A stretch of DNA of 42,591 bases from a virus. The stretch lies in the IMG/VR virus record IMGVR_UViG_3300048996_000262, positions 1 to 42,591 of that record; one strand, written 5' to 3'. A program made the position numbers and the translations under genes. Below, piece after piece: positions 1-42,591 of the stretch (within the stretch, counting starts at the first letter, position 1; each line of letters begins with the position of its first letter). Below the pieces are notes generated by a model that saw only the letters and a list, made by a program, of their open reading frames with translations, had not been told where the DNA came from and made no database searches.

Positions 1-147
1 TCATCCGACATTGATGGTCTCCTTCGCCATGCGCTTCCTGCACCGGTCGTAAATGCGCAGCTTCTCGCGCTGCCCTTCGCGCTTACCCGCCTCTATCGCA
101 GCGAGGCGGTCGCGTTCTTGATCGGTTAGGTAGTCTTTCCATTCCAT
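1..147 (-). CDS. hypothetical 48-aa charged protein
   Basis: An ATG at 147 (minus strand) opens 48 codons ending in TGA at 3-1. The product is rich in Arg, Lys and Glu with no Cys or membrane segment, and is probably helical. I do not recognise a family. It follows integrase by 44 bases on the same strand. Its stop codon directly abuts the ATG of the gene that starts at 42591 if the window ends are joined, which fits the tight packing of the rest of this operon. Confidence 0.6.
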   Translation of the reverse strand: MEWKDYLTDQERDRLAAIEAGKREGQREKLRIYDRCRKRMAKETINVG

Positions 148-191
148 TCCGTATGTATGGTACGGATTTCCGCACTATACAAGCGGAATAT

Positions 192-1250
192 TCATTTGAT
201 CGCCTTTTGACGCGCGCCTATTTCCAGCTTCAAAATAGCCGCCTCACCCAACCGATGCTGGCTCACCCGCTTGGCGTAATGTTCGATCATTTGGAACGAC
301 TGCCCAGTGATCGCGGCGACCTCATGCGGCGTACATCCCGCCTCAAGCAGCGAGTTTACCGCGTTCTTGCGCAGGCCATGCGGGACGATCTCAAAACCAA
401 GATCCTCGGCAAACTCCTGAAGCTCGAAACGCATCCGGCCAAGGAACTTAGGCTTGCCGTATTTGCCGGTCAGAATGGTCATGCCAAGGCGCGGGGTACG
501 GTCTAGCTCGGCTTCCAGAGCGCTATGCAATGGGATGCGCAGAACCTTCTTGAAGCGGATGGTCTTTTGCGGCGTGACGATGATTGCGCCGTCCCTGATG
601 TCGCTCCAACGCATTTTCATGACGTCGCCTATGCGCTGCCCGGTGTAGTAGAGCAGATGCACGGCAAGGCGCACCATGTCCTTGTCGCAGGCGAGCGCTG
701 CCTCAAGCAGTTCATCCGGCCAAGGCTCATGCTCACCCTTGGGGAATTTCTTGATACCGTCGGTCGGGTTGGCGTCGGTCAGATCGTTCTCACGGCCATA
801 GCGGTAGATCACGGATACGACGGCCAGGAACAGGTTGCGCGATCCGTTGCCGGTGATGCGGTTGTTCACCACCTCGCGGACGTGGCGGCGCTCCACCTTG
901 TCAATCGTCAGTGCCCCTAATTCCTCGCGGACACGCTTAAGGCCGAACCAATAGGCGCGCTGTGTCGCCTCGGTGCGCTTGCGGTAGTCATCGCTGCGCT
1001 CGTATTGATCGATCAGGGCATTGACCGTGGAGGGTGCGGAACCCCGCTTCGTCCTGTTGCCAAGCATGGCGGCATAGCTGTCATAGAAGCCCACGCTGCC
1101 AAACGGCGGGAGCGGCGCATAGACCGGCTTGCCGTTCAGCTTCGCGCCCGTGTTGAAATAGGCGTAAAGCTTCCCCTTGGCGCGGGTGAACTTGACGTGC
1201 TTTAGGCTAGGCTGCTTTGCCACGGTTCCAGAATTCCCTTTCGGCATCAT
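192..1250 (-). CDS. int: tyrosine-recombinase integrase
   Basis: Site-specific recombinase that would integrate and, with the neighbouring excisionase-like protein, excise the phage genome. From the ATG at 1250 it is 352 aa. The C-terminal catalytic domain shows Arg206 (TGQRIGD), a candidate Lys229, the box HGLR (His291, Arg294) and the nucleophile Tyr325 (EHYAKR). The usual second His is Gln (ITGQ). The N-terminal part has the expected arm-binding and core-binding regions. A TTG at 1268 and a GTG near 1217 are other possible starts; ATG 1250 has a weak GGTGAG upstream. It overlaps the excisionase-like gene by 44 bases and is last in a long early operon. No tRNA-like attachment site was seen; the 44-bp gap at 148-191 is one candidate place for attP. 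Confidence 0.93.
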   Translation of the reverse strand: MMPKGNSGTVAKQPSLKHVKFTRAKGKLYAYFNTGAKLNGKPVYAPLPPFGSVGFYDSYAAMLGNRTKRGSAPSTVNALIDQYERSDDYRKRTEATQRAYWFGLKRVREELGALTIDKVERRHVREVVNNRITGNGSRNLFLAVVSVIYRYGRENDLTDANPTDGIKKFPKGEHEPWPDELLEAALACDKDMVRLAVHLLYYTGQRIGDVMKMRWSDIRDGAIIVTPQKTIRFKKVLRIPLHSALEAELDRTPRLGMTILTGKYGKPKFLGRMRFELQEFAEDLGFEIVPHGLRKNAVNSLLEAGCTPHEVAAITGQSFQMIEHYAKRVSQHRLGEAAILKLEIGARQKAIK

Positions 1251-1443
1251 CTTCACGCTCACCGGCAAGCATCGCCAGAGCCTTGTCTAGTGCGCCCTTG
1301 TGCCAATGCTCACGGCCACCGAACATCACGCTCGGCGGCAGGCGCCCGGCTGCGACTTCCCGCAGGAACGCGGCTTCGGACATATCGCAATATTCAGCAG
1401 AGGTTCGCTGCTTCATCATCGCCGGCCATCGTAGCGCGCTCAT
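1207..1443 (-). CDS. AlpA/MerR-like excisionase candidate
   Basis: 78 aa. Residues about 13-60 form a small winged helix-turn-helix typical of phage excisionases and AlpA-type regulators: TSAEYCDMSEAAFLREVAAG, then a wing around RLPPSVMFGG and a helix with WHKGALDKAL. Such proteins bend attachment-site DNA and set the direction of integrase. The ATG directly abuts the stop of the acyl-carrier-like gene upstream, and its 3' end overlaps int by 44 bases, so the two are probably translated together. The function is inferred from fold and position. Confidence 0.75.
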   Translation of the reverse strand: MSALRWPAMMKQRTSAEYCDMSEAAFLREVAAGRLPPSVMFGGREHWHKGALDKALAMLAGEREDDAEREFWNRGKAA

Positions 1444-1674
1444 CTATGCGGCCTCCCTTGCAAGACCCTGGACGGACTTTGTGATGCACGCAGGTGTCGT
1501 CCAGCTTGTGATGTCCGCGTCGGGAATCTCGATGAGGAACGCTTCCTCAAGGTCGCAAGCCAGCCCCATCAGGTCCAGCAGGTCAGCGCCTAAGTCCTCG
1601 TCCAGCAACGCTCCTGATGCAATGCTATCCGGTGTAATGCCAAGGGTATTGGCTATGATGGTGAGGATGGTCAT
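1444..1674 (-). CDS. acyl carrier protein-like, attachment serine missing
   Basis: 76 aa with the size, acidity and helix pattern of an acyl carrier protein (ACP). The core at residues 27-34 is DLGADLLD and is followed by LEEAFLIEIPD (42-52), matching the canonical DLGADSLD and LEEEF-EIPDE blocks of bacterial ACP. The serine that normally carries 4'-phosphopantetheine is Leu32 here; the codons read GAC CTG CTG GAC. The protein therefore should not carry acyl groups but could still bind ACP partners. It starts at an ATG sharing ATGA with the upstream stop and ends immediately before the excisionase-like gene. Fold assignment is from motif recognition; the role is unknown. Confidence 0.75.
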   Translation of the reverse strand: MTILTIIANTLGITPDSIASGALLDEDLGADLLDLMGLACDLEEAFLIEIPDADITSWTTPACITKSVQGLAREAA

Positions 1675-1934
1675 GGCGCTTTCCATTCGCCACATACATC
1701 GGTCTTGAATTTGTCGATTGGGGTGGGGAAGCGGCGGCAACTGATAAGTTCGCAATGATGTCTCGCCCGTGTGGCGTGGAGGCTTGCCGCCCAATAGTAA
1801 TCACTCCAGATGTCATCAGCTGGGTCTGTCCATAGGAGGCGGAGGAGCCGGTTCTTGGGCGGATCCGGCTTTTTCGGTGCCGGGCCCGCCTCAGGGAGCA
1901 ACTTGGCCCACACGCATGTCTTGCAGGCGTTCAT
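1671..1934 (-). CDS. Cys-rich small protein (CxxC-W, CRRFP, CGEW)
   Basis: 87 aa. It begins NACKTCVWAK and ends with SCRRFPTPI and DVCGEWK, a spacing of paired Cys and Trp that suggests one small zinc site. A shorter protein at 6564-6740 has the same plan (CANCRHW, CRV, CPAWE), so the phage carries two members of this type. Start chosen at ATG 1934, which shares ATGA with the upstream stop; the 3' end shares ATGA with the ACP-like gene. Its function is unknown to me. Confidence 0.65.
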   Translation of the reverse strand: MNACKTCVWAKLLPEAGPAPKKPDPPKNRLLRLLWTDPADDIWSDYYWAASLHATRARHHCELISCRRFPTPIDKFKTDVCGEWKAP

Positions 1935-2104
1935 GCTCCACCTCGCAGCCATGACAGCAGCCCACGCTTGGTCGGCGCTGTTTCCCCGTTCCGCTTCATC
2001 CGTAGGTATTCCAGACACCATGCGTCGTGACGGTCTATGCCCTTGACGCGGCAGTTGCCGGGGTCACTTGGCCGGGCGTTTGTGTGAATGGTGGCTGAGG
2101 TCAC
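1931..2104 (-). CDS. hypothetical 57-aa protein
   Basis: A GTG at 2104 shares GTGA with the stop of the Lar-like gene, and the stop shares ATGA with the next gene. The frame is open further upstream to an ATG at 2137, but the coupled GTG fits the pattern of this operon. The middle contains HDAWCLEYLRMKRNG. No family recognised. Confidence 0.55.
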   Translation of the reverse strand: MTSATIHTNARPSDPGNCRVKGIDRHDAWCLEYLRMKRNGETAPTKRGLLSWLRGGA

Positions 2105-2292
2105 AGCGGTTCTCCGGGCGCTTGTCGTGTGTTCCATGCGCGGATGACTGCGATTTCCGCACTGCCGGAGGGGCCATGGTACTTATGCACTCGCGCGCCG
2201 CATTTGGTGCAAGCGACAGACTTCCCATCACGAAGGTGGAGGTTCGCTTTCGCAGAACCCCCACAAAATGGGCAGGGTTTCAGTTCACTCAT
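2101..2292 (-). CDS. Lar-like zinc-ribbon protein
   Basis: 63 aa. LKPCPFCGG (Cys7, Cys10) and ACTKCG (Cys28, Cys31) form a four-Cys zinc ribbon, followed by AVIRAWNTR near the C terminus. This is the pattern of the restriction-alleviation Lar family, common in phage early regions. Some Lar proteins modulate type I restriction, but most family members are untested, so that role is inference. Start at ATG 2292 with AGGGAG upstream; that ribosome site is in the 49-bp repeat at 2290-2338. Confidence 0.8.
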   Translation of the reverse strand: MSELKPCPFCGGSAKANLHLRDGKSVACTKCGARVHKYHGPSGSAEIAVIRAWNTRQAPGEPL

Positions 2293-2338
2293 CTCAACTC
2301 TCCCTAATATGTGTACAGAGGCTGTTGGGCTGGTCATG
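2290..2338 (-). repeat. 49-bp direct repeat, copy 1
   Basis: Near-perfect copy (one mismatch by eye) of 3099-3147. On the minus strand it runs from a CATGACC to the ATG of the next gene. It includes TGTACACA (TGTATACA in copy 2) and the AGGGAG ribosome site. It sits at the 5' end of the Lar-like gene. Confidence 0.9.
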
Positions 2339-2346
2339 GCTACGCG

Positions 2347-2814
2347 TCATCGCGGCGCCTGAAGTCTACGGATTCGGAATAGTATCCGTTCGAAGTGCCA
2401 AGCCACCGGATCGTCATATCGCCGTGCAACGTGCGCATCCTGTCGGACCGCGCTTTCGTCCTTCGGGTCCAGCCCTGCGGTCTGGCCGCTTTGCGCTTCA
2501 ATCGCTTTCGCTAGGCGGAACAATGCAGGCTGTGCCGGCCAAAGATCGCCAGCGTCATGAACCCACCAGTGGCCATCCGGCCAATCGCCCATGTAATGTG
2601 CGGGATAGATGCCAGTCGAGCCGACGCTGATTGTCTCAACTACTGTGCCATCCTTCGGGCCGTACACGGCATCATTCCAGCCAAGTTCCTTCAGGCGCTG
2701 CCACGCATCAAACATCGCACGGATGCAGTGCTGCTCGGTCGGCAAGTTTTTCTCCCGACGCTTGGCGGCATCAGCGATGGAGCCCCAAATCGCGTCGATT
2801 TCTTCTCTGGTCAT
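2347..2814 (-). CDS. hypothetical phage protein, 155 aa
   Basis: Start MTREEIDAIW at ATG 2814, sharing ATGA with the upstream stop. The centre has VGSTGIYPAHYMGDWPDGHW and GDLWPAQPALFRL, a block I associate with a conserved but uncharacterised protein of alphaproteobacterial phages. No catalytic motif or membrane segment is visible. Expected to be an early cytoplasmic protein. Confidence 0.65.
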   Translation of the reverse strand: MTREEIDAIWGSIADAAKRREKNLPTEQHCIRAMFDAWQRLKELGWNDAVYGPKDGTVVETISVGSTGIYPAHYMGDWPDGHWWVHDAGDLWPAQPALFRLAKAIEAQSGQTAGLDPKDESAVRQDAHVARRYDDPVAWHFERILFRIRRLQAPR

Positions 2815-3101
2815 GATTGCACCTGCGCGCAAAGGCCAAGCCACTTCGCCTGCTTGGCAAGCCAGTCATCCTCACTACCGTTGCCATAGGCCTCAGCGAG
2901 TTCGATGCCGTCTTTCCAGATTTGGTAGTTGGCAAGGTCGTCGTCGATAAGGTCAAGGAAGTCGTAATTGTTGGCAATGACAGCAATCTGGTCGAGCAAT
3001 GCGCGCACCGCGCTAGGAATACCGTCCCGAAGGGCGGAGACTACAGGCTCCGCAGCGGTAGTCCGGTTCTCGTCAGAGAAAGCGCTATCACTCTGTTTCA
3101 T
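2811..3101 (-). CDS. hypothetical 96-aa protein
   Basis: Start MKQSDSAFSDENR at ATG 3101, preceded by the AGGGAG site inside repeat copy 2. Acidic and helical (DQIAVIANNYDFLDLIDDD). No family recognised. It is coupled to the next gene by ATGA. The frame is open upstream through the repeat, but the ribosome site decides for 3101. Confidence 0.6.
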   Translation of the reverse strand: MKQSDSAFSDENRTTAAEPVVSALRDGIPSAVRALLDQIAVIANNYDFLDLIDDDLANYQIWKDGIELAEAYGNGSEDDWLAKQAKWLGLCAQVQS

Positions 3102-3147
3102 CTCAACTCTCCCTAATATGTATACAGAGGCTGTTGGGCTGGTCATG
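3099..3147 (-). repeat. 49-bp direct repeat, copy 2
   Basis: Second copy of the repeat at 2290-2338. On the minus strand it contains the stop codon of the 3143-3544 gene at its start, the palindrome TGTATACA in the middle, and the ribosome site and ATG of the next gene at its end. Confidence 0.9.
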
Positions 3148-3544
3148 CTTCGATGAGTTGGCTGACGGCCCAATCCCGCATGAACTTCCAACGGCCTTCG
3201 GGCATCTGGCCGTAATATCCCTCGTCGTTCAGCCACTCGATTTCACGAACGAGTTGGTGAGCAATGCCGAACTCCCCCGCGATCCCCTCAGGGTATTCAG
3301 GGTCCAGTCGGCTCATGTCGACGCCGCGCTTCAGGCCGACGCTGCCAATTGCGCAAACATTGCCTGCGTGTTCCAAATCGCTTGCAATAAGGCGCTTCTC
3401 GGGCATCGCATCAAGCGCTTCGACTAGCTCCCGCAGGAACGCTTGGCCGCGCTTGCCACGGATGGAGCTTGCAACTTGAGCGCGCCAACGTCCTAGCTCC
3501 AGAGGATTAATATCGCCGTCCTCGCAATATCCAGACCTACTCAT
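3143..3544 (-). CDS. conserved phage hypothetical, 133 aa
   Basis: Start MSRSGYCEDGDINPLE at ATG 3544, with AGGAG six bases upstream; a GTG at 3547 is possible. The block RGKRGQAFLRELVEALDAMP followed by KRLIASDLE and VCAIGSVG marks a protein I recognise as frequent but uncharacterised in alphaproteobacterial prophages. No known biochemical activity. It is in the early operon between two other conserved small genes. Confidence 0.75.
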   Translation of the reverse strand: MSRSGYCEDGDINPLELGRWRAQVASSIRGKRGQAFLRELVEALDAMPEKRLIASDLEHAGNVCAIGSVGLKRGVDMSRLDPEYPEGIAGEFGIAHQLVREIEWLNDEGYYGQMPEGRWKFMRDWAVSQLIEA

Positions 3545-3591
3545 CACTCACTCCTATGTGTACCGGACGGCTTTCACCGCCCTGTGGTTGG

Positions 3592-3918
3592 TCAAAGCTT
3601 CCGCTCCGAACGCGCGTTCGCTTCGTGAGACACGGTTTCCATGTGGCGCATCTTGAGGAAGTCGAGTTCGACACGCTGCCGATTGGCTGCAGTCTTGGCG
3701 TTGACCATCTTCTTGATGTAGTCGGCCCATTCCTTGCCGGCCTTCACCATGCGCTCTGCCTTGGCGTGCGGCATGTCGCCCAGCTTATCGATCTGCTGCG
3801 CCAGGTACGTGGTCTTGCCTTCTTCCAGCATTCTGGCAGCGGCATCCATGTCCACCCAATCACGGGCGGCGAGGCGATACAGTTCACTGACGGGAACGTC
3901 GTTGCGGAAGTTAGACAT
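3592..3918 (-). CDS. conserved phage hypothetical, 108 aa
   Basis: Start MSNFRNDVPVSELYRLAARD at ATG 3918. The protein is highly helical with DMDAARMLEEGKT-like spacing, and ends in HEANARSERKL. I recognise it as a common companion of recombination genes in alphaproteobacterial phages. It overlaps the HNH gene upstream by 8 bases. Role unknown; position suggests DNA metabolism. Confidence 0.75.
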   Translation of the reverse strand: MSNFRNDVPVSELYRLAARDWVDMDAAARMLEEGKTTYLAQQIDKLGDMPHAKAERMVKAGKEWADYIKKMVNAKTAANRQRVELDFLKMRHMETVSHEANARSERKL

Positions 3919-4474
3919 GGGACCAAAGCTTTCCGGTTCGGATTTGACCAATAAGAGAGCGGGAAACGCCATATGTGGCGGCGATCTCCCGCTGCATTCT
4001 GATATCCCGCCTGATTTCGATCACATCGTCTGCGGTCAACTTGGCGCAGCCGTGACCTTCGCCCCTCAGGATCAAGTGAGGTTTGGTTCGCGTGCGATGG
4101 CGCGGCCCGCTCGCGGTATTGTCCCTGCCCCTCAATTTTCTGTCTGCAGCGTTCTCTAGGTCTGTGCCCCAGCGAAGGTGCTTAGGATTGACGCAAGCCG
4201 GATTGTCGCAGGAGTGGAGCGCCCTGAGCCCATCCTTGGGCATCGGTCGGCCATCAAGGAGAAGCGCTATTCTGGTGGCCCTAATGCGCTTCCGCCTGAA
4301 GCAGTACGAACCATACCCGCGTGGAAATCTGCTACCAAGCCACAGCCAGCAACCGTCGCCATCCGAGACATCAACGCGCTTCCAATAGCGCTTTAGCTCA
4401 CGGCCAGTCAGCCGCTCGGCATCGTCAATCGCGCGGTCGATCCCGCCGTGGCTGATATGTGTCATCGCGTTCAC
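3911..4474 (-). CDS. HNH endonuclease (HNH_3-like)
   Basis: 187 aa from a GTG at 4474 that shares GTGA with the previous stop; ATG 4465 is the alternative. CWLWLGS (Cys42) and GYG near 53-55 lead into LHSCDNPACVNPKHLRWGT, giving the HNH/zinc set His87, Cys89, Asn91, Cys94, Asn96, His99. After this come ENAADRKLRGR and GHGCAKLTADDVIEIR, then a small helix-turn-helix (IAATYGVSRSLIGQIRTG), the usual plan of a free-standing phage homing nuclease. Unlike the HNH genes at 15824 and 21992 it is tightly coupled on both sides and has no leader of its own. Confidence 0.88.
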   Translation of the reverse strand: MNAMTHISHGGIDRAIDDAERLTGRELKRYWKRVDVSDGDGCWLWLGSRFPRGYGSYCFRRKRIRATRIALLLDGRPMPKDGLRALHSCDNPACVNPKHLRWGTDLENAADRKLRGRDNTASGPRHRTRTKPHLILRGEGHGCAKLTADDVIEIRRDIRMQREIAATYGVSRSLIGQIRTGKLWSHV

Positions 4475-4809
4475 TGATTGCGCTCCCATTCAATTCTTCC
4501 AGGCCAGGCGCGCCAGTAAGCGTTGCCAGCCTCTGTGGCCTTGTCGCGGGTCAGTCCAACAGCGGACCAGCCCTTGACCGTTTGTGTGAGGTGGTGATGC
4601 TGGCAGGCCGGGATGGAGTTGCAGTCCGCAGCCTTGGTAGACATGCCCTTGCTCATCGGATCGGGCGTATGCGCGGCCTCAATGTTGCCGGAACAATCAG
4701 GACCGGCGAAAAAGCAGGGACGCCCCCGCAACCACTGGTGGTAGGACTTTGCTACCTTCCACGCGGGGCGCGGTGCTTTGCGGTTGCGGGGGCGAACATC
4801 CACTTTCAT
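4471..4809 (-). CDS. DUF968/Ref-like HNH-fold nuclease candidate
   Basis: 112 aa. LRGRPCFFAG, then IEAAH, DCNSIPACQHHH and GW give the Cys/His spacing of the His-Me finger proteins related to DUF968 and the RecA-dependent nuclease Ref. Such proteins sit among phage recombination genes. Start ATG 4809 shares one base with the stop of the SSB-like gene. Family assignment is by motif only. Confidence 0.65.
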   Translation of the reverse strand: MKVDVRPRNRKAPRPAWKVAKSYHQWLRGRPCFFAGPDCSGNIEAAHTPDPMSKGMSTKAADCNSIPACQHHHLTQTVKGWSAVGLTRDKATEAGNAYWRAWPGRIEWERNQ

Positions 4810-5096
4810 CAGAACGGCGCGTCCTGATCGTAATCGTCAGCCGGCGCCTGTCCGGTCCAGCCACCGTTGCCGCCCTGTTGGCGCTGCTGGTTGCCCTGCT
4901 GGCCACCACTCTGATTGTCGCGGGGCTGCGGCACCTTCAGGATAATGCGGTACTGGCCATCGACAGAGGCAGGCACGGCATCCAGAACCAGCGTAAAGCC
5001 TTCGCCGCTCTTGTTCGGGAACATCGCTCCCAGCTTCGTGAAGTAGCTTTTCCCGTTGCTCTCACGGGCGGTCAGGGCGTCATAACGTTCAGACAT
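4809..5096 (-). CDS. putative single-stranded DNA-binding protein
   Basis: 95 aa. About 60 residues of likely beta structure (KSYFTKLGAMFPNKSGEGF, then YRIILKVPQP) are followed by a flexible Gly/Gln/Asn tail and the acidic tip DDYDQDAPF. A disordered linker ending in an acidic tip with terminal Pro-Phe is the hallmark of bacterial SSB, where it recruits partner proteins. It lies between YqaJ and the DUF968-like gene, so an SSB role in phage recombination is likely. The body is shorter than a classic OB-fold SSB. Confidence 0.6.
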   Translation of the reverse strand: MSERYDALTARESNGKSYFTKLGAMFPNKSGEGFTLVLDAVPASVDGQYRIILKVPQPRDNQSGGQQGNQQRQQGGNGGWTGQAPADDYDQDAPF

Positions 5097-5724
5097 TTAC
5101 TGCTTCCTTCATGTACCGGGCGCGCAGGGTGGCGACCGTCTCATCCACTTCAGCGAGGAACTTGCTGACCTCGCTTTCAATCTCAGTTGTTAGTTCAGGG
5201 TCACGTTGGACGCGCTCGACGTGAAGCTGCATCTCCAGCGGCAAGCGCGGATCGAAGCTCACGAAGTCACACCACAGGCGTTCGGTGCACATCATCTGGA
5301 AATGCACCTGCAGGACGTACTTGCGGTCGATGTTCGCGCCGGTCAGCGTGGCGATGTGTGTCGCGCTATTTGGGCACTTAATCTCCAGGCACCCGTCATC
5401 ACCGATAAGCCCGTCTGGGGACGCACCAGCCCATGCGATGGATGGATGGGCAATGAAGCCCGTTTCCATCACGCCAACGCCCTGTGTAAACTCATAGGCG
5501 GCTCTGGCCTGTGCCTCGGTCTCGACACCCCAAGCCATCGCGGCATTGCTGTAGCTTTCCGCCACAGTGCCCGTCAGGCGCTCGGTGACAAGTTGGGCGT
5601 GATAGTTCGCCCGGTCAGCCCCATAGCCTGACTTGGTGCGCGCCATGATCTTATAGATGGCGCTGGCGGTTGCCTTGCCGCAGCGGTCGGCGAACCACGT
5701 TTCTGTGCGCTGGAGGTCAACCAT
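5089..5724 (-). CDS. YqaJ/lambda-Exo-like exonuclease
   Basis: 211 aa. Member of the YqaJ viral recombinase family (PD-(D/E)XK fold), which degrades one DNA strand for annealing. It shows the N-terminal R-x-x-W-x-x-R-x-GK-x-TAS pattern (Arg6 to Ser21), AWGVETEAQARAAYE (64-78), the catalytic Asp104 in SPDG, Glu114-x-Lys116 in CLEIKCP, and Gln139-x-His-x-Gln143. It overlaps the ERF gene by 8 bases and the SSB-like gene by 8 bases. Together these form an exonuclease, annealase and SSB recombination module. Confidence 0.9.
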   Translation of the reverse strand: MVDLQRTETWFADRCGKATASAIYKIMARTKSGYGADRANYHAQLVTERLTGTVAESYSNAAMAWGVETEAQARAAYEFTQGVGVMETGFIAHPSIAWAGASPDGLIGDDGCLEIKCPNSATHIATLTGANIDRKYVLQVHFQMMCTERLWCDFVSFDPRLPLEMQLHVERVQRDPELTTEIESEVSKFLAEVDETVATLRARYMKEAVNV

Positions 5725-6397
5725 TGGCTGGCTCCATCGCCTTGGCGTCGGCTTCTGCCTTGACCGCCTTTGCCAGCTTCTCGTTGAGCATGTTCAGCGC
5801 GTGGCCGTATTGGTCCTGCGAAAGCTTGCGCAGATCCGGCACCTTGTAGAACTTGAGCATTGCGCCCGTGTCCGACTTGGTGGCTTCGATAAGCTGCACC
5901 AGCTTGGCCCACTCGCTGTCTGGCATGTCCGATGATGCCACTTCATGCGTCACCGCGTCGGGGTCGTTGTCGCCCTCGGTTGGGATAGCGAAGGCCATAA
6001 GCGCGGCGTATTTGTAGGCTGCGCTCATCGCCTTGTTGGTAGCCTTGTCGGCGCTATCCATCGCCTCGCCATAGGTGCGGACGGTATGGACACTCGCGTC
6101 CTCGGCGGCGACGAAATCGAATTCCGCCTCCACCACGACATAGAACAGCGGTGAACCCTTGGCGGTTCTACGCTCCACCAGGTCACGCGACAGGATGCGT
6201 GGCAGGATCGAAAGCCCATGCTTTGCCAGCAACGGGGCCAAGGTGTTGTACACCTCGTCGATGCCCCGGAACTTGTAGCCCTGCTGCTGATTGTTGCGCG
6301 ACTTGCTGATGCCGCTCTGAGCCAGTTCGGCCTGCACGGCGGCGATCTTGGAATACACTACAGGTGGTCCTGCAGTCACTTTGGTTTGAGCGTTCAT
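5717..6397 (-). CDS. erf: ERF-family single-strand annealing protein
   Basis: 226 aa from ATG 6397. The ERF block YKFRGIDEVYNTLAPLLAKH (41-60) is followed by a beta-rich region with DSADKATNKAMSAAYKYA and FAIPTEGD. ERF proteins form rings on single-stranded DNA and anneal homologous strands. It works with the adjacent YqaJ exonuclease. It shares ATGA with the upstream membrane-protein gene. An upstream extension to 6463 exists but the coupled ATG is preferred. Confidence 0.92.
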   Translation of the reverse strand: MNAQTKVTAGPPVVYSKIAAVQAELAQSGISKSRNNQQQGYKFRGIDEVYNTLAPLLAKHGLSILPRILSRDLVERRTAKGSPLFYVVVEAEFDFVAAEDASVHTVRTYGEAMDSADKATNKAMSAAYKYAALMAFAIPTEGDNDPDAVTHEVASSDMPDSEWAKLVQLIEATKSDTGAMLKFYKVPDLRKLSQDQYGHALNMLNEKLAKAVKAEADAKAMEPANG

Positions 6398-6567
6398 GAC
6401 AGCAATACCGATCCAAAGAGGGAAACAACGCACACCGCTATGACAAGCAGCGTGCCGAGCCACATGGGGGGCTCTCCGATGGGGCGTTCGAAAGCGCGCG
6501 AACCTTCGCGGATGGTTTCGCCCTCGGCGTCGAAGCGCTCCTGTAGGCGGGCGAGTTCGTGGGTCAC
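6394..6567 (-). CDS. small membrane protein, 57 aa
   Basis: A GTG at 6567 shares GTGA with the previous gene. The N-terminal 35 residues are charged and helical (HELARLQERFDAEGETIREG). The C terminus is one membrane segment (MWLGTLLVIAVCVVSLFGSV). The topology suggests a short coiled region in the cytoplasm anchored by its tail. Function unknown. Confidence 0.65.
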   Translation of the reverse strand: MTHELARLQERFDAEGETIREGSRAFERPIGEPPMWLGTLLVIAVCVVSLFGSVLLS

Positions 6568-6740
6568 TTCGCCGCCTCCCAAGCTGGGCAAGTTTCGTTA
6601 TGGAGTGTGGTAACGGTCTGAGCCCATGACATGCCGCCGGCTGACTTCACGCCGCTCTGGACCCGGCACAGGCCGAATTCGCCCCAATGCCTGCAGTTCG
6701 CACAAGTCTTCTGGACGGGGCGCGCGAGATCGTGGGTCAT
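6564..6740 (-). CDS. Cys-rich small protein, 58 aa
   Basis: Found by following stop-start overlaps: ATG 6740 shares ATGA with the gene upstream and the TGA shares GTGA with the gene downstream. The product starts MTHDLARPVQKTCANCRHWG, continues GLCRVQSG, and ends ETCPAWEAAK. The CxxCRHW, CR and CPAW motifs resemble the larger protein at 1671-1934 and suggest a single metal site. Function unknown. Confidence 0.65.
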   Translation of the reverse strand: MTHDLARPVQKTCANCRHWGEFGLCRVQSGVKSAGGMSWAQTVTTLHNETCPAWEAAK

Positions 6741-6943
6741 TCGCCTGCTCCCATGCGGGCTTCAAGCATGGCGTCGGCGTATTGGTAATTCCACATGGCG
6801 CGGCCAGCACAGTCCGGACGATCACCGCCCCACCACGTTGACGGAGGCTCAGGCGCGTGCGTGGCAAACCAATCCCTGATCGACATGCCCGGAAGGCAGT
6901 CCTTGAAGCGGTCGTAGATTTGGGGGAATGCTGGCTCGCTCAT
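6737..6943 (-). CDS. hypothetical phage protein, 68 aa
   Basis: Contains GMSIRDWFATHAPE, a motif widespread in small phage proteins, and ends NYQYADAMLEARMGAGE. Start ATG 6943 shares ATGA with the upstream stop. No function known to me. Confidence 0.7.
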   Translation of the reverse strand: MSEPAFPQIYDRFKDCLPGMSIRDWFATHAPEPPSTWWGGDRPDCAGRAMWNYQYADAMLEARMGAGE

Positions 6944-7320
6944 GATGCACCTCGGGCTTTGGCGATGGCAGCGTGGGCCTCCTCTGCCTTCAGTTCGGCA
7001 ACGGCGATCCGTTGTGCGTGGAGTTCGCTATCCTCTTCGCGCAGATCAGCGGCGAACTTGTCGAAGGTGTCGGCGGCTTCTTCCAGCGCTTCCAGTAATT
7101 CGGGCGCAGCGGCTATCAGGCGGGCATTTGCCTCCCAAGGATCGGTTTTCGCACGGCGGTGTTCGTTGAGGACTTCCCCGTCCAACACCTTAGGATCACG
7201 CGCTTGGCAGATGATGCCCCGCATGCCCCATTCGCCAACCTCGCCACCGCGAACGATTCCCCAGTCGTCGTGTTCCGCGCCACGATATTCCCACGGCCTT
7301 GGTGTGTGCTGCTCGCTCAT
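6940..7320 (-). CDS. hypothetical phage protein, 126 aa
   Basis: Starts MSEQHTPRPWEYRGAEHDDW and contains NARLIAAAPELLEALEEAAD, the signature of a large uncharacterised phage family often seen in several copies per genome. The gene at 7514 has a related SAPELLAALE block. The C-terminal half is a long helix. ATG 7320 preferred; a GTG at 7323 lies just upstream. Confidence 0.75.
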   Translation of the reverse strand: MSEQHTPRPWEYRGAEHDDWGIVRGGEVGEWGMRGIICQARDPKVLDGEVLNEHRRAKTDPWEANARLIAAAPELLEALEEAADTFDKFAADLREEDSELHAQRIAVAELKAEEAHAAIAKARGAS

Positions 7321-7517
7321 CACAAGAGGCTCCCGATCAGTTCGAGTTCAGCGCCGGTCAAACCAAGCTCGCTCATCAGGCGGGCGCGGACTGTCCGCTC
7401 AATCTCCCAGCTTTCGTTGCTGGCGTCGGTCCATTCCTTGCCGTCCGTGGTGCGCATGATCTCACCGCACAGCAGGTAGCGGCCCAGCATGTCCTTGATT
7501 GGGGTCTGCGCGTTCAT
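7320..7517 (-). CDS. hypothetical 65-aa protein
   Basis: Starts MNAQTPIKDMLGRYLL and contains ERTVRARLMSELGLTGAELE. Helical and acidic. Coupled to both neighbours by overlaps. No family recognised. Confidence 0.6.
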   Translation of the reverse strand: MNAQTPIKDMLGRYLLCGEIMRTTDGKEWTDASNESWEIERTVRARLMSELGLTGAELELIGSLL

Positions 7518-7795
7518 GCTGCACCTGTCGCTTGGGCGATTGCCGCCTCAACCAAGCCGCGCAGATGCTCGTTCTCAGGCAACGCCCACCCGCTCTTGGG
7601 ATTGTCGTACCATTCGTACTTCCGCAGGGCCTTGTGCGCCCCTTCTAGCGCTGCCAGCAGTTCGGGCGCGGAGCAGATAAGATGCTCATGGTCGGCAAAG
7701 GTGTGAGCAATCAGGTCGCCCGGATTACCGTCTTCGTCCGTGTCGTGAATGGAGGGATAGCCGAAGCCATCGACCTTGATCTGCCAAGCGCTCAT
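7514..7795 (-). CDS. hypothetical protein with SAPELLAALE motif
   Basis: 93 aa. CSAPELLAALEGAHKALRKY resembles the AAPELLEALEEA helix of the gene at 6940-7320, so these may be distant paralogues. The N terminus is beta-like. Coupled by ATGA on both sides. Function unknown. Confidence 0.65.
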   Translation of the reverse strand: MSAWQIKVDGFGYPSIHDTDEDGNPGDLIAHTFADHEHLICSAPELLAALEGAHKALRKYEWYDNPKSGWALPENEHLRGLVEAAIAQATGAA

Positions 7796-8106
7796 GCCGC
7801 CCTCCGCGTGCTGTAGCGATAGTCGCCAGCACGGTTGCCCTGTTCGTCCGCAGGGTATCCGTCAGTCGTCCAGCCATTGTCATCCATCACGGTCTGGCGA
7901 GCGGCCATGAAGTCGCCATCGTCGGCAACCTCGATCAGCGCGTTGCACAGCGCGAACCACTCCACATCGGCAGCGCGGGTGAACTTGCCGTCCGACTTCT
8001 CAAGCTCAAGCATGAGGCGGGAGAACTGGTCGAAGGCATCGCGGAACACGTTGAGGCGCTTGGCGTCCTCACGATCGGCGGCGGTAATGTGCGTGAAGGC
8101 GTTCAT
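7792..8106 (-). CDS. hypothetical 104-aa protein
   Basis: Starts MNAFTHITAADREDAKRLNV and ends GDYRYSTRRAA. No Cys-pair or membrane segment. Shares ATGA with the exported-protein gene upstream and with the gene downstream. Not recognised. Confidence 0.6.
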   Translation of the reverse strand: MNAFTHITAADREDAKRLNVFRDAFDQFSRLMLELEKSDGKFTRAADVEWFALCNALIEVADDGDFMAARQTVMDDNGWTTDGYPADEQGNRAGDYRYSTRRAA

Positions 8107-8780
8107 TTCGTCACCTCGAATGCAAAGGCTTCACCCATGATGGTGAGCGTCAGCGGTGCGGGGAACTTGGCCGACGGCTTCGACAGGACGATGCGCCCGC
8201 CGTATCCCTCGCCCGGTTGAACCGTGGTGGTCTGCAGCGAGTTCGCCTTGGCATCGGCGATCCGTTCGCCAAGTCCTGCGCTGATTGCCTCACCGGCCCG
8301 CTGTGCCTGCATCTGTGCGGCAAACGAGTTGTAGTAGCTGCCGCGTGTCCGGTAGCTGCCATAGGGCGTGTGTGTCGTGCTGCTGTAGGATGAATACCCG
8401 GCGCTCGCGGCAACCAGTGCAGCGCCCACCGCAGCCCATGCGGCGCGGTTCTGTGCCTGCGCCTCAAGTTCCTTGCGGGTGTACACCACCATCGGCTTCT
8501 TCGCCCCGGCCACATCGGCAAGGATGTTCTCGGTGCCGAAGTTGAACGGCGCGGCGCCCTTGTTGAACACCTCCACCACAAATGACGGGCGACCGTAGTA
8601 AGCCTCGACTGACAGAACGGTGATGATGGCGCTTGCCGTCTCACGGGTGAGGATCGGCACGCCCTTGTCATAGGTGAGCACGTCGGCTGCACCAGCGATG
8701 GGCTTAGCCAGGTAGTCACCGGCATAAGCAGGGCTGGCAACGCTCAGGGCGATTGCAGCGGAGAGGGTGAGGGTTTTCAT
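8103..8780 (-). CDS. exported protein, first gene of leftward operon
   Basis: 225 aa. The N terminus MKTLTLSAAIALSVASPAYA is a classic signal peptide with a probable cut after the AYA. Without a Cys after the cut it should be a soluble periplasmic or surface protein. Later come a hydrophobic stretch (WAAVGAALVAASAG), then a Tyr/Ser/Gly/Thr-rich segment (about 130-150) and a beta-like C terminus. It is the first gene after the leftward promoter at 8815-8843, so it should be expressed early and shut off in lysogens. A role in altering the cell envelope early in infection is inference. No family recognised. Confidence 0.8.
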   Translation of the reverse strand: MKTLTLSAAIALSVASPAYAGDYLAKPIAGAADVLTYDKGVPILTRETASAIITVLSVEAYYGRPSFVVEVFNKGAAPFNFGTENILADVAGAKKPMVVYTRKELEAQAQNRAAWAAVGAALVAASAGYSSYSSTTHTPYGSYRTRGSYYNSFAAQMQAQRAGEAISAGLGERIADAKANSLQTTTVQPGEGYGGRIVLSKPSAKFPAPLTLTIMGEAFAFEVTK

Positions 8781-8791
8781 GGTGCGCGGTG

Positions 8792-8810
8792 TCCAGATCG
8801 TTTGTCTGGA
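8792..8810 (-). promoter_or_regulatory. 5'-leader hairpin of leftward transcript
   Basis: TCCAGA and TCTGGA form a perfect 6-bp inverted repeat around a 7-nt loop. It lies a few bases downstream of the proposed -10, so it should fold at the very 5' end of the leftward mRNA. It could stabilise the transcript or be a protein-binding site. No matching hairpin precedes the rightward genes. Confidence 0.55.
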
Positions 8811-8814
8811 ACCA

Positions 8815-8843
8815 CGTTTAGTTGGCTATATCCAACCTGTCAA
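8815..8843 (-). promoter_or_regulatory. leftward early promoter (PL-like)
   Basis: On the minus strand, TTGACA (8843-8838), a 17-bp spacer and TAAACG (8820-8815). Operator O1 fills the spacer, so repressor binding would block RNA polymerase directly. The -10 is only a partial match. It drives the exported-protein gene and the long leftward operon. Confidence 0.75.
8821..8836. promoter_or_regulatory. operator O1
   Basis: GTTGGCTATATCCAAC: 5-bp arms around a 6-bp centre, matching O2 and O3. Lies in the spacer of the leftward promoter. Confidence 0.85.
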
Positions 8844-8851
8844 TGGATTAA

Positions 8852-8867
8852 GTTGGCCCTGTCCAAC
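8852..8867. promoter_or_regulatory. operator O2
   Basis: GTTGGCCCTGTCCAAC, with arms extending to AAGTTGG/CCAACTT (8850-8869). It is 31 bp from O1, about three helical turns, so both sites face the same side of the DNA. It lies between the promoter and the 3' end of the repressor gene. Confidence 0.85.
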
Positions 8868-8877
8868 TTTTACCCCA

Positions 8878-9486
8878 TCAATATGACAGCCGTCTCGATA
8901 CTGCGGGCATGACAAAGCGGACCAACGTGGCCCACTCGATCTCCACGTCCTCAATTGGGGGCGCGTTCAGGGAGATTAGTGTGAACAGCCCATCACTGGA
9001 GCCGCGCATGAGCTGCTTGATGAATGTCTCGCCCGTCACCAGGCGGACAGCGCAGTCCTCGCCGATGTATTCAGGCAGCACGCCATCATGCGTGCGTTGG
9101 ATATAAATGACATCGCCCTCTTTATATTTTGGCAGCATTGATGACCCGCGAACAACCAGTGCGACCAGTGTTCCTGAGATGCCGGGCGGCCGGAGAACTG
9201 TGTCCTCTCGTCCCATATCCTCGAAAATGACTTCGCCTCCCGCGCCGATATAACCGACTATCGAAACCCTAGGAGACGCTAAGAGGTCGGCAAGGTCAAC
9301 ATTCAATGCGCCTGCCAGCTTAACTAAAGTTCCGATCTGGACATCCTTGCCCTTCTCCAGAAGGTCTTTCACCAGCGTTCGATTGGTGCCGACAGCCAAG
9401 GAAAGCGTTGTCGGCTTTGCCTTTTCCCGAACCATAATGCGGCGGAGATTCTCACGTATGGCCTCAAGGCAGGGCATATCTGACAT
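8878..9486 (-). CDS. LexA/CI-type phage repressor (S24 peptidase)
   Basis: 202 aa from ATG 9486, with AGGAAG upstream. The N-terminal 70 residues form a helix-turn-helix DNA-binding domain (TTLSLAVGTNRTLVKDLLEK). A hinge holds the likely self-cleavage site in GYIGAGGEV (Ala82-Gly83). The C-terminal peptidase S24 domain has the catalytic Ser116 in RGSSMLPKYKEGD and Lys157 in FIKQL. It should maintain lysogeny by binding the GTTGG-N6-CCAAC sites and be inactivated by RecA-stimulated cleavage after DNA damage. It lies between the two divergent promoter regions, as in lambdoid immunity regions. A longer frame to 9621 crosses the rightward operator and is unlikely. Confidence 0.92.
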   Translation of the reverse strand: MSDMPCLEAIRENLRRIMVREKAKPTTLSLAVGTNRTLVKDLLEKGKDVQIGTLVKLAGALNVDLADLLASPRVSIVGYIGAGGEVIFEDMGREDTVLRPPGISGTLVALVVRGSSMLPKYKEGDVIYIQRTHDGVLPEYIGEDCAVRLVTGETFIKQLMRGSSDGLFTLISLNAPPIEDVEIEWATLVRFVMPAVSRRLSY

Positions 9487-9523
9487 GGCTTCCTGATTGG
9501 ACCAATCCACCTCTTTTGCGAAG

Positions 9524-9539
9524 GGAGGTTGTATCCGGC
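9524..9539. promoter_or_regulatory. degenerate operator-like site
   Basis: GGAGGTTGTATCCGGC keeps the GG-TTGTAT-CC core of O3 but loses the outer arm bases. It is 23 bp from O3. It may be a weak site for repressor or Cro in the repressor's own leader. Confidence 0.4.
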
Positions 9540-9540
9540 G

Positions 9541-9569
9541 TTGACAGTTGGTTGTATCCAACCTAATGT
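9541..9569 (+). promoter_or_regulatory. rightward early promoter (PR-like)
   Basis: TTGACA (9541-9546), exactly 17 bp, then TAATGT (9564-9569). Operator O3 occupies the spacer. The ATG of the Cro-like gene is only 8 bases beyond the -10, so the mRNA probably starts at or next to the start codon. Confidence 0.85.
9547..9562. promoter_or_regulatory. operator O3
   Basis: GTTGGTTGTATCCAAC, same arms as O1 and O2, filling the spacer of the rightward promoter. Confidence 0.88.
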
Positions 9570-9576
9570 CTGGCTC

Positions 9577-9768
9577 ATGGAAACACTGCTCACCGAGATC
9601 GAGGCGTTCTGTGAACGTCATAGCATGTCCAAGTGGGACTTCGGAGAGAAGGCCCTGAACGACCGCCCCTTTGTTGGGCAGTTGGAAAACAAGCGCGACA
9701 TCAGGTTCAGCACGGCTCAGAAGCTCCGCGACTGGATGGCTGCGTATGACGCGAAGGCCGCAGCATGA
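9577..9768 (+). CDS. Cro-like small regulator
   Basis: 63 aa, METLLTEIEAFCERHSMSKW onward. Residues about 15-55 read as a helix-turn-helix (FGEKALNDRPFVGQLENKRD) of a small regulator family I associate with alphaproteobacterial phages and chromosomes. First gene of the rightward operon and facing the repressor, so a Cro-like role is likely. No ribosome site fits between the -10 and the ATG, so the message is probably leaderless. The frame is open upstream but that would run through the promoter. Confidence 0.75.
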   Translation: METLLTEIEAFCERHSMSKWDFGEKALNDRPFVGQLENKRDIRFSTAQKLRDWMAAYDAKAAA

Positions 9769-9959
9769 GCTGGCCCGCCGTCGCCGCCATCTGGATCGGC
9801 ATCAACCTGGCGTTCGTCGCACTGGCGATACGCCGCGGCAATCTTCGCAGCACGGGCAAGGGTTTCCCCCGCACCACACATAACGGCCCTGCCCGTACTG
9901 GCGGCGGGAGTGCTTTCAATGGCGCTTCTGCCGTCTCTTCTTTGCGATTCCATAAGTAA
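9765..9959 (+). CDS. small membrane protein, 64 aa
   Basis: Shares ATGA with the Cro-like gene. Residues about 3-22 (WPAVAAIWIGINLAFVALAI) form one membrane segment, followed by a basic, Gly/Ser-rich tail of low complexity. Function unknown. Confidence 0.6.
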   Translation: MSWPAVAAIWIGINLAFVALAIRRGNLRSTGKGFPRTTHNGPARTGGGSAFNGASAVSSLRFHK

Positions 9960-9987
9960 TACATCGCTAATCCAAAGGATTACCGCA

Positions 9988-10197
9988 ATGCAGCAAAATG
10001 AGGCGTTTCAGCCTGAAACAGTTGCCCAGCCATTAACCGTCTTTGTTAGGCATAACTTCACACCTCGCTTCCTCGCCCGCCTTCGCACCGCAAGGCTTGA
10101 GCGTGAAATCGATGAGCGTCTGGCAGCGCGCAAAGCTGCCCGTTCCACCCGTTCCGAAGCCGCCAAGCTTGGCTGGCAAACCCGGAGGTCATCATGA
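9988..10197 (+). CDS. hypothetical basic protein, 69 aa
   Basis: Start MQQNEAFQPETVAQPL with AAAGGA upstream. The C-terminal half is a strongly basic helix (RFLARLRTARLEREIDERLA). Possibly nucleic-acid binding, but this is only from charge. ATGA overlap with the next gene. Confidence 0.6.
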   Translation: MQQNEAFQPETVAQPLTVFVRHNFTPRFLARLRTARLEREIDERLAARKAARSTRSEAAKLGWQTRRSS

Positions 10198-10481
10198 GCG
10201 ACCACGAACCAGACCGCGCCATCGTTCAATACGAGCGCGCCAACCGCGTATTCGTCACGGCACTGCTGCTGCGGCGCTGCGGCACATCGCACCAAAACCT
10301 GATCTGGAGCCGCGACTATCCCGTCAACCGGGAAGTCCAGAAGCGCTATGAGACCACCCACTACAACCATCGGGATGAGATGGTCGAGCGCCACAACCTG
10401 CGTGTCGATAGCTCGACATGCTCACATTGCGGCGCGCGTATCGCCGTCGGCTGCGAGCATCACCGGAAGGTGGCAGCATGA
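10194..10481 (+). CDS. hypothetical protein with CxxC/CxHH cluster
   Basis: 95 aa. The C terminus has STCSHCGARIAVGCEHHRK, a likely zinc site. The centre is rich in Tyr, Arg and His. Coupled by ATGA on both sides in the replication-gene cluster. Function unknown. Confidence 0.6.
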   Translation: MSDHEPDRAIVQYERANRVFVTALLLRRCGTSHQNLIWSRDYPVNREVQKRYETTHYNHRDEMVERHNLRVDSSTCSHCGARIAVGCEHHRKVAA

Positions 10482-10627
10482 CCGCGCTCCGCAAGATCGA
10501 GCAGGAGTTGGCCGGGCTGATCGCCGCTGCTGACGAAGAGCATCCGATAGACCTGTTCGCGCTGTCGGTGATCGTCCGCAAGATATCGGCGCAGGCTGAA
10601 ATCGCTGAGCAGGGATTAGAGGCATGA
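10478..10627 (+). CDS. hypothetical 49-aa helical protein
   Basis: Starts MTALRKIEQELAGLIAAADE and ends AEIAEQGLEA. Shares ATGA with both neighbours. Small, acidic and helical; not recognised. Confidence 0.55.
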   Translation: MTALRKIEQELAGLIAAADEEHPIDLFALSVIVRKISAQAEIAEQGLEA

Positions 10628-10956
10628 TTGTTCTGCCGTTCCCATCCTCGGAGTTGTCAGGGCACCAGAGCGGTCTTTGGCGCAAGAAGGCCCGCGTTGT
10701 TGCAACCCATCGCTCCTGGGCCTTCCATGCCACCAAGGCAGCGAAGGTGAAGGCGCCCGAGACTGGCGACATCGCCATCAAGTTCCGCTTTGTCCCGCCG
10801 AATAATCGCGGAGACCGGACGAATTACCCAAACCGCCTCAAGCCGTACATCGACGGTATTGCTGAAGCGCTGGGCATCAACGACCGCCGGTTCCTGCCAT
10901 CCTATGAGTTTGCCCCCATCGAAGCGCCCGGACGGGTGGAGGTGTGTCTTGGGTAA
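10624..10956 (+). CDS. RusA-like Holliday junction resolvase
   Basis: 110 aa. RusA family dimers cut Holliday junctions. The signature region is GDRTNYPNRLKPYIDGIAEA followed by LGINDRRFLPS, giving acidic candidates Asp64, Asp77 and Asp87 with Lys73. The spacing fits RusA although the first acidic pair is reduced to one Asp. It precedes the replication genes, a common position. Shares ATGA with the gene upstream. Confidence 0.82.
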   Translation: MIVLPFPSSELSGHQSGLWRKKARVVATHRSWAFHATKAAKVKAPETGDIAIKFRFVPPNNRGDRTNYPNRLKPYIDGIAEALGINDRRFLPSYEFAPIEAPGRVEVCLG

Positions 10957-11140
10957 GCAAACGCGGATCCGCATCCCTGTTTACGGGATCGACGAGAACG
11001 AGGTGAACGAAGCCTTCGAGGCTTTTGCCGTCCTTCGCCGTGCTGCGCAGGAACGGCCCGGCCTCCTCGACAACAAGTATTTTATCGCCATCCAAGACAC
11101 CGCCTACGCGCGGTTTCTGATGAACTTCGAGGCACTCTGA
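10949..11140 (+). CDS. hypothetical 63-aa protein
   Basis: A TTG at 10949, with GGAGG six bases upstream, begins GKQTRIRIPVYGIDENEVNE. The TTG overlaps the 3' end of RusA. The rest is helical (RAAQERPGLLDNKYF). Ends one base into the next gene (TGATG). Not recognised. Confidence 0.6.
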   Translation: MGKQTRIRIPVYGIDENEVNEAFEAFAVLRRAAQERPGLLDNKYFIAIQDTAYARFLMNFEAL

Positions 11141-11856
11141 TGAGCCGCTGGTTTCGCCATTACGCAGGCATGATGCGTGACGACAAGCTCGTCCGTGTGG
11201 CGATCCGTAGCAAGCAGACGATTGAGCGCGTGCAGTGGGTATGGGGCGCCATTCTGGAGAGCGCCGCGGAGATTGATGACAATGGACGGTATGACGTGGA
11301 CGCAGCCGAGGTCGCTTACTTTTTGCGAGCGGATGAGGGTGACATCTCTGCTATTCTGGGTTCACTTTCCGAGGCCGGGCGGGTGGCTGACGGCAGTGTG
11401 GTCCATTGGGGCGACCGTCAGTTTTCTTCGGACAGATCAAAGGATAGGGTCGCTGCTCATAGAGAGCGGAAACGGGCTGAGAACCGTGGAGATCGCGTTA
11501 CATCTGAAGATGGTAACGGCGTTGTAACGTTACACAAACGTCACTGTAACTCACCAGAGACAGAGACAGAACTAGATACAGAGAAGAAGAAAACCCCCCT
11601 ACCCCCCAAGGGGGCGGATTTGCCCGATTGGATTCCGGCGGATGAGTGGGCTGGTTACGAGCGGATGCGCAAAACCATCCGAAAGCCACTGACCATCGAT
11701 GCCCGCAAACTGGCATTCAGCGAACTGGCGAAACTCAGAGCGGCCGGGAATGAGCCTGCAGAAGTCCTGAACCAGTCAATCCTCAATTCTTGGCAAGGTT
11801 TGTTCGAGGTGAAGGCCCGAGCGCGCGCCAGTCCTCAGCCGGTGGTGGGCCTATGA
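11140..11856 (+). CDS. replication initiation / helicase-loader-like protein
   Basis: 238 aa. Starts MSRWFRHYAGMMRDDKLVRV. The N-terminal domain looks like a winged helix (VAYFLRADEGDISAILGSLS), the middle is charged and low complexity, and the C terminus is a small helical region (WIPADEWAGYERMRKTIRKP). This plan is typical of phage replication proteins placed before the helicase. The exact family is not certain. Confidence 0.6.
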   Translation: MSRWFRHYAGMMRDDKLVRVAIRSKQTIERVQWVWGAILESAAEIDDNGRYDVDAAEVAYFLRADEGDISAILGSLSEAGRVADGSVVHWGDRQFSSDRSKDRVAAHRERKRAENRGDRVTSEDGNGVVTLHKRHCNSPETETELDTEKKKTPLPPKGADLPDWIPADEWAGYERMRKTIRKPLTIDARKLAFSELAKLRAAGNEPAEVLNQSILNSWQGLFEVKARARASPQPVVGL

Positions 11857-12245
11857 CCTGGGCACCCACCAAGACCGGCAAGCAACTCTGCCCCGAGTGC
11901 TCACACAGCCGGCGCAACAAAAAAGACCGCTGCATGTCGGTCTCCAAGGCAGACACGGGCTTGGTTTTTCATTGTCACAATTGCGGATTTTCAGGAGGAA
12001 CGAGTGCTACATCCCGAACACCAGAAATGGCTCGATGCTCGCGGCAACCTATCCATTCCCGCGGTGGATATGGGCTTCACCAGCACTCAGCGGGATGGGG
12101 CATGGTGGCTGTCGATCCCGTATTACCTCGACGGCAAGATCGTGAACCGGAAGTATCGGCGCACAGGCGAGAAAGAGCATTCGATGGACGCGGGCGGCAA
12201 GCTCTGCCTGTGGAACGCCGAAATCCTATCCGAGCAGCCCCGTGA
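11853..12245 (+). CDS. primase zinc-finger domain in separate frame
   Basis: Starts MTWAPTKTGKQLCPECSHSR, sharing ATGA with the gene upstream. Residues 13-49 hold a CHC2/T7-type primase zinc finger: CPEC, then FHCHNCGFSGG. Soon after, the reading frame becomes an out-of-frame reading of the primase-helicase gene (from 12004) and ends at 12245 without recognisable sequence. In T7 gp4-type proteins this finger is fused to the primase body, so this is most simply the N-terminal domain of that protein, joined by +1 frameshifting or separated by a mutation. Confidence 0.65.
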   Translation: MTWAPTKTGKQLCPECSHSRRNKKDRCMSVSKADTGLVFHCHNCGFSGGTSATSRTPEMARCSRQPIHSRGGYGLHQHSAGWGMVAVDPVLPRRQDREPEVSAHRRERAFDGRGRQALPVERRNPIRAAP

Positions 12246-13416
12246 GATAATCATCACTGAAGGCGAGTTCGATGCTCTGGCGGCGATGAGCTGCGGATTC
12301 CAGAACGTCGTCTCGGTCCCCAATGGAGCCCCATCCGACAAGATCGACGATCCTGTCAACGCCAAGCGCTATGCGTTTCTCTACGAAACAGAGGAAGCGC
12401 TTCGGGCGGTTAAAACCATCATTATTGCAACTGATGGCGACAAGCCCGGCCGCACGCTGGCACATGATCTGACCTGCATCCTTGGGGCCGAGCGCTGCAA
12501 GTTCATCACCTACCCCGATGGCTGCAAGGATCTGAATGAAGTCCTTGTGAAGCATGGCCAGGCTGCAGTCGTCGAGACGATAACCAGCGCCAGGGCATAT
12601 CCGGTGCAAGGTCTCTATCGCCTCTCCGACTTTCCTGACGCTGTTGAAGTTCGGTCGATGGAAACAGGTATCCCCGCGTTGGATGACCTGATGCGCATTT
12701 GCCTTGGCACGCTCACGGTGTTCTCTGGCTACTCAAACATGGGCAAGTCCACGGTGCTCAACACGGTTCTGGCCGCGGCTATCGACCGCAGCGTACCGGT
12801 CTGCATCGCCAGCTTCGAGACCGTGCCCAAGCCTATTCTGCGCGACGGCATTGCTCGCGCCCTCATCGGCTGCTCGTGGGACGAATATCCATCCAGCCCC
12901 AGCAGGCAGTCGGCATTCGATCAGATCGAAAAGTGCGTCACGATAATTTCCAACGCAATGGATGATGACAGCGAGATTGATTTGGAAGCCTATCTCGAAT
13001 TGATCCGTGTGGCTGTGGTCCGCGACGGTGCAAAAATCATCGTTCTTGATCCATGGAATGAGCTTGAGCACAAGCGCCGGCACGACGAAACCGAGACGGA
13101 CTACATCGGCAGGGCAATCCGCGCGATCAAGCGATTTGCGAAGCGCTACGATGTTGCGGTCTGGGTGGTTGCACACCCGACCAAACCGCAGAAAGGCCAC
13201 AGCGGCAAACCCGGCCTTTACGACATCTCCGGCTCGGCCAATTGGGCCAACAAGGCTGATTACGGTCTGATTTATCACCGTCCGGACAAGACCCGCAACG
13301 AAGGCACACTGACCGTGGTCAAGGTCCGCATGGGCCTGCCAGGCAAGTGCGGCGAACTGGCAGTTTGTATCAACCAGTCGAACAGCCGGCTCGAACTTGA
13401 TCCGTTCGCAGCATGA
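12004..13416 (+). CDS. T7 gp4/Twinkle-like primase-helicase body
   Basis: 470 aa from a GTG at 12004, with a perfect AGGAGG five bases upstream. Residues about 80-150 are a TOPRIM primase domain (IIITEGEFDAL, Glu86; IIIATDGDKPG, Asp144 and Asp146). The C-terminal half is a hexameric DnaB/T7-type helicase with Walker A GYSNMGKST (242-250), Walker B IIVLDPWNE (345-353) and a WVVAHPTK motif. It unwinds the fork and primes lagging strands. The zinc finger expected at its N terminus lies in the preceding frame (11853), so this frame alone corresponds to a gp4B-like short form. Confidence 0.9.
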   Translation: MLHPEHQKWLDARGNLSIPAVDMGFTSTQRDGAWWLSIPYYLDGKIVNRKYRRTGEKEHSMDAGGKLCLWNAEILSEQPREIIITEGEFDALAAMSCGFQNVVSVPNGAPSDKIDDPVNAKRYAFLYETEEALRAVKTIIIATDGDKPGRTLAHDLTCILGAERCKFITYPDGCKDLNEVLVKHGQAAVVETITSARAYPVQGLYRLSDFPDAVEVRSMETGIPALDDLMRICLGTLTVFSGYSNMGKSTVLNTVLAAAIDRSVPVCIASFETVPKPILRDGIARALIGCSWDEYPSSPSRQSAFDQIEKCVTIISNAMDDDSEIDLEAYLELIRVAVVRDGAKIIVLDPWNELEHKRRHDETETDYIGRAIRAIKRFAKRYDVAVWVVAHPTKPQKGHSGKPGLYDISGSANWANKADYGLIYHRPDKTRNEGTLTVVKVRMGLPGKCGELAVCINQSNSRLELDPFAA

Positions 13417-13457
13417 CAAACGGGACACGATACCCAGCAGCAGGGGGTGAGGCATGA
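13413..13457 (+). CDS. 14-codon mini-ORF, possible coupling peptide
   Basis: ATG 13413 shares ATGA with the helicase stop, and its TGA shares ATGA with the next gene. The product would be MTNGTRYPAAGGEA. It may serve only to carry ribosomes across the gap. Confidence 0.35.
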   Translation: MTNGTRYPAAGGEA

Positions 13458-13714
13458 CTCGGCGGATCGATTGCAATGGCGAGGGCTGCGAGGAGTGCCA
13501 GATGTGCCGCTACCTCAACTTCCTTGAGTGGGCAGGCCAAGTGGCCGGCGGCGTCCCTAGCACCATCCAGCGCAATCCAAAGTTAGATGCCCGGATTGCC
13601 GCGCAAGCGATGGAAGCCCGTCAGGGCGGCGGCGCAGACGCCGTTCACGACAGCGCGGTCCGACAGGATGCGCCCGACACCAGTATCCATCCAACCACAG
13701 GGGGAGAAGCATAA
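13454..13714 (+). CDS. hypothetical Cys-rich protein, 86 aa
   Basis: The N terminus has CNGEGCEECQMCRYL, a cluster of four Cys that could bind metal. The C-terminal half is Gly/Ala-rich and looks disordered. Followed by TAATG coupling to the next gene. Function unknown. Confidence 0.6.
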   Translation: MTRRIDCNGEGCEECQMCRYLNFLEWAGQVAGGVPSTIQRNPKLDARIAAQAMEARQGGGADAVHDSAVRQDAPDTSIHPTTGGEA

Positions 13715-13902
13715 TGGCCCGGTACTTCACCAAGCACCAAGCATGGGTCGGTGATGAGGAGCACTGGTATCGGAGCTTCGATCCGCACACGCCGACAGTT
13801 TGCGTCCACGAGGCAATCGACACTGGCCTGATTGATAAGGACGGCAATCCGATCAAGCGCGCGCCTAACCCTATGGGCTTCGGGCGAAGGGATGAATGGT
13901 AA
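13714..13902 (+). CDS. hypothetical 62-aa protein
   Basis: MARYFTKHQAWVGDEEHWYR, later IDKDGNPIKRAPNPMGFGRR. Aromatic and charged. Coupled at both ends (TAATG). Not recognised. Confidence 0.6.
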   Translation: MARYFTKHQAWVGDEEHWYRSFDPHTPTVCVHEAIDTGLIDKDGNPIKRAPNPMGFGRRDEW

Positions 13903-14546
13903 TGGCCAGGCACGACAACCCCACCGCAAAGCGCCCACATGAAACGCATTGGCAATGGTGCTCACGCCTTGCCATGATGAAGCAGGAACAGCGCGACAGG
14001 ACTGAACCGCTCGTCCCCATCGAGACGCAGCGCCAGGCCAAGTACGATGACGACTTTGTTATGCACGTCGAGACAGGCACGGTGACAGCCACGAAGCGGC
14101 GCCGGCAAATATCCTCACTAGTTCGGATGCACAACACAGGCCAACTCGACAACGCGCAATACGAAGCGGCCATGCGGATTGCCCGGATAGCCGAACGCAT
14201 CGAGGCTGATGTATCGGTTCGCTGTGCCAGCCTGGAAGCGCGGGTGGACAACTCATCTGGCAATCGTGACGTGTTGGTTGAACACATCGGCCAAGTGCGT
14301 GACGAGGCGGCCTACACGGAATGGCGGCAACGCATACCCATGCCCAAGCGCATGATCCTTGACATGGTGCTAGCCGATCAGCCGCTTGCCAACACGGCCC
14401 GCAAGTTCAACATGGGGTGGCCGGCAGCACGCAAGCGGTTCATCAGCGCGCTGGACCTGTGGTGCAAGCTGCGGGATGATGCAGGCAAGGACATTGACGA
14501 ACGTGACTTGAGTGCGGCTCATGCACGGATTGCGAGGGCGGCGTGA
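13902..14546 (+). CDS. DUF6456-like regulator candidate
   Basis: 214 aa. The middle SSLVRMHNTGQLDNAQYEAA resembles the DUF6456 helical domain of alphaproteobacterial regulators. The C-terminal part (MILDMVLADQPLANTARKFN, then GWPAARKRFISAL) looks like a helix-turn-helix. Its place at the end of the early genes, before terminase, is where a late-gene activator or antiterminator would be. That role is inference. Start ATG 13902 overlaps the previous stop. Confidence 0.55.
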   Translation: MARHDNPTAKRPHETHWQWCSRLAMMKQEQRDRTEPLVPIETQRQAKYDDDFVMHVETGTVTATKRRRQISSLVRMHNTGQLDNAQYEAAMRIARIAERIEADVSVRCASLEARVDNSSGNRDVLVEHIGQVRDEAAYTEWRQRIPMPKRMILDMVLADQPLANTARKFNMGWPAARKRFISALDLWCKLRDDAGKDIDERDLSAAHARIARAA

Positions 14547-14722
14547 TTGGTAAGGCACTAGCCTTCATCGCTATAGTTGTGGCAACGGCGGCATTTGCAT
14601 ACGCATTGGCGTTAGCTCACGGCGGGAGGGATGGGTTTCTGCCGTGGCTGATTGTTGGTGTTTCCGGGATTTTCACCAGCGTGATTATCGGATTGCCTGT
14701 TATTGTAGGATCACCACTATGA
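14543..14722 (+). CDS. small two-helix membrane protein, 59 aa
   Basis: A GTG at 14543 shares GTGA with the previous stop. Two hydrophobic segments (about 3-24 and 35-57) are separated by AHGGRDGF. The stop shares ATGA with the following mini-ORF. Could be a small inner-membrane effector; unknown. Confidence 0.6.
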   Translation: MIGKALAFIAIVVATAAFAYALALAHGGRDGFLPWLIVGVSGIFTSVIIGLPVIVGSPL

Positions 14723-14757
14723 CCGATCCGAAACCACGCATATCGAGGGCAGCATGA
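14719..14757 (+). CDS. 12-codon mini-ORF, possible coupling peptide
   Basis: ATG 14719 and TGA 14755-14757 share ATGA with the genes on both sides. The product would be MTDPKPRISRAA. Same arrangement as 13413-13457. Confidence 0.35.
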   Translation: MTDPKPRISRAA

Positions 14758-15047
14758 CACCGATTGAGCGAGCAGTGCAGGCGGTAGAGAGCGCGCTTTT
14801 CAACCCGGCGCTTAGAGCGTCTATCAGTATTGAATGCGACGACCCGCGCCGTGTCCATCTCGCTATAGTCCACGCCATCCTGTTTGCCATCCGCGAGCCT
14901 AGCGATGAGATGGTGAAGGCCGGTTCTGGTTTCTCCGAGGCAGAGTTGGGTGAGATTCGAGAAGATTTGCGTGAGGTGGCTGCGCGGGATCGCGAAAACG
15001 CGGTAGATAGTTGGCAAGCCATGATCGATGCAGCACTTGTGGATTAA
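14754..15047 (+). CDS. hypothetical phage protein, 97 aa
   Basis: MTPIERAVQAVESALFNPAL, later HAILFAIREPSDEMVKAGSG, a phrase I associate with small phage proteins of unknown role. Helical. Last gene before the reversed lipoprotein gene. Confidence 0.65.
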   Translation: MTPIERAVQAVESALFNPALRASISIECDDPRRVHLAIVHAILFAIREPSDEMVKAGSGFSEAELGEIREDLREVAARDRENAVDSWQAMIDAALVD

Positions 15048-15050
15048 TCG

Positions 15051-15076
15051 TTCACGTAACCCTTGACGAACGTGAA
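15051..15076. repeat. inverted repeat between convergent genes
   Basis: TTCACGT (15051-15057) pairs with ACGTGAA (15070-15076) around 12 nt. A second small palindrome GCACGTTCGTGC follows at 15085-15096. They fill the gap between the convergent genes ending at 15047 and 15114 and could act as a weak two-way terminator. No T-run. Confidence 0.45.
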
Positions 15077-15113
15077 TGAGTAAGGCACGTTCGTGCTACT
15101 GGACGTATTCGCG

Positions 15114-15422
15114 TCAATAGCACTGCCGATGCGGTGATATGCTCAAGCCAATCGGTTTACGTATCTCGATACGGCTACCATTCCCATCGGGATAGACGCT
15201 GAACACCATACCTGCCGCGCCCATCGCGTTCTTGACCTGGATGACCTTCGCGCCATCGGGGCCATCGAGAGCAGGGACATTGTTCTTGTTCGCAAGACAG
15301 AAGGCTACGTCGCCAACAGGTTTTACCGAGCGCACCACTTCACGAGGTGGTTCACTCAGCACGGATTGAGTAGAGGCACAGGCGGATAGGCCAAGGGCCG
15401 CGATAAGGATTGAGTAGCGCAT
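15114..15422 (-). CDS. lipoprotein, reversed accessory gene (moron)
   Basis: 102 aa. Signal peptide MRYSILIAALGLSACASTQS with lipobox LSAC and lipidated Cys15. The mature part contains VAFCLANKNNVPAL and a C-terminal Cys (HRQCY), which may form a disulfide. It is the only minus-strand gene in the rightward half, between the early genes and terminase. This is typical of a moron expressed from the prophage, for example to exclude other phages. I saw no clear promoter; it would have to lie within the HNH gene at 15457. Confidence 0.75.
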   Translation of the reverse strand: MRYSILIAALGLSACASTQSVLSEPPREVVRSVKPVGDVAFCLANKNNVPALDGPDGAKVIQVKNAMGAAGMVFSVYPDGNGSRIEIRKPIGLSISPHRQCY

Positions 15423-15456
15423 CCCCGCAAGATGCCACGACGATGGAGGTCAGGCA

Positions 15457-15750
15457 ATGGCATGGCCAACCACCTCACGGCAGTCACGCGGTTATGGCGC
15501 ACAATGGGACAAGCTACGCAAGCGCATCCTCGCAAGAGACAAGCACCTGTGCCAGCCATGCCGGCGCAAGGGTAAGCTAACGTCAGGTACAGAGGTGGAC
15601 CACATCACCGGCAAGGCTGATGGCGGCACCGATGACGAGGCGAACCTGCAAGCCATATGCACACCGTGTCACAGGGCAAAGAGTGCAGAGGAAAGTGGCC
15701 GACCATTGAGGCAACGGATTTCCGTTGAAGAATGGTTAGCGGAAGGTTAG
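15457..15750 (+). CDS. HNH endonuclease, terminase-associated type
   Basis: 97 aa. RGYGAQWDKLRKRILARDKH leads to Cys32 and Cys35 (LCQPC), then TEVDHI (Asp48, His49), Asn63, and Cys68, Cys71 and His72 (CTPCHRAKS). This matches the small HNH proteins encoded beside terminase in HK97-like cos phages, where they aid terminase cutting. Here a second HNH gene separates it from the terminase. Start ATG 15457 with GGAGG upstream. Confidence 0.88.
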   Translation: MAWPTTSRQSRGYGAQWDKLRKRILARDKHLCQPCRRKGKLTSGTEVDHITGKADGGTDDEANLQAICTPCHRAKSAEESGRPLRQRISVEEWLAEG

Positions 15751-15759
15751 GATTCAAGC

Positions 15760-15823
15760 GGGTCGAGAGAGCGTTGGAGCGCTCATCCCGACCCTGACCA
15801 CTAACGAACGTACGAGGTTCGCA
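15760..15823 (+). promoter_or_regulatory. structured mRNA leader A of HNH gene
   Basis: Outer stem GGGTCG/CGACCC (15760-15765, 15789-15794) encloses an inner stem AGCG/CGCT with a 6-nt loop. A 10-nt linker follows, then stem CGAAC/GTTCG with loop GTACGAG (15805-15821), then 2 nt and the ATG. The ribosome site GAGG is in the loop and first stem base. Same plan as leaders B (21930) and C (25968). Confidence 0.75.
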
Positions 15824-16528
15824 ATGGCTACATGCGGCTCTATACAATCATCGGTCTGCGCTCAATGCGGCGCCGGCTTTGTATTCACGGTTAAGCGCGG
15901 GCCTCCATCACCGTTCTGCCCGATGTGCAAGGATGAAGCACTAAAGGCAAGGAACCGCAGGAACGTCGCTGCGTGTGTGCTGAGGCAGAATGGCGGAGTC
16001 CCCCCATACCAACGTCCACGCGCGCCTACAGTACACAGGAAAGAACCCCATCCATGCAAGCGGTGCGGATCAATAACGCAGCAGCCTATGTATTGCTCGG
16101 ACCGATGCAGACATATAAGCAACGGCACCGTTTCTGACTTCGACAAGGTGCATAGAGAGTGTCTTGAATGCGGCTCGCTATTCACGGCCAGGTTTGAGCA
16201 GAACACATATTGCACAGCGGTATGCAGCCGACGAAGAAATAACCGGAAAGCATCCGCGATGCGGCGCGCCAGAATGCGAGATGTTGCGCGCCACTACTTC
16301 GATCCTGTTGACGTCCTGAGGCGAGACGGTTGGCGTTGCCACCTCTGCGGCATCAGGACGCCCGAGAAGCTTAGGGGTACATACCAACCTAACGCTCCAG
16401 AGTTAGATCATATCGTTCCGCTGTCAGTAGGCGGCGAACATAGCCCAACGAACACGGCGTGTGCCTGCCGCAAGTGTAACCTCATGAAGGCAGGCAAGCC
16501 ATTAGGGCAGATGAGGTTGGTTGCGTGA
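15824..16528 (+). CDS. zinc-ribbon HNH homing-type endonuclease
   Basis: 234 aa. Three paired-Cys zinc ribbons (CAQCG with CPMC; CKRCG with CSDRC; CLECG with CTAVC) form a DNA-reading array. The HNH domain follows: RCHLCG, then LDHIVPLSVGGEHSPTNTAC, then CRKCNLMKAGKP. Its base composition and isolated position between two packaging genes suggest a mobile free-standing nuclease. It shares domain plan and leader structure with the gene at 21992. Confidence 0.85.
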   Translation: MATCGSIQSSVCAQCGAGFVFTVKRGPPSPFCPMCKDEALKARNRRNVAACVLRQNGGVPPYQRPRAPTVHRKEPHPCKRCGSITQQPMYCSDRCRHISNGTVSDFDKVHRECLECGSLFTARFEQNTYCTAVCSRRRNNRKASAMRRARMRDVARHYFDPVDVLRRDGWRCHLCGIRTPEKLRGTYQPNAPELDHIVPLSVGGEHSPTNTACACRKCNLMKAGKPLGQMRLVA

Positions 16529-16562
16529 CCCGTTCATATCGGCGGGGGGGAGTCTGAACCAT

Positions 16563-16649
16563 ATGGATGACGCCCCTAAGGACCGCTGGGATCCACGCAA
16601 AAACTACGTAATACAGGACCACGCCCGAGCGCGCGCGTGCGAGACATGA
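16563..16649 (+). CDS. 28-codon ORF coupled to terminase small subunit
   Basis: ATG 16563 opens MDDAPKDRWDPRKNYVIQDH and ends with a TGA sharing ATGA with the terminase start. A GGGGGGAG tract is 10 bases upstream of the ATG. May be a true small protein or a translational lead-in. Confidence 0.4.
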   Translation: MDDAPKDRWDPRKNYVIQDHARARACET

Positions 16650-17125
16650 CGAAGCGCCGTGATCGCATCGACAGCCCGACTGCGGCTGTGAAGGTTCTGC
16701 AGGCGACAGTTCAGGAACTCGCACCGCCGGCTCATGTGCCATTGGCGAAGGAAGACGAACCGTTCTGGCAGTCGGTTCTGGCCGAGAAGCCCAAGAGCGA
16801 ATGGACTGCGCACGACCTGGAACTGGCCGCGATGCTCGCTCGCTCGATGCGGATGCTCCAGGCGGAAGACGCCAAGTTGTTCGATGAAGACGCGGTGATG
16901 ATGTCAGCGGGCGGCACGCCGATGGCGAACCCTCGGTTGCGGATCGTGGCTGACCTGCACTCGCGGGTTCTGAAGTTCAGGCAAACACTGGGAATACATA
17001 ACCGGGGCAAGGCCGGTGAGCAGCGCGACGTATTGAAGCGGCGCGAACAGGCAAAGGCGATAGAAGATGGAGCCGCATTCGTCGATGATGACGACGACCT
17101 CATTGCCCGTCCTACTGCCCACTAG
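16646..17125 (+). CDS. terS: terminase small subunit
   Basis: 159 aa. Helical DNA-recognition subunit of the packaging motor. The C-terminal LKFRQTLGIHNRG is typical of small subunits beside HK97-type terminases, and GTPMANPRLR precedes it. Start ATG 16646 follows from the coupled upstream ORF; a GTG at 16637 is possible. It overlaps the large subunit by 59 bases. Confidence 0.85.
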   Translation: MTKRRDRIDSPTAAVKVLQATVQELAPPAHVPLAKEDEPFWQSVLAEKPKSEWTAHDLELAAMLARSMRMLQAEDAKLFDEDAVMMSAGGTPMANPRLRIVADLHSRVLKFRQTLGIHNRGKAGEQRDVLKRREQAKAIEDGAAFVDDDDDLIARPTAH

Positions 17126-18692
17126 CCCATTTGTTTGCGGACCCGTCCTCAAGCGGCGGGATTGGCGCAGGCTACCGAACAAGAATTTGACGCGCGCCGA
17201 AAAGAACATGCGGTTTTGCGAAAAGCACTGCCGAGTGCCTGAAGGCAATCTGGTCGGCGGCAAGATTGTGCTGGCCGACTTTCAGGAGGATTTCTTCTAC
17301 GCGGTTTACGACAACGAGGTGCCGACGCGCACCGCGATTCTGTCGATGGCCCGCAAGAATTCAAAGACGGCAACGATTGCGCTGATCGTGATCGTTCATA
17401 TTGCGGGGCCCGAAGCTGTACAGAACAGCCGGATCAGTTCCGGCGCCCGGTCACGCAAGCAGGCTTCGGAGGTGTACAACTACGCGGCGAAGATGGTGGC
17501 GCTGAGCCCCACGCTTCGTCCGATCATTCGTCCGGTGCCCAGCTCCAAAAAGCTGATCGGGCTTTTCATGAATGTTGAATACGAGGCGCTTGCCGCGGAA
17601 GGGGCAACGGCTCACGGCGGTTCGCCAATTGTGGCTATCCTTGATGAACTCGGCCAGGTCAAAGGACCGCAGGACGATTTCGTTGACGCGATTGTCACCT
17701 CGCAAGGGGCTTACGATAACCCGCTGCTGATCGTCATATCGACGCAGGCACCGACCGATGCCGACATGCTCAGCATCATGATCGACGATGCTGAACGGTC
17801 GCAAGATCCCAGCATCGTCTGCCACGTCTATCGTGCGCCGGACGACTGCGAACTGGACGACGAAACAGCATGGAAGGCGGCGAACCCGGCAATGGGGTTG
17901 TTCCGCTCCAAGGCTGATATTGAGGACAAGGCACTAAAGGCCAAGCGGATGCCATCGAGCGAGAGCGCCTTCCGGGTGCTCTACCTCAACCAGCGCGTGA
18001 ACATGGTTTCCGCCTTCGTATCGGCGTCGGTGTGGAAGGAATGCAGTGGCCAACCGGATGGGTTGGATGGATTGGTTTACGGGGGGCTGGATCTTTCAGC
18101 TACGACCGATCTTACCTCGCTGGTTCTGACGTGCCGCAAGGACGGGGTTCTGCATGTGCATCCCTTCTTCTGGATGCCGCAGGACAGCGTAGTTGAGGCA
18201 TCGCGGCGTGACCGGGAGCCTTACGACGTCTGGGTCAAGGAAGGGCTGGTCCGCACGACACCGGGCAAGGTGATAGATTACGACTTCGTGGCCCGCGACA
18301 TTGGGCAGATATGCGCTGGCCTGAACGTCGCCAAGATCGGTTTCGACCGATGGCGGATGGACAGGATGAAGGGCGCGCTGGAGCGGCAGGGTGTTGATCT
18401 CCCGCTTGAGGCTTTCGGACAGGGTTATGTTTCGATGTCCCCGGCGCTGGATGCGCTGGAGGCTGATCTGTTGAAAGGCGCGGTGAGGCACGGCGGGAAT
18501 CTTCCGCTGGCCATGTGCGCCAAGAACGCCGTCGCGGTTCCCGATCCTGCGGGGAATCGCAAACTGGACAAGTCCAAGGCAACGGGCCGCATCGACGGGC
18601 TGGTTGCGCTCACGATGGCGGAAGGGGTGGAAGCAATGAACAGCGAAACCATTGTTCCGCTCGACCAGTGGATCAAGAGCTATGCCGCATGA
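17067..18692 (+). CDS. terL: terminase large subunit
   Basis: 541 aa. Packaging ATPase and headful or cos nuclease. The ATPase domain has Walker A ARKNSKT (95-101) and Walker B VAILDE (189-194). The RNase H-like nuclease follows, with YGGLDLSATTDLTSLVL holding the first acidic residue and a later GFDRWRM region; GRIDGLVAL near the end holds another Asp. Belongs to the Terminase_1 group found with HK97-type heads. Start at ATG 17067 (AAAGG upstream) is a choice; ATG 17085 is possible. Confidence 0.93.
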   Translation: MEPHSSMMTTTSLPVLLPTSPFVCGPVLKRRDWRRLPNKNLTRAEKNMRFCEKHCRVPEGNLVGGKIVLADFQEDFFYAVYDNEVPTRTAILSMARKNSKTATIALIVIVHIAGPEAVQNSRISSGARSRKQASEVYNYAAKMVALSPTLRPIIRPVPSSKKLIGLFMNVEYEALAAEGATAHGGSPIVAILDELGQVKGPQDDFVDAIVTSQGAYDNPLLIVISTQAPTDADMLSIMIDDAERSQDPSIVCHVYRAPDDCELDDETAWKAANPAMGLFRSKADIEDKALKAKRMPSSESAFRVLYLNQRVNMVSAFVSASVWKECSGQPDGLDGLVYGGLDLSATTDLTSLVLTCRKDGVLHVHPFFWMPQDSVVEASRRDREPYDVWVKEGLVRTTPGKVIDYDFVARDIGQICAGLNVAKIGFDRWRMDRMKGALERQGVDLPLEAFGQGYVSMSPALDALEADLLKGAVRHGGNLPLAMCAKNAVAVPDPAGNRKLDKSKATGRIDGLVALTMAEGVEAMNSETIVPLDQWIKSYAA

Positions 18693-20002
18693 CGGGCTAT
18701 AAGCTATCGGCGGCTGCTTCCAAGGCTGAGACTGCCCGCCGGCATTGGAACGGGCTGGAGAAGAAGGAGATTATCGGGACGGGATCGCTTGGCGCGTGGT
18801 CCGGCGCATCGCGCCAGGACGGAAGCAACTTCCGCACCAACATGGTCACGCTAGCGCAGTTCAGCGATTCAATTTCCTCATCCAACCCTGTCGGCCTTTC
18901 GGCAACATGGGCCTGCGTCAATCTTCTGGCCGGGACCATCGCCAGCCTGCAGTTCATGGTTTACCGCACGGGCGCCGACGGCACGCGCACGGTCGCCAAG
19001 GACCATCCGCTCTATTACGTCCTGCACGACAGTCCAAACTATGACCAGGCCGCTCTCGACTTCTGGGAGATCATCGCCGCGGGGATCGAGCTGCAGGGTA
19101 ATGCCTATGCTTCGATTGAACGCCGCGGGAACGGTGAGGTGTATTCGCTGACGCCGGTTCGCCCAGACCTGATGACCGTGACGCGCAAGTCAAACGGGTT
19201 TCTCGAATACTCATGGACAGAGAACGGCGCGCGTACTGTCAAGGACGGCAAGAACGTGCTGCATATCCGCGGCCCATTTGGCGATGCTGTCTCTGGCGTC
19301 TCAACCTTGACAGCCAACCGCTCTGTTTTTGCGGGCGCAATGGCTGCTGACACGGCGGCGCAATCGACCTTCGCCAACGGGCTGCGCCCTTCGGGCACGT
19401 TCAACACTGGCGAGACGCTCAGCAAGGAACAGCGCCAGGAGTTTAACGGACATCTGCAGCAGAACTTTACCGGAGCCGTAAACGCCGGGCGCCCGATGCT
19501 GATGGACCGCGGCATGACGTGGCAGCAGATCAACCTGACGCCAGAAGATGCGCAGATGCTGGATAGCCGCAAGTTCAGCGGCGAAGAAATTTGCCGGATT
19601 TTCGGCGTGCCACCTGCGATGGTTGGCTACGGGGACGCGGCTTCCAATTGGGGCACCGGCAAGGAAGTTGATGTCCTCGGCTTCCAGAAGTTCACGCTGC
19701 GCAAGCGCCTGAAGCGCATTGAGCAGGCCGTGATGAAACAGCTTCTGACGCCCGCTGACCGGGCACAGGGCATCACGGTGGAATTCAATCTCGACAGCTT
19801 GCTGCGCGGCGACACGATGTCCCGGTACGAGGCTTATGAGAAGTCGCTGAAGAACAAGTGGCAGACCATAAACGAGGTTCGCGCCATCGAGAACTTGCCG
19901 CCCGTCCCGTGGGGAGACCGCCCGTGGGGACAGGAGCAGGACATCCAGCTTCAGGAGGATGGAAGCGTGCCGCCCGCTGATGGGCAGGAGGAAAATCAAT
20001 GA
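18689..20002 (+). CDS. portal protein (HK97 family)
   Basis: 437 aa from ATG 18689, sharing ATGA with terL. The dodecameric portal is the DNA entry and tail attachment vertex. Characteristic parts are SATWACVNLLAGTIASL, the YVLHDSPN segment, and EEICRIFGVPPAMVGYGDAA in the stem region, then a flexible acidic C terminus. Length fits the family. ATGA-coupled to the protease. Confidence 0.95.
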   Translation: MTGYKLSAAASKAETARRHWNGLEKKEIIGTGSLGAWSGASRQDGSNFRTNMVTLAQFSDSISSSNPVGLSATWACVNLLAGTIASLQFMVYRTGADGTRTVAKDHPLYYVLHDSPNYDQAALDFWEIIAAGIELQGNAYASIERRGNGEVYSLTPVRPDLMTVTRKSNGFLEYSWTENGARTVKDGKNVLHIRGPFGDAVSGVSTLTANRSVFAGAMAADTAAQSTFANGLRPSGTFNTGETLSKEQRQEFNGHLQQNFTGAVNAGRPMLMDRGMTWQQINLTPEDAQMLDSRKFSGEEICRIFGVPPAMVGYGDAASNWGTGKEVDVLGFQKFTLRKRLKRIEQAVMKQLLTPADRAQGITVEFNLDSLLRGDTMSRYEAYEKSLKNKWQTINEVRAIENLPPVPWGDRPWGQEQDIQLQEDGSVPPADGQEENQ

Positions 20003-20622
20003 ACAGCCTCGACTTTCAACTTGACCTGAAAGCCATCGACGAAAGTGGCAACATCGAAGGTCTCGCTGTCGGCTATGGGAATGTGGATTTCGGCGGCGAT
20101 CAGGTAATGCCGGGCGCCGTTGATTACACGCGGCTGAAGTCCCTGCCGATGCTGCTGTTCCACGACATGAAGCGGCCCATCGGTGTGTGGACCGAGTTCA
20201 AGGAAACAACAGACGGGCTGTTCGCCAAAGGCCGGATTTCACTCGCAGCACGCGACGGGAAAGAGGCCCACGGTCTGGCTAAGGACGGGGCGCTAGCTGG
20301 CTTGTCGATGGGCTACAGGGCGATCAAGCATCGCTTTGAGGGTAAGACCCGCCAATTGCTGCAGGTCGCTCTGCATGAGGTTTCCCTTGTTGCCATCCCC
20401 ATGAATGACCGCACCGTGGTCACGGGCGTGAAAGACATTTTGGAGGGCGGCGCATTGCCCACCCTTCCCGAATTCGAGGAGTTCCTGAGAGAGTCAGGCT
20501 TCTCGAAAACTCAGGCCACTGCCATCGCTGGCAAGGGTCTGGCCTCATTGCTCCGGGGAGAGCCTGGCAATGAACCCACTGCTGACTTTTGGTCGGCTCT
20601 TGGGGCGCAACTTCGCGCCTAA
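19999..20622 (+). CDS. HK97-type prohead protease (S78)
   Basis: 207 aa. Herpesvirus-assemblin-like serine protease that trims the capsid protein delta domain and itself. LLFHDMKRPIG gives the catalytic His55, LAGLSMGY gives Ser103, and LHEVSLVAIPMN (125-136) is the conserved strand. The C-terminal tail is probably self-cleaved. Coupled to the portal. Confidence 0.93.
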   Translation: MNSLDFQLDLKAIDESGNIEGLAVGYGNVDFGGDQVMPGAVDYTRLKSLPMLLFHDMKRPIGVWTEFKETTDGLFAKGRISLAARDGKEAHGLAKDGALAGLSMGYRAIKHRFEGKTRQLLQVALHEVSLVAIPMNDRTVVTGVKDILEGGALPTLPEFEEFLRESGFSKTQATAIAGKGLASLLRGEPGNEPTADFWSALGAQLRA

Positions 20623-20648
20623 CTCCCTGTGAAATGAGGAATACGACA

Positions 20649-21875
20649 ATGACGACCGAGACCAAGACGGTGGCCGAACAGGCCGCTGAGATCAAGGCTG
20701 CGTTCGATACGCGGTTCGACGAACTGAAGGCAATTGCCACCGACGCACTCGGCAAGGCTGAAAAGGGCGAACCCCTTGCTGCCGGCGCCAAGCAGTCTGC
20801 TGACGAGGCAATCACTGCCGTCAATGAAGCCAAGGCCCGTCTCGATGAGATGGAGCAGAAGATGGCCCTGCGCGGCGATGAAGTCTCGCAGCAGGCTAAG
20901 TCGCTGGGTGAGCAGTTCACCGACGATGCTTCGGTGAAGGAGTTCATGTCGCAGGGCGCTAAGGGACGTGTCAGGTTTGAGACGAAGGCGATTATCTCTG
21001 CCCTCACGACCGTTGCTGATGGCTCTGCCGGCGACCTGATCGTCCCTGATCGCCTTGCTGGCGTTGTGCAGCCTGCACTTCGCAAGCTAACCGTTCGCGA
21101 TCTTCTGGCACCGGGACGCACCAATTCCAACGCGATCCAGTATGTCAAGGAAACCGGCTTCACCAACAATGCCGCAACCGTGACGGAAACTGCTGGCACG
21201 GCGAAGGCGCAGTCGGATATCCAGTTTGATATCGCGACCAGCAACGTTACGACCATTGCACATTGGGTGCTTGCCACCAGGCAAATTCTCTCAGACGTTC
21301 CAATGCTGCAGTCGTACATCGACGGGCGCCTGCGCTATGGCTTGTCCTATGTTGAGGACAACCAGCTTCTCAACGGCGCTGGCACCGGCACCGACTTGAA
21401 TGGCGTGTATACGCAAGCAACGGCATCGACTGCCAACTTGGCGGTTGTTGCCACACCCACGAAGATCGACGTGCTACGGGCCGCTATGCTCCAGGCGTCA
21501 CTTGCCAACCTGCCGCCCTCGGGCATCGTCCTGCATCCGACTGACTGGTTCACCATCGAAGTCACCAAGGACACCGCTGGCGGCTACATCATCGGCAACC
21601 CACAGGATTCGACGCAGCCGCGTATGTGGGGCCTGCCCGTGGTAGAAACTCCGGCGATGACTGTTGGCGCATTTCTTGTTGGCGCATTCAAGACCGGGGC
21701 GCAAATTTTTGACCGTCAAGACTCTACGGTTGAAATTTCAACTGAAGATTCTACAAACTTCAGAATGAACCTCGTGACGATCTTGGCGGAACAGCGGCTT
21801 GCCCTCGCAGTATATAACCCTCTCGCGTTCACGAAGGGTGTGTTTGCCACCCAGATTACAGACCTTACTTCGTAA
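20649..21875 (+). CDS. major capsid protein (HK97 fold)
   Basis: 408 aa from ATG 20649 (AGGA upstream). The first 100 or so residues are a charged coiled coil, the scaffolding delta domain removed by the protease. The HK97 core starts near FETKAIISALTTV and includes GDLIVPDRLAG, HWVLATRQILSDVPML, the ATPTKIDVLRAAMLQA helix and GIVLHPTDWFTIE. Whether it crosslinks cannot be told. A large hairpin region and an HNH gene follow. Confidence 0.95.
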   Translation: MTTETKTVAEQAAEIKAAFDTRFDELKAIATDALGKAEKGEPLAAGAKQSADEAITAVNEAKARLDEMEQKMALRGDEVSQQAKSLGEQFTDDASVKEFMSQGAKGRVRFETKAIISALTTVADGSAGDLIVPDRLAGVVQPALRKLTVRDLLAPGRTNSNAIQYVKETGFTNNAATVTETAGTAKAQSDIQFDIATSNVTTIAHWVLATRQILSDVPMLQSYIDGRLRYGLSYVEDNQLLNGAGTGTDLNGVYTQATASTANLAVVATPTKIDVLRAAMLQASLANLPPSGIVLHPTDWFTIEVTKDTAGGYIIGNPQDSTQPRMWGLPVVETPAMTVGAFLVGAFKTGAQIFDRQDSTVEISTEDSTNFRMNLVTILAEQRLALAVYNPLAFTKGVFATQITDLTS

Positions 21876-21929
21876 GGACTTCAGCAATACTTGTCTCTTG
21901 ACCTTGGTGTCGGCTAAGAGCATAAAAAC

Positions 21930-21991
21930 GGGGACTGAAAGGCCGGCAAGCCGATCAGTCCCCTGACACCCACGATCATGCGAGGATCGAG
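21930..21991 (+). promoter_or_regulatory. structured mRNA leader B of HNH gene
   Basis: Stem GGGGACTGA/TCAGTCCCC (21930-21938, 21955-21963) encloses GGC/GCC with a 6-nt loop. An extra GGTGTC/GACACC pairing (21906-21911, 21965-21970) can enclose the whole. A 9-nt linker follows, then CGATC/GATCG with loop ATGCGAG (21973-21989), 2 nt, and the ATG. Compared with leader A, the small stem has a compensatory T-A to A-T change. Confidence 0.78.
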
Positions 21992-22705
21992 ATGCTTCCG
22001 GCTTGTAGCCTCTGTTCATCTGTAATTTCAATCCATTCCAAATCTGGGCTGTGCGACAAGTGCCGCAAGTCTGAATGGCAGCGCGCCAAGCGCGGCACGG
22101 CAACTACGCGGGGTGAGACATTCCCTTGCAGTGGTTGTCGGATGCCAACAGTTCGCGCCTCGAATTACCAAGTCCAATGCCAAGAATGCGCCGGCAAGAA
22201 AGGGCCGTCATACTCGGTCGCGTATCGGGTGAGGAAGCACGGAAACCTAGGGAGGAAGCCGAGGCTACACGTCTGCCTAACTTGCTCAGGGCCAGTTGTC
22301 AGCAAGGCGCACAACCGCAAATATTGCGACGAGTGTAGAGTACTCGCTCGGCAAGAACGGGTGCGTATCTCACGCACTCGCCCCGAGGGATACATCAGCC
22401 ATCGCATCAGCGCAGGAATAAAACAAAGCCTACGGATGGCTAAGGGTGGCCACCATTGGGAGACGCTAGTCGGCTTTACCCTCGCAGACCTGATGTCCCA
22501 CCTAGAGGCGCAATTCCTGCCTGGCATGAGTTGGGAAAATCGCAGGTCTTGGCATATCGACCATCGGCGACCCCTTTGTTCATACGAATTTAAGACGCCC
22601 GACTGCCTGCAATTCCGCGAGGCTTGGGCCATCACAAACCTGCAGCCTCTATGGGCGCGGGACAATCTTGCCAAAGGCGGGAGGTGGAACCCTCCTGCGG
22701 ACTAG
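21992..22705 (+). CDS. zinc-ribbon HNH homing-type endonuclease
   Basis: 237 aa. N-terminal array of paired Cys (CSLCS with CDKC; CSGC with CQEC; CLTC with CDEC), then a helical spacer and an HNH domain: LMSHLEAQFLPGMSWENRRS, WHIDHRRPLCSY and AITNLQPLWARDNLAKGG. The last block is typical of phage homing HNH nucleases. It is inserted after the capsid gene, which is intact. ATG 21992 has GAGG inside the leader hairpin. Confidence 0.88.
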   Translation: MLPACSLCSSVISIHSKSGLCDKCRKSEWQRAKRGTATTRGETFPCSGCRMPTVRASNYQVQCQECAGKKGPSYSVAYRVRKHGNLGRKPRLHVCLTCSGPVVSKAHNRKYCDECRVLARQERVRISRTRPEGYISHRISAGIKQSLRMAKGGHHWETLVGFTLADLMSHLEAQFLPGMSWENRRSWHIDHRRPLCSYEFKTPDCLQFREAWAITNLQPLWARDNLAKGGRWNPPAD

Positions 22706-22714
22706 GAGAGCATC

Positions 22715-22918
22715 ATGACGAACGTGACCATGAAGGCGACGGACACGCTGCATATCAGTTCGGTCGGTCCTGAGAACATCACCCCGGGACAGGAGTTTGA
22801 GACCACCGAGGGAACGGCCAAGGAACTTGAGGCGCGCGGTCTAGCTACTCGCGTCAAGGCTGAACCTGCTCCCGAGAACAAGGCCGACAAGCCTGCCCCA
22901 AAGGGAAAGGCAAAATAA
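22715..22918 (+). CDS. small head-region protein, 67 aa
   Basis: MTNVTMKATDTLHISSVGPE, then GTAKELEARGLAT and a Lys/Ala/Pro-rich tail. Small proteins of this plan follow the capsid gene in many siphophages and are annotated as hypothetical. AGGAG upstream; TAATG coupling to the next gene. Confidence 0.65.
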   Translation: MTNVTMKATDTLHISSVGPENITPGQEFETTEGTAKELEARGLATRVKAEPAPENKADKPAPKGKAK

Positions 22919-23238
22919 TGCCACACTACGCAAACCGCGCCGCGCGCAGCCGGGCTATTTTCTCAGCGGCCAACAAGCCGTCGAACTCCGTCCTTCCCGC
23001 CATCACCGGCACGACCACATCAGGCCAGACGCTGACGTGTTCGACCGGAACGTGGACGCTCTCGCCCACCATTTCCTACCAATGGAACCGCGCGGGCAAT
23101 CCTATCGCGGGCGCCACAGCGTCAACGCGGCTGCTTGCCGCGCCCGATGTCGGGTCAACCATGACGTGCACAGTCACCGCCACCAAGAACGGGTCGCAAA
23201 CCGTTGTAACCACGCTTCCGACCGCCGCGATTGCCTAA
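22918..23238 (+). CDS. Ig-like domain virion protein
   Basis: 106 aa. After a basic N terminus, one bacterial Ig-like beta domain: GQTLTCSTGTWT, ISYQWNRAGNPIAGAT, then DVGSTMTCTVTATKNGS. Two Cys could form a disulfide. Such domains decorate capsids or tails and bind surfaces weakly. Placed with head genes, so capsid decoration is the most likely role. Confidence 0.72.
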   Translation: MPHYANRAARSRAIFSAANKPSNSVLPAITGTTTSGQTLTCSTGTWTLSPTISYQWNRAGNPIAGATASTRLLAAPDVGSTMTCTVTATKNGSQTVVTTLPTAAIA

Positions 23239-23273
23239 GGCAACGTGGGGCGAGCATTTGAGGGTAATTACCA

Positions 23274-23774
23274 ATGGCTATTTCTCTTGAAGTCCTCGCC
23301 CGTATCCGCGGCGAGCTAACCTCTGCAGGCGACGGCGGCACGGCCCGAATGGAGATCAGCGAAGGCACGTCCTTCGATCTCGATAACGGCACGCTCATCA
23401 ATCAGGCAAACGCCATCTACATTGATGACTTCGATATCGCGGCGTCGGGTAGCCTGAACTATGACCTTGCCGGCACGCTGGAAGATCGCCTCGGCAACGT
23501 ACTGGTGTTCACCGCGGTCAAGGCCATCATGGTCATTGCCAACCCGACCAACGTGAACAGCGTGATCTATGGCAACGTCACGAATGGCTTTGTTGGCCCA
23601 CTGAGCGCTGCCACGGCAAGCCTGACCGTTCCTCCGGGCGGGTTCATTATGATGACCAACCCGACGGCTGCAGGCTGGACGGTAACGGCGGCCACGGTTG
23701 ACCTCATCAAGCTCGCCAACAGCGCAGCGGGCACTTCGGTCACGGGCACCATCGTCATTGTTGGAGAAGCCTGA
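23274..23774 (+). CDS. putative structural protein, 166 aa
   Basis: MAISLEVLARIRGELTSAGD; the rest is beta-rich and ends LIKLANSAAGTSVTGTIVIV, which I associate with uncharacterised virion proteins of alphaproteobacterial phages. GAGGG upstream of the start. Coupled to the next gene by a one-base overlap. Confidence 0.65.
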   Translation: MAISLEVLARIRGELTSAGDGGTARMEISEGTSFDLDNGTLINQANAIYIDDFDIAASGSLNYDLAGTLEDRLGNVLVFTAVKAIMVIANPTNVNSVIYGNVTNGFVGPLSAATASLTVPPGGFIMMTNPTAAGWTVTAATVDLIKLANSAAGTSVTGTIVIVGEA

Positions 23775-24172
23775 TGGCATTCGCATTCTCAGACGCAGTA
23801 AAAAACGCAGCGCTTGATGCAGTCGAAACGGCCATTGGCACGTCTGCAGTTCTCAAAATCCGTTCGGGCGCCCCGCCTGCGACGATTGGCACTGCTGATA
23901 GCGGAACGATTCTCGCTACACTCAACCTCCCTTCGGATTGGATGGCTGCGGCTTCAGCCGGATCGAAGGCCAAAACCGGGACGTGGGAGGATACGGCTGC
24001 AGATGCGTCGGGCACAGCGGCACACTTCCGCATCTATGCCAGCAACGGCACGACGCAGCACATCCAGGGCACGGTTACGGTTACGGGAGGCGGCGGCGAC
24101 ATGACGCTGGATTCCGTCTCTATCACCGCGGGGCAAACCATCACGATCACCAGCTTCACACTGACAGCATGA
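23774..24172 (+). CDS. putative structural protein, 132 aa
   Basis: MAFAFSDAVKNAALDAVETA, then VLKIRSGAPPATIGTADSGT and a beta-rich Thr/Gly C terminus. Resembles hypothetical virion proteins that precede tail-connector genes. Shares ATGA with the next gene. Function unknown. Confidence 0.65.
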   Translation: MAFAFSDAVKNAALDAVETAIGTSAVLKIRSGAPPATIGTADSGTILATLNLPSDWMAAASAGSKAKTGTWEDTAADASGTAAHFRIYASNGTTQHIQGTVTVTGGGGDMTLDSVSITAGQTITITSFTLTA

Positions 24173-25356
24173 CCACGTTTACCGACAACCTTGATGGTGC
24201 CGCAGGCTTTGTCCTGCGCAGCCGTACAGGTTGGACGCGCCCGACCGGGCTTGATGAGGTGGTCCAGGCCACCGGCGACACCGGTTACACACTGCCGGTC
24301 GGGACAACAGCAGCCAGCGGGACGTGGCACATGCCCACCTCGCAGCCGAGCGGCAATGATCAATACGTCGAGGCGATGTGCTACTTTGGTGGGACCGCAG
24401 CGGGCTTTCAGATGGGCGTCCGCTGCAATACGGCTTCCGCGCTTGGCCGCGGATACCTAATCCGTCGGAACAGCAACACACAAATTGGCCTGTTCGTTCG
24501 CGACGACGCGGGCACTCTGACTTCGCTTGGCACTTACACCGGGACATCCACCGACCTCAACGCCAACAAGGTGCGGCTAGAGGTGTCGGGTTCATCGGTA
24601 GCGGTCAAGTTCATGGGCGCAACGGTGATCGGGCCTGTGACCGACACGACCAGCGCCAGCGGCAATATCGCCATGCTGTCGCGGGGCGGCGCGCAGGCGG
24701 CGACACGCCAGGTAGACGATTGGGAAAGCGGCGACCTCGGCACGGCTGCGGCCTCTGGCACGGCGTCGGGTTCGCTCGCGCTCTCAGGCTCAGCAGCAGG
24801 CAAGCTAAAGGTTGCGGCTGTTTCGACCGGCGCACTGGTTCTCGCAGCGACCACGGCAGGGACTGTGCGTGTTCAGGGGGGCGTATCCGGTTCGCTCGGG
24901 ATCGCTGGAACCTCGGCAGGGACGGGCAGCATCCCCGGCACATCGGGCCAAGCCACTGGTTCATTTACGATCACGGGTTCGGCAACAGGAAAGACACTTA
25001 TCCAAGGCGCTGCAAATGACACGCTGACCCTCGCTGGTGTGTCAGCAGGCACGGTGAGCATTCAAGGTAGTGCGGATAGTTCGCTGGCGCTCTTCGGGGG
25101 CGCTGAGGGCAAGGTCAAGATAACCGGCCAGGCGGGCGGCGCGGCGGTCATTGAGGGTGCGGCAACAGCATCGGCAATCGCTGGTGTGGAAGGCCAGGCT
25201 TTAGGTTCGTTTGTGATTGGCGGTTCTGCCACAGCTCATATTTACAGCCGTCGGCAACCAACGGCCTCCCGACCCGGCAACGACAACCATTCAATGCGGC
25301 CAGTGTCGCAATCGCGCGGGACACGTCCTGCGGCAGTCAGTTCTGGGAGGCGGTAA
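24169..25356 (+). CDS. repeat-bearing structural protein (LamG-like + 20-aa repeats)
   Basis: 395 aa. Residues 1-185 look like a jelly-roll lectin-like domain (FTDNLDGAAGFVLRSRTGWT, later VRLEVSGSSVAVKFMGATVI and RQVDDWESGD). Residues about 197-355 are eight repeats of roughly 20 residues. The C terminus is basic and low complexity (RPGNDNHSMRPVSQSRGTR). The arrangement suggests an elongated surface appendage on the head or neck. Start ATG 24169 shares ATGA with the previous gene. Confidence 0.7.
   Translation: MTTFTDNLDGAAGFVLRSRTGWTRPTGLDEVVQATGDTGYTLPVGTTAASGTWHMPTSQPSGNDQYVEAMCYFGGTAAGFQMGVRCNTASALGRGYLIRRNSNTQIGLFVRDDAGTLTSLGTYTGTSTDLNANKVRLEVSGSSVAVKFMGATVIGPVTDTTSASGNIAMLSRGGAQAATRQVDDWESGDLGTAAASGTASGSLALSGSAAGKLKVAAVSTGALVLAATTAGTVRVQGGVSGSLGIAGTSAGTGSIPGTSGQATGSFTITGSATGKTLIQGAANDTLTLAGVSAGTVSIQGSADSSLALFGGAEGKVKITGQAGGAAVIEGAATASAIAGVEGQALGSFVIGGSATAHIYSRRQPTASRPGNDNHSMRPVSQSRGTRPAAVSSGRR
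24757..25245 (+). repeat. region coding eight ~20-aa Gly/Ala/Ser repeats
   Basis: Consensus about G-x-A-x-GSL-x-L-x-G-x-A-x-G-x-V-x-I-x-G, each repeat made of two 10-residue halves. Examples are GTASGSLALSGSAAGKL and ATGSFTITGSATGKTLIQG. The periodic small/hydrophobic pattern suggests a beta-solenoid or collagen-like rod. Confidence 0.7.
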
Positions 25357-25923
25357 ATGGGACTCTCGTTGGTAACACCGCCAACCGATTATCCTGTCAC
25401 ATTGGAAGAGGCCCGCGCGCAATGCAGGGTTCTGCACACTGATGAAGACGCATTGATCCAGACGTATATCATCGCCGCAACTTCGTATGTGGAGCGGCAG
25501 TTGAGCCTGTCGCTCATGACGCGGACTTATGCGCTCACGCTGGATGCATTCACCGACACAATTGAACTGCCGCGCGGGCCGGTGGCATCAGTAACGAGCG
25601 TTGGATACGTCGATCAGGACGGCTTGCCTGCCACCGTGGACAGCGATCTCTACACCGTCGATCTTTCCAGCACCCCGCAATGGGTTGTCCTGAACAGCGG
25701 CTCGCCTTGGCCCACACCTATGTCCGGCATCAACATGGTGACTGTAACCTACGTGGCCGGCGCGGATGAACTGCCCGAAAGCATGGGCGACATAAAGGCC
25801 GCAATCCTGCTGATGGTTGCTCACTTCTATGCCAACCGGGAAGCGGCATCCGTCAATGAGGTGAAGGAAGTCCCGCTTGCTGTTGACGCGCTGTTGATGG
25901 GCTGGCGCTGGGTTCTGGTATGA
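25357..25923 (+). CDS. head-tail connector protein (gp6-like)
   Basis: 188 aa. MGLSLVTPPTDYPVTLEEAR begins the helical HK97 gp6/phiE125 gp8 type fold (LHTDEDALIQTYIIAATSYV). A beta insertion and a C-terminal helix follow (IKAAILLMVAHFYANREA). It forms a ring below the portal. GGAGG upstream of the ATG. Confidence 0.88.
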   Translation: MGLSLVTPPTDYPVTLEEARAQCRVLHTDEDALIQTYIIAATSYVERQLSLSLMTRTYALTLDAFTDTIELPRGPVASVTSVGYVDQDGLPATVDSDLYTVDLSSTPQWVVLNSGSPWPTPMSGINMVTVTYVAGADELPESMGDIKAAILLMVAHFYANREAASVNEVKEVPLAVDALLMGWRWVLV

Positions 25924-25967
25924 AGGATGTTTGTAACCGCCTATGTTAAATGCTATTGCGGATGGGC

Positions 25968-26028
25968 GGGCCGAAGAGATGTTCTAGCATCATCCCCGGC
26001 CCTCTCATAAACGCGATAGGAGCGCGCC
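25968..26028 (+). promoter_or_regulatory. structured mRNA leader C of low-GC gene
   Basis: Outer stem GGGCCG/CGGCCC (25968-25973, 25997-26002) encloses GATG/CATC with a 6-nt loop. A 9-nt linker follows, then CGCG/CGCG with loop ATAGGAG (26012-26026), 2 nt, and the ATG. The inner and outer stem lengths, loop sizes and 4-nt/5-nt bulges equal those of leader A, with different paired bases. Confidence 0.72.
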
Positions 26029-26442
26029 ATGAGTAAGGGTACAATTACCACAGACGAGTTTCACAACAAGCTAGTTCAACTCGTTTCGGATGTCGCCGCA
26101 AAGGCAATCCGTGGTGAAACAAGCGGTTGTGATGGAATGTCCTGGGAAGACGCGAGTAAGTTTATAGAACTGGTCAATCAGTTGGTTTTTATGCGGGTGT
26201 ATCCATCTGCCGAAAGAGACGGAGATGGGACGCTTGGCGAGTTTTCCCTTAGCGTGTCTTTATGTTCTGGCGACGTTGACGATTTTGACACTCACAGAGA
26301 GCAAAATTTTCCACTTTCTTTGGTGGTGCGGGATGGTGCTGAATATATTTATGAGGGTGTCGATTACGTTCGGGAGTATCGAGACTACATAGCTAAATCG
26401 GTGTCGAAGCTTGATGAATGGCTTGAGCATCAGGGGGCCTGA
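26029..26442 (+). CDS. low-GC accessory gene (moron), unknown function
   Basis: 137 aa, MSKGTITTDEFHNKLVQLVS. Acidic and soluble, with helices at both ends and a beta-like middle (SLVVRDGAEYIYEGVDYVRE). Base use is clearly more AT-rich than the flanking genes (about 42% GC in a 60-base sample by eye). It has its own leader and a strong terminator after it, inside the head-tail gene block. This marks a recently acquired unit. I do not recognise the protein. Confidence 0.75.
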   Translation: MSKGTITTDEFHNKLVQLVSDVAAKAIRGETSGCDGMSWEDASKFIELVNQLVFMRVYPSAERDGDGTLGEFSLSVSLCSGDVDDFDTHREQNFPLSLVVRDGAEYIYEGVDYVREYRDYIAKSVSKLDEWLEHQGA

Positions 26443-26469
26443 TTGGTTCTGCATAAGGCGAATAATGCA

Positions 26470-26497
26470 AGGGCGGTTCTTCGGAGCCGCCCTTTTT
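26470..26497 (+). terminator. rho-independent terminator with UUCG loop
   Basis: AGGGCGGTTC and GAGCCGCCCT form a 10-bp stem (one G-T pair) around the tetraloop TTCG, followed by a T-run. It lies 28 bases after the accessory gene and 16 before the next ATG. Confidence 0.92.
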
Positions 26498-26512
26498 CTA
26501 TGGGAGCGCGGG

Positions 26513-26845
26513 ATGACAACAGGAAGGCGCGACCAGCTAGTCACGTTGCAATCGTTTAGCGCCGGACTGGATGAATATGGCGAGCCAACGCTTGAGCCTA
26601 CTTGGTCGGATATAGGCCAAGCATGGGCGCAGGTGTTTTGGGGTAAAGGCGATGAGCGCCGACAGGCCGCAATGGAGCAAGGCAAACAAGCGGCCACGTT
26701 TCAGGTTCTCTGGAATGCCGCCACGCGCGCGGTTAATATCCGCGACCGCATCGTCATGGATGGCGGCAACTTCGACATCGTGGGCATCAGCCCTAACGTG
26801 CCGGATCGGGCCAGCATCGAATTTACTGCGGTGAGAGCCGCGTGA
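26513..26845 (+). CDS. head-tail adaptor (head closure)
   Basis: 110 aa from ATG 26513 (GGGAG upstream). RRDQLVTLQSFSAGLDEYGE and IRDRIVMDGGNFDIVGISPN are the two marks of the Phage_H_T_join family. These proteins close the capsid below the connector ring. Shares GTGA with the next gene. An upstream open frame runs through the terminator and is not used. Confidence 0.88.
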   Translation: MTTGRRDQLVTLQSFSAGLDEYGEPTLEPTWSDIGQAWAQVFWGKGDERRQAAMEQGKQAATFQVLWNAATRAVNIRDRIVMDGGNFDIVGISPNVPDRASIEFTAVRAA

Positions 26846-27285
26846 GCATCCAGCTTCGCGGGTTTTCAGAACTCGAACGAGCACTGAAGGACGAACTACC
26901 CAAGGCCACGTCAAAGAACATCCTTCGCCGCACTGCCTTGAACGCCATGAAGCCCATCGAGGAACGGGCAAAGGAACTGGCCCCCAAGGATGACGGCACG
27001 CTGGCGGCAAGCATCACGACAAAGGTGGTGAAGGCTAAGCGGGTGAGCCGCACGAAGTTTGCATCGTCCGACGGCGTAACGGTCGCCACAGGCCCCACAG
27101 GACGGCCAGAGGGCGGCAATGCGGCGTGGCAGGAGTTCGGCACGGTCAAGCAGGCCGCGCAGCCGTATATGCGGCCTGCAGGGGATTACGAATCCGACGC
27201 TGCACTGGACATCGTTCGCGATGAACTGGCGGCGCAGATCGACAAGGCACGCAAGCGCATCGCTCGCAAGGCTGCGAAGGGATAA
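26842..27285 (+). CDS. HK97 gp10-like tail completion protein
   Basis: 147 aa from a GTG at 26842. LRGFSELERALKDELPKATS, RTALNAMKPIEERAKELAP and AWQEFGTVKQAAQPYMRPA are the HK97 gp10 family blocks. The C terminus is basic and helical. The protein joins head and tail. Confidence 0.9.
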   Translation: MSIQLRGFSELERALKDELPKATSKNILRRTALNAMKPIEERAKELAPKDDGTLAASITTKVVKAKRVSRTKFASSDGVTVATGPTGRPEGGNAAWQEFGTVKQAAQPYMRPAGDYESDAALDIVRDELAAQIDKARKRIARKAAKG

Positions 27286-27287
27286 CA

Positions 27288-27686
27288 ATGCCAGACTTTG
27301 CAACGGCTCTCCGTGGGCGGCTCATCGCGGCCCCGGCGGTCTCGGCTGTTACCACGCGGGTCTTCTGGGGCATCGTCCCGCAAGGCACGGCGCTACCTTA
27401 CCTGAGGATGCAAGTCGTCAGCGATCCGCGACCGCAACACTTGCAGGGATACGACGGCGCACGGGTGACGCGGGTTCAGGTCGATGCATTTGCCAGCACC
27501 TACGGGACGGCACGGCAGCTTTCGGAAGCAATCATTTCAGCGGTGGCGACACCAGCAACATTCGGCGGCGTTCACTTCGGGCGGACGGCGGCAGAAGGCC
27601 CGCGCGACCTCGGTGAGGACGTGGACGGGATTGGATACGTACATCGGCTGAGCCTGGACCTGCTCGCCGAACACAGAATGCCTTGA
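27288..27686 (+). CDS. tail terminator protein (DUF3168)
   Basis: 132 aa. MPDFATALRGRLIAAPAVSA, then PYLRMQVVSDPRPQHLQGYD and VQVDAFASTYGTARQLSEAI, are the DUF3168 pattern. The protein caps the tail tube at the head-proximal end. Confidence 0.87.
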   Translation: MPDFATALRGRLIAAPAVSAVTTRVFWGIVPQGTALPYLRMQVVSDPRPQHLQGYDGARVTRVQVDAFASTYGTARQLSEAIISAVATPATFGGVHFGRTAAEGPRDLGEDVDGIGYVHRLSLDLLAEHRMP

Positions 27687-27707
27687 AGGTCTATCAGGAG
27701 AAAATGA

Positions 27708-28154
27708 ATGGCTGAAACGCAGTCGGCAACCCTTGGCTACATGGGTGAAATGCACCTCCATAACGGCACGCTTCTTTATGAGCTGCATGAAGTGAAGGAA
27801 TTTGATGTGCCCAGCGGCGGCACTCGCGAGCGGGTTGAGGACACACACCTCAAGACGCCCGGCTGGCGCCGTTCATATTTGACCGGGTTCTATGAGGATA
27901 CCGAATTTGAGGTTCTGCTTAACGCGCGGCTTCTATCGGATACCGATGTTCTCTTGGAGGATGCCTTGGCGGATGGAGATGTTCGCGCATTCAAGGCGGT
28001 CATTCCTGAAAACGGCGTTCCGGCTGCCCAGATACAGGGGACCGTCAAATGCACTGGGTATAGTCGTGGCCGGGTCACTGCTGGCGACGTGCTTGAGGCG
28101 ACTGCGACGTTCCTCATCGTAACCGTCGACGCCGTTGAAGCGTATGAAGCCTGA
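27708..28154 (+). CDS. major tail tube protein
   Basis: 148 aa. YELHEVKEFDVPSGGTRERV, THLKTPGWRRSYLTG and the C-terminal VLEATATFLIVTV fit siphophage tube proteins, with AAQIQGTVKC in between. AGGAG 7 bases before the ATG suggests high expression. Followed by the tail assembly chaperone, as in lambda. Confidence 0.87.
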   Translation: MAETQSATLGYMGEMHLHNGTLLYELHEVKEFDVPSGGTRERVEDTHLKTPGWRRSYLTGFYEDTEFEVLLNARLLSDTDVLLEDALADGDVRAFKAVIPENGVPAAQIQGTVKCTGYSRGRVTAGDVLEATATFLIVTVDAVEAYEA

Positions 28155-28531
28155 TGCCGAACATCGTCAAGGGCCAGGTTCCCCTTACACTCAGTGACGG
28201 GCGGTCCCTCACGCTGGTACTCGACTTCGACGCGCTGGTTGAGGCCGAGGGCGCTTATCGCAAGCCTCTCGGTGCGCTTATGGCGGATGCTAGCGCGGGG
28301 TTCGTCGGGGCGGTTCGGGCGTTGCTCTACGGGGCGCTGCGATCACACCATCCGGAAATGTCCCTGCGTGATGCAGGCGACCTTTTCAGCACGGATGCTG
28401 ACGCGATCAAGGATGCACTTGCCCATGCTGGCGATGCTGCGTTCCCCAAGGAGGGTAAGGAAGGCCCAAACCCTCCCGTGAAAACCCAACGTGGGAAGAC
28501 CTCTGGGCGCAGTGGTGCGAAGCGGGCCTAG
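28154..28531 (+). CDS. tail assembly chaperone, short form (gpG-like)
   Basis: 125 aa. VPLTLSDGRSLTLVLDFDAL and AVRALLYGALRSHHPEMSLR resemble tail-chaperone N-terminal domains of GTA and siphophage type. The C terminus after the slippery site at 28465 is basic and low complexity. The minus-one frame continues into a well-formed protein. Confidence 0.83.
   Translation: MPNIVKGQVPLTLSDGRSLTLVLDFDALVEAEGAYRKPLGALMADASAGFVGAVRALLYGALRSHHPEMSLRDAGDLFSTDADAIKDALAHAGDAAFPKEGKEGPNPPVKTQRGKTSGRSGAKRA
28465..28471 (+). promoter_or_regulatory. -1 frameshift slippery heptamer CCCAAAC
   Basis: C CCA AAC in the frame of the chaperone gene is a valid X-XXY-YYZ heptamer. Slipping back one base joins it to the open frame that continues to 28788. 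The minus-one frame has a stop just before (28456-28458), so the second part can only be read after slipping here or downstream. Confidence 0.82.
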
Positions 28532-28788
28532 AGCCGGAAGCGTTCTGGCAGGCCACACCAAAGACCTTCAGCATCGTCGTCATGGCGAGAATGAAGGCAG
28601 CGGCACATCAAGCCGTGTCGATAGGCTGGAATGCAGAAGCGTTCCGCCGAACCAAAACAATGAAGAAGCTGGATGAATACCTGAAGCCCGCGCTTTCTCC
28701 TGAGCAGAAGCGGGCCAAGGGCAATCGTGCGGTTCTTGACATGATGCTGCGAGCAAAGAAGCGGGGAGCAACCGATGGCGCTAGGTGA
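28471..28788 (+). CDS. tail assembly chaperone, frameshift extension (gpGT)
   Basis: Read in the minus-one frame after CCCAAAC. NPTWEDLWAQWCEAGLEPEA and FWQATPKTFSIVVMARMKAA look like a genuine GTA/siphophage tail-chaperone C-terminal domain. The rest is basic and helical (LSPEQKRAKGNRAVLDMML). The predicted fusion from 28154 is about 211 aa. It overlaps the tape measure start by 14 bases. Confidence 0.8.
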   Translation, partial: PSRENPTWEDLWAQWCEAGLEPEAFWQATPKTFSIVVMARMKAAAHQAVSIGWNAEAFRRTKTMKKLDEYLKPALSPEQKRAKGNRAVLDMMLRAKKRGATDGAR

Positions 28789-30778
28789 GGTGATCTCGAG
28801 ATTAAGTGTTCAGCTTTCCTTAGATTCGGCTGCATTTACAAAGGGTTCTGCCACTGCAGCCAAGCAGACCAAAGACCTTGGTGACCGCATGGAAGCTATG
28901 GGGCACAAGGTCGGCACGGCCATCAAGGGCGTTGCCGCTGCTGGTGTAGCGATGGCCGGCGCATGGGCTGTCGATCAGGTCAAGCAGATGGCGACGGTTG
29001 GTCTGGAACTTGCTTCGTCGCTTGGCGAGCAGGCGCAGCAGATGGGCGTCACGACGTCCGCGCTTCAGCAGTATCGCTACATGGCCACCCAAGTGGGTAT
29101 TGAGCAGGAGGAAATGGACAAGGGGCTTACGACCCTGACCAAGCGTCTCGGCCTCATGTCCACCGCGACGACCGAGCAGAATTCCGAACTGGAGCGCTTT
29201 GGGTTCACCACTGCGGAAATTGCCAAGCTGTCGAAGATGACGGCGGAACAGGCGCTTCCCGTACTCGCGGACAAGTATGCGTCACTCACGTCCATAACCG
29301 AGAAGACGGCGCTGGCGCAGGAGTTTTTCGGCGGCAAACTCGGGCCAAAATTCAACACACTGCTGGCGGAGGGCTCTGTTGGCATCGACAAGCTGACGAA
29401 TGCATACAAGGCGCTGGGCATCGAGTTGTCTCCTGAGCAGATAGCCAAAGCCGATGAAGCTATGGACAAGATGTCACAGCTTCAAACCGCCATCGCCGCC
29501 AAGCAAGCGCAGATCGCGACCGATAACGTCGAAGGCGTAATGAAGGGCATCGAGGCGTGGGAGAAGTTTAAGCTCAAGATGCTCGAAGTCGCTGGATCGA
29601 CGGCAGAAGCAGCCAAGGACTACGAGGGCTTCTTCACGAGCCTGGAGACGATGCTAACCGACTTCGACAAATACAATGCAGATCAGGCTGCGAAGTCGTC
29701 CGCTTATTGGCGCGGTTGGGGGACAATCATCAAGCAAACAGTGGATGGGGTTATCGCCGCATTCAACTCAATACCTTCAGCAGTTTCTAATATGGTGAGC
29801 CAGATCGCCACCGTCATCACTGGCAGGCTCAACGCTATATGGGATGGCGCGCTTGCCCGCATTGAGATCGTCAAGAAAGCATTCTGGGGCCTCTATGACG
29901 CGGTGGTTGGCCATTCCTACATCCCTGACATGGTGGACGGCATCGCCGCCCAGATGAACCGCCTAGACGCCGTTATGGTTACGCCAGCCAAAGATGCGGC
30001 GGAAAAAACCAAGGAGGTTTTTCGGCAACTCGCACAGGACACGGCATCGTTGCTTGACAGGCTATTCCCCGAATCAACTGCCGCCAACAAATACCGGTCG
30101 GACAGCAAGACCATCGACGATGCGCAAAAGGCCGGGATGATTACGGCGGCACAAGCCGAGGAGGCTCGCGCCCGGCTGAACCGCGAAGGCAAGGGCAGTG
30201 GCACCGAGGCAATTGAAGCTGTCATTGGTAAAGAGATGGGTGACGTTCCATCCATCGCTGCGCCAATCTTTACCACGATGGACAAGTTCGGGAATATCCT
30301 CGTCTCCACCAAGGAGAAAGCGGAGATTGCCACCGTCGCAATCGCAGAATCTTTCAAGGACATGGCTGAGAAAACCCTATCCTCTCTCCAGACCCTGACC
30401 AATGCAATCAAGGGCGGCGGGTTTCTCGACATTCTGGGCGCAGTGATCGGCGTTGGCTTGCAGCTTGGCGGGATGGGCGCGTTCGGTAAAAGTGCACAAA
30501 CCCGCATCAACACGCCTCGCTATGCCAACGGGACTAACTTTGCACGCGGCGGGCTGTCACTAGTGGGTGAGCGCGGACCGGAACTGGTGAACCTCCCCCG
30601 CGGTTCGAAGGTCACGCCTAACAACCGGCTTGGCGGTAACGTCTACAACATCAACGGCGTCATCACGACGGACGAGTTCTGGGGCATCATCCAGAAGGGC
30701 AACGCGAACGCTGCGGTCGGCGGGGCAAACCTTGCCGGCATGTCGATGGCGCGCAGCCGCAAGTGGGCACTCGGATGA
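28775..30778 (+). CDS. tail tape measure protein
   Basis: 667 aa. Long helical protein with hydrophobic segments (VGTAIKGVAAAGVAMAGAWA; FLDILGAVIGVGLQLGGMG). The Gly-rich C-terminal motif FARGGLSLVGERGPELVNLP is typical of tape measures. By the usual rule of about 0.15 nm per residue the tail would be near 100 nm. Coupled to the distal tail gene by ATGA. Confidence 0.95.
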   Translation: MALGEVISRLSVQLSLDSAAFTKGSATAAKQTKDLGDRMEAMGHKVGTAIKGVAAAGVAMAGAWAVDQVKQMATVGLELASSLGEQAQQMGVTTSALQQYRYMATQVGIEQEEMDKGLTTLTKRLGLMSTATTEQNSELERFGFTTAEIAKLSKMTAEQALPVLADKYASLTSITEKTALAQEFFGGKLGPKFNTLLAEGSVGIDKLTNAYKALGIELSPEQIAKADEAMDKMSQLQTAIAAKQAQIATDNVEGVMKGIEAWEKFKLKMLEVAGSTAEAAKDYEGFFTSLETMLTDFDKYNADQAAKSSAYWRGWGTIIKQTVDGVIAAFNSIPSAVSNMVSQIATVITGRLNAIWDGALARIEIVKKAFWGLYDAVVGHSYIPDMVDGIAAQMNRLDAVMVTPAKDAAEKTKEVFRQLAQDTASLLDRLFPESTAANKYRSDSKTIDDAQKAGMITAAQAEEARARLNREGKGSGTEAIEAVIGKEMGDVPSIAAPIFTTMDKFGNILVSTKEKAEIATVAIAESFKDMAEKTLSSLQTLTNAIKGGGFLDILGAVIGVGLQLGGMGAFGKSAQTRINTPRYANGTNFARGGLSLVGERGPELVNLPRGSKVTPNNRLGGNVYNINGVITTDEFWGIIQKGNANAAVGGANLAGMSMARSRKWALG

Positions 30779-31374
30779 TCGAAATGCCAACGACCCCGGC
30801 GCCGAACGGGGTGGAAGTCACCATCCTTGACTTCGGGTTCCTGCAGCGTCCGCAATCGGGTGCGCCTGCGCTTCGTGTGGACCGCCCGGGTTCACGCTTC
30901 ACGGTGGCTGTCAGTTACCCGCCGATGAAGTCGGACGTTGCCCGTGCGTTTGTGGCGAGGCTGCAGCGCGCCAAGCGTGAAGGGCTGCGGATACAGATGC
31001 CGCTGCTGGAAGTGAACCAGGGCAGTCCCGGCTCGCCCACCGTAAACGGTGCGGGGCAGTCGGGAACAACGCTCGCGATTGACAGTCTGACACCAAATTA
31101 CATGTTCCGCGAAGGCTATTGGCTGACGATCACCGAGGCTGCGAGCGGTGACAGGTTCCTGCATTGCTGCCTTTCTGCGGTCGCTGCGAACTCAAGCGGG
31201 CAAGCGACCATCGAGATTGAGCCGGCTCTACGCGCGCCATTCGCTGACGGCGACACTATCGAACTGGCGCATCCGACGGTCGGCGGGTACCTGACTGATG
31301 CTGTTGGGTGGTCTCTGTCGGTGGATCAACTGGTCCGCATCGGCGGCACAATCATGATCGAGGAAGCCGCATGA
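30775..31374 (+). CDS. distal tail protein candidate
   Basis: 199 aa from ATG 30775. Beta-rich, starting MIEMPTTPAPNGVEVTILDF, with YMFREGYWLTITEAASGDRF later. In this gene order (tape measure, then two 200-aa beta proteins, peptidase-like, tip protein) it should be the distal tail or hub protein linking tube and tip. Assignment is by position and fold impression. Confidence 0.65.
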   Translation: MIEMPTTPAPNGVEVTILDFGFLQRPQSGAPALRVDRPGSRFTVAVSYPPMKSDVARAFVARLQRAKREGLRIQMPLLEVNQGSPGSPTVNGAGQSGTTLAIDSLTPNYMFREGYWLTITEAASGDRFLHCCLSAVAANSSGQATIEIEPALRAPFADGDTIELAHPTVGGYLTDAVGWSLSVDQLVRIGGTIMIEEAA

Positions 31375-31982
31375 GGCGCATTGCCTTCACCGGCCTCATC
31401 CACATTGCGTTCCCCGGATATGACCTCCGTCTGACTGACGGTGGCTTCATCGTCTGGGGTGCCAACACATACCGCGCAAAGGATGCCGTGTTTGGCGTTG
31501 TCGCTGGCGTTGAGAGCATGAACGAGGGTGTTGGGGAGGAAGTCCCGGTATTCCAGCTAAGCCTTCTCCCGCCCGGCGAGACGGCTCCCGGCGATCTTTC
31601 GCAGCCCGGCTTTCAATCATCCCGCGCGCGGTTCTGGATTGCCGAATACGACGTGGACGACGGGACACTGATCGGCACGCCTGACCTGCAGTTCGACGGG
31701 CAGGTTGACCAGACCTCGCTTGAGTTCAGCCGTGAAGCGACGGTGCTTTCCATGAGCATTGTATCCAACACGGCGCGGCTGATGGAGCGCAATATCGGCA
31801 ACTCGCTGAATTCGACATTCCACAAGTCGGTATGGCCCGGCGAACTTGGGCAGGACAATGCAACGGGTCTAGGCCAGCAGGTCGCATGGGGTGTGGAGAA
31901 GCCAAGCGGGTCCAGCGGTAGCGGCGGGTTCCGTGGGCTGATCTCTGGCAAGATGGGGGACAGCAAGTGGCTAGCGAACTGA
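31371..31982 (+). CDS. tail hub/baseplate protein candidate
   Basis: 203 aa. MRRIAFTGLIHIAFPGYDLR and the block EFSREATVLSMSIVSNTARL followed by ERNIGNSLNSTFHKSVWPGE resemble proteins placed after the distal tail protein in alphaproteobacterial phages. Shares ATGA with the previous gene and overlaps the next by 16 bases. Confidence 0.65.
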   Translation: MRRIAFTGLIHIAFPGYDLRLTDGGFIVWGANTYRAKDAVFGVVAGVESMNEGVGEEVPVFQLSLLPPGETAPGDLSQPGFQSSRARFWIAEYDVDDGTLIGTPDLQFDGQVDQTSLEFSREATVLSMSIVSNTARLMERNIGNSLNSTFHKSVWPGELGQDNATGLGQQVAWGVEKPSGSSGSGGFRGLISGKMGDSKWLAN

Positions 31983-32386
31983 TCCGCCGCCGGGACGCCA
32001 CCCAAGCCACGATGAACAAGTACCGCGGCAAGGAATTCTCATGGACGGAAGGCGTGACCTGCGTTCACCTCGCCAAGTTCCAACTGCGCCAGATGGGCAG
32101 GCGCTCGCCTACCCTGCCCCGCTTCCGGTCGGAACTGGCGGCGCGCAAGGCGATGAAAGAACATGGGTGGTCCAATGTCATTGAGATGCTGGACAGCATC
32201 CTGCCGCGCATCACGCCGGCTCAGATGATGTTGGGAGACCTTTGCGCCGCGGCGAGCGGGGATGAAATCGGCGGTATCTTTATCTGTGCTGGACCAAGCA
32301 AGGCGTTCGGCTGGCGTGAGGATGCGCCGCAACTGGTGGTTCTCGACATTTCGCTGGATGAACTCGACGGCGCTTGGCGCGTATGA
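31967..32386 (+). CDS. DUF6950/NlpC-like tail protein
   Basis: 139 aa from a GTG at 31967 (GGGGA upstream). The block FSWTEGVTCVHLAKFQLRQM places a Cys where NlpC/P60-like tail peptidases have it. A full Cys-His-His triad cannot be confirmed. Related proteins precede the tip protein in many siphophages and may open peptidoglycan on entry. Confidence 0.65.
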   Translation: MASELIRRRDATQATMNKYRGKEFSWTEGVTCVHLAKFQLRQMGRRSPTLPRFRSELAARKAMKEHGWSNVIEMLDSILPRITPAQMMLGDLCAAASGDEIGGIFICAGPSKAFGWREDAPQLVVLDISLDELDGAWRV

Positions 32387-34365
32387 GCAAGGTCCTGAAG
32401 ACCGTTGGCCAAATCGCTGGCGTAGTAGCTATGGTCGCGGCAGTTATCCCAGGGGGGCAAGGCATAGCGGCCATTGCGGGGGGCATTTCTGCTGCGGCGA
32501 ATGTCGGCTCAAGCCTTCTCGCCAAGCCCCCGCCTGCGAGGGGGGCGGTTACAAGCGTCGTAATTTCCCCCGATGCCCCGCAACCCTATGTCATGGGGGA
32601 AGGATACGTAGGCGGCGTGCTTCGCCATGACACCGCATACGGCGCCACACTGAAGAAGGTGCCGAACCCTTACCGCTGGATGCCGACCGTCTATTCCGGC
32701 GGAGGCCCGGTCCAGTCGATCACGCCCTATGTGGACAAGGCGGCGGTAACGAGCTGGTACAACACCTATCTCTACACCGACACCCAGCTTGGCGCAGTAC
32801 CGGAATCCGGCGCGCTGGCCCCGCACTTCTCGGGCGCTCCGGGTTGGGGTTCGTCCTACAAGCTGTCGGGACAGGCGGCTATCGGGTGGAACCTCAAGTT
32901 CGACAAGGACGGCAAGCGGTTCGCGTCGGGTGTTCCAGAGTTCGGCGCATACGGCCAATGGGTGAAGACATACGACCCTCGGCTTGACAGCACATTCCCG
33001 GGCGGTTCTGGTTCGCATCGCATCAACAACGAAGCCACATGGACGTGGAGTGAGAACCCCGCGCTCCATGCCGGTGTCTACGCCTACGGACGCTATCAGA
33101 ACGGCAAGCGCACCTTCGGCATAGGAATGCCCACCGACGGCATCGATTGGGGCTGCATCGCCTCATGGGCCAATGTTTGTGAGGCGAACGACTGGACGAT
33201 CTTTGGGCGCATATTTGAGCCTGGTCCCCGCTGGGGGAACCTGAAGGACATTGCCCAAGCTGGCGGCGCTCAGCCTATCGTTTCATCGGGAGGGCTGCTG
33301 TCGTTCAAATATTCCGCCCCGCAAGTCGCGCTGGACACGATCACTGAAGCGGACCTGGCGGAAGGCTCGGTAAAGATCACGGCTCAGCAATCATGGGGCG
33401 AGCGGGTCAACACGATCAATCCGAAATACACATCGCCTGACCACGATTGGCAACCGGTGGTGGCCGGCGCTGTCAGTGTCCCGACCTACGTTGCCGAGGA
33501 CGGGGAGGAGAAGGTCAAGGAATGGCCCTTCAACCTGGTGAAGGACGCTGAACAGGCGGCGCAGCTTGCAGCCTATGTCCTACTGGACAGCCGGGAACTG
33601 ACGCCGATCATCATCCCATGTGGTCCGCGTATGCGCGCATATCGTCCGGGCGAATGCCTTGCCATCGACTTGCCGATGTACGGCCTGCAGCGCGATGCGA
33701 TCATTCTGCAGCGGGACATCGATCCGGCAACGATGACCGTGACGCTGACGATGGTGAGCGAAGATCCCACCAAGCACGACTATGCGCTGGGCAGGACAGC
33801 AAACCCGCCACCTACTCCGTCGCTTGGGCAGACAGGGGAAGAACGCGACACGCTGGCGAATGCGGTGGAATCGCAAATGCCGGTCGGGGATCTCTCATCG
33901 GACGATGTGGACTCTACCATCAAGGCGGGCGGCGGTGTCGCGAACGATCAAGTTTCAACGGGCGCTATCCAACCTAACGCAGTGACAATCCCGTGGTTCG
34001 TGACGGCCAGCACTCCGAAATCGGCGGGCGGAACACCGACGCTCATTCTGTCGATGACGATTGACAAGGAAGAGGATGAATCTCTTCTCGCGGTCACGGC
34101 ACATGTCCCGCTGTACGGCGGTGACGCGGTGGATGTCTTTGTAACCTACCTTTTAGAGCAGTCCGCGGTGCCCGTCGCGTCGCGCATTTACCAGGTCAAG
34201 GTTGATGGGAACGGCCCGACATATCTGCCTTTCAATCCCACCCATTTTTTCGACGGCGTGGATGCGGGGACATACGACCTCAAAGTATTGTTCGAGCGCG
34301 CCACCGCCAACACGACATCGACGGACGGGGCATATGACGTGATGGCTCAGGAGTACCTTCGGTGA
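32383..34365 (+). CDS. tail tip / host-specificity protein
   Basis: 660 aa. Starts with a hydrophobic region rich in Gly and Ala (VAMVAAVIPGGQGIAAIAGG), as many central tip proteins do. The large middle is beta-rich (YGRYQNGKRTFGIGMPTDGI; WPFNLVKDAEQAAQLAAYVL), and a FNIII-like C terminus follows. It fills the place of lambda gpJ. Shares ATGA with the previous gene. Confidence 0.82.
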   Translation: MSKVLKTVGQIAGVVAMVAAVIPGGQGIAAIAGGISAAANVGSSLLAKPPPARGAVTSVVISPDAPQPYVMGEGYVGGVLRHDTAYGATLKKVPNPYRWMPTVYSGGGPVQSITPYVDKAAVTSWYNTYLYTDTQLGAVPESGALAPHFSGAPGWGSSYKLSGQAAIGWNLKFDKDGKRFASGVPEFGAYGQWVKTYDPRLDSTFPGGSGSHRINNEATWTWSENPALHAGVYAYGRYQNGKRTFGIGMPTDGIDWGCIASWANVCEANDWTIFGRIFEPGPRWGNLKDIAQAGGAQPIVSSGGLLSFKYSAPQVALDTITEADLAEGSVKITAQQSWGERVNTINPKYTSPDHDWQPVVAGAVSVPTYVAEDGEEKVKEWPFNLVKDAEQAAQLAAYVLLDSRELTPIIIPCGPRMRAYRPGECLAIDLPMYGLQRDAIILQRDIDPATMTVTLTMVSEDPTKHDYALGRTANPPPTPSLGQTGEERDTLANAVESQMPVGDLSSDDVDSTIKAGGGVANDQVSTGAIQPNAVTIPWFVTASTPKSAGGTPTLILSMTIDKEEDESLLAVTAHVPLYGGDAVDVFVTYLLEQSAVPVASRIYQVKVDGNGPTYLPFNPTHFFDGVDAGTYDLKVLFERATANTTSTDGAYDVMAQEYLR

Positions 34366-34616
34366 AGGAATACTTCGTCGTTTACGACACCTTGGAAGGC
34401 GCCGAGACCATGCGAGGTTCGGGACCGGAAGGCATGGTCGCCCTGCAGGATTTTGGCCCGGACAGCCGCGTACTGAAGATTCCTGTCCAGGCCACCCGAG
34501 GCGAACTTTCAGGCAACCTGGACTTGCTCCGGGCTGCATTGGTGGAAGCCATGCCGGACAAGGCGGACGAGATCGCCGCGGCATCAGACCTGACCGCGCT
34601 TTTCAAGATAACCTAG
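34362..34616 (+). CDS. hypothetical tail-region protein, 84 aa
   Basis: A GTG at 34362 shares GTGA with the tip gene. Starts KEYFVVYDTLEGAETMRGSG and ends AASDLTALFKIT. Small alpha/beta protein; not recognised. Possibly a tip chaperone. Confidence 0.6.
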   Translation: MKEYFVVYDTLEGAETMRGSGPEGMVALQDFGPDSRVLKIPVQATRGELSGNLDLLRAALVEAMPDKADEIAAASDLTALFKIT

Positions 34617-34625
34617 GAGGCCGCA

Positions 34626-35012
34626 TTGGCTGCATTTGACGATTGGCTGCGCTGGCTCAGGTCCGCGCAGAAAGGACCTGCGACGCTTACGGCATCGCGC
34701 GGTCGTGATTATCCTGGGTTTCTCAGGCTCAGTGGGGATTTCACCGGGGCGACACTGCGGGGACAGATCCGGATTGAGCCTGACGCAGCAGGCGCCCCGC
34801 TCACCACCTTCACGGTTTCTGGTCCAGTAGTGGAAGATGGCGTTACCACCTTCACCATATCCCTGACCGGAGTGGAAATTGATGCCCTCCCCGCGGCGCC
34901 TATTGGTGATGGTGCAGCACAGTTCGCTTATGATCTCCTCATGACGGTGGGAGGAGATGAAGATTTGCTGTTGGGCGGCGTTTTCGCCGTGATCGGGAGA
35001 GTTACGGAATGA
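34626..35012 (+). CDS. hypothetical beta-rich tail-region protein
   Basis: 128 aa from a TTG at 34626, chosen because AGGAGG lies 5 bases upstream. AAFDDWLRWLRSAQKGPATL begins, then a beta sandwich-like part (TLRGQIRIEPDAAGAPLTTF). It precedes the fibre gene and shares ATGA with it. Role unknown. Confidence 0.6.
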   Translation: MAAFDDWLRWLRSAQKGPATLTASRGRDYPGFLRLSGDFTGATLRGQIRIEPDAAGAPLTTFTVSGPVVEDGVTTFTISLTGVEIDALPAAPIGDGAAQFAYDLLMTVGGDEDLLLGGVFAVIGRVTE

Positions 35013-37312
35013 GCGATACTCTCAACATCAGTTTTGGTGGGCAGATCATTGAATTAAATGTTGGCTTTGCCGCGGCGGCCGGTGCCGCCGTGACTGCGGC
35101 AGCAGCGGCTACAGCAGCAGCCGAGGCGGCAGCGGCTTCAGCAGAAGCGGCAATAACAGCCGTGGTAGATACTGCGGCGTCCATTGGTGAAACCGATGTT
35201 TCGCACGCCAGCATCGGAACTAATGCGCCAAATGCGCTCACGATAGCGGAGGACACGTATTTCTTCGCCCCTCTCGATGCTGCCGACGCTGATTGCCTGG
35301 TTGTTAGTTGGTCTGCGCGTTTTCTGGGCGCGACGACCTTTAAGCTTTTGGGGGTAGACGCATCTGGTCTGGTTTTGTGGGATAGGAATGAAAGCGTTTC
35401 CACATCCGGCATCCACACCATCGTCATGGGGAATGAATGGCTCCCATCGGGGGGGCGGGTTTTCTGCAAATGGCTATCCGGCTCAGGTCTGCGTTATGAT
35501 GTTACCGGCCCGGACACATCCTGCTATTTCGCTTCCTCCGCCTATAGCGGCGTGCTTGGTGACACAGTCGCCATCAACCCGGTTAACCCTGTCAACCTGT
35601 CAGCATTGTATGAGGTGGCGTATACGAGTGGCGGTTCCCTCCAGCAGCAAATCAGCGGCGTTGGGGCAAGTGTCGGCGTCCGGGGCGAAATGTTCGGAAC
35701 GCTGGCGCCAGACACGCATAGTTCCTCTCCTAATATTTATTTCGCAAGCGATGACAGCCCCGCACAGAGCGGGTTCCTGCAAGCGTTTACTGTGCGAATG
35801 GGCGGCCCTTCCGCCATTCGCGTGCTTGTCGTTAATGCTGCCAGTATTGTTACATGGGATAACACGTTCAGCGCATCAGCCACTGGTGCGAACCGCATAA
35901 CCCTTTCTGAGCCTGTTGCTTTCCCTGCTGGGTCACACGTTTATGTCAATGTGATTAGCGGCGCTGGGCTGCGATATGTTGAGGGCGGTTCAAGCAGAAC
36001 CTTCCCCTCATCAGAATATAGCGGGACAGTGGGCGACACAGTTACCGAAACACTCGGCAACCCTGTGTCAGTCTCAATCCAGATCGAAGTGGGTTATGAA
36101 TGGACCGAGGCCGTTGCCGGCATTCTTGCCAATGTTGATGGTGCTGTTCTGGATGACCGGGTTATTTCCGCATCCTACGACATCGCAAGCATGACACTTA
36201 CGACTGCCGCAACCGTCAGCAGGAACGGCGTCAATAGCGGCGTCGGGGACGCGCGGGCCTTTACCGCCGCGACGGGATCGAACGTCCGCTATGACATGCT
36301 CTATTACAATTTCGCCACATCGGCGTTTGGCGTGCTTGCCGGAACAGAGCGGGTGGAAGATGCCCCCGAGTTCATCCCGACTGTAACGAGCGCTCCGCTT
36401 GTGCCCGTTTTTCACGTCAGGGTCACGGCAAGCGCGATCACGGTTGTTCCAGTGTGGAACGTGTCCAATGGTGAGGACCGCTCCCTTACGCCCTGGCTGG
36501 ATGGGATGCGCGCCAGATCTCGCCGGTCCTTGCGAAAGACAATCGAGCGTATCCGCCGCGGACAGTCGCTGCGCATCGTCGGGTTTGGTGACAGCATAAC
36601 CGCAATCCAGTCTGCCACACCCAGCAGCACAGTCCCCAATGGGGCGTCCCGTGACCGGGCAATGGCTACAGGCACGGCAAACACCTATTTGCGGGACAAC
36701 ATTGGCGACGATGTGGTTAACGCGCTCCCCACTTATACTGCCGTGCAACTGGGTCGGAGTGACGACGGCGCGGGTTCGGTCCACTCCCGAATAGGCTGGA
36801 ATTGGTCGCTGGTATCGGCGCTGGAAGCCTTCGGGTATGTGCTTGGAACGGACCTGTTCTACGACAATTTCGGGGTTGGCAGCACTGCTACAACCGCCGC
36901 CGTTTCGGGCGCATCGCCAAGCGCCTGGACAACTGCCGCTGTCGCGCTGGGCGGCCATCTCGCAGTAATATCATTCGGAATGAACGAGCTTGGGGCTTCA
37001 ACCACGGAAGCGAATCTTGTCATCGTCGTGAACGCCTTCAAGGCATCAGGTGCAGAGGTGGTGCTGATGGGTTGCCCCCGTCCCCGCGTTGGCAGTGTCT
37101 CTGATTGGGCGCTGACAAACCGAGCGATCGAGAGGGTCGCCCGCTATACCAACTCAGCTTTTGTGCCGATGACGGCGATCTACAATGATGAATATATCGG
37201 GGCCATAGGGTTGGCATCTCCTGACGTGTGCACCGCAAACGCGATAAATCATCCGGGCCTTCTGGAGCACTCGGCTATAGGGCGCGAACTCGCCAAGCTA
37301 GTGCTGGATTGA
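35009..37312 (+). CDS. tail fibre with duplicated beta domain and SGNH esterase
   Basis: 767 aa. Residues about 20-58 are an Ala-rich coiled coil for trimer formation. Two homologous beta domains follow, about 60-215 and 225-370. They share SGSGLRYDV/SGAGLRYVEG and SSAYSGVLGDTV/SSEYSGTVGDTV. From about 515 a GDSL/SGNH hydrolase has block I GFGDSIT (near 525-531), block II Gly in NFGVGS, block III GMNE (near 656) and a final NHPGLLEH with the catalytic His (near 748). It should deacetylate a surface polysaccharide during adsorption. Confidence 0.88.
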   Translation: MSDTLNISFGGQIIELNVGFAAAAGAAVTAAAAATAAAEAAAASAEAAITAVVDTAASIGETDVSHASIGTNAPNALTIAEDTYFFAPLDAADADCLVVSWSARFLGATTFKLLGVDASGLVLWDRNESVSTSGIHTIVMGNEWLPSGGRVFCKWLSGSGLRYDVTGPDTSCYFASSAYSGVLGDTVAINPVNPVNLSALYEVAYTSGGSLQQQISGVGASVGVRGEMFGTLAPDTHSSSPNIYFASDDSPAQSGFLQAFTVRMGGPSAIRVLVVNAASIVTWDNTFSASATGANRITLSEPVAFPAGSHVYVNVISGAGLRYVEGGSSRTFPSSEYSGTVGDTVTETLGNPVSVSIQIEVGYEWTEAVAGILANVDGAVLDDRVISASYDIASMTLTTAATVSRNGVNSGVGDARAFTAATGSNVRYDMLYYNFATSAFGVLAGTERVEDAPEFIPTVTSAPLVPVFHVRVTASAITVVPVWNVSNGEDRSLTPWLDGMRARSRRSLRKTIERIRRGQSLRIVGFGDSITAIQSATPSSTVPNGASRDRAMATGTANTYLRDNIGDDVVNALPTYTAVQLGRSDDGAGSVHSRIGWNWSLVSALEAFGYVLGTDLFYDNFGVGSTATTAAVSGASPSAWTTAAVALGGHLAVISFGMNELGASTTEANLVIVVNAFKASGAEVVLMGCPRPRVGSVSDWALTNRAIERVARYTNSAFVPMTAIYNDEYIGAIGLASPDVCTANAINHPGLLEHSAIGRELAKLVLD

Positions 37313-37396
37313 GAGACTGCGTTACCAGGTCGACGCCTTGCACGCCCCGCATGGATTGGCGCTGGCGCAATCAGCCGCTTTTTCAGGGCACGCCCA

Positions 37397-37459
37397 ATGA
37401 GCCGGGCCGAACAGCAGGCGAAGAATGCGATGGATAATCATGCTGGAACACCCCCGTGA
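37397..37459 (+). CDS. 20-codon mini-ORF in lysis-region leader
   Basis: ATG 37397 to TGA 37459, product MSRAEQQAKNAMDNHAGTPP. Its stop shares GTGA with the next mini-ORF. Another open frame (37308-37400, ERLRYQVDALHAPHGLALA) ends on the same ATG but has no standard start. Together they bridge the 205 bases after the fibre gene. Confidence 0.35.
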   Translation: MSRAEQQAKNAMDNHAGTPP

Positions 37460-37518
37460 ACAACCACTTAGCATGTGCCACCAGGGCGTCAACATCAGTA
37501 ATCAAGGGGCGGGCATAA
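37456..37518 (+). CDS. 20-codon mini-ORF before TM/coiled-coil gene
   Basis: GTG 37456 to TAA 37518, sharing GTGA with the previous mini-ORF and TAATG with the next gene. Product NNHLACATRASTSVIKGRA after the start Met. Likely a coupling device. Confidence 0.35.
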   Translation: MNNHLACATRASTSVIKGRA

Positions 37519-37781
37519 TGGACGGCAGCGGGGGCAAATGGAACTGGCAGGCGGTGGGAGTGATCCTCGCCCTTCTAGCCTCAATCGTGAACGGGGCAAT
37601 CTTCTTCGGGGAATCGCGCGGGCAGATCGAACGCAACACTGAGGATATCCGGGACATGAAATCGGAAAACCGCAAGATGAGCGACAAACTCAGCGACATC
37701 CAGGGCGACGTCAAGGCGATCCGCTCCACGCTGTCAGTCCTGTTCCCCGATGGCTCTATGAAGGATCGCGAGCGTGACTGA
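37518..37781 (+). CDS. membrane-anchored coiled-coil protein, lysis cassette
   Basis: 87 aa. WNWQAVGVILALLASIVNGA is one membrane segment near the N terminus, then a coiled coil rich in charged residues (QIERNTEDIRDMKSENRKMS, later KLSDIQGDVKAIRSTLSVLF). This plan is like small phage lysis-associated proteins (reverse of XhlA). An ATG at 37425 would add a 31-residue extension and is less likely. It overlaps the endolysin gene by 8 bases. Confidence 0.65.
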   Translation: MDGSGGKWNWQAVGVILALLASIVNGAIFFGESRGQIERNTEDIRDMKSENRKMSDKLSDIQGDVKAIRSTLSVLFPDGSMKDRERD

Positions 37782-38481
37782 GAAAATTCAGGCCTTGCAG
37801 ATATGGCTTAACCTCAAGGGCGCGTCACCGCAGCTTGTCGAGGATGGCTTGCCCGGCCCCGCTACGCGTCGCGCGATCATCGAGACATTCCGTAACACCC
37901 ATGCTGTGGCAGTCACGACGTTCGATATCGACCGGATTGCGGTTCGCCTTGGTTGCTCTGTGCGCCAGTTGGCCGCCGTTGCGCGGGTGGAGAGCAATGG
38001 CGGGGGATGGGATAACGCCGGGCTGCTGAAATGCCTCTGGGAGCGGCATTACCTCTGGCGGCGCGTGAAGGTCACGATCCCCCTGCTGTCCAACCCCAGC
38101 CCCAACCCCAAGGAATACACGATCGACGCGGACGGCGACGGCATCAATGATAGCTGGGAAAAGCTGGCTGATGCCTCGATGCGCTTTGGCTTCGGCACCG
38201 CGGCGGAATGTGCCTCGTTTGGCGCGTTTCAGGTCATGGGAGCGCATTGGAAGGCGCTTGGCTATCCATCGGTAGCGGAGATGGTCTGGGGCCTCTCACG
38301 CAGCGAGGCGGCGCATTATGAGCAACTGGCCCGCTTCATCGAGGTGAACGGCCTCAAGAGCGCGCTGCGGTCCATCAGCGAGAAGCCCGAAGCCTGCCTT
38401 GCCTTTGCCCGCGGATACAACGGCGCGGGCCAAAAGGGCTATGACAAGAGGCTAGCCGAAGCATTCGCGAGGTTCCCATGA
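37774..38481 (+). CDS. endolysin: PG-binding + N-acetylmuramidase
   Basis: 235 aa from a GTG at 37774 (AAGGA upstream). Residues 1-45 form a peptidoglycan-binding domain (KIQALQIWLNLKG; DGLPGPATRRAIIETFR). From about 50 comes an N-acetylmuramidase domain (PF11860 type) with catalytic candidate Glu73 in ARVESNG, then LWERHYLWRR and CASFGAFQVMGAHWKALGY. No signal peptide, so it needs a holin. Confidence 0.9.
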   Translation: MTEKIQALQIWLNLKGASPQLVEDGLPGPATRRAIIETFRNTHAVAVTTFDIDRIAVRLGCSVRQLAAVARVESNGGGWDNAGLLKCLWERHYLWRRVKVTIPLLSNPSPNPKEYTIDADGDGINDSWEKLADASMRFGFGTAAECASFGAFQVMGAHWKALGYPSVAEMVWGLSRSEAAHYEQLARFIEVNGLKSALRSISEKPEACLAFARGYNGAGQKGYDKRLAEAFARFP

Positions 38482-38609
38482 GCGACGGCACGAACGACAT
38501 GGCCCATGACTTCAGCCGAGCGCTGGTCATGGCTGCTGTGACCATCCTCTGCATCGTGTTCTGCGCCGGCATGGCTGTTGGCGCTGCGATCCGTTGGGGT
38601 GTGTCGTGA
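38478..38609 (+). CDS. 43-aa single-TM protein, holin candidate
   Basis: ATG 38478 shares ATGA with the endolysin stop; the TGA shares GTGA with the next gene. MSDGTNDMAHDFSRALVMAA is followed by a hydrophobic run to residue 38 (VTILCIVFCAGMAVGAAIR). Too short for most gene finders. It may be a holin or antiholin. Confidence 0.6.
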   Translation: MSDGTNDMAHDFSRALVMAAVTILCIVFCAGMAVGAAIRWGVS

Positions 38610-38887
38610 CCAAGGGCACCATCCCGCACCTGTCCATCGTCGTGGGTGTGTCGTGCTTTGTGCTGGTCGGGTTTGCCTGCGTCAGCGCGTGGATACTCGG
38701 GTGGTCCAGCGATGAAGTCACCAAGGGCAACATCATTGGCACATGGCAGAACTTCGCCCTTCTGGCCGTGGGGTTTTGGCTAGGTTCCTCATCGGGCGGC
38801 AAGGTCAAGGATCAGGAGCCGGTTGATACGCGCATTGTTAACGCGCCGAATGATCCTGTCCCTATCGAACAAGGTGACAAGCCATGA
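38606..38887 (+). CDS. two-TM holin-like protein
   Basis: 93 aa from GTG 38606. Membrane segments at about 8-32 (LSIVVGVSCFVLVGFACVSA) and 48-66 (NFALLAVGFWLGSSSGG), and a charged C-terminal tail. Size and topology fit a class II holin next to the endolysin. Coupled by ATGA to the next gene. Confidence 0.65.
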   Translation: MTKGTIPHLSIVVGVSCFVLVGFACVSAWILGWSSDEVTKGNIIGTWQNFALLAVGFWLGSSSGGKVKDQEPVDTRIVNAPNDPVPIEQGDKP

Positions 38888-39048
38888 CACGCATCGTCGT
38901 CCACAGATTCCGGAGTGCCGTTTCAGGGCGCTACGTGAGCCGCGAATGGGCAGAGGCTAACAAGGATATATCTGTTCGTGAGACCGTTGTCCTCTCGACC
39001 GATGAGGACTGTGAGCCTCCTTCGGGTCGCACCGAGAAGGAGCCGTAA
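38884..39048 (+). CDS. hypothetical 54-aa protein
   Basis: ATG 38884 shares ATGA with the holin-like gene. Starts MTRIVVHRFRSAVSGRYVSR and contains EWAEANKDISVRETV. Soluble and charged. TAA ends one base before the ATG of the spanin gene. Confidence 0.6.
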   Translation: MTRIVVHRFRSAVSGRYVSREWAEANKDISVRETVVLSTDEDCEPPSGRTEKEP

Positions 39049-39049
39049 C

Positions 39050-39448
39050 ATGCCAATCCTATCAGCCTTGAACTTGAAGCTATGGGCCTACATCGGAACC
39101 GCCGCGATCATCGGCTTGCTCATCATCGCCTTGCTGGCAACACGCGGGGCACTGTCCGACGCCAAGCACGAACGTGATCAGGCCACGCTCAAGCTATCGG
39201 TAAGCAATGCCTCCATAGGCACGCTGCAGAGATCCATTGCCAAGATGGTGGCTGAGCAGAAGGCGCTGGCCAATTCCGACGCAAACCGGATGAACGCAGC
39301 GCGGCAGAGGATCGATTTTGTCGATGCGGTTGCCAACGTCCGGCAAGCGGCAATCGACAAGCTGAACGCCTCTGCAAAAATTATACGTCCGGTCGATGCA
39401 ACAGGGCAGTGCTCGGTTTCGGATTCATTCAAGGGGGAATGGCAGTGA
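39050..39448 (+). CDS. inner-membrane spanin (Rz-like)
   Basis: 132 aa from ATG 39050. LWAYIGTAAIIGLLIIALLA is an N-terminal anchor and the rest is a periplasmic coiled coil (DAKHERDQATLKLS; NRMNAARQRIDFV). Pairs with the overlapping lipoprotein to fuse inner and outer membranes at lysis. Confidence 0.82.
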   Translation: MPILSALNLKLWAYIGTAAIIGLLIIALLATRGALSDAKHERDQATLKLSVSNASIGTLQRSIAKMVAEQKALANSDANRMNAARQRIDFVDAVANVRQAAIDKLNASAKIIRPVDATGQCSVSDSFKGEWQ

Positions 39449-39714
39449 AATATTACGCCTTGATAGCGGTGGCCCTGTTGACCGGATGCGCGACCGCAAA
39501 GGAACCCGGGGTCGAAGTAAGGACGGTGGAGACGGTTGTTACCAGGGTGGAGCATTGTGTCGCTGAAAAGGACATCCCCAAGCGCCCCAGCGCGCTCCCT
39601 CGCCGTTCGACCAATGATGCGCGCGTGCTGGCGGATATTCTGCTGGCCAAGGTCCGTCAGTGGGAGTTATTCGGGGACAGGGCCGACGCCGTCCTCAAGG
39701 GTTGCGCCGGCTAA
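39439..39714 (+). CDS. outer-membrane spanin lipoprotein (Rz1-like)
   Basis: 91 aa from ATG 39439. MAVKYYALIAVALLTGCATA has the lipobox LLTGC with lipidated Cys17. The mature part has PKRPSALPRR, a Pro-rich stretch typical of Rz1. It overlaps the Rz-like gene by 10 bases. Last gene of the rightward operon; its TAA overlaps the stop of the converging gene. Confidence 0.82.
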   Translation: MAVKYYALIAVALLTGCATAKEPGVEVRTVETVVTRVEHCVAEKDIPKRPSALPRRSTNDARVLADILLAKVRQWELFGDRADAVLKGCAG

Positions 39715-39938
39715 CCCCTCCCCAAATCCCAGCCCCAATAATGCAGAGCGTGCCCTACAGCGGTATCAAGCGCGGCTTGCTCTGTATCGCCCTTTGCGGC
39801 CCATATAGGCGTTATCCTGCCATCCGGTCCTGCACGGCACTCTGCCTCCCAGCCATCCGTTGTGGGACGCGTGCGCCACTGTACGCGCATATTAGGATGG
39901 AGGGCCGTTAGCTGGTCGATGATGGCTAGGTTGAGCAT
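39711..39938 (-). CDS. hypothetical 75-aa protein
   Basis: ATG 39938 (TAATG coupling). MLNLAIIDQLTALHPNMRVQ, then GWEAECRAGPDGRITPIWAA and AVGHALHYWGWDLG. Small alpha/beta protein seen in phages. It is last in the leftward operon; its TAG overlaps the rightward operon's last stop. Confidence 0.65.
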   Translation of the reverse strand: MLNLAIIDQLTALHPNMRVQWRTRPTTDGWEAECRAGPDGRITPIWAAKGDTEQAALDTAVGHALHYWGWDLGRG

Positions 39939-40198
39939 TACCCCGCGTTGAAACTCGCAAGGACCACACCGGCCTCGCGTTCCGTCTCGCCAATGTATTC
40001 GACTGCAACGTGCTTGGGGTGGGACCACGTCCCCCTATCGCGGCCTCCATCGTCTTCGTCCCATGCGCTGCCGTTCCATGTGCAGTCGCCGTATGGATGC
40101 GTGTGGCGCGCAGCTTCTTCCGTCTCAGCAATCACCACCGCTCTGTCGAACGTGTCGTGATCCTGGTTCTCATTCTGCGAGATCAGCCAGAGCTTCAT
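39938..40198 (-). CDS. conserved phage hypothetical, 86 aa
   Basis: Start MKLWLISQNENQDHDTFDRA at ATG 40198 with GGGG seven bases upstream. EAARHTHPYG and AGVVLASFNAG are blocks I recognise in a widespread, uncharacterised phage family. The ATG at 40204 is less well placed for the ribosome site. Confidence 0.75.
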   Translation of the reverse strand: MKLWLISQNENQDHDTFDRAVVIAETEEAARHTHPYGDCTWNGSAWDEDDGGRDRGTWSHPKHVAVEYIGETEREAGVVLASFNAG

Positions 40199-40325
40199 CG
40201 TCATTCCCCTTACCGCGCATAGTGCGCAACTCGCCCGCCAGTATCACAAGCTTCACCCATGCTTCCATATCCATCCGCGCCCGTGCTGAGGCTGCGCGCT
40301 TCAATATCCTGTCTCGCTGTTCCAT
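40170..40325 (-). CDS. hypothetical 51-aa basic helical protein
   Basis: ATG 40325 with AGGAGG just upstream. MEQRDRILKRAASARARMDM, then EAWVKLVILAGELRTMRGKG. It overlaps the next gene by 29 bases. The strong ribosome site supports it as real. Unknown role. Confidence 0.65.
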   Translation of the reverse strand: MEQRDRILKRAASARARMDMEAWVKLVILAGELRTMRGKGNDDEALADLAE

Positions 40326-40349
40326 GTGCCCTCCTGTTAGGGAGATTAG

Positions 40350-41051
40350 CTAACGGACAGCGGACTTGTAGGAAACCTTTGCACGGATGGCTTTGGTTAC
40401 AGCCTCCGAATAGTCGCATGGTGCTTTGACACCCGGCAGGAACCCTACATCAACGATTGCGCAATGCGCCTTGTACGAAGCTTCCTCAAGCCCCGCATCC
40501 CGACCCTTGGCGAAGGCTGCATCGCGGTTGTAAAGTGCGTGGTGGAGCGCATCCCGTTCCTTCCCAAGCTCAGCAACACGGGCGGTAAGTGTGGCGATAC
40601 GGGCTTCGGCGGCTAGGGCCACATCCTCAAAATACATCCCCGCCTGCTCTAAGCGTGCGACGTCCTCTCTCAGATGCTGCTCAAGATCGCTCGCCACCGG
40701 CTTGGGTGCAGGATGGGCGTAGAGGGGAACTTCGGTCCAGCCTGCCGCTTTGTCAGCATCGGTCAGGCACCCAGCGCCATACCGCCACAATTCAAGCTCC
40801 TTCTCCCCATTCGGACCTTTTTGGAGCAAGGCTTCCGGCTCGCTGGGTGTGCGCGGTGCAGAGAGTGCGCGGGTGTTCCATGCTTCCGCTGACCAATACG
40901 CGACCCCCTCCCGGCACTTGCCGCCAAGCATAGGTGCCTTAGAGCAAATCCACAAAGTTCCCGTTACAGTGGGCCTGTCGAACTCCTGCACGCTGCAAGG
41001 TTCGCCGCAAACACGGCACGGCAGCAGCTTCTCATTGGCATCAGACTGCAT
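40350..41051 (-). CDS. zinc-ribbon and coiled-coil phage protein, 233 aa
   Basis: Start [20 protein letters not shown] at ATG 41051, with GGAG six bases upstream. The N terminus is a Lar-like zinc ribbon ([23 protein letters not shown]). The middle has [20 protein letters not shown] and [11 protein letters not shown], a frequent phage motif. A long coiled coil follows ([20 protein letters not shown]). It is a mosaic of small-protein modules. Function unknown. Confidence 0.68.
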
Positions 41052-41250
41052 CGGCTTCTCCATCCCAAGGTTCAAGGGCGGCGACGGGGTAAATCTGCAC
41101 GTTGCCGGGTTCGTTGACACTAGCTACCGCATAGCCCTCGGGCGTCAGGTCGGTGGAGTACCAACCGCAAACAGGCCCGCGCCATTGTGAGCCTCGCTTC
41201 TTGCGGACCATCTGGCCTAGGTAAAAGGCGAAATCATTAGGGGTGTCCAT
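41041..41250 (-). CDS. dfrB-like: type II dihydrofolate reductase (DfrB/R67)-like
   Basis: 69 aa. From residue 9 on it matches plasmid R67 DHFR (as remembered) at roughly 34 of 55 positions: [26 protein letters not shown] and the active-site block [10 protein letters not shown]. The residues needed for catalysis are kept: Lys17 (R67 Lys32), Gln52 (Gln67), Ile53 (Ile68) and Tyr54 (Tyr69); R67 Ser65 is Asn50. R67 is an SH3-like homotetramer with one central pore that reduces dihydrofolate and is insensitive to trimethoprim. Here it sits in a phage operon near a MazG-like gene, so nucleotide or folate metabolism is plausible. Activity is inference. AAGGA is 8 bases upstream of the ATG. Confidence 0.85.
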
Positions 41251-41536
41251 CGGCTTGATCCTTCAGGGGGAGGTTGCGAATGGCTATGTCATTCGCACAT
41301 GAATGCAGATACGCAGAAACCGTCTCAAGACAGGTATCTCCTTCAACGAAGGCCTCTTCAGCGCGACTTCTCACAAGCGAGGCGTTCCACTCCCGTTCTT
41401 CCTCACGCGCCTGCTGGGCGTGACGGGCGGCTAGGGCATAGGCGCTATTAAATTTGCCTGCTGCCCAAAGAACGGCGATGTCTATAGCCAGCGCCTTGTC
41501 AGCCTCTGTTGGCTGTGGGGTGTCGGGGGAGGTCAT
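41237..41536 (-). CDS. hypothetical 99-aa protein
   Basis: ATG 41536 shares ATGA with the 34-aa membrane gene. [20 protein letters not shown], then a helical region with Ala/Glu/Arg and [20 protein letters not shown]. It overlaps the DfrB-like gene by 14 bases. Not recognised. Confidence 0.6.
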
Positions 41537-41637
41537 GCGAAAATTCCTATCAGGATAACCGCCACGACAAACGCCAGCAGCGGCAAGTATGAAACCTCGT
41601 TGCGGACATCGTTCTGAGAACCGGGATACTCGCTCAC
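41533..41637 (-). CDS. 34-aa single-TM protein
   Basis: A GTG at 41637 shares GTGA with the MazG-like stop, and the TGA shares ATGA with the next gene. After SEYPGSQNDVRNEVSY comes one membrane segment ([17 protein letters not shown]) that ends at the C terminus. The double coupling supports it as a real small membrane protein. Confidence 0.6.
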   Translation of the reverse strand: MSEYPGSQNDVRNEVSYLPLLAFVVAVILIGIFA

Positions 41638-42068
41638 TGTCCATCTTCCTTCTTGTGCGAGAGGGCGGCGGGTAGTGGTGAATGCTTTGGCTTAGCCGCT
41701 TGTTTGGCGCGGATAGCCTCGACCTTCGTCCAGATGCGGGTGAGTTCGGTTTCACCGGCTTTGTGCATGTCCATGCCGTTCGCGAGACAGAGGGCGGCCA
41801 GCGTGACCATCACGCCGCCGACTTCCTGCGGGGGTTCTCCTTCCGGCCTTCCATAGACGTAATCGACAAGCTGGTGTGCTTCGTGCGCGGTGCAACCACA
41901 TGACTGCACAAGCTCAAGCGCCTCTTCTAGAAAGCGATGATTGCGTTCCTCACGGTCCCCGGCAATCATCGCGCCGAAGCAGGCCATGAGCCAAGGCTGC
42001 ACACGATCTTGGAAAGCCACTTCCTCAATCAGTTCAGCAGGCAGGGGTGATGGGGTGGGTTCAGCCAC
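41634..42068 (-). CDS. MazG-like nucleotide pyrophosphohydrolase
   Basis: 144 aa from a GTG at 42068 (AAGGA upstream). All-alpha NTP pyrophosphatase-type protein: ERNHRFLEEALELVQ gives the metal ligands Glu48, Glu49 and Glu52, and QEVGGVMVTLAALCLANGMD gives the second half (Glu82, Asp100). Phage relatives degrade selected dNTPs or alarmones. It lies near the DfrB-like gene. The N and C termini carry short Ser-Pro-Leu-Pro motifs. Confidence 0.8.
   Translation of the reverse strand: MAEPTPSPLPAELIEEVAFQDRVQPWLMACFGAMIAGDREERNHRFLEEALELVQSCGCTAHEAHQLVDYVYGRPEGEPPQEVGGVMVTLAALCLANGMDMHKAGETELTRIWTKVEAIRAKQAAKPKHSPLPAALSHKKEDGQ
42034..42057 (-). repeat. 24-bp direct repeat, copy 1
   Basis: Identical by eye to 42335-42358. 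It codes TPSPLPAE near the N terminus of the MazG-like protein. Confidence 0.88.
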
Positions 42069-42591
42069 GGTCGATGTCCTTTGTTGACAGGGCGGGCTTC
42101 ATCACGAACTCGCGGTTTAGTATCTTCTCCATCCGCCTCGTGACATCAGAGATCGGGCGTGTGTCGGCCACAGGGGTCGGTAGGGAGGCAACGCGAACGT
42201 ATGCGACGGCCTCAAGGGGGCGCTCTCCATCAGGCTCCGGCTCGCCCGACCACTCAACGTCACCGCTTCCCATATCCAGCAGCCAAATTCTGTCCGGCGC
42301 GTAATTGCCGCAAAGACTTTCCGTGTTGGGCATCTCAGCAGGCAGGGGTGATGGGGTGTCGGTGGTCATGGCTGGTCCCTTGGATTTAGCTTCGGCTCTA
42401 GCGAGTAGGGCTGCGTCGATCTCAACGAACGCATCTGCTGCTGGCTTGCCGCACTCGTGCTGGCATTGCGCAGCAGTACGTAGGCAGGGAACCGCCTCGC
42501 CTCCGTGGCAAGCGTAGAAGCTCAGCGCATCTCGCGCCTTCCCCAGCAGCGCACGTTCGTTCTCTGCTTCAGACTTCGATGCTTGGGTCAT
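42061..42591 (-). CDS. hypothetical protein, 176 aa (possibly two modules)
   Basis: ATG 42591 is the last base triplet of the window. The first 73 residues have a Cys/His cluster (YACHGG, CLRTAAQCQHECGK). The second part, from MTTDTPSPLPAEMPN, carries PDRIWLLDMGSGDVEWSGEP and AVAYVRVASL, a common small phage module. An internal start at that Met (near 42369) could give a separate protein. It overlaps the MazG-like gene by 8 bases. Confidence 0.62.
   Translation of the reverse strand: MTQASKSEAENERALLGKARDALSFYACHGGEAVPCLRTAAQCQHECGKPAADAFVEIDAALLARAEAKSKGPAMTTDTPSPLPAEMPNTESLCGNYAPDRIWLLDMGSGDVEWSGEPEPDGERPLEAVAYVRVASLPTPVADTRPISDVTRRMEKILNREFVMKPALSTKDIDRG
42335..42358 (-). repeat. 24-bp direct repeat, copy 2
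   Basis: Second copy of 42034-42057, again coding TPSPLPAE, here at the possible internal start of the 42061-42591 gene. Confidence 0.88.

Follow-up and report, generated by a model that had tools for sequence, protein, structure and literature searches.

An ACP-like phage protein without the phosphopantetheine serine and its putative role as an adaptor

INTRODUCTION

Acyl carrier proteins (ACPs) encoded by phages have been counted among auxiliary metabolic genes (PMC8224337), and their role has been called unclear (PMC5463345); these statements, like all those cited below, come from excerpts of the papers in question. The bacterial protein is described as a hub with many partners (PMC3340395). 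SpoT and MukB are contacted via residues 42-44 of ACP helix II, with V43E abolishing both interactions; A45D is part of a triple mutant lost for SpoT binding, and the interaction with SpoT is reported, in the excerpt, in beta- and gamma-proteobacteria only (PMC3340395). The ATPase of MukB is stimulated equally by apo- and holo-AcpP (PMC8602292), and binding of IscS is abolished by ACP S36T (PMC13343975).

Phage ACP-like proteins are already known; the form described here lacks a Ser at the phosphopantetheine site and has Trp where Escherichia coli ACP has Ile62. In excerpts of open-licence PMC text on phage ACPs, Ser loss and the host we found no description of this ACP-like family, which is a weak negative result.

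RESULTS

The ACP-like gene of the window

The window, i.e. the whole stretch of DNA that was analysed, is an entire virus record of 42,591 bases. It encodes an ACP-like protein without the phosphopantetheine Ser (P0001; coordinates of all features are given in Table 1). An earlier note had read an ACP core at this position, giving no strand; the core is there, on the minus strand, and the plus-strand frame of the same stretch is interrupted by stops. The protein matches the Pfam family PF00550 (PP-binding; E 3.8e-8) with 33.9 bits, above the family cut-off of 20.8, and the entire record has no other match to this family. The top PHROG match was phrog_5934, ‘acyl carrier protein’ (E 6e-7), followed by phrog_14581 (4e-5); the best sequence match to a solved ACP had E 8e-8, the others being weaker. 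A pattern made from the window protein and its relatives is expected to have zero matches in shuffled windows; as it was drawn partly from the window protein, this figure shows specificity and is not independent evidence. The protein has a net charge of -11 and pI of 4.05, and all 25 proteins that we tabulated were acidic.

Table 1. Coordinates of the ACP-like gene, its critical codons and neighbouring genes in the window
Feature	Coordinates	Strand	Evidence or remark
Tyrosine integrase gene (int)	192..1268	-	profile matches; relatives in Novosphingobium
Excisionase-like gene (xis), 78 aa	1207..1443	-	phrog_25900 transcriptional regulator (weak); kept beside int in relatives
ACP-like gene (P0001), 76 aa + stop	1444..1674	-	ATG 1674-1672, TAG 1446-1444; residues 1674..1447
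Codon 58, TGG (Trp), at Ile62 position of E. coli ACP	1501..1503	-	alignment; hallmark of relatives
Codon 32, CTG (Leu), at phosphopantetheine Ser site (Ser36 of E. coli ACP)	1579..1581	-	alignment and sequence; read 1581-1579
116-aa ORF, stop overlapping the ACP-like start (ATGA)	1671..2021	-	Pfam: no match at E 0.01
Lar-type restriction alleviation protein, same leftward block	2101..2337	-	PF14354, 51 bits
ERF recombinase, same leftward block	5717..6463	-	PF04404, 77.5 bits

The leftward block also includes an HNH-like ORF below the Pfam cut-off. The TAG of the ACP-like gene abuts the ATG of xis directly (TAG/ATG), and the integrase gene comes next. The proposed coupling to the excisionase and integrase genes was thus borne out, by this junction as well as by the ATGA overlap upstream. 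Judging from the relatives of int and xis, the host would be a sphingomonad.

Replacement of the Ser, likewise claimed in the earlier note, was confirmed: the acceptor of 4′-phosphopantetheine is missing and CTG-coded Leu32 stands in its place, as the opening residue of predicted helix II in the motif DLGAD-L-LD. A sequencing error as source of the Leu was rejected; the nearest Ser codon, TCG, differs from CTG at two positions, so that a single base error is ruled out. Displacement of the Ser by a few residues was rejected as well, residues 21 to 56 holding no Ser.

The acidic face of helices II and III is kept in the window protein (equivalents of Asp35, Asp38, Glu47 and Asp56). Those helix II residues of host ACP that are read by partners, at positions 41, 43, 44 and 45, are altered to Gly, Ala, Cys and Asp, respectively; this makes a mimic of host ACP less likely and leaves an adaptor unaffected. 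At position 62 ordinary carriers have mostly Ile or Leu. All residues by which we define here a Trp62 group (Trp62, Ala43, Asp35 and Asp56) are present in the window protein, its placement in the tree being not firm.

Predicted fold

The AlphaFold2 model of the window protein (41 aligned sequences) had a mean pLDDT of 95.2, with helices predicted at residues 3-11, 32-46, 52-57 and 61-75; the predicted fold is the four-helix fold of ACP, with the acceptor position at the N-terminus of helix II. Because the AlphaFold input contained ACP homologues, such a fold was to be expected from the alignment. All of the best 50 Foldseek rows were, by title, ACPs or complexes holding an ACP (top E 1.6e-5). 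VIA-align superimposed the model on ACP AntF with Z 14.0 (rmsd 1.2, 75 residues) and on E. coli butyryl-ACP I62M with Z 12.8 (rmsd 1.6, 73 residues), the range over the best 50 ACP rows being 11 to 14; since the program warns that helical bundles can commonly give Z values below ~13, we give more weight to sequence evidence than to the fold score. An ACP fold was also predicted for a relative of 16% identity in which Asp occupies the Ser site, from an alignment without ordinary AcpP rows. Comparison of a predicted structure with ACP, the check suggested in the earlier note, therefore yielded an ACP fold and not one unlike ACP.

Relatives of the ACP-like gene

At E 1, a search of 50,697 phage records found no close homologue of the window protein, and none was found in IMG/VR either. 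Relatives of the integrase, on the other hand, are present in IMG/VR at ~50% identity and in two Novosphingobium genomes. In five virus records with such integrases no PF00550 match was seen (0/5); in the Novosphingobium locus L054 an ACP-like ORF with Gln at the Ser site lies ~1 kb upstream of xis. When 195 genomes of the Novosphingobium genus were searched with a profile of xis, 12 sites were detected, distributed over 11 genomes. All 12 regions were examined, some of them shortened by contig ends, and five had an ACP-like ORF, with Ser (L228), Gln (L054), Asp (L226, L227) or Ala (L234) at the site. The final xis scan of IMG/VR gave 15 loci, five of them with an ACP-like ORF (Ser, Asp, Gln, Asp, Gln); among the IMG/VR loci, L314 and L325 repeat the proteins of L228 and L054, and L322 is the contig of L285. 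Reversed ORFs, serving as control, produced 0 matches.

A profile of five ACP-like sequences matched 183 of the 195 genomes, mostly at host AcpP. A local ACP profile accepted 28 of its best 30 loci; of these, 20 were ordinary AcpP, in each case with Ser, and the other 8 were divergent proteins. The remaining two, L236 and L237, were below the threshold of the local profile and are, by position, the genes of L226 and L234. The new divergent members had Ala (L239, L240, L249), Ser (L246) or Gln (L241, L252). Altogether, ten members were obtained by profile or synteny with no selection for Trp (L228, L054, L226, L234, L239, L246, L241, L240, L252 and L249, truncated L227 being left out); nine of them have Trp62 and two have Ser. 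A profile of alignment A2 matched 386 of 397 family genomes, was swamped by host AcpP and contributed none of the members treated here. A Trp pattern matched once in 385 genomes of the class, which we read as chance; the pattern is so strict, recovering just 5 of 11 known members, that absence from the class does not follow.

IMG/VR DNA was scanned with a pattern in which the Ser site was left free, D-x-[L-like]-x4-[L-like]-A-x2-[L-like]-[DE]-x8-D-x5-W-x-[ST-like]. The local ACP profile accepted 14 of the 21 stretches found, the other 7 being unrelated frames; the accepted ones carried Gly (2, identical proteins), Ala (3), Val (1), Glu (2), Thr (1), Gln (2) or Ser (3). Over the window protein and its relatives the site is thus occupied by S, L, Q, D, A, G, E, T or V. 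The pattern DLGAD-Leu-Leu-Asp matched 46 stretches, among which tblastn with the window protein gave nothing convincing (E > 0.1). Members of alignment A6 matched phrog_5934 in 33 cases and phrog_14581 in 22 cases out of 41.

Divergent ACP-like genes are found, then, in related Novosphingobium prophages and in IMG/VR phages, in many cases with the same xis-int pair located downstream. The neighbours of the ACP-like genes differ among phages, so no fixed partner gene is indicated.

Some loci have peculiar arrangements. In L227 (7439-7918; G461, Novosphingobium genus group) the ACP-like protein is truncated, has Asp at the site and is fused in frame to the excisionase, probably by deletion of genes that lie between the two in the sister locus L226. 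A Ser-less ACP-like ORF of L239/L265 (L265:6131-6334, minus strand), located beside an integrase-like frame, has an in-frame TAA just past its likely start and is perhaps a pseudogene. The same protein of 176-187 aa follows the ACP-like gene in L228 (6913-7443, before xis) and in L234; its gene is a possible candidate for a partner gene.

Loss of the Ser and presence of Trp62

The ordinary phage ACP pattern DLGAD-x-L-x4-L-x3-L-E-[DE] with Ser-like codons at the site matched at least 120 stretches; all 80 among the matches listed have Ser. With codons starting with C or G it matched two stretches, one being an ACP (L092, Ala); of codons starting with A or T the pattern covered [AT][CG]N.

Among the 24 rows with Trp in a 75-row alignment, 6 have Ser, versus 49 of 51 others. 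When the rows are clustered at 60% identity, 13 of 19 clusters with Trp lack the Ser, versus 2 of 35 others (Fisher p 2e-6, to be taken as a guide because the rows were collected by pattern and are related). Conversely, none of 74 distinct Ser-bearing ACPs has Trp at ungapped position 62. The equivalent of Asp35 is kept in 23 of the 24 Trp rows, although the IMG/VR pattern accounts for part of the conservation of Asp35, Ala43, Glu47, Asp56 and Trp62. Since some Trp members retain Ser, a fraction of the family may still act as carriers.

The earlier note had asked whether relatives in other phages share the Leu, and had reasoned that homologues all with Ser would suggest a simple mutation. Relatives lack the Ser too, and in the sequences compared its loss is not a lone mutation of the window protein; the Leu itself is not conserved, the window protein being its sole bearer among the 24 Trp rows.

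A quick tree was made from 77 kept columns, the two trait columns being named for exclusion; most of its forks are open or weak, few branches are starred and many are long. On this poorly resolved tree the Ser state requires at least six changes, Trp three, and the Trp group plus L270 two; we do not, therefore, claim a Trp62 clade. The rows nearest to the window protein, with no starred set, are ordinary ACPs and the Ala-bearing L092, so the window protein may have lost its Ser independently.

Comparison of coding sequences indicates that several Ser-less relatives are under purifying selection, as measured on the relatives and not on the window copy. The dN/dS ratio was 0.10 for L274/L278 (Glu/Glu); 0.07 (Ala/Ala), 0.18 and 0.20 within L272/L284/L283 (Ala or Val); 0.25 to 0.45 within L285/L267/L287 (Gln); 0.36 for L054/L265; and 0.76 for L226/L227, where L227 is truncated and fused. 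Pairs of the Asp group, with 4 changes each, were uninformative. The residue at the site is constant in close groups (Glu 2/2, Gln 3/3, Asp 4/4), and the Ala group has one Val.

ACP-like proteins of named phages

Among 21 ACP-like proteins from named phages 13 had Ser and 8 did not: Glu was present in PS5, Marshall, phiD3, Zahir, KpS110 and phiMAM1, Asp in GG32 and Lu11. All of these phages except Lu11 are Ackermannviridae; the proteins of this family (L296, L308-L312, L300) had Glu or Asp in 7 out of 7 examined, and most are annotated as acyl carrier protein. Relatives of the PS5 type exist in 270 phage records, six of which were examined at the Ser site. By their sequences, Ser-less phage ‘ACPs’ are not confined to the window phage, and annotators call them carriers. 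Phage Sajous1 has a coding stretch 100% identical to that of PS5; gp186 of Sajous1 was seen by mass spectrometry (excerpt of PMC10892097) and, from the shared name, would be the product of this stretch.

Two Pseudomonas phages show other arrangements. Lu11 gp353 (L298:137-559), annotated as a hypothetical protein, resembles ACP in its C-terminal part, where Asp occupies the Ser site; HRDY3 (L306) has two adjacent overlapping ACP genes, both with Ser.

DISCUSSION

We consider the odds somewhat in favour of the window protein being an arm-less adaptor of ACP fold, with a putative partner, and not a carrier. Absence of the Ser in related phages too makes an adaptor, rather than a carrier, probable. 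A temperate phage would express the non-carrier protein from the leftward block that also contains xis and int. The predicted scaffold of four helices and the acidic face of helices II and III are kept and the phosphopantetheine acceptor is gone, which would leave the protein permanently apo-like. It would then bind one partner protein through the helix II/III face, with no carrying or sensing of acyl chains. Action of ACP free of its arm has a precedent in apo-AcpP acting on MukB. As to the partner, we lean weakly toward one in DNA transactions, of phage or host, over a fatty-acid enzyme, because ERF, Lar, xis and int are nearby and methyltransferase-like genes stand beside several relatives.

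The earlier note had proposed a non-carrying decoy or adaptor and named SpoT, MukB and IscS as possible targets. An adaptor fits the arm-less ACP fold; mimicry of host ACP fits poorly, given the changed residues of helix II, and the named targets found no support. IscS is disfavoured because its binding needs Ser36; for SpoT and MukB the changes in helix II count, and so does, for SpoT, the taxonomic range of the reported interaction. Among 8 genomes of the related host genus no credible MukB (PF04310) was detected; one genome had a match, rejected since its frame reads as an ABC-transporter ATPase.

A decoy in the strict sense, occupying and diverting an enzyme that binds host ACP (a fatty-acid enzyme, an Rsh of SpoT type, IscS or an SMC protein), seems unlikely to us. 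In its favour, the window protein retains the ACP fold and acidic helix II; ACP has many partners, and the apo form suffices for MukB. However, the partner-read positions are changed in a helix where V43E alone kills SpoT and MukB binding, IscS and MukB meet the objections just given, and the relatives, far from tracking host AcpP, have drifted away from it as well as from one another. Still lower we place an acidic DNA mimic or anti-restriction protein built on the ACP scaffold and blocking a DNA-binding enzyme. The charge and pI of the window protein and the acidity of all tabulated proteins agree with it, as may the Lar gene in the same block and, by our reading, the methyltransferase-like genes flanking L054, L226, L228, L272, L279 and L283; however, ordinary ACPs are also very acidic, with pI ~4 (excerpt of PMC3340395), so that the charge is uninformative.

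The tight coupling to xis at the TAG/ATG junction would be explained by a cofactor of Xis or Int that controls the directionality of recombination; in L285/L322 xis and the ACP-like ORF overlap, in L265 and L287 an integrase-like ORF is close to the ACP-like one, and in L227 the ACP-like part is fused in frame to xis. Yet the same xis-int pair mostly occurs without an ACP-like ORF, in the genus regions as in the IMG/VR loci, and several members are not next to xis; we regard this role as improbable. Least probable of all is a functionless former carrier in decay. One could cite for it the missing Ser, the in-frame stop near the likely start of the L239/L265 ORF, the truncation and fusion of L227, and the dN/dS of 0.76 for L226/L227; against it, the window ORF is intact and tightly joined to its neighbours at both start and stop, purifying selection acts on other Ser-less pairs, the site residue is kept within close groups, and the predicted fold has a confidence of 95. 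Taken together, the adaptor reading is the one that we retain.

One could speculate further that the ACP fold has repeatedly been made into a dedicated non-carrier adaptor: in temperate phages of alphaproteobacteria (the Trp62 group) and, separately, in the Glu/Asp ‘ACP’ of Ackermannviridae. We hold this with slightly less than even confidence; if true, many phage ‘acyl carrier proteins’ counted as auxiliary metabolic genes would be unrelated to lipid metabolism. Natural Ser-less versions, some of them under purifying selection, imply that part at least of the phage ACP group cannot carry acyl chains. The question of what these proteins do is narrowed to the protein that is bound, and natural versions with and without Ser offer test material. 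A PF00550 match in a phage should not be equated with lipid metabolism unless the Ser has been checked.

Compared with known systems, the window protein resembles bacterial AcpP (PF00550) in profile, four-helix fold, DLGAD loop, acidic helix II and a turn of the Asp56 type, and differs from it in the absence of Ser36, in Trp at Ile62 and in Gly, Ala, Cys and Asp at 41, 43, 44 and 45. E. coli AcpP acting on MukBEF is like the proposed adaptor in that it acts without the arm; unlike the window protein it also carries, and the 8 genomes of the related host genus gave no credible MukB. The best PHROG matches, phrog_5934 and phrog_14581, are phage families; the name ‘carrier’ of phrog_5934 is no proof that its studied members carry. 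Sinorhizobium phage HMSP1-Susan gp73 is, like the window protein, a Trp-bearing ACP-like protein, encoded near an annotated attR, but it retains the Ser. The Ackermannviridae ‘ACP’ (Kuttervirus, Limestonevirus, Taipeivirus, Miltonvirus) shares with the window protein its phage origin, ACP likeness and loss of the Ser; in contrast, it belongs to large phages, has mostly a longer N-terminus and, by our reading, no Trp62, and is not closely related in sequence.

Follow-up and report, generated by a model that had tools for sequence, protein, structure and literature searches.

The same two-hairpin leader precedes three genes in a 42.6 kb virus genome from IMG/VR (the whole stretch of DNA analysed, hereafter the window). 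It is most probably, at a probability we put at about 0.87, the target of a ~75 nt cis-antisense RNA that each gene carries for itself and that would repress its translation. This reading is built on the geometry of the leaders, their covariation, a backward promoter common to the family, strand-specific pairing and identity of architecture with the SymE and IncQ repA loci. A sigma-70 promoter on the opposite strand, within codons 5–14, would start a ~75 nt transcript near codon 2, which would read back over the start codon and on through the ribosome-site hairpin and the conserved UAACCACAA linker, to end just past the two-tier hairpin. The predicted RNA would fold into two stem-loops, pair with the matching leader and prevent ribosome binding in the manner of SymR on symE and RepX on IncQ repA. 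As the stems and loops differ among copies, each of the three phage antisense RNAs should silence its own gene only. We infer that these RNAs are made in the window phage and that they would repress by blocking ribosome binding, presumably to keep expression of the nuclease and accessory genes down except when the antisense RNA is out-titrated.

The window encodes HK97-type head genes and a terminase sharing 58% identity with that of HK022-like phages. A first-pass annotation had described one fold ahead of the ATGs at 15824, 21992 and 26029, namely a two-tier hairpin, a linker of 10, 9 or 9 nt, a small hairpin with a 7-nt loop, and then 2 nt to the ATG. Sequence reading and folding confirmed this geometry in all three places (Table 1), together with the loops and the small stems (CGAAC/GTTCG, CGATC/GATCG and CGCG/CGCG); the outer stems were likewise present as described, save that the second is 9 bp long (GGGGACTGA/TCAGTCCCC). 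All three leaders had a folding energy below that of 200 of 200 dinucleotide shuffles (z = −3.8, −4.3 and −2.9), and no fourth copy was found in the window. IMG/VR homologues of the first HNH gene retain the leader; a protein-based search with the second HNH and the 137-aa protein gave no relatives in viral contigs. A further HNH gene of 97 aa (phrog_589, 15457–15750) ends 10 bp before leader 1.

Table 1 Leaders, downstream genes and predicted antisense RNAs in the window
Feature	Position	Strand	Basis or detail
Leader 1, of HNH gene	15760–15823	+	direct reading, folding, R1 match
Leader 1 outer stem	15760–15765/15789–15794	+	
Leader 1 upper stem-loop	15770–15783	+	
Leader 1 linker	15795–15804	+	
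Leader 1 ribosome-site hairpin	15805–15821	+	loop GTACGAG
HNH gene, zinc-ribbon endonuclease, 234 aa	15824–16528	+	phrog_1271, PF01844
Leader 2	21930–21991	+	direct reading, folding, R1 match
Leader 2 outer stem	21930–21938/21955–21963	+	
Leader 2 linker	21964–21972	+	
Leader 2 ribosome-site hairpin	21973–21989	+	loop ATGCGAG
Endonuclease VII/HNH-type gene, 237 aa	21992–22705	+	phrog_1035
Leader 3	25968–26028	+	direct reading, folding, R1 match
Leader 3 outer stem	25968–25973/25997–26002	+	
Leader 3 linker	26003–26011	+	
Leader 3 ribosome-site hairpin	26012–26026	+	loop ATAGGAG
Gene of unknown function, 137 aa	26029–26442	+	no family assignment and no relatives found
Predicted cis-antisense RNA 1, about 75–80 nt	15752–15830	−	ends by analogy with SymR/RepX; weak candidate promoters TTGAGC-17-TAGAGC or TTGAGC-15-TATAGA, within HNH gene
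Predicted cis-antisense RNA 2	21922–21998	−	candidate promoter TTGAAA-18-TACAAG, 3 nt off family position
Predicted cis-antisense RNA 3	25960–26035	−	candidate promoter TTGTTG-16-TAATTG

Recurrence of the leader exceeds chance. An 18-base pattern covering the small hairpin only, searched in 2.9 million viral contigs, matched six (three of them close relatives of each other); all six also possess the upstream hairpin, which was not part of the pattern, and a TAACC linker, and one match precedes an 84-aa non-HNH protein. Over all genome contigs, the exact pattern gave only three chance matches and one Brucella locus. A covariance model (R1), seeded with four phage leaders of which leader 1 was the only one from the window, recovered the withheld leaders 2 and 3 (37.5 bits, E 1.8e-6 and 32.2 bits, E 3e-5, respectively) and matched before the HNH gene of the isolated Azospirillum phage Cd (47.9 bits; leader of gene 26, L017). 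Another covariance model, R2, matched (E ≤ 0.01) 43 of 398 sampled genomes in Brucella's order (~11%), 26 of 385 in its class and 23 of 299 in its phylum; as a negative control, 198 Bacteroidota genomes, whose base composition differs, gave no match. The covariance-model search recommended by the first-pass annotation has yielded further matches in Brucella's order, phage Cd and IMG/VR phages, and the portable leader it proposed stands, preceding HNH and accessory genes with strong covariation in relatives. Three doubtful loci (L056, L058 and L062) were scored yet excluded from the seed; L056 and L062 have similar GC-rich hairpins, with the upper part GGTGGAAACTCC and a different linker, which may be a separate repeat.

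A first alignment, made by hand from 22 leaders, has 93.4% of its cells paired and changes on both sides in 16 of its 19 pairs. Its double-change cells number 93, where shuffles give 23 ± 3.5, and pairing falls to ~40% once the partner is slid by one base. The second alignment, of 43 matches all found with R2 and none in its seed, contains 206 double-change cells against 67 ± 6 when shuffled. In both alignments the double-change counts agree with the earlier claim of a selected RNA structure with covarying pairs. Structure models served to find or fit each alignment, which biases both towards structure; withholding two window leaders and running the shuffle and slide tests offset this bias only in part. 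Of 807 cells in the core helices, 779 are Watson–Crick, and on the mRNA strand there are 18 A–C against two G–U cells (p = 4e-4, cells counted as independent). An A–C mismatch on the mRNA strand is a G–U pair on the opposite strand, and so the asymmetry, read from aligned sequences, shows a fold kept in a putative antisense RNA rather than in the mRNA alone; since the models prefer G–U to A–C, their bias opposes the A–C excess.

A promoter signal lies on the opposite strand inside the coding sequences. When the loci were anchored at the ATG, unrelated genes had in common GCT at codon 2, TA at +18/+19 and C at +21, and the +18 to +21 pattern, on the opposite strand, is an extended −10 (TGnTA). 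In 55 non-redundant loci, the backward sigma-70 −10 at +19 to +14 has a mean of 2.91 matches to TATAAT against a background of 1.17 (z = 12.4), a signal reached in none of 2000 codon shuffles; sense TA at +18/19 occurs in 40 of 55 loci where 1.4 are expected, and the family −35 lies at +41 to +36 with a spacer of 16. The third position of codon 6 is T in 41 of the 55 mostly unrelated proteins, which protein conservation does not explain. As the covariance models stop at the ATG, this signal is independent of how the loci were found. T is weak at the last −10 position of the family, and a weak T at the final position has been reported for alphaproteobacterial promoters (PMC8407463). In symE, changing CATTCT to CACTCC silences symR (Kawano et al., PMC1891008); the change maps to +13 to +18, and the proven SymR −10 coincides with the family −10 position. 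An N-terminus of MADSDNTRTL or alike is common to otherwise different proteins (L067, L088, L092, L093, L097, L053 and L054), some of which carry a twin-arginine signal; this stretch overlies the antisense promoter, which may be what fixes it.

In the window the individual candidate promoters are weak: TA is present at +18/19 for leaders 1 and 3 and absent for leader 2, where the candidate is shifted. A strict promoter scan of leaders 1, 2 and 3 found no antisense promoter; the candidate for antisense RNA 3 has TG one base ahead of a −10 at the family position of +19 to +14. The antisense RNAs predicted for the window measure 77–80 nt, with two stem-loops (−35 to −38 kcal/mol). Duplexes with the cognate leader reach −171 to −176 kcal/mol; those with a non-cognate leader are far weaker, at −44 to −68. 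No intrinsic terminator was detected for them; in predicted RNA 2 a U-run, GUUUUUAU, lies 3' of the antisense hairpin. These promoter and terminator results weigh against the antisense reading, as do the miss of the E. coli K-12 symE leader and the short reading frames described below.

The first-pass annotation took the leader for an independent version and knew of no named motif with this form. Neither view is supported: the architecture matches RF00043 and, on the opposite strand, RF01809, in each case below the cut-off. At the gathering threshold, Rfam returned nothing on the leaders. In lax scans RF00043 fell exactly on the motif on the same strand (45.7, 38.9 and 37.1 bits, best E 2e-5), with leader 1 at 27.9 bits and the best relative at 45.7 bits against a gathering cut-off of 55; symR (RF01809) fell exactly on the motif on the opposite strand (39 bits, E 1.4e-4), this best score belonging to a relative, with none in the window, against a cut-off of 61 bits. 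The RF00043 consensus runs in the order two-tier hairpin, CUAACCAccAac, GGAG hairpin and CAAUGGCU. On the IncQ repA leader, the R2 match coincides exactly with the RepX site (29.8 bits, E 5.9e-7), and R2 matches in Pseudomonadota include leaders of SymE toxins (PF08845 E 7e-20 and 2e-8); neither IncQ repA nor SymE was used to train R2. Amongst SymE loci fetched via the protein family, at least 8 of the 16 examined have the same leader. The E. coli K-12 symE leader is missed by both R1 and R2, and by eye it has the family architecture.

SymE/SymR (RF01809, PF08845) resembles the family in its two-hairpin leader, TAATCACAA-type linker, ATG[AG]CT, a Shine–Dalgarno within the 7-nt loop (CCTGGAG in SymE) and an in-gene antisense promoter with its −10 at +19 to +14, and SymR itself is a 77-nt antisense RNA starting near +6 (Kawano 2007, PMC1891008). 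SymE, however, is an AbrB-fold toxin under LexA, whereas the window genes encode HNH nucleases and an unknown protein. In R1162/RSF1010, the ribosome site of repA is covered by RepX, an antisense RNA of 75 nt (PMC8136791), and repA starts ATGGCTAC, with TA at +18/19 as in the family; what sets RepX apart is its role in plasmid copy-number control and its binding by FinO in Salmonella (PMC8136791). FinP and RepX have a common fold and nearly 50% identity (PMC8136791). FinP/traJ (RF00107) shares with the family a two stem-loop antisense RNA covering the ribosome site; Rfam scans gave no FinP match on any leader.

With the late-gene hairpins of T4 homing endonucleases, the nuclease ribosome site lies inside an RNA hairpin, the mRNA occluding itself with no known antisense RNA. 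Control of this self-acting kind had been the first-pass proposal. In the rival explanation built on it, the ribosome-site hairpin alone would limit translation until temperature, ribosome load or a phage protein opened it. The stable fold, with a Shine–Dalgarno in the loop adjoining the start codon in nearly every copy, would suit such control, but the conserved backward promoter within unrelated coding sequences, the avoidance of G–U on the mRNA strand and its tolerance on the other, and the match to known antisense-RNA loci are left unexplained, for which reasons we consider it distinctly unlikely and no longer the best reading. The hairpin is probably not the main mechanism; it may act in addition to the antisense RNA.

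Less probable again is a riboswitch or translation operator to which a small molecule or a protein (e.g. of FinO/ProQ type) would bind: the single-stranded linker is conserved and FinO binds RepX (PMC8136791), yet the loops and stems vary freely, the downstream genes belong to no single pathway, and FinO/ProQ-domain genes occur in only 4 of 30 genomes with the motif and in 1 of 30 without it, so a FinO/ProQ requirement was dropped. A DNA-level element, that is, a folded recombination or insertion site allowing the downstream genes to be swapped, has a similarly slight probability: the same leader does precede unrelated genes in phages, plasmids and chromosomes, but with ribosome site, start codon and backward promoter conserved in register and, short of a systematic search, no matching 3'-side element noticed; recombination as the mode of dispersal is compatible with the antisense explanation too. 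Two other readings were dropped: a GGA-loop (CsrA/RsmA) element, the upper loop having no GGA in leaders 2, 3 and L002, and a loop–linker pseudoknot (UGG/CCA), which is formable in some members only.

On the antisense reading, SymR of a chromosomal toxin and RepX of IncQ plasmids, catalogued apart until now, share one architecture, which is indicated to control phage HNH nucleases and many orphan genes as well. The link among RF00043, RF01809 and the leader family is new, and so is the presence of the leader before phage HNH nucleases and before unrelated small genes by the dozen. The motif is far wider in distribution than catalogued; our literature search did not find SymR mentioned jointly with RepX or R1162. 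Tentatively, and with somewhat less than even confidence, we suggest that SymR, RepX and the leader family represent a single regulatory cassette that has spread horizontally, its promoter, antisense RNA and leader taking up ~115 bp across the gene start. Fitted to dozens of unrelated genes, it would flag a large group of phage, plasmid and alphaproteobacterial chromosomal genes, so far unrecognised, that are sensitive to dose and probably harmful, each with a private antisense RNA. The leader points to genes needing tight expression control, and its signature lets private antisense regulators, almost invisible to gene finders, be read from genomes. The HNH nucleases of the window may be toxic.

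The downstream proteins are diverse, 49 of them comprising ~9 HNH or endonuclease VII proteins, a few weakly GIY-YIG-like, two Lar-like and a majority without a family. Their neighbourhoods are mixed: some hold portal and capsid genes of prophages, some conjugation genes, and others are ordinary chromosomal sequence. About one-fifth of the leaders examined are followed by an open-reading frame of under 45 codons (15–44), with the leader and start region intact (L066, L070, L075, L079, L090, L094–L096, L101, L104 and L105); these may be decayed genes or antisense RNAs retained for another role. One alphaproteobacterial genome (G418) holds six leader copies, of which the two fetched, L070 and L090, start MADSE(T/N)xRT, followed by a short frame. 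In another alphaproteobacterial genome (G582, 1.2 Mb), L072 and L089 are near-identical pairs of leader and 224-aa gene, their leaders being A+T-richer than the others. Finally, tRNA genes, a usual integration site of islands and prophages, lie near the leader in L045 (1175–1261) and L063 (2890–2976).

Follow-up and report, generated by a model that had tools for sequence, protein, structure and literature searches.

The R67/DfrB family lies behind the strongest trimethoprim-resistant dihydrofolate reductases. Recent papers explicitly leave open what these proteins originally did (PMC11662351, PMC9774602), and Burkholderiales have been named as the original hosts of dfrB (PMC11662351). It is already known that phages carry DfrB: four dfrB2-like viral contigs were reported from freshwater viromes (PMC7265639), eight dfrB genes were found in lytic phages (PMC12466917), and of two phage homologues put to the test, DfrB-H4 (Vibrio phage) conferred resistance to trimethoprim and DfrB-H3 (Pseudomonas phage) conferred none and showed no visible expression (PMC9835603). 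A third homologue, DfrB-H5, gave resistance with a kcat of 1.1 per s (PMC9835603). We identified DfrB-H4 as the protein of Vibrio phage 1.030.O (L012), where a methylase lies 2 kb away, DfrB-H3 as that of phage PS-1 (L013), where a methyltransferase adjoins, and DfrB-H5 as the Methylobacterium pseudosasicola homologue. Here we add a compact, stand-alone phage dfrB in which every catalytic residue is kept, from IMG/VR record IMGVR_UViG_3300048996_000262. The window is this whole record of 42,591 bp, and "window DfrB" denotes its gene at 41041-41250.

Window DfrB is an R67-type protein with the full active-site set

The gene and its signals are as follows.

41041-41250, minus strand: window DfrB, a stand-alone R67-type SH3-like protein of 69 aa (ORF, Pfam, PDB, AF2 and Foldseek)
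41259-41264, minus strand: Shine-Dalgarno-like GAAGGA, 8 nt ahead of the window DfrB ATG
41200-41202, minus strand: codon of Lys17, equivalent to R67 Lys32 (alignment)
41089-41100, minus strand: codons of V51-Q52-I53-Y54, equivalent to the R67 VQIY active-site motif (alignment)

An earlier note on this DNA had proposed an ORF at 41041-41250 with no strand given; the ORF exists and lies on the minus strand, with its ATG start at 41250 and TGA at 41041-41043, and the plus strand is broken by stops. Window DfrB matches Pfam PF06442 (DHFR_2) at 82.1 bits (E=2.6e-23; cut-off 25 bits) and the R67 chains in the PDB at E=1.5e-20. Consistent with the claim that the whole SH3-like core of R67 is kept, R67 residues 24-75 align to it without gaps, and the AF2 monomer (pLDDT 86.6) is an SH3-like barrel protomer for which all seven significant Foldseek matches in the PDB are R67, at an rmsd of 0.7-0.8 A. 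The alignment also confirmed that Lys17, Gln52, Ile53 and Tyr54 correspond to R67 Lys32, Gln67, Ile68 and Tyr69; Lys32 is the residue to which the anionic tails of DHF and NADPH bind in R67 (PMC9835603). Window DfrB falls below the curated cut-off of the NCBIfam model trim_DfrB (NF000331; 89.4 vs 137 bits), in part because most of the disordered N-terminus is missing, and thus stands outside the named resistance alleles. It is a genuine member of the R67/DfrB family with the full active-site set.

We compared 123 distinct DfrB cores of viral, genomic and plasmid origin. Lys32 (R67 numbering) is kept in 120 of the 121 cores having a letter at that position, and Tyr46 and Thr51 are present in all; the conservation of VQIYP was partly imposed by the search patterns, whereas that of Lys32 was not. 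Viral DfrB homologues are under purifying selection, with a median dN/dS of 0.07 in a codon comparison of viral cores (521 non-independent pairs). Taken with the conservation of Lys32, Tyr46 and Thr51, this value suggests that in phages selection acts on the pore and not on the fold alone. At R67 position 62 the commonest residue is Glu (79 of 123 cores; His in 43), which is found in the active homologues DfrB-H4 and DfrB-H5 and in window DfrB (E47).

The gene lies in an overlapping row of phage early genes

As the earlier note had stated, the phage is temperate: a tyrosine integrase is encoded at 192-1268, and an S24 repressor, ERF, YqaJ exonuclease, TerL and portal were also found. The record is a temperate HK97-like, siphophage-like genome. 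At the DNA level it is similar to Mesorhizobium, Agrobacterium and Paracoccus phages, making an alphaproteobacterial host likely on sequence grounds, and its head genes resemble the HK97 group. If the record were closed, its ends (1-3 and 42589-42591) would join as the TGA and ATG of two minus-strand genes. This junction suggests that the genome is circular or circularly permuted, with dfrB in the early operon of the integrase and distal to it. Reading downward from 42591, the order is an unknown ORF, followed by:

41634-42068, minus strand: gene called "MazG-like" in the earlier note, a conserved all-helical phage/plasmid domain of 144 aa (phrog_8593, phrog_14118)
41533-41637, minus strand: ORF of 34 aa with a GTG start and one hydrophobic segment, membrane-like; its TGA overlaps the following ATG
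41237-41536, minus strand: ORF of 99 aa upstream of window DfrB, overlapping the dfrB start by 14 nt
41041-41250, minus strand: dfrB
40350-41063, minus strand: ORF of 237 aa downstream, overlapping the dfrB stop by 23 nt, with a Cys-rich start (CRVCG...) and then a W-rich PLYAHP stretch

Every gene in this row overlaps its successor, and those on both sides of window DfrB do so, bearing out the tight packing described earlier. Because of these successive overlaps the row looks like a co-translated early operon and not a cassette. No attC site directly follows the window DfrB stop, which falls within the overlapping downstream ORF. By eye the 237-aa protein resembles Lar/Ea22; it has no Pfam or PHROG match, and we do not claim that identity.

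The description of dfrB as lying beside a MazG-like gene did not hold, since the 34-aa and 99-aa ORFs intervene and the MazG identity is unsupported. The 41634-42068 protein matches phrog_8593, a family with no assigned function, at E=5e-71 and the MazG-like phrog_715 only marginally (E=0.044), and it has no match in Pfam or NCBIfam. Its family has an invariant EExxE (residues 48-52) and a second motif, E82-V/A-G-G85, in 10/10 homologues; MazG has EExxE followed by ExxD, whereas this family has ExxG, without the Asp. We did not accept a MazG identity given the poor all-helical AF2 model (pLDDT 49), a PDB profile search that returned no solved relative, and an hhalign probability of 0.1% (shallow alignments) against the DfrB-fused pyrophosphatase domain described below. 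The domain (about 115 aa; L098-L106) is 77-90% identical across phages, where it occurs both stand-alone and within long mosaic proteins, and it is also found in Burkholderia, Cupriavidus and Pseudomonas plasmids; no Pfam family was matched. In other phages the domain turns up repeatedly as one module of a mosaic protein, and DfrB is present in none of these nine loci.

A predicted tetrameric reductase that would act through host metabolism

The family membership, monomer fold, active-site residues and operon setting of window DfrB are direct observations. On this basis we favor, at a probability of roughly 0.55, the reading that it is a stand-alone phage accessory gene in the distal early operon, whose product forms an R67-type tetramer reducing dihydrofolate or a dihydropterin and so tops up reduced folate or pterin. 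The 69-aa SH3-like protomers are predicted to form an R67-type D2 tetramer, with a central pore lined by K17, Y31, T36 and V51-Q52-I53-Y54 from four subunits. This pore would bind NADPH together with dihydrofolate (or a related dihydropterin), hydride transfer would be slow and insensitive to trimethoprim, and reduced folate or pterin would be replenished during infection independently of host FolA. The tetramer and its activity are most likely, by analogy with characterised homologues that have the same residues; the folate/pterin top-up in vivo is a role that we only infer. No ThyA, ThyX, FolA, FolE, QueD or QueC was found in the phage record. With no thymidylate synthase, FolA, FolE or Que gene of its own, any benefit to this phage must act via host metabolism.

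The PF06442 match, the fit of the AF2 model to R67, the kept pore residues, the Glu62 common to active DfrB-H4 and DfrB-H5, and purifying selection all support a dihydrofolate reductase. Further support comes from other phages, in which dfrB lies directly behind folE or queD or is fused to a pyrophosphatase domain. Against this reading stand the lone E58A and S65N substitutions, the absence of ThyA, ThyX, FolA, FolE, QueD and QueC, the unproven link to MazG, and the finding that reductase activity can be adventitious in the R67-like fold (PMC9835603).

DfrB is a widespread swappable module in phages

Phage DfrB homologues are present in 26 annotated phage records, many of them already labelled R67 or dihydrofolate reductase, and at least 274 of 2.9 million IMG/VR contigs encode DfrB relatives, a lower bound because the scan used two patterns only. 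A scan of genome contigs with window DfrB as a single protein gave no matches; with an alignment of closer sequences it gave 52 loci. Among 67 distinct phage and viral cores, 33 are stand-alone and 34 are fused to other sequence (22 with extra sequence on the N side, 9 on the C side and 3 on both). In two phage loci (L019:4180-4788 and L023:5452-6060), DfrB and a phage pyrophosphatase domain (phrog_5658, E=3.6e-58) form a single 203-aa protein; another fusion is with DUF551, and several more are long, mosaic early proteins containing Q/A/P linkers. The DfrB domain is thus a widespread swappable phage module. In Ochrobactrum phage ZX86 (L009:4656-5186), the N-terminal part of the DfrB protein is hydrophobic, transmembrane-like and coiled-coil-like.

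This modularity is also what would be expected if DfrB were a tetramerising module, non-catalytic or only adventitiously catalytic, that is shuffled among mosaic early proteins, its pore binding an anionic nucleotide- or pterin-like ligand or merely serving tetramerisation, with dihydrofolate reduction as a by-product. Half of the viral cores are fused to unrelated sequence, the partners being as diverse as linker-rich mosaics, DUF551, a pyrophosphatase domain and a transmembrane N-terminus, and the literature argues for adventitious activity (PMC9835603). Co-occurrence points the same way: ThyA is present in only 6 of 49 DfrB-bearing records, and ThyX and FolA in none. A dTMP role argued from co-occurrence with thymidylate synthase or FolA is unsupported by these counts. 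However, Lys32 and VQIY are near-invariant, beyond the needs of a mere oligomerisation module, and dfrB lies directly behind folE or queD in some phages. We regard such a shuffled module as rather unlikely.

Some phage dfrB genes adjoin folE and queD

Viral DfrB genes have 91 immediate neighbours on the same strand; the commonest known families among these are QueD-like PTPS (9) and FolE (5), and a QueE-like gene also occurs. FolE is found in 15/49 DfrB-bearing records, QueD in 17/49 and QueC in 1/49. Conversely, DfrB is present in 12/78 FolE loci and 2/80 QueD loci, a rate far above that of at least 274 per 2.9 million contigs. Most folE/queD phages lack DfrB, so the association is partial, and reverse enrichment was rejected. 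At several loci a few bases separate the stop of folE or queD from the start of dfrB behind it, and at one (L044) the order is folE, a nucleotidyltransferase-like gene, queD, dfrB, a phosphoribosyltransferase and a radical SAM gene. Two freshwater phage operons (L044:3283-8594 and L028:5318-6186) carry folE, queD, radical SAM, phosphoribosyltransferase and dfrB, with QueC not detected, and could encode an unusual 7-deazaguanine or pterin pathway.

From this placement we hypothesize a native DfrB role in pterin/folate or 7-deazaguanine metabolism. A broader proposal, that the native activity of phage DfrBs is pterin reduction within phage-encoded FolE-QueD-QueE pathways (for 7-deazaguanine DNA modification or pterin supply), with the resistance enzyme as their descendant and the partners of window DfrB supplied by the host, we hold to be improbable. 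Slightly less probable still is that, in place of folate, the native substrate is a dihydropterin from the FolE-QueD-QueE route to 7-deazaguanine or pterins, window DfrB keeping that role with host enzymes. The neighbour counts and the two-way co-occurrence favor a dihydropterin substrate; yet the folE/queD-adjoining cases are confined to essentially one DfrB clade in related phages of one freshwater group, and the slot is variable, since close relatives with the same flanks have dfrB absent or replaced by other sequence (L281, L327 and L293 vs L255). QueC is also nearly absent, and the window phage has no FolE, QueD or QueC. The literature search found no paper linking DfrB with folE/queD genes, and neither this placement nor the modularity of DfrB appeared in the literature searched. 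We see the link to folE/queD as the most useful lead, turning the purpose of DfrB into a concrete substrate question.

The earlier proposal of a role in phage nucleotide metabolism is unsupported as stated, the MazG neighbour being unconfirmed and the phage lacking ThyA, ThyX, FolA and FolE. Both this proposal and that of a phage reservoir, considered below, are weaker than was claimed.

Window DfrB lies outside the clade of clinical alleles

In a tree of 122 cores (53 columns), few forks were resolved. One supported fork (SH-aLRT 96) brings together plasmid DfrB1-4, 6, 9 and 10, three viral sequences and the copies of 16 genomes, most of which are Burkholderiales; the chromosomes in this clinical clade are mostly of Comamonadaceae, Sphaerotilaceae and Oxalobacteraceae. 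Window DfrB falls outside it, on a long terminal branch (0.85). That branch, together with E58A and S65N at otherwise near-invariant positions (window DfrB alone among the 123 cores has Ala and Asn there), might indicate that DfrB is decaying or catalytically dead in this phage. We consider this very unlikely, as the frame is open, with a Shine-Dalgarno sequence and overlaps on both sides, all known pore residues are intact, and the AF2 model is good. That window DfrB is a recently captured clinical resistance cassette is scarcely credible: it has a family in common with the integron DfrBs, but it is at most 66.7% identical to plasmid copies among the matches listed, sits outside their clade, and is overlapped on both sides by phage genes, its stop buried in the next gene and not in an attC site.

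The grouping of clinical alleles with Burkholderiales chromosomes agrees with the origin proposed previously (PMC11662351), and the view in the earlier note that the natural source of dfrB is poorly understood is out of date. Phages thus do harbour a reservoir of this family, and their carriage of DfrB, seen here in at least 274 viral contigs, was already known, but the window phage is not the source of the clinical alleles. Two dfrB genes lie in Pseudomonas resistance arrays beside aadA1 (L117:1965-2168 and L116:2001-2174), the latter with intI1 nearby. The former, plasmid-borne in P. aeruginosa, is outside the main clinical clade, and these genes are possibly a second mobilised lineage. Behind the Burkholderiales copies, a GCCTAAC/GCCTGAC-like core is found at the stop in 19/23 and a GTTRRRY partner in 8/23, a mixed attC picture. 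At L124:1487-1800 and L127:712-960, a GCCTAAC core within the dfrB stop is followed by an attC-like site. These two sites suggest that dfrB may take a cassette form in its original hosts, the Burkholderiales; most other copies have no clear partner.

Comparison with R67 and other described DfrB proteins

With PF06442 and PDB entries 1VIE and 2RK1 as references for R67 DHFR (DfrB1), R67 positions equal window DfrB positions plus 15, and 36 of 60 residues are identical over R67 19-78 (about 62% over the core, which has no gaps). Both proteins have K32, W38, W45, Y46, T51, S59, G64, V66, Q67, I68 and Y69 (R67 numbering); W38, a dimer-dimer interface residue of R67, is kept as W23. They differ in length (78 aa in R67; 69 aa, with little N-terminus, in window DfrB), in the substitutions H62 to E, E58 to A and S65 to N, and in setting, R67 being an integron cassette and window DfrB part of a phage operon. 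The chromosomal dfrB genes of Burkholderiales (PMC11662351) have the same family and active site but form a separate clade that groups with the clinical alleles. Among phage proteins, the dfrB2-like ORFs of freshwater viromes (PMC7265639), like window DfrB, represent a phage-borne DfrB domain. PHROG 31682, to which no function is assigned, is matched by window DfrB and by 32/32 multi-domain proteins scanned, which also match the Pfam R67 DHFR family. DfrB-H3 and DfrB-H4 are multi-domain proteins (PMC9835603), whereas window DfrB is a stand-alone gene that has Glu62 and the active-site motif in common with DfrB-H4.
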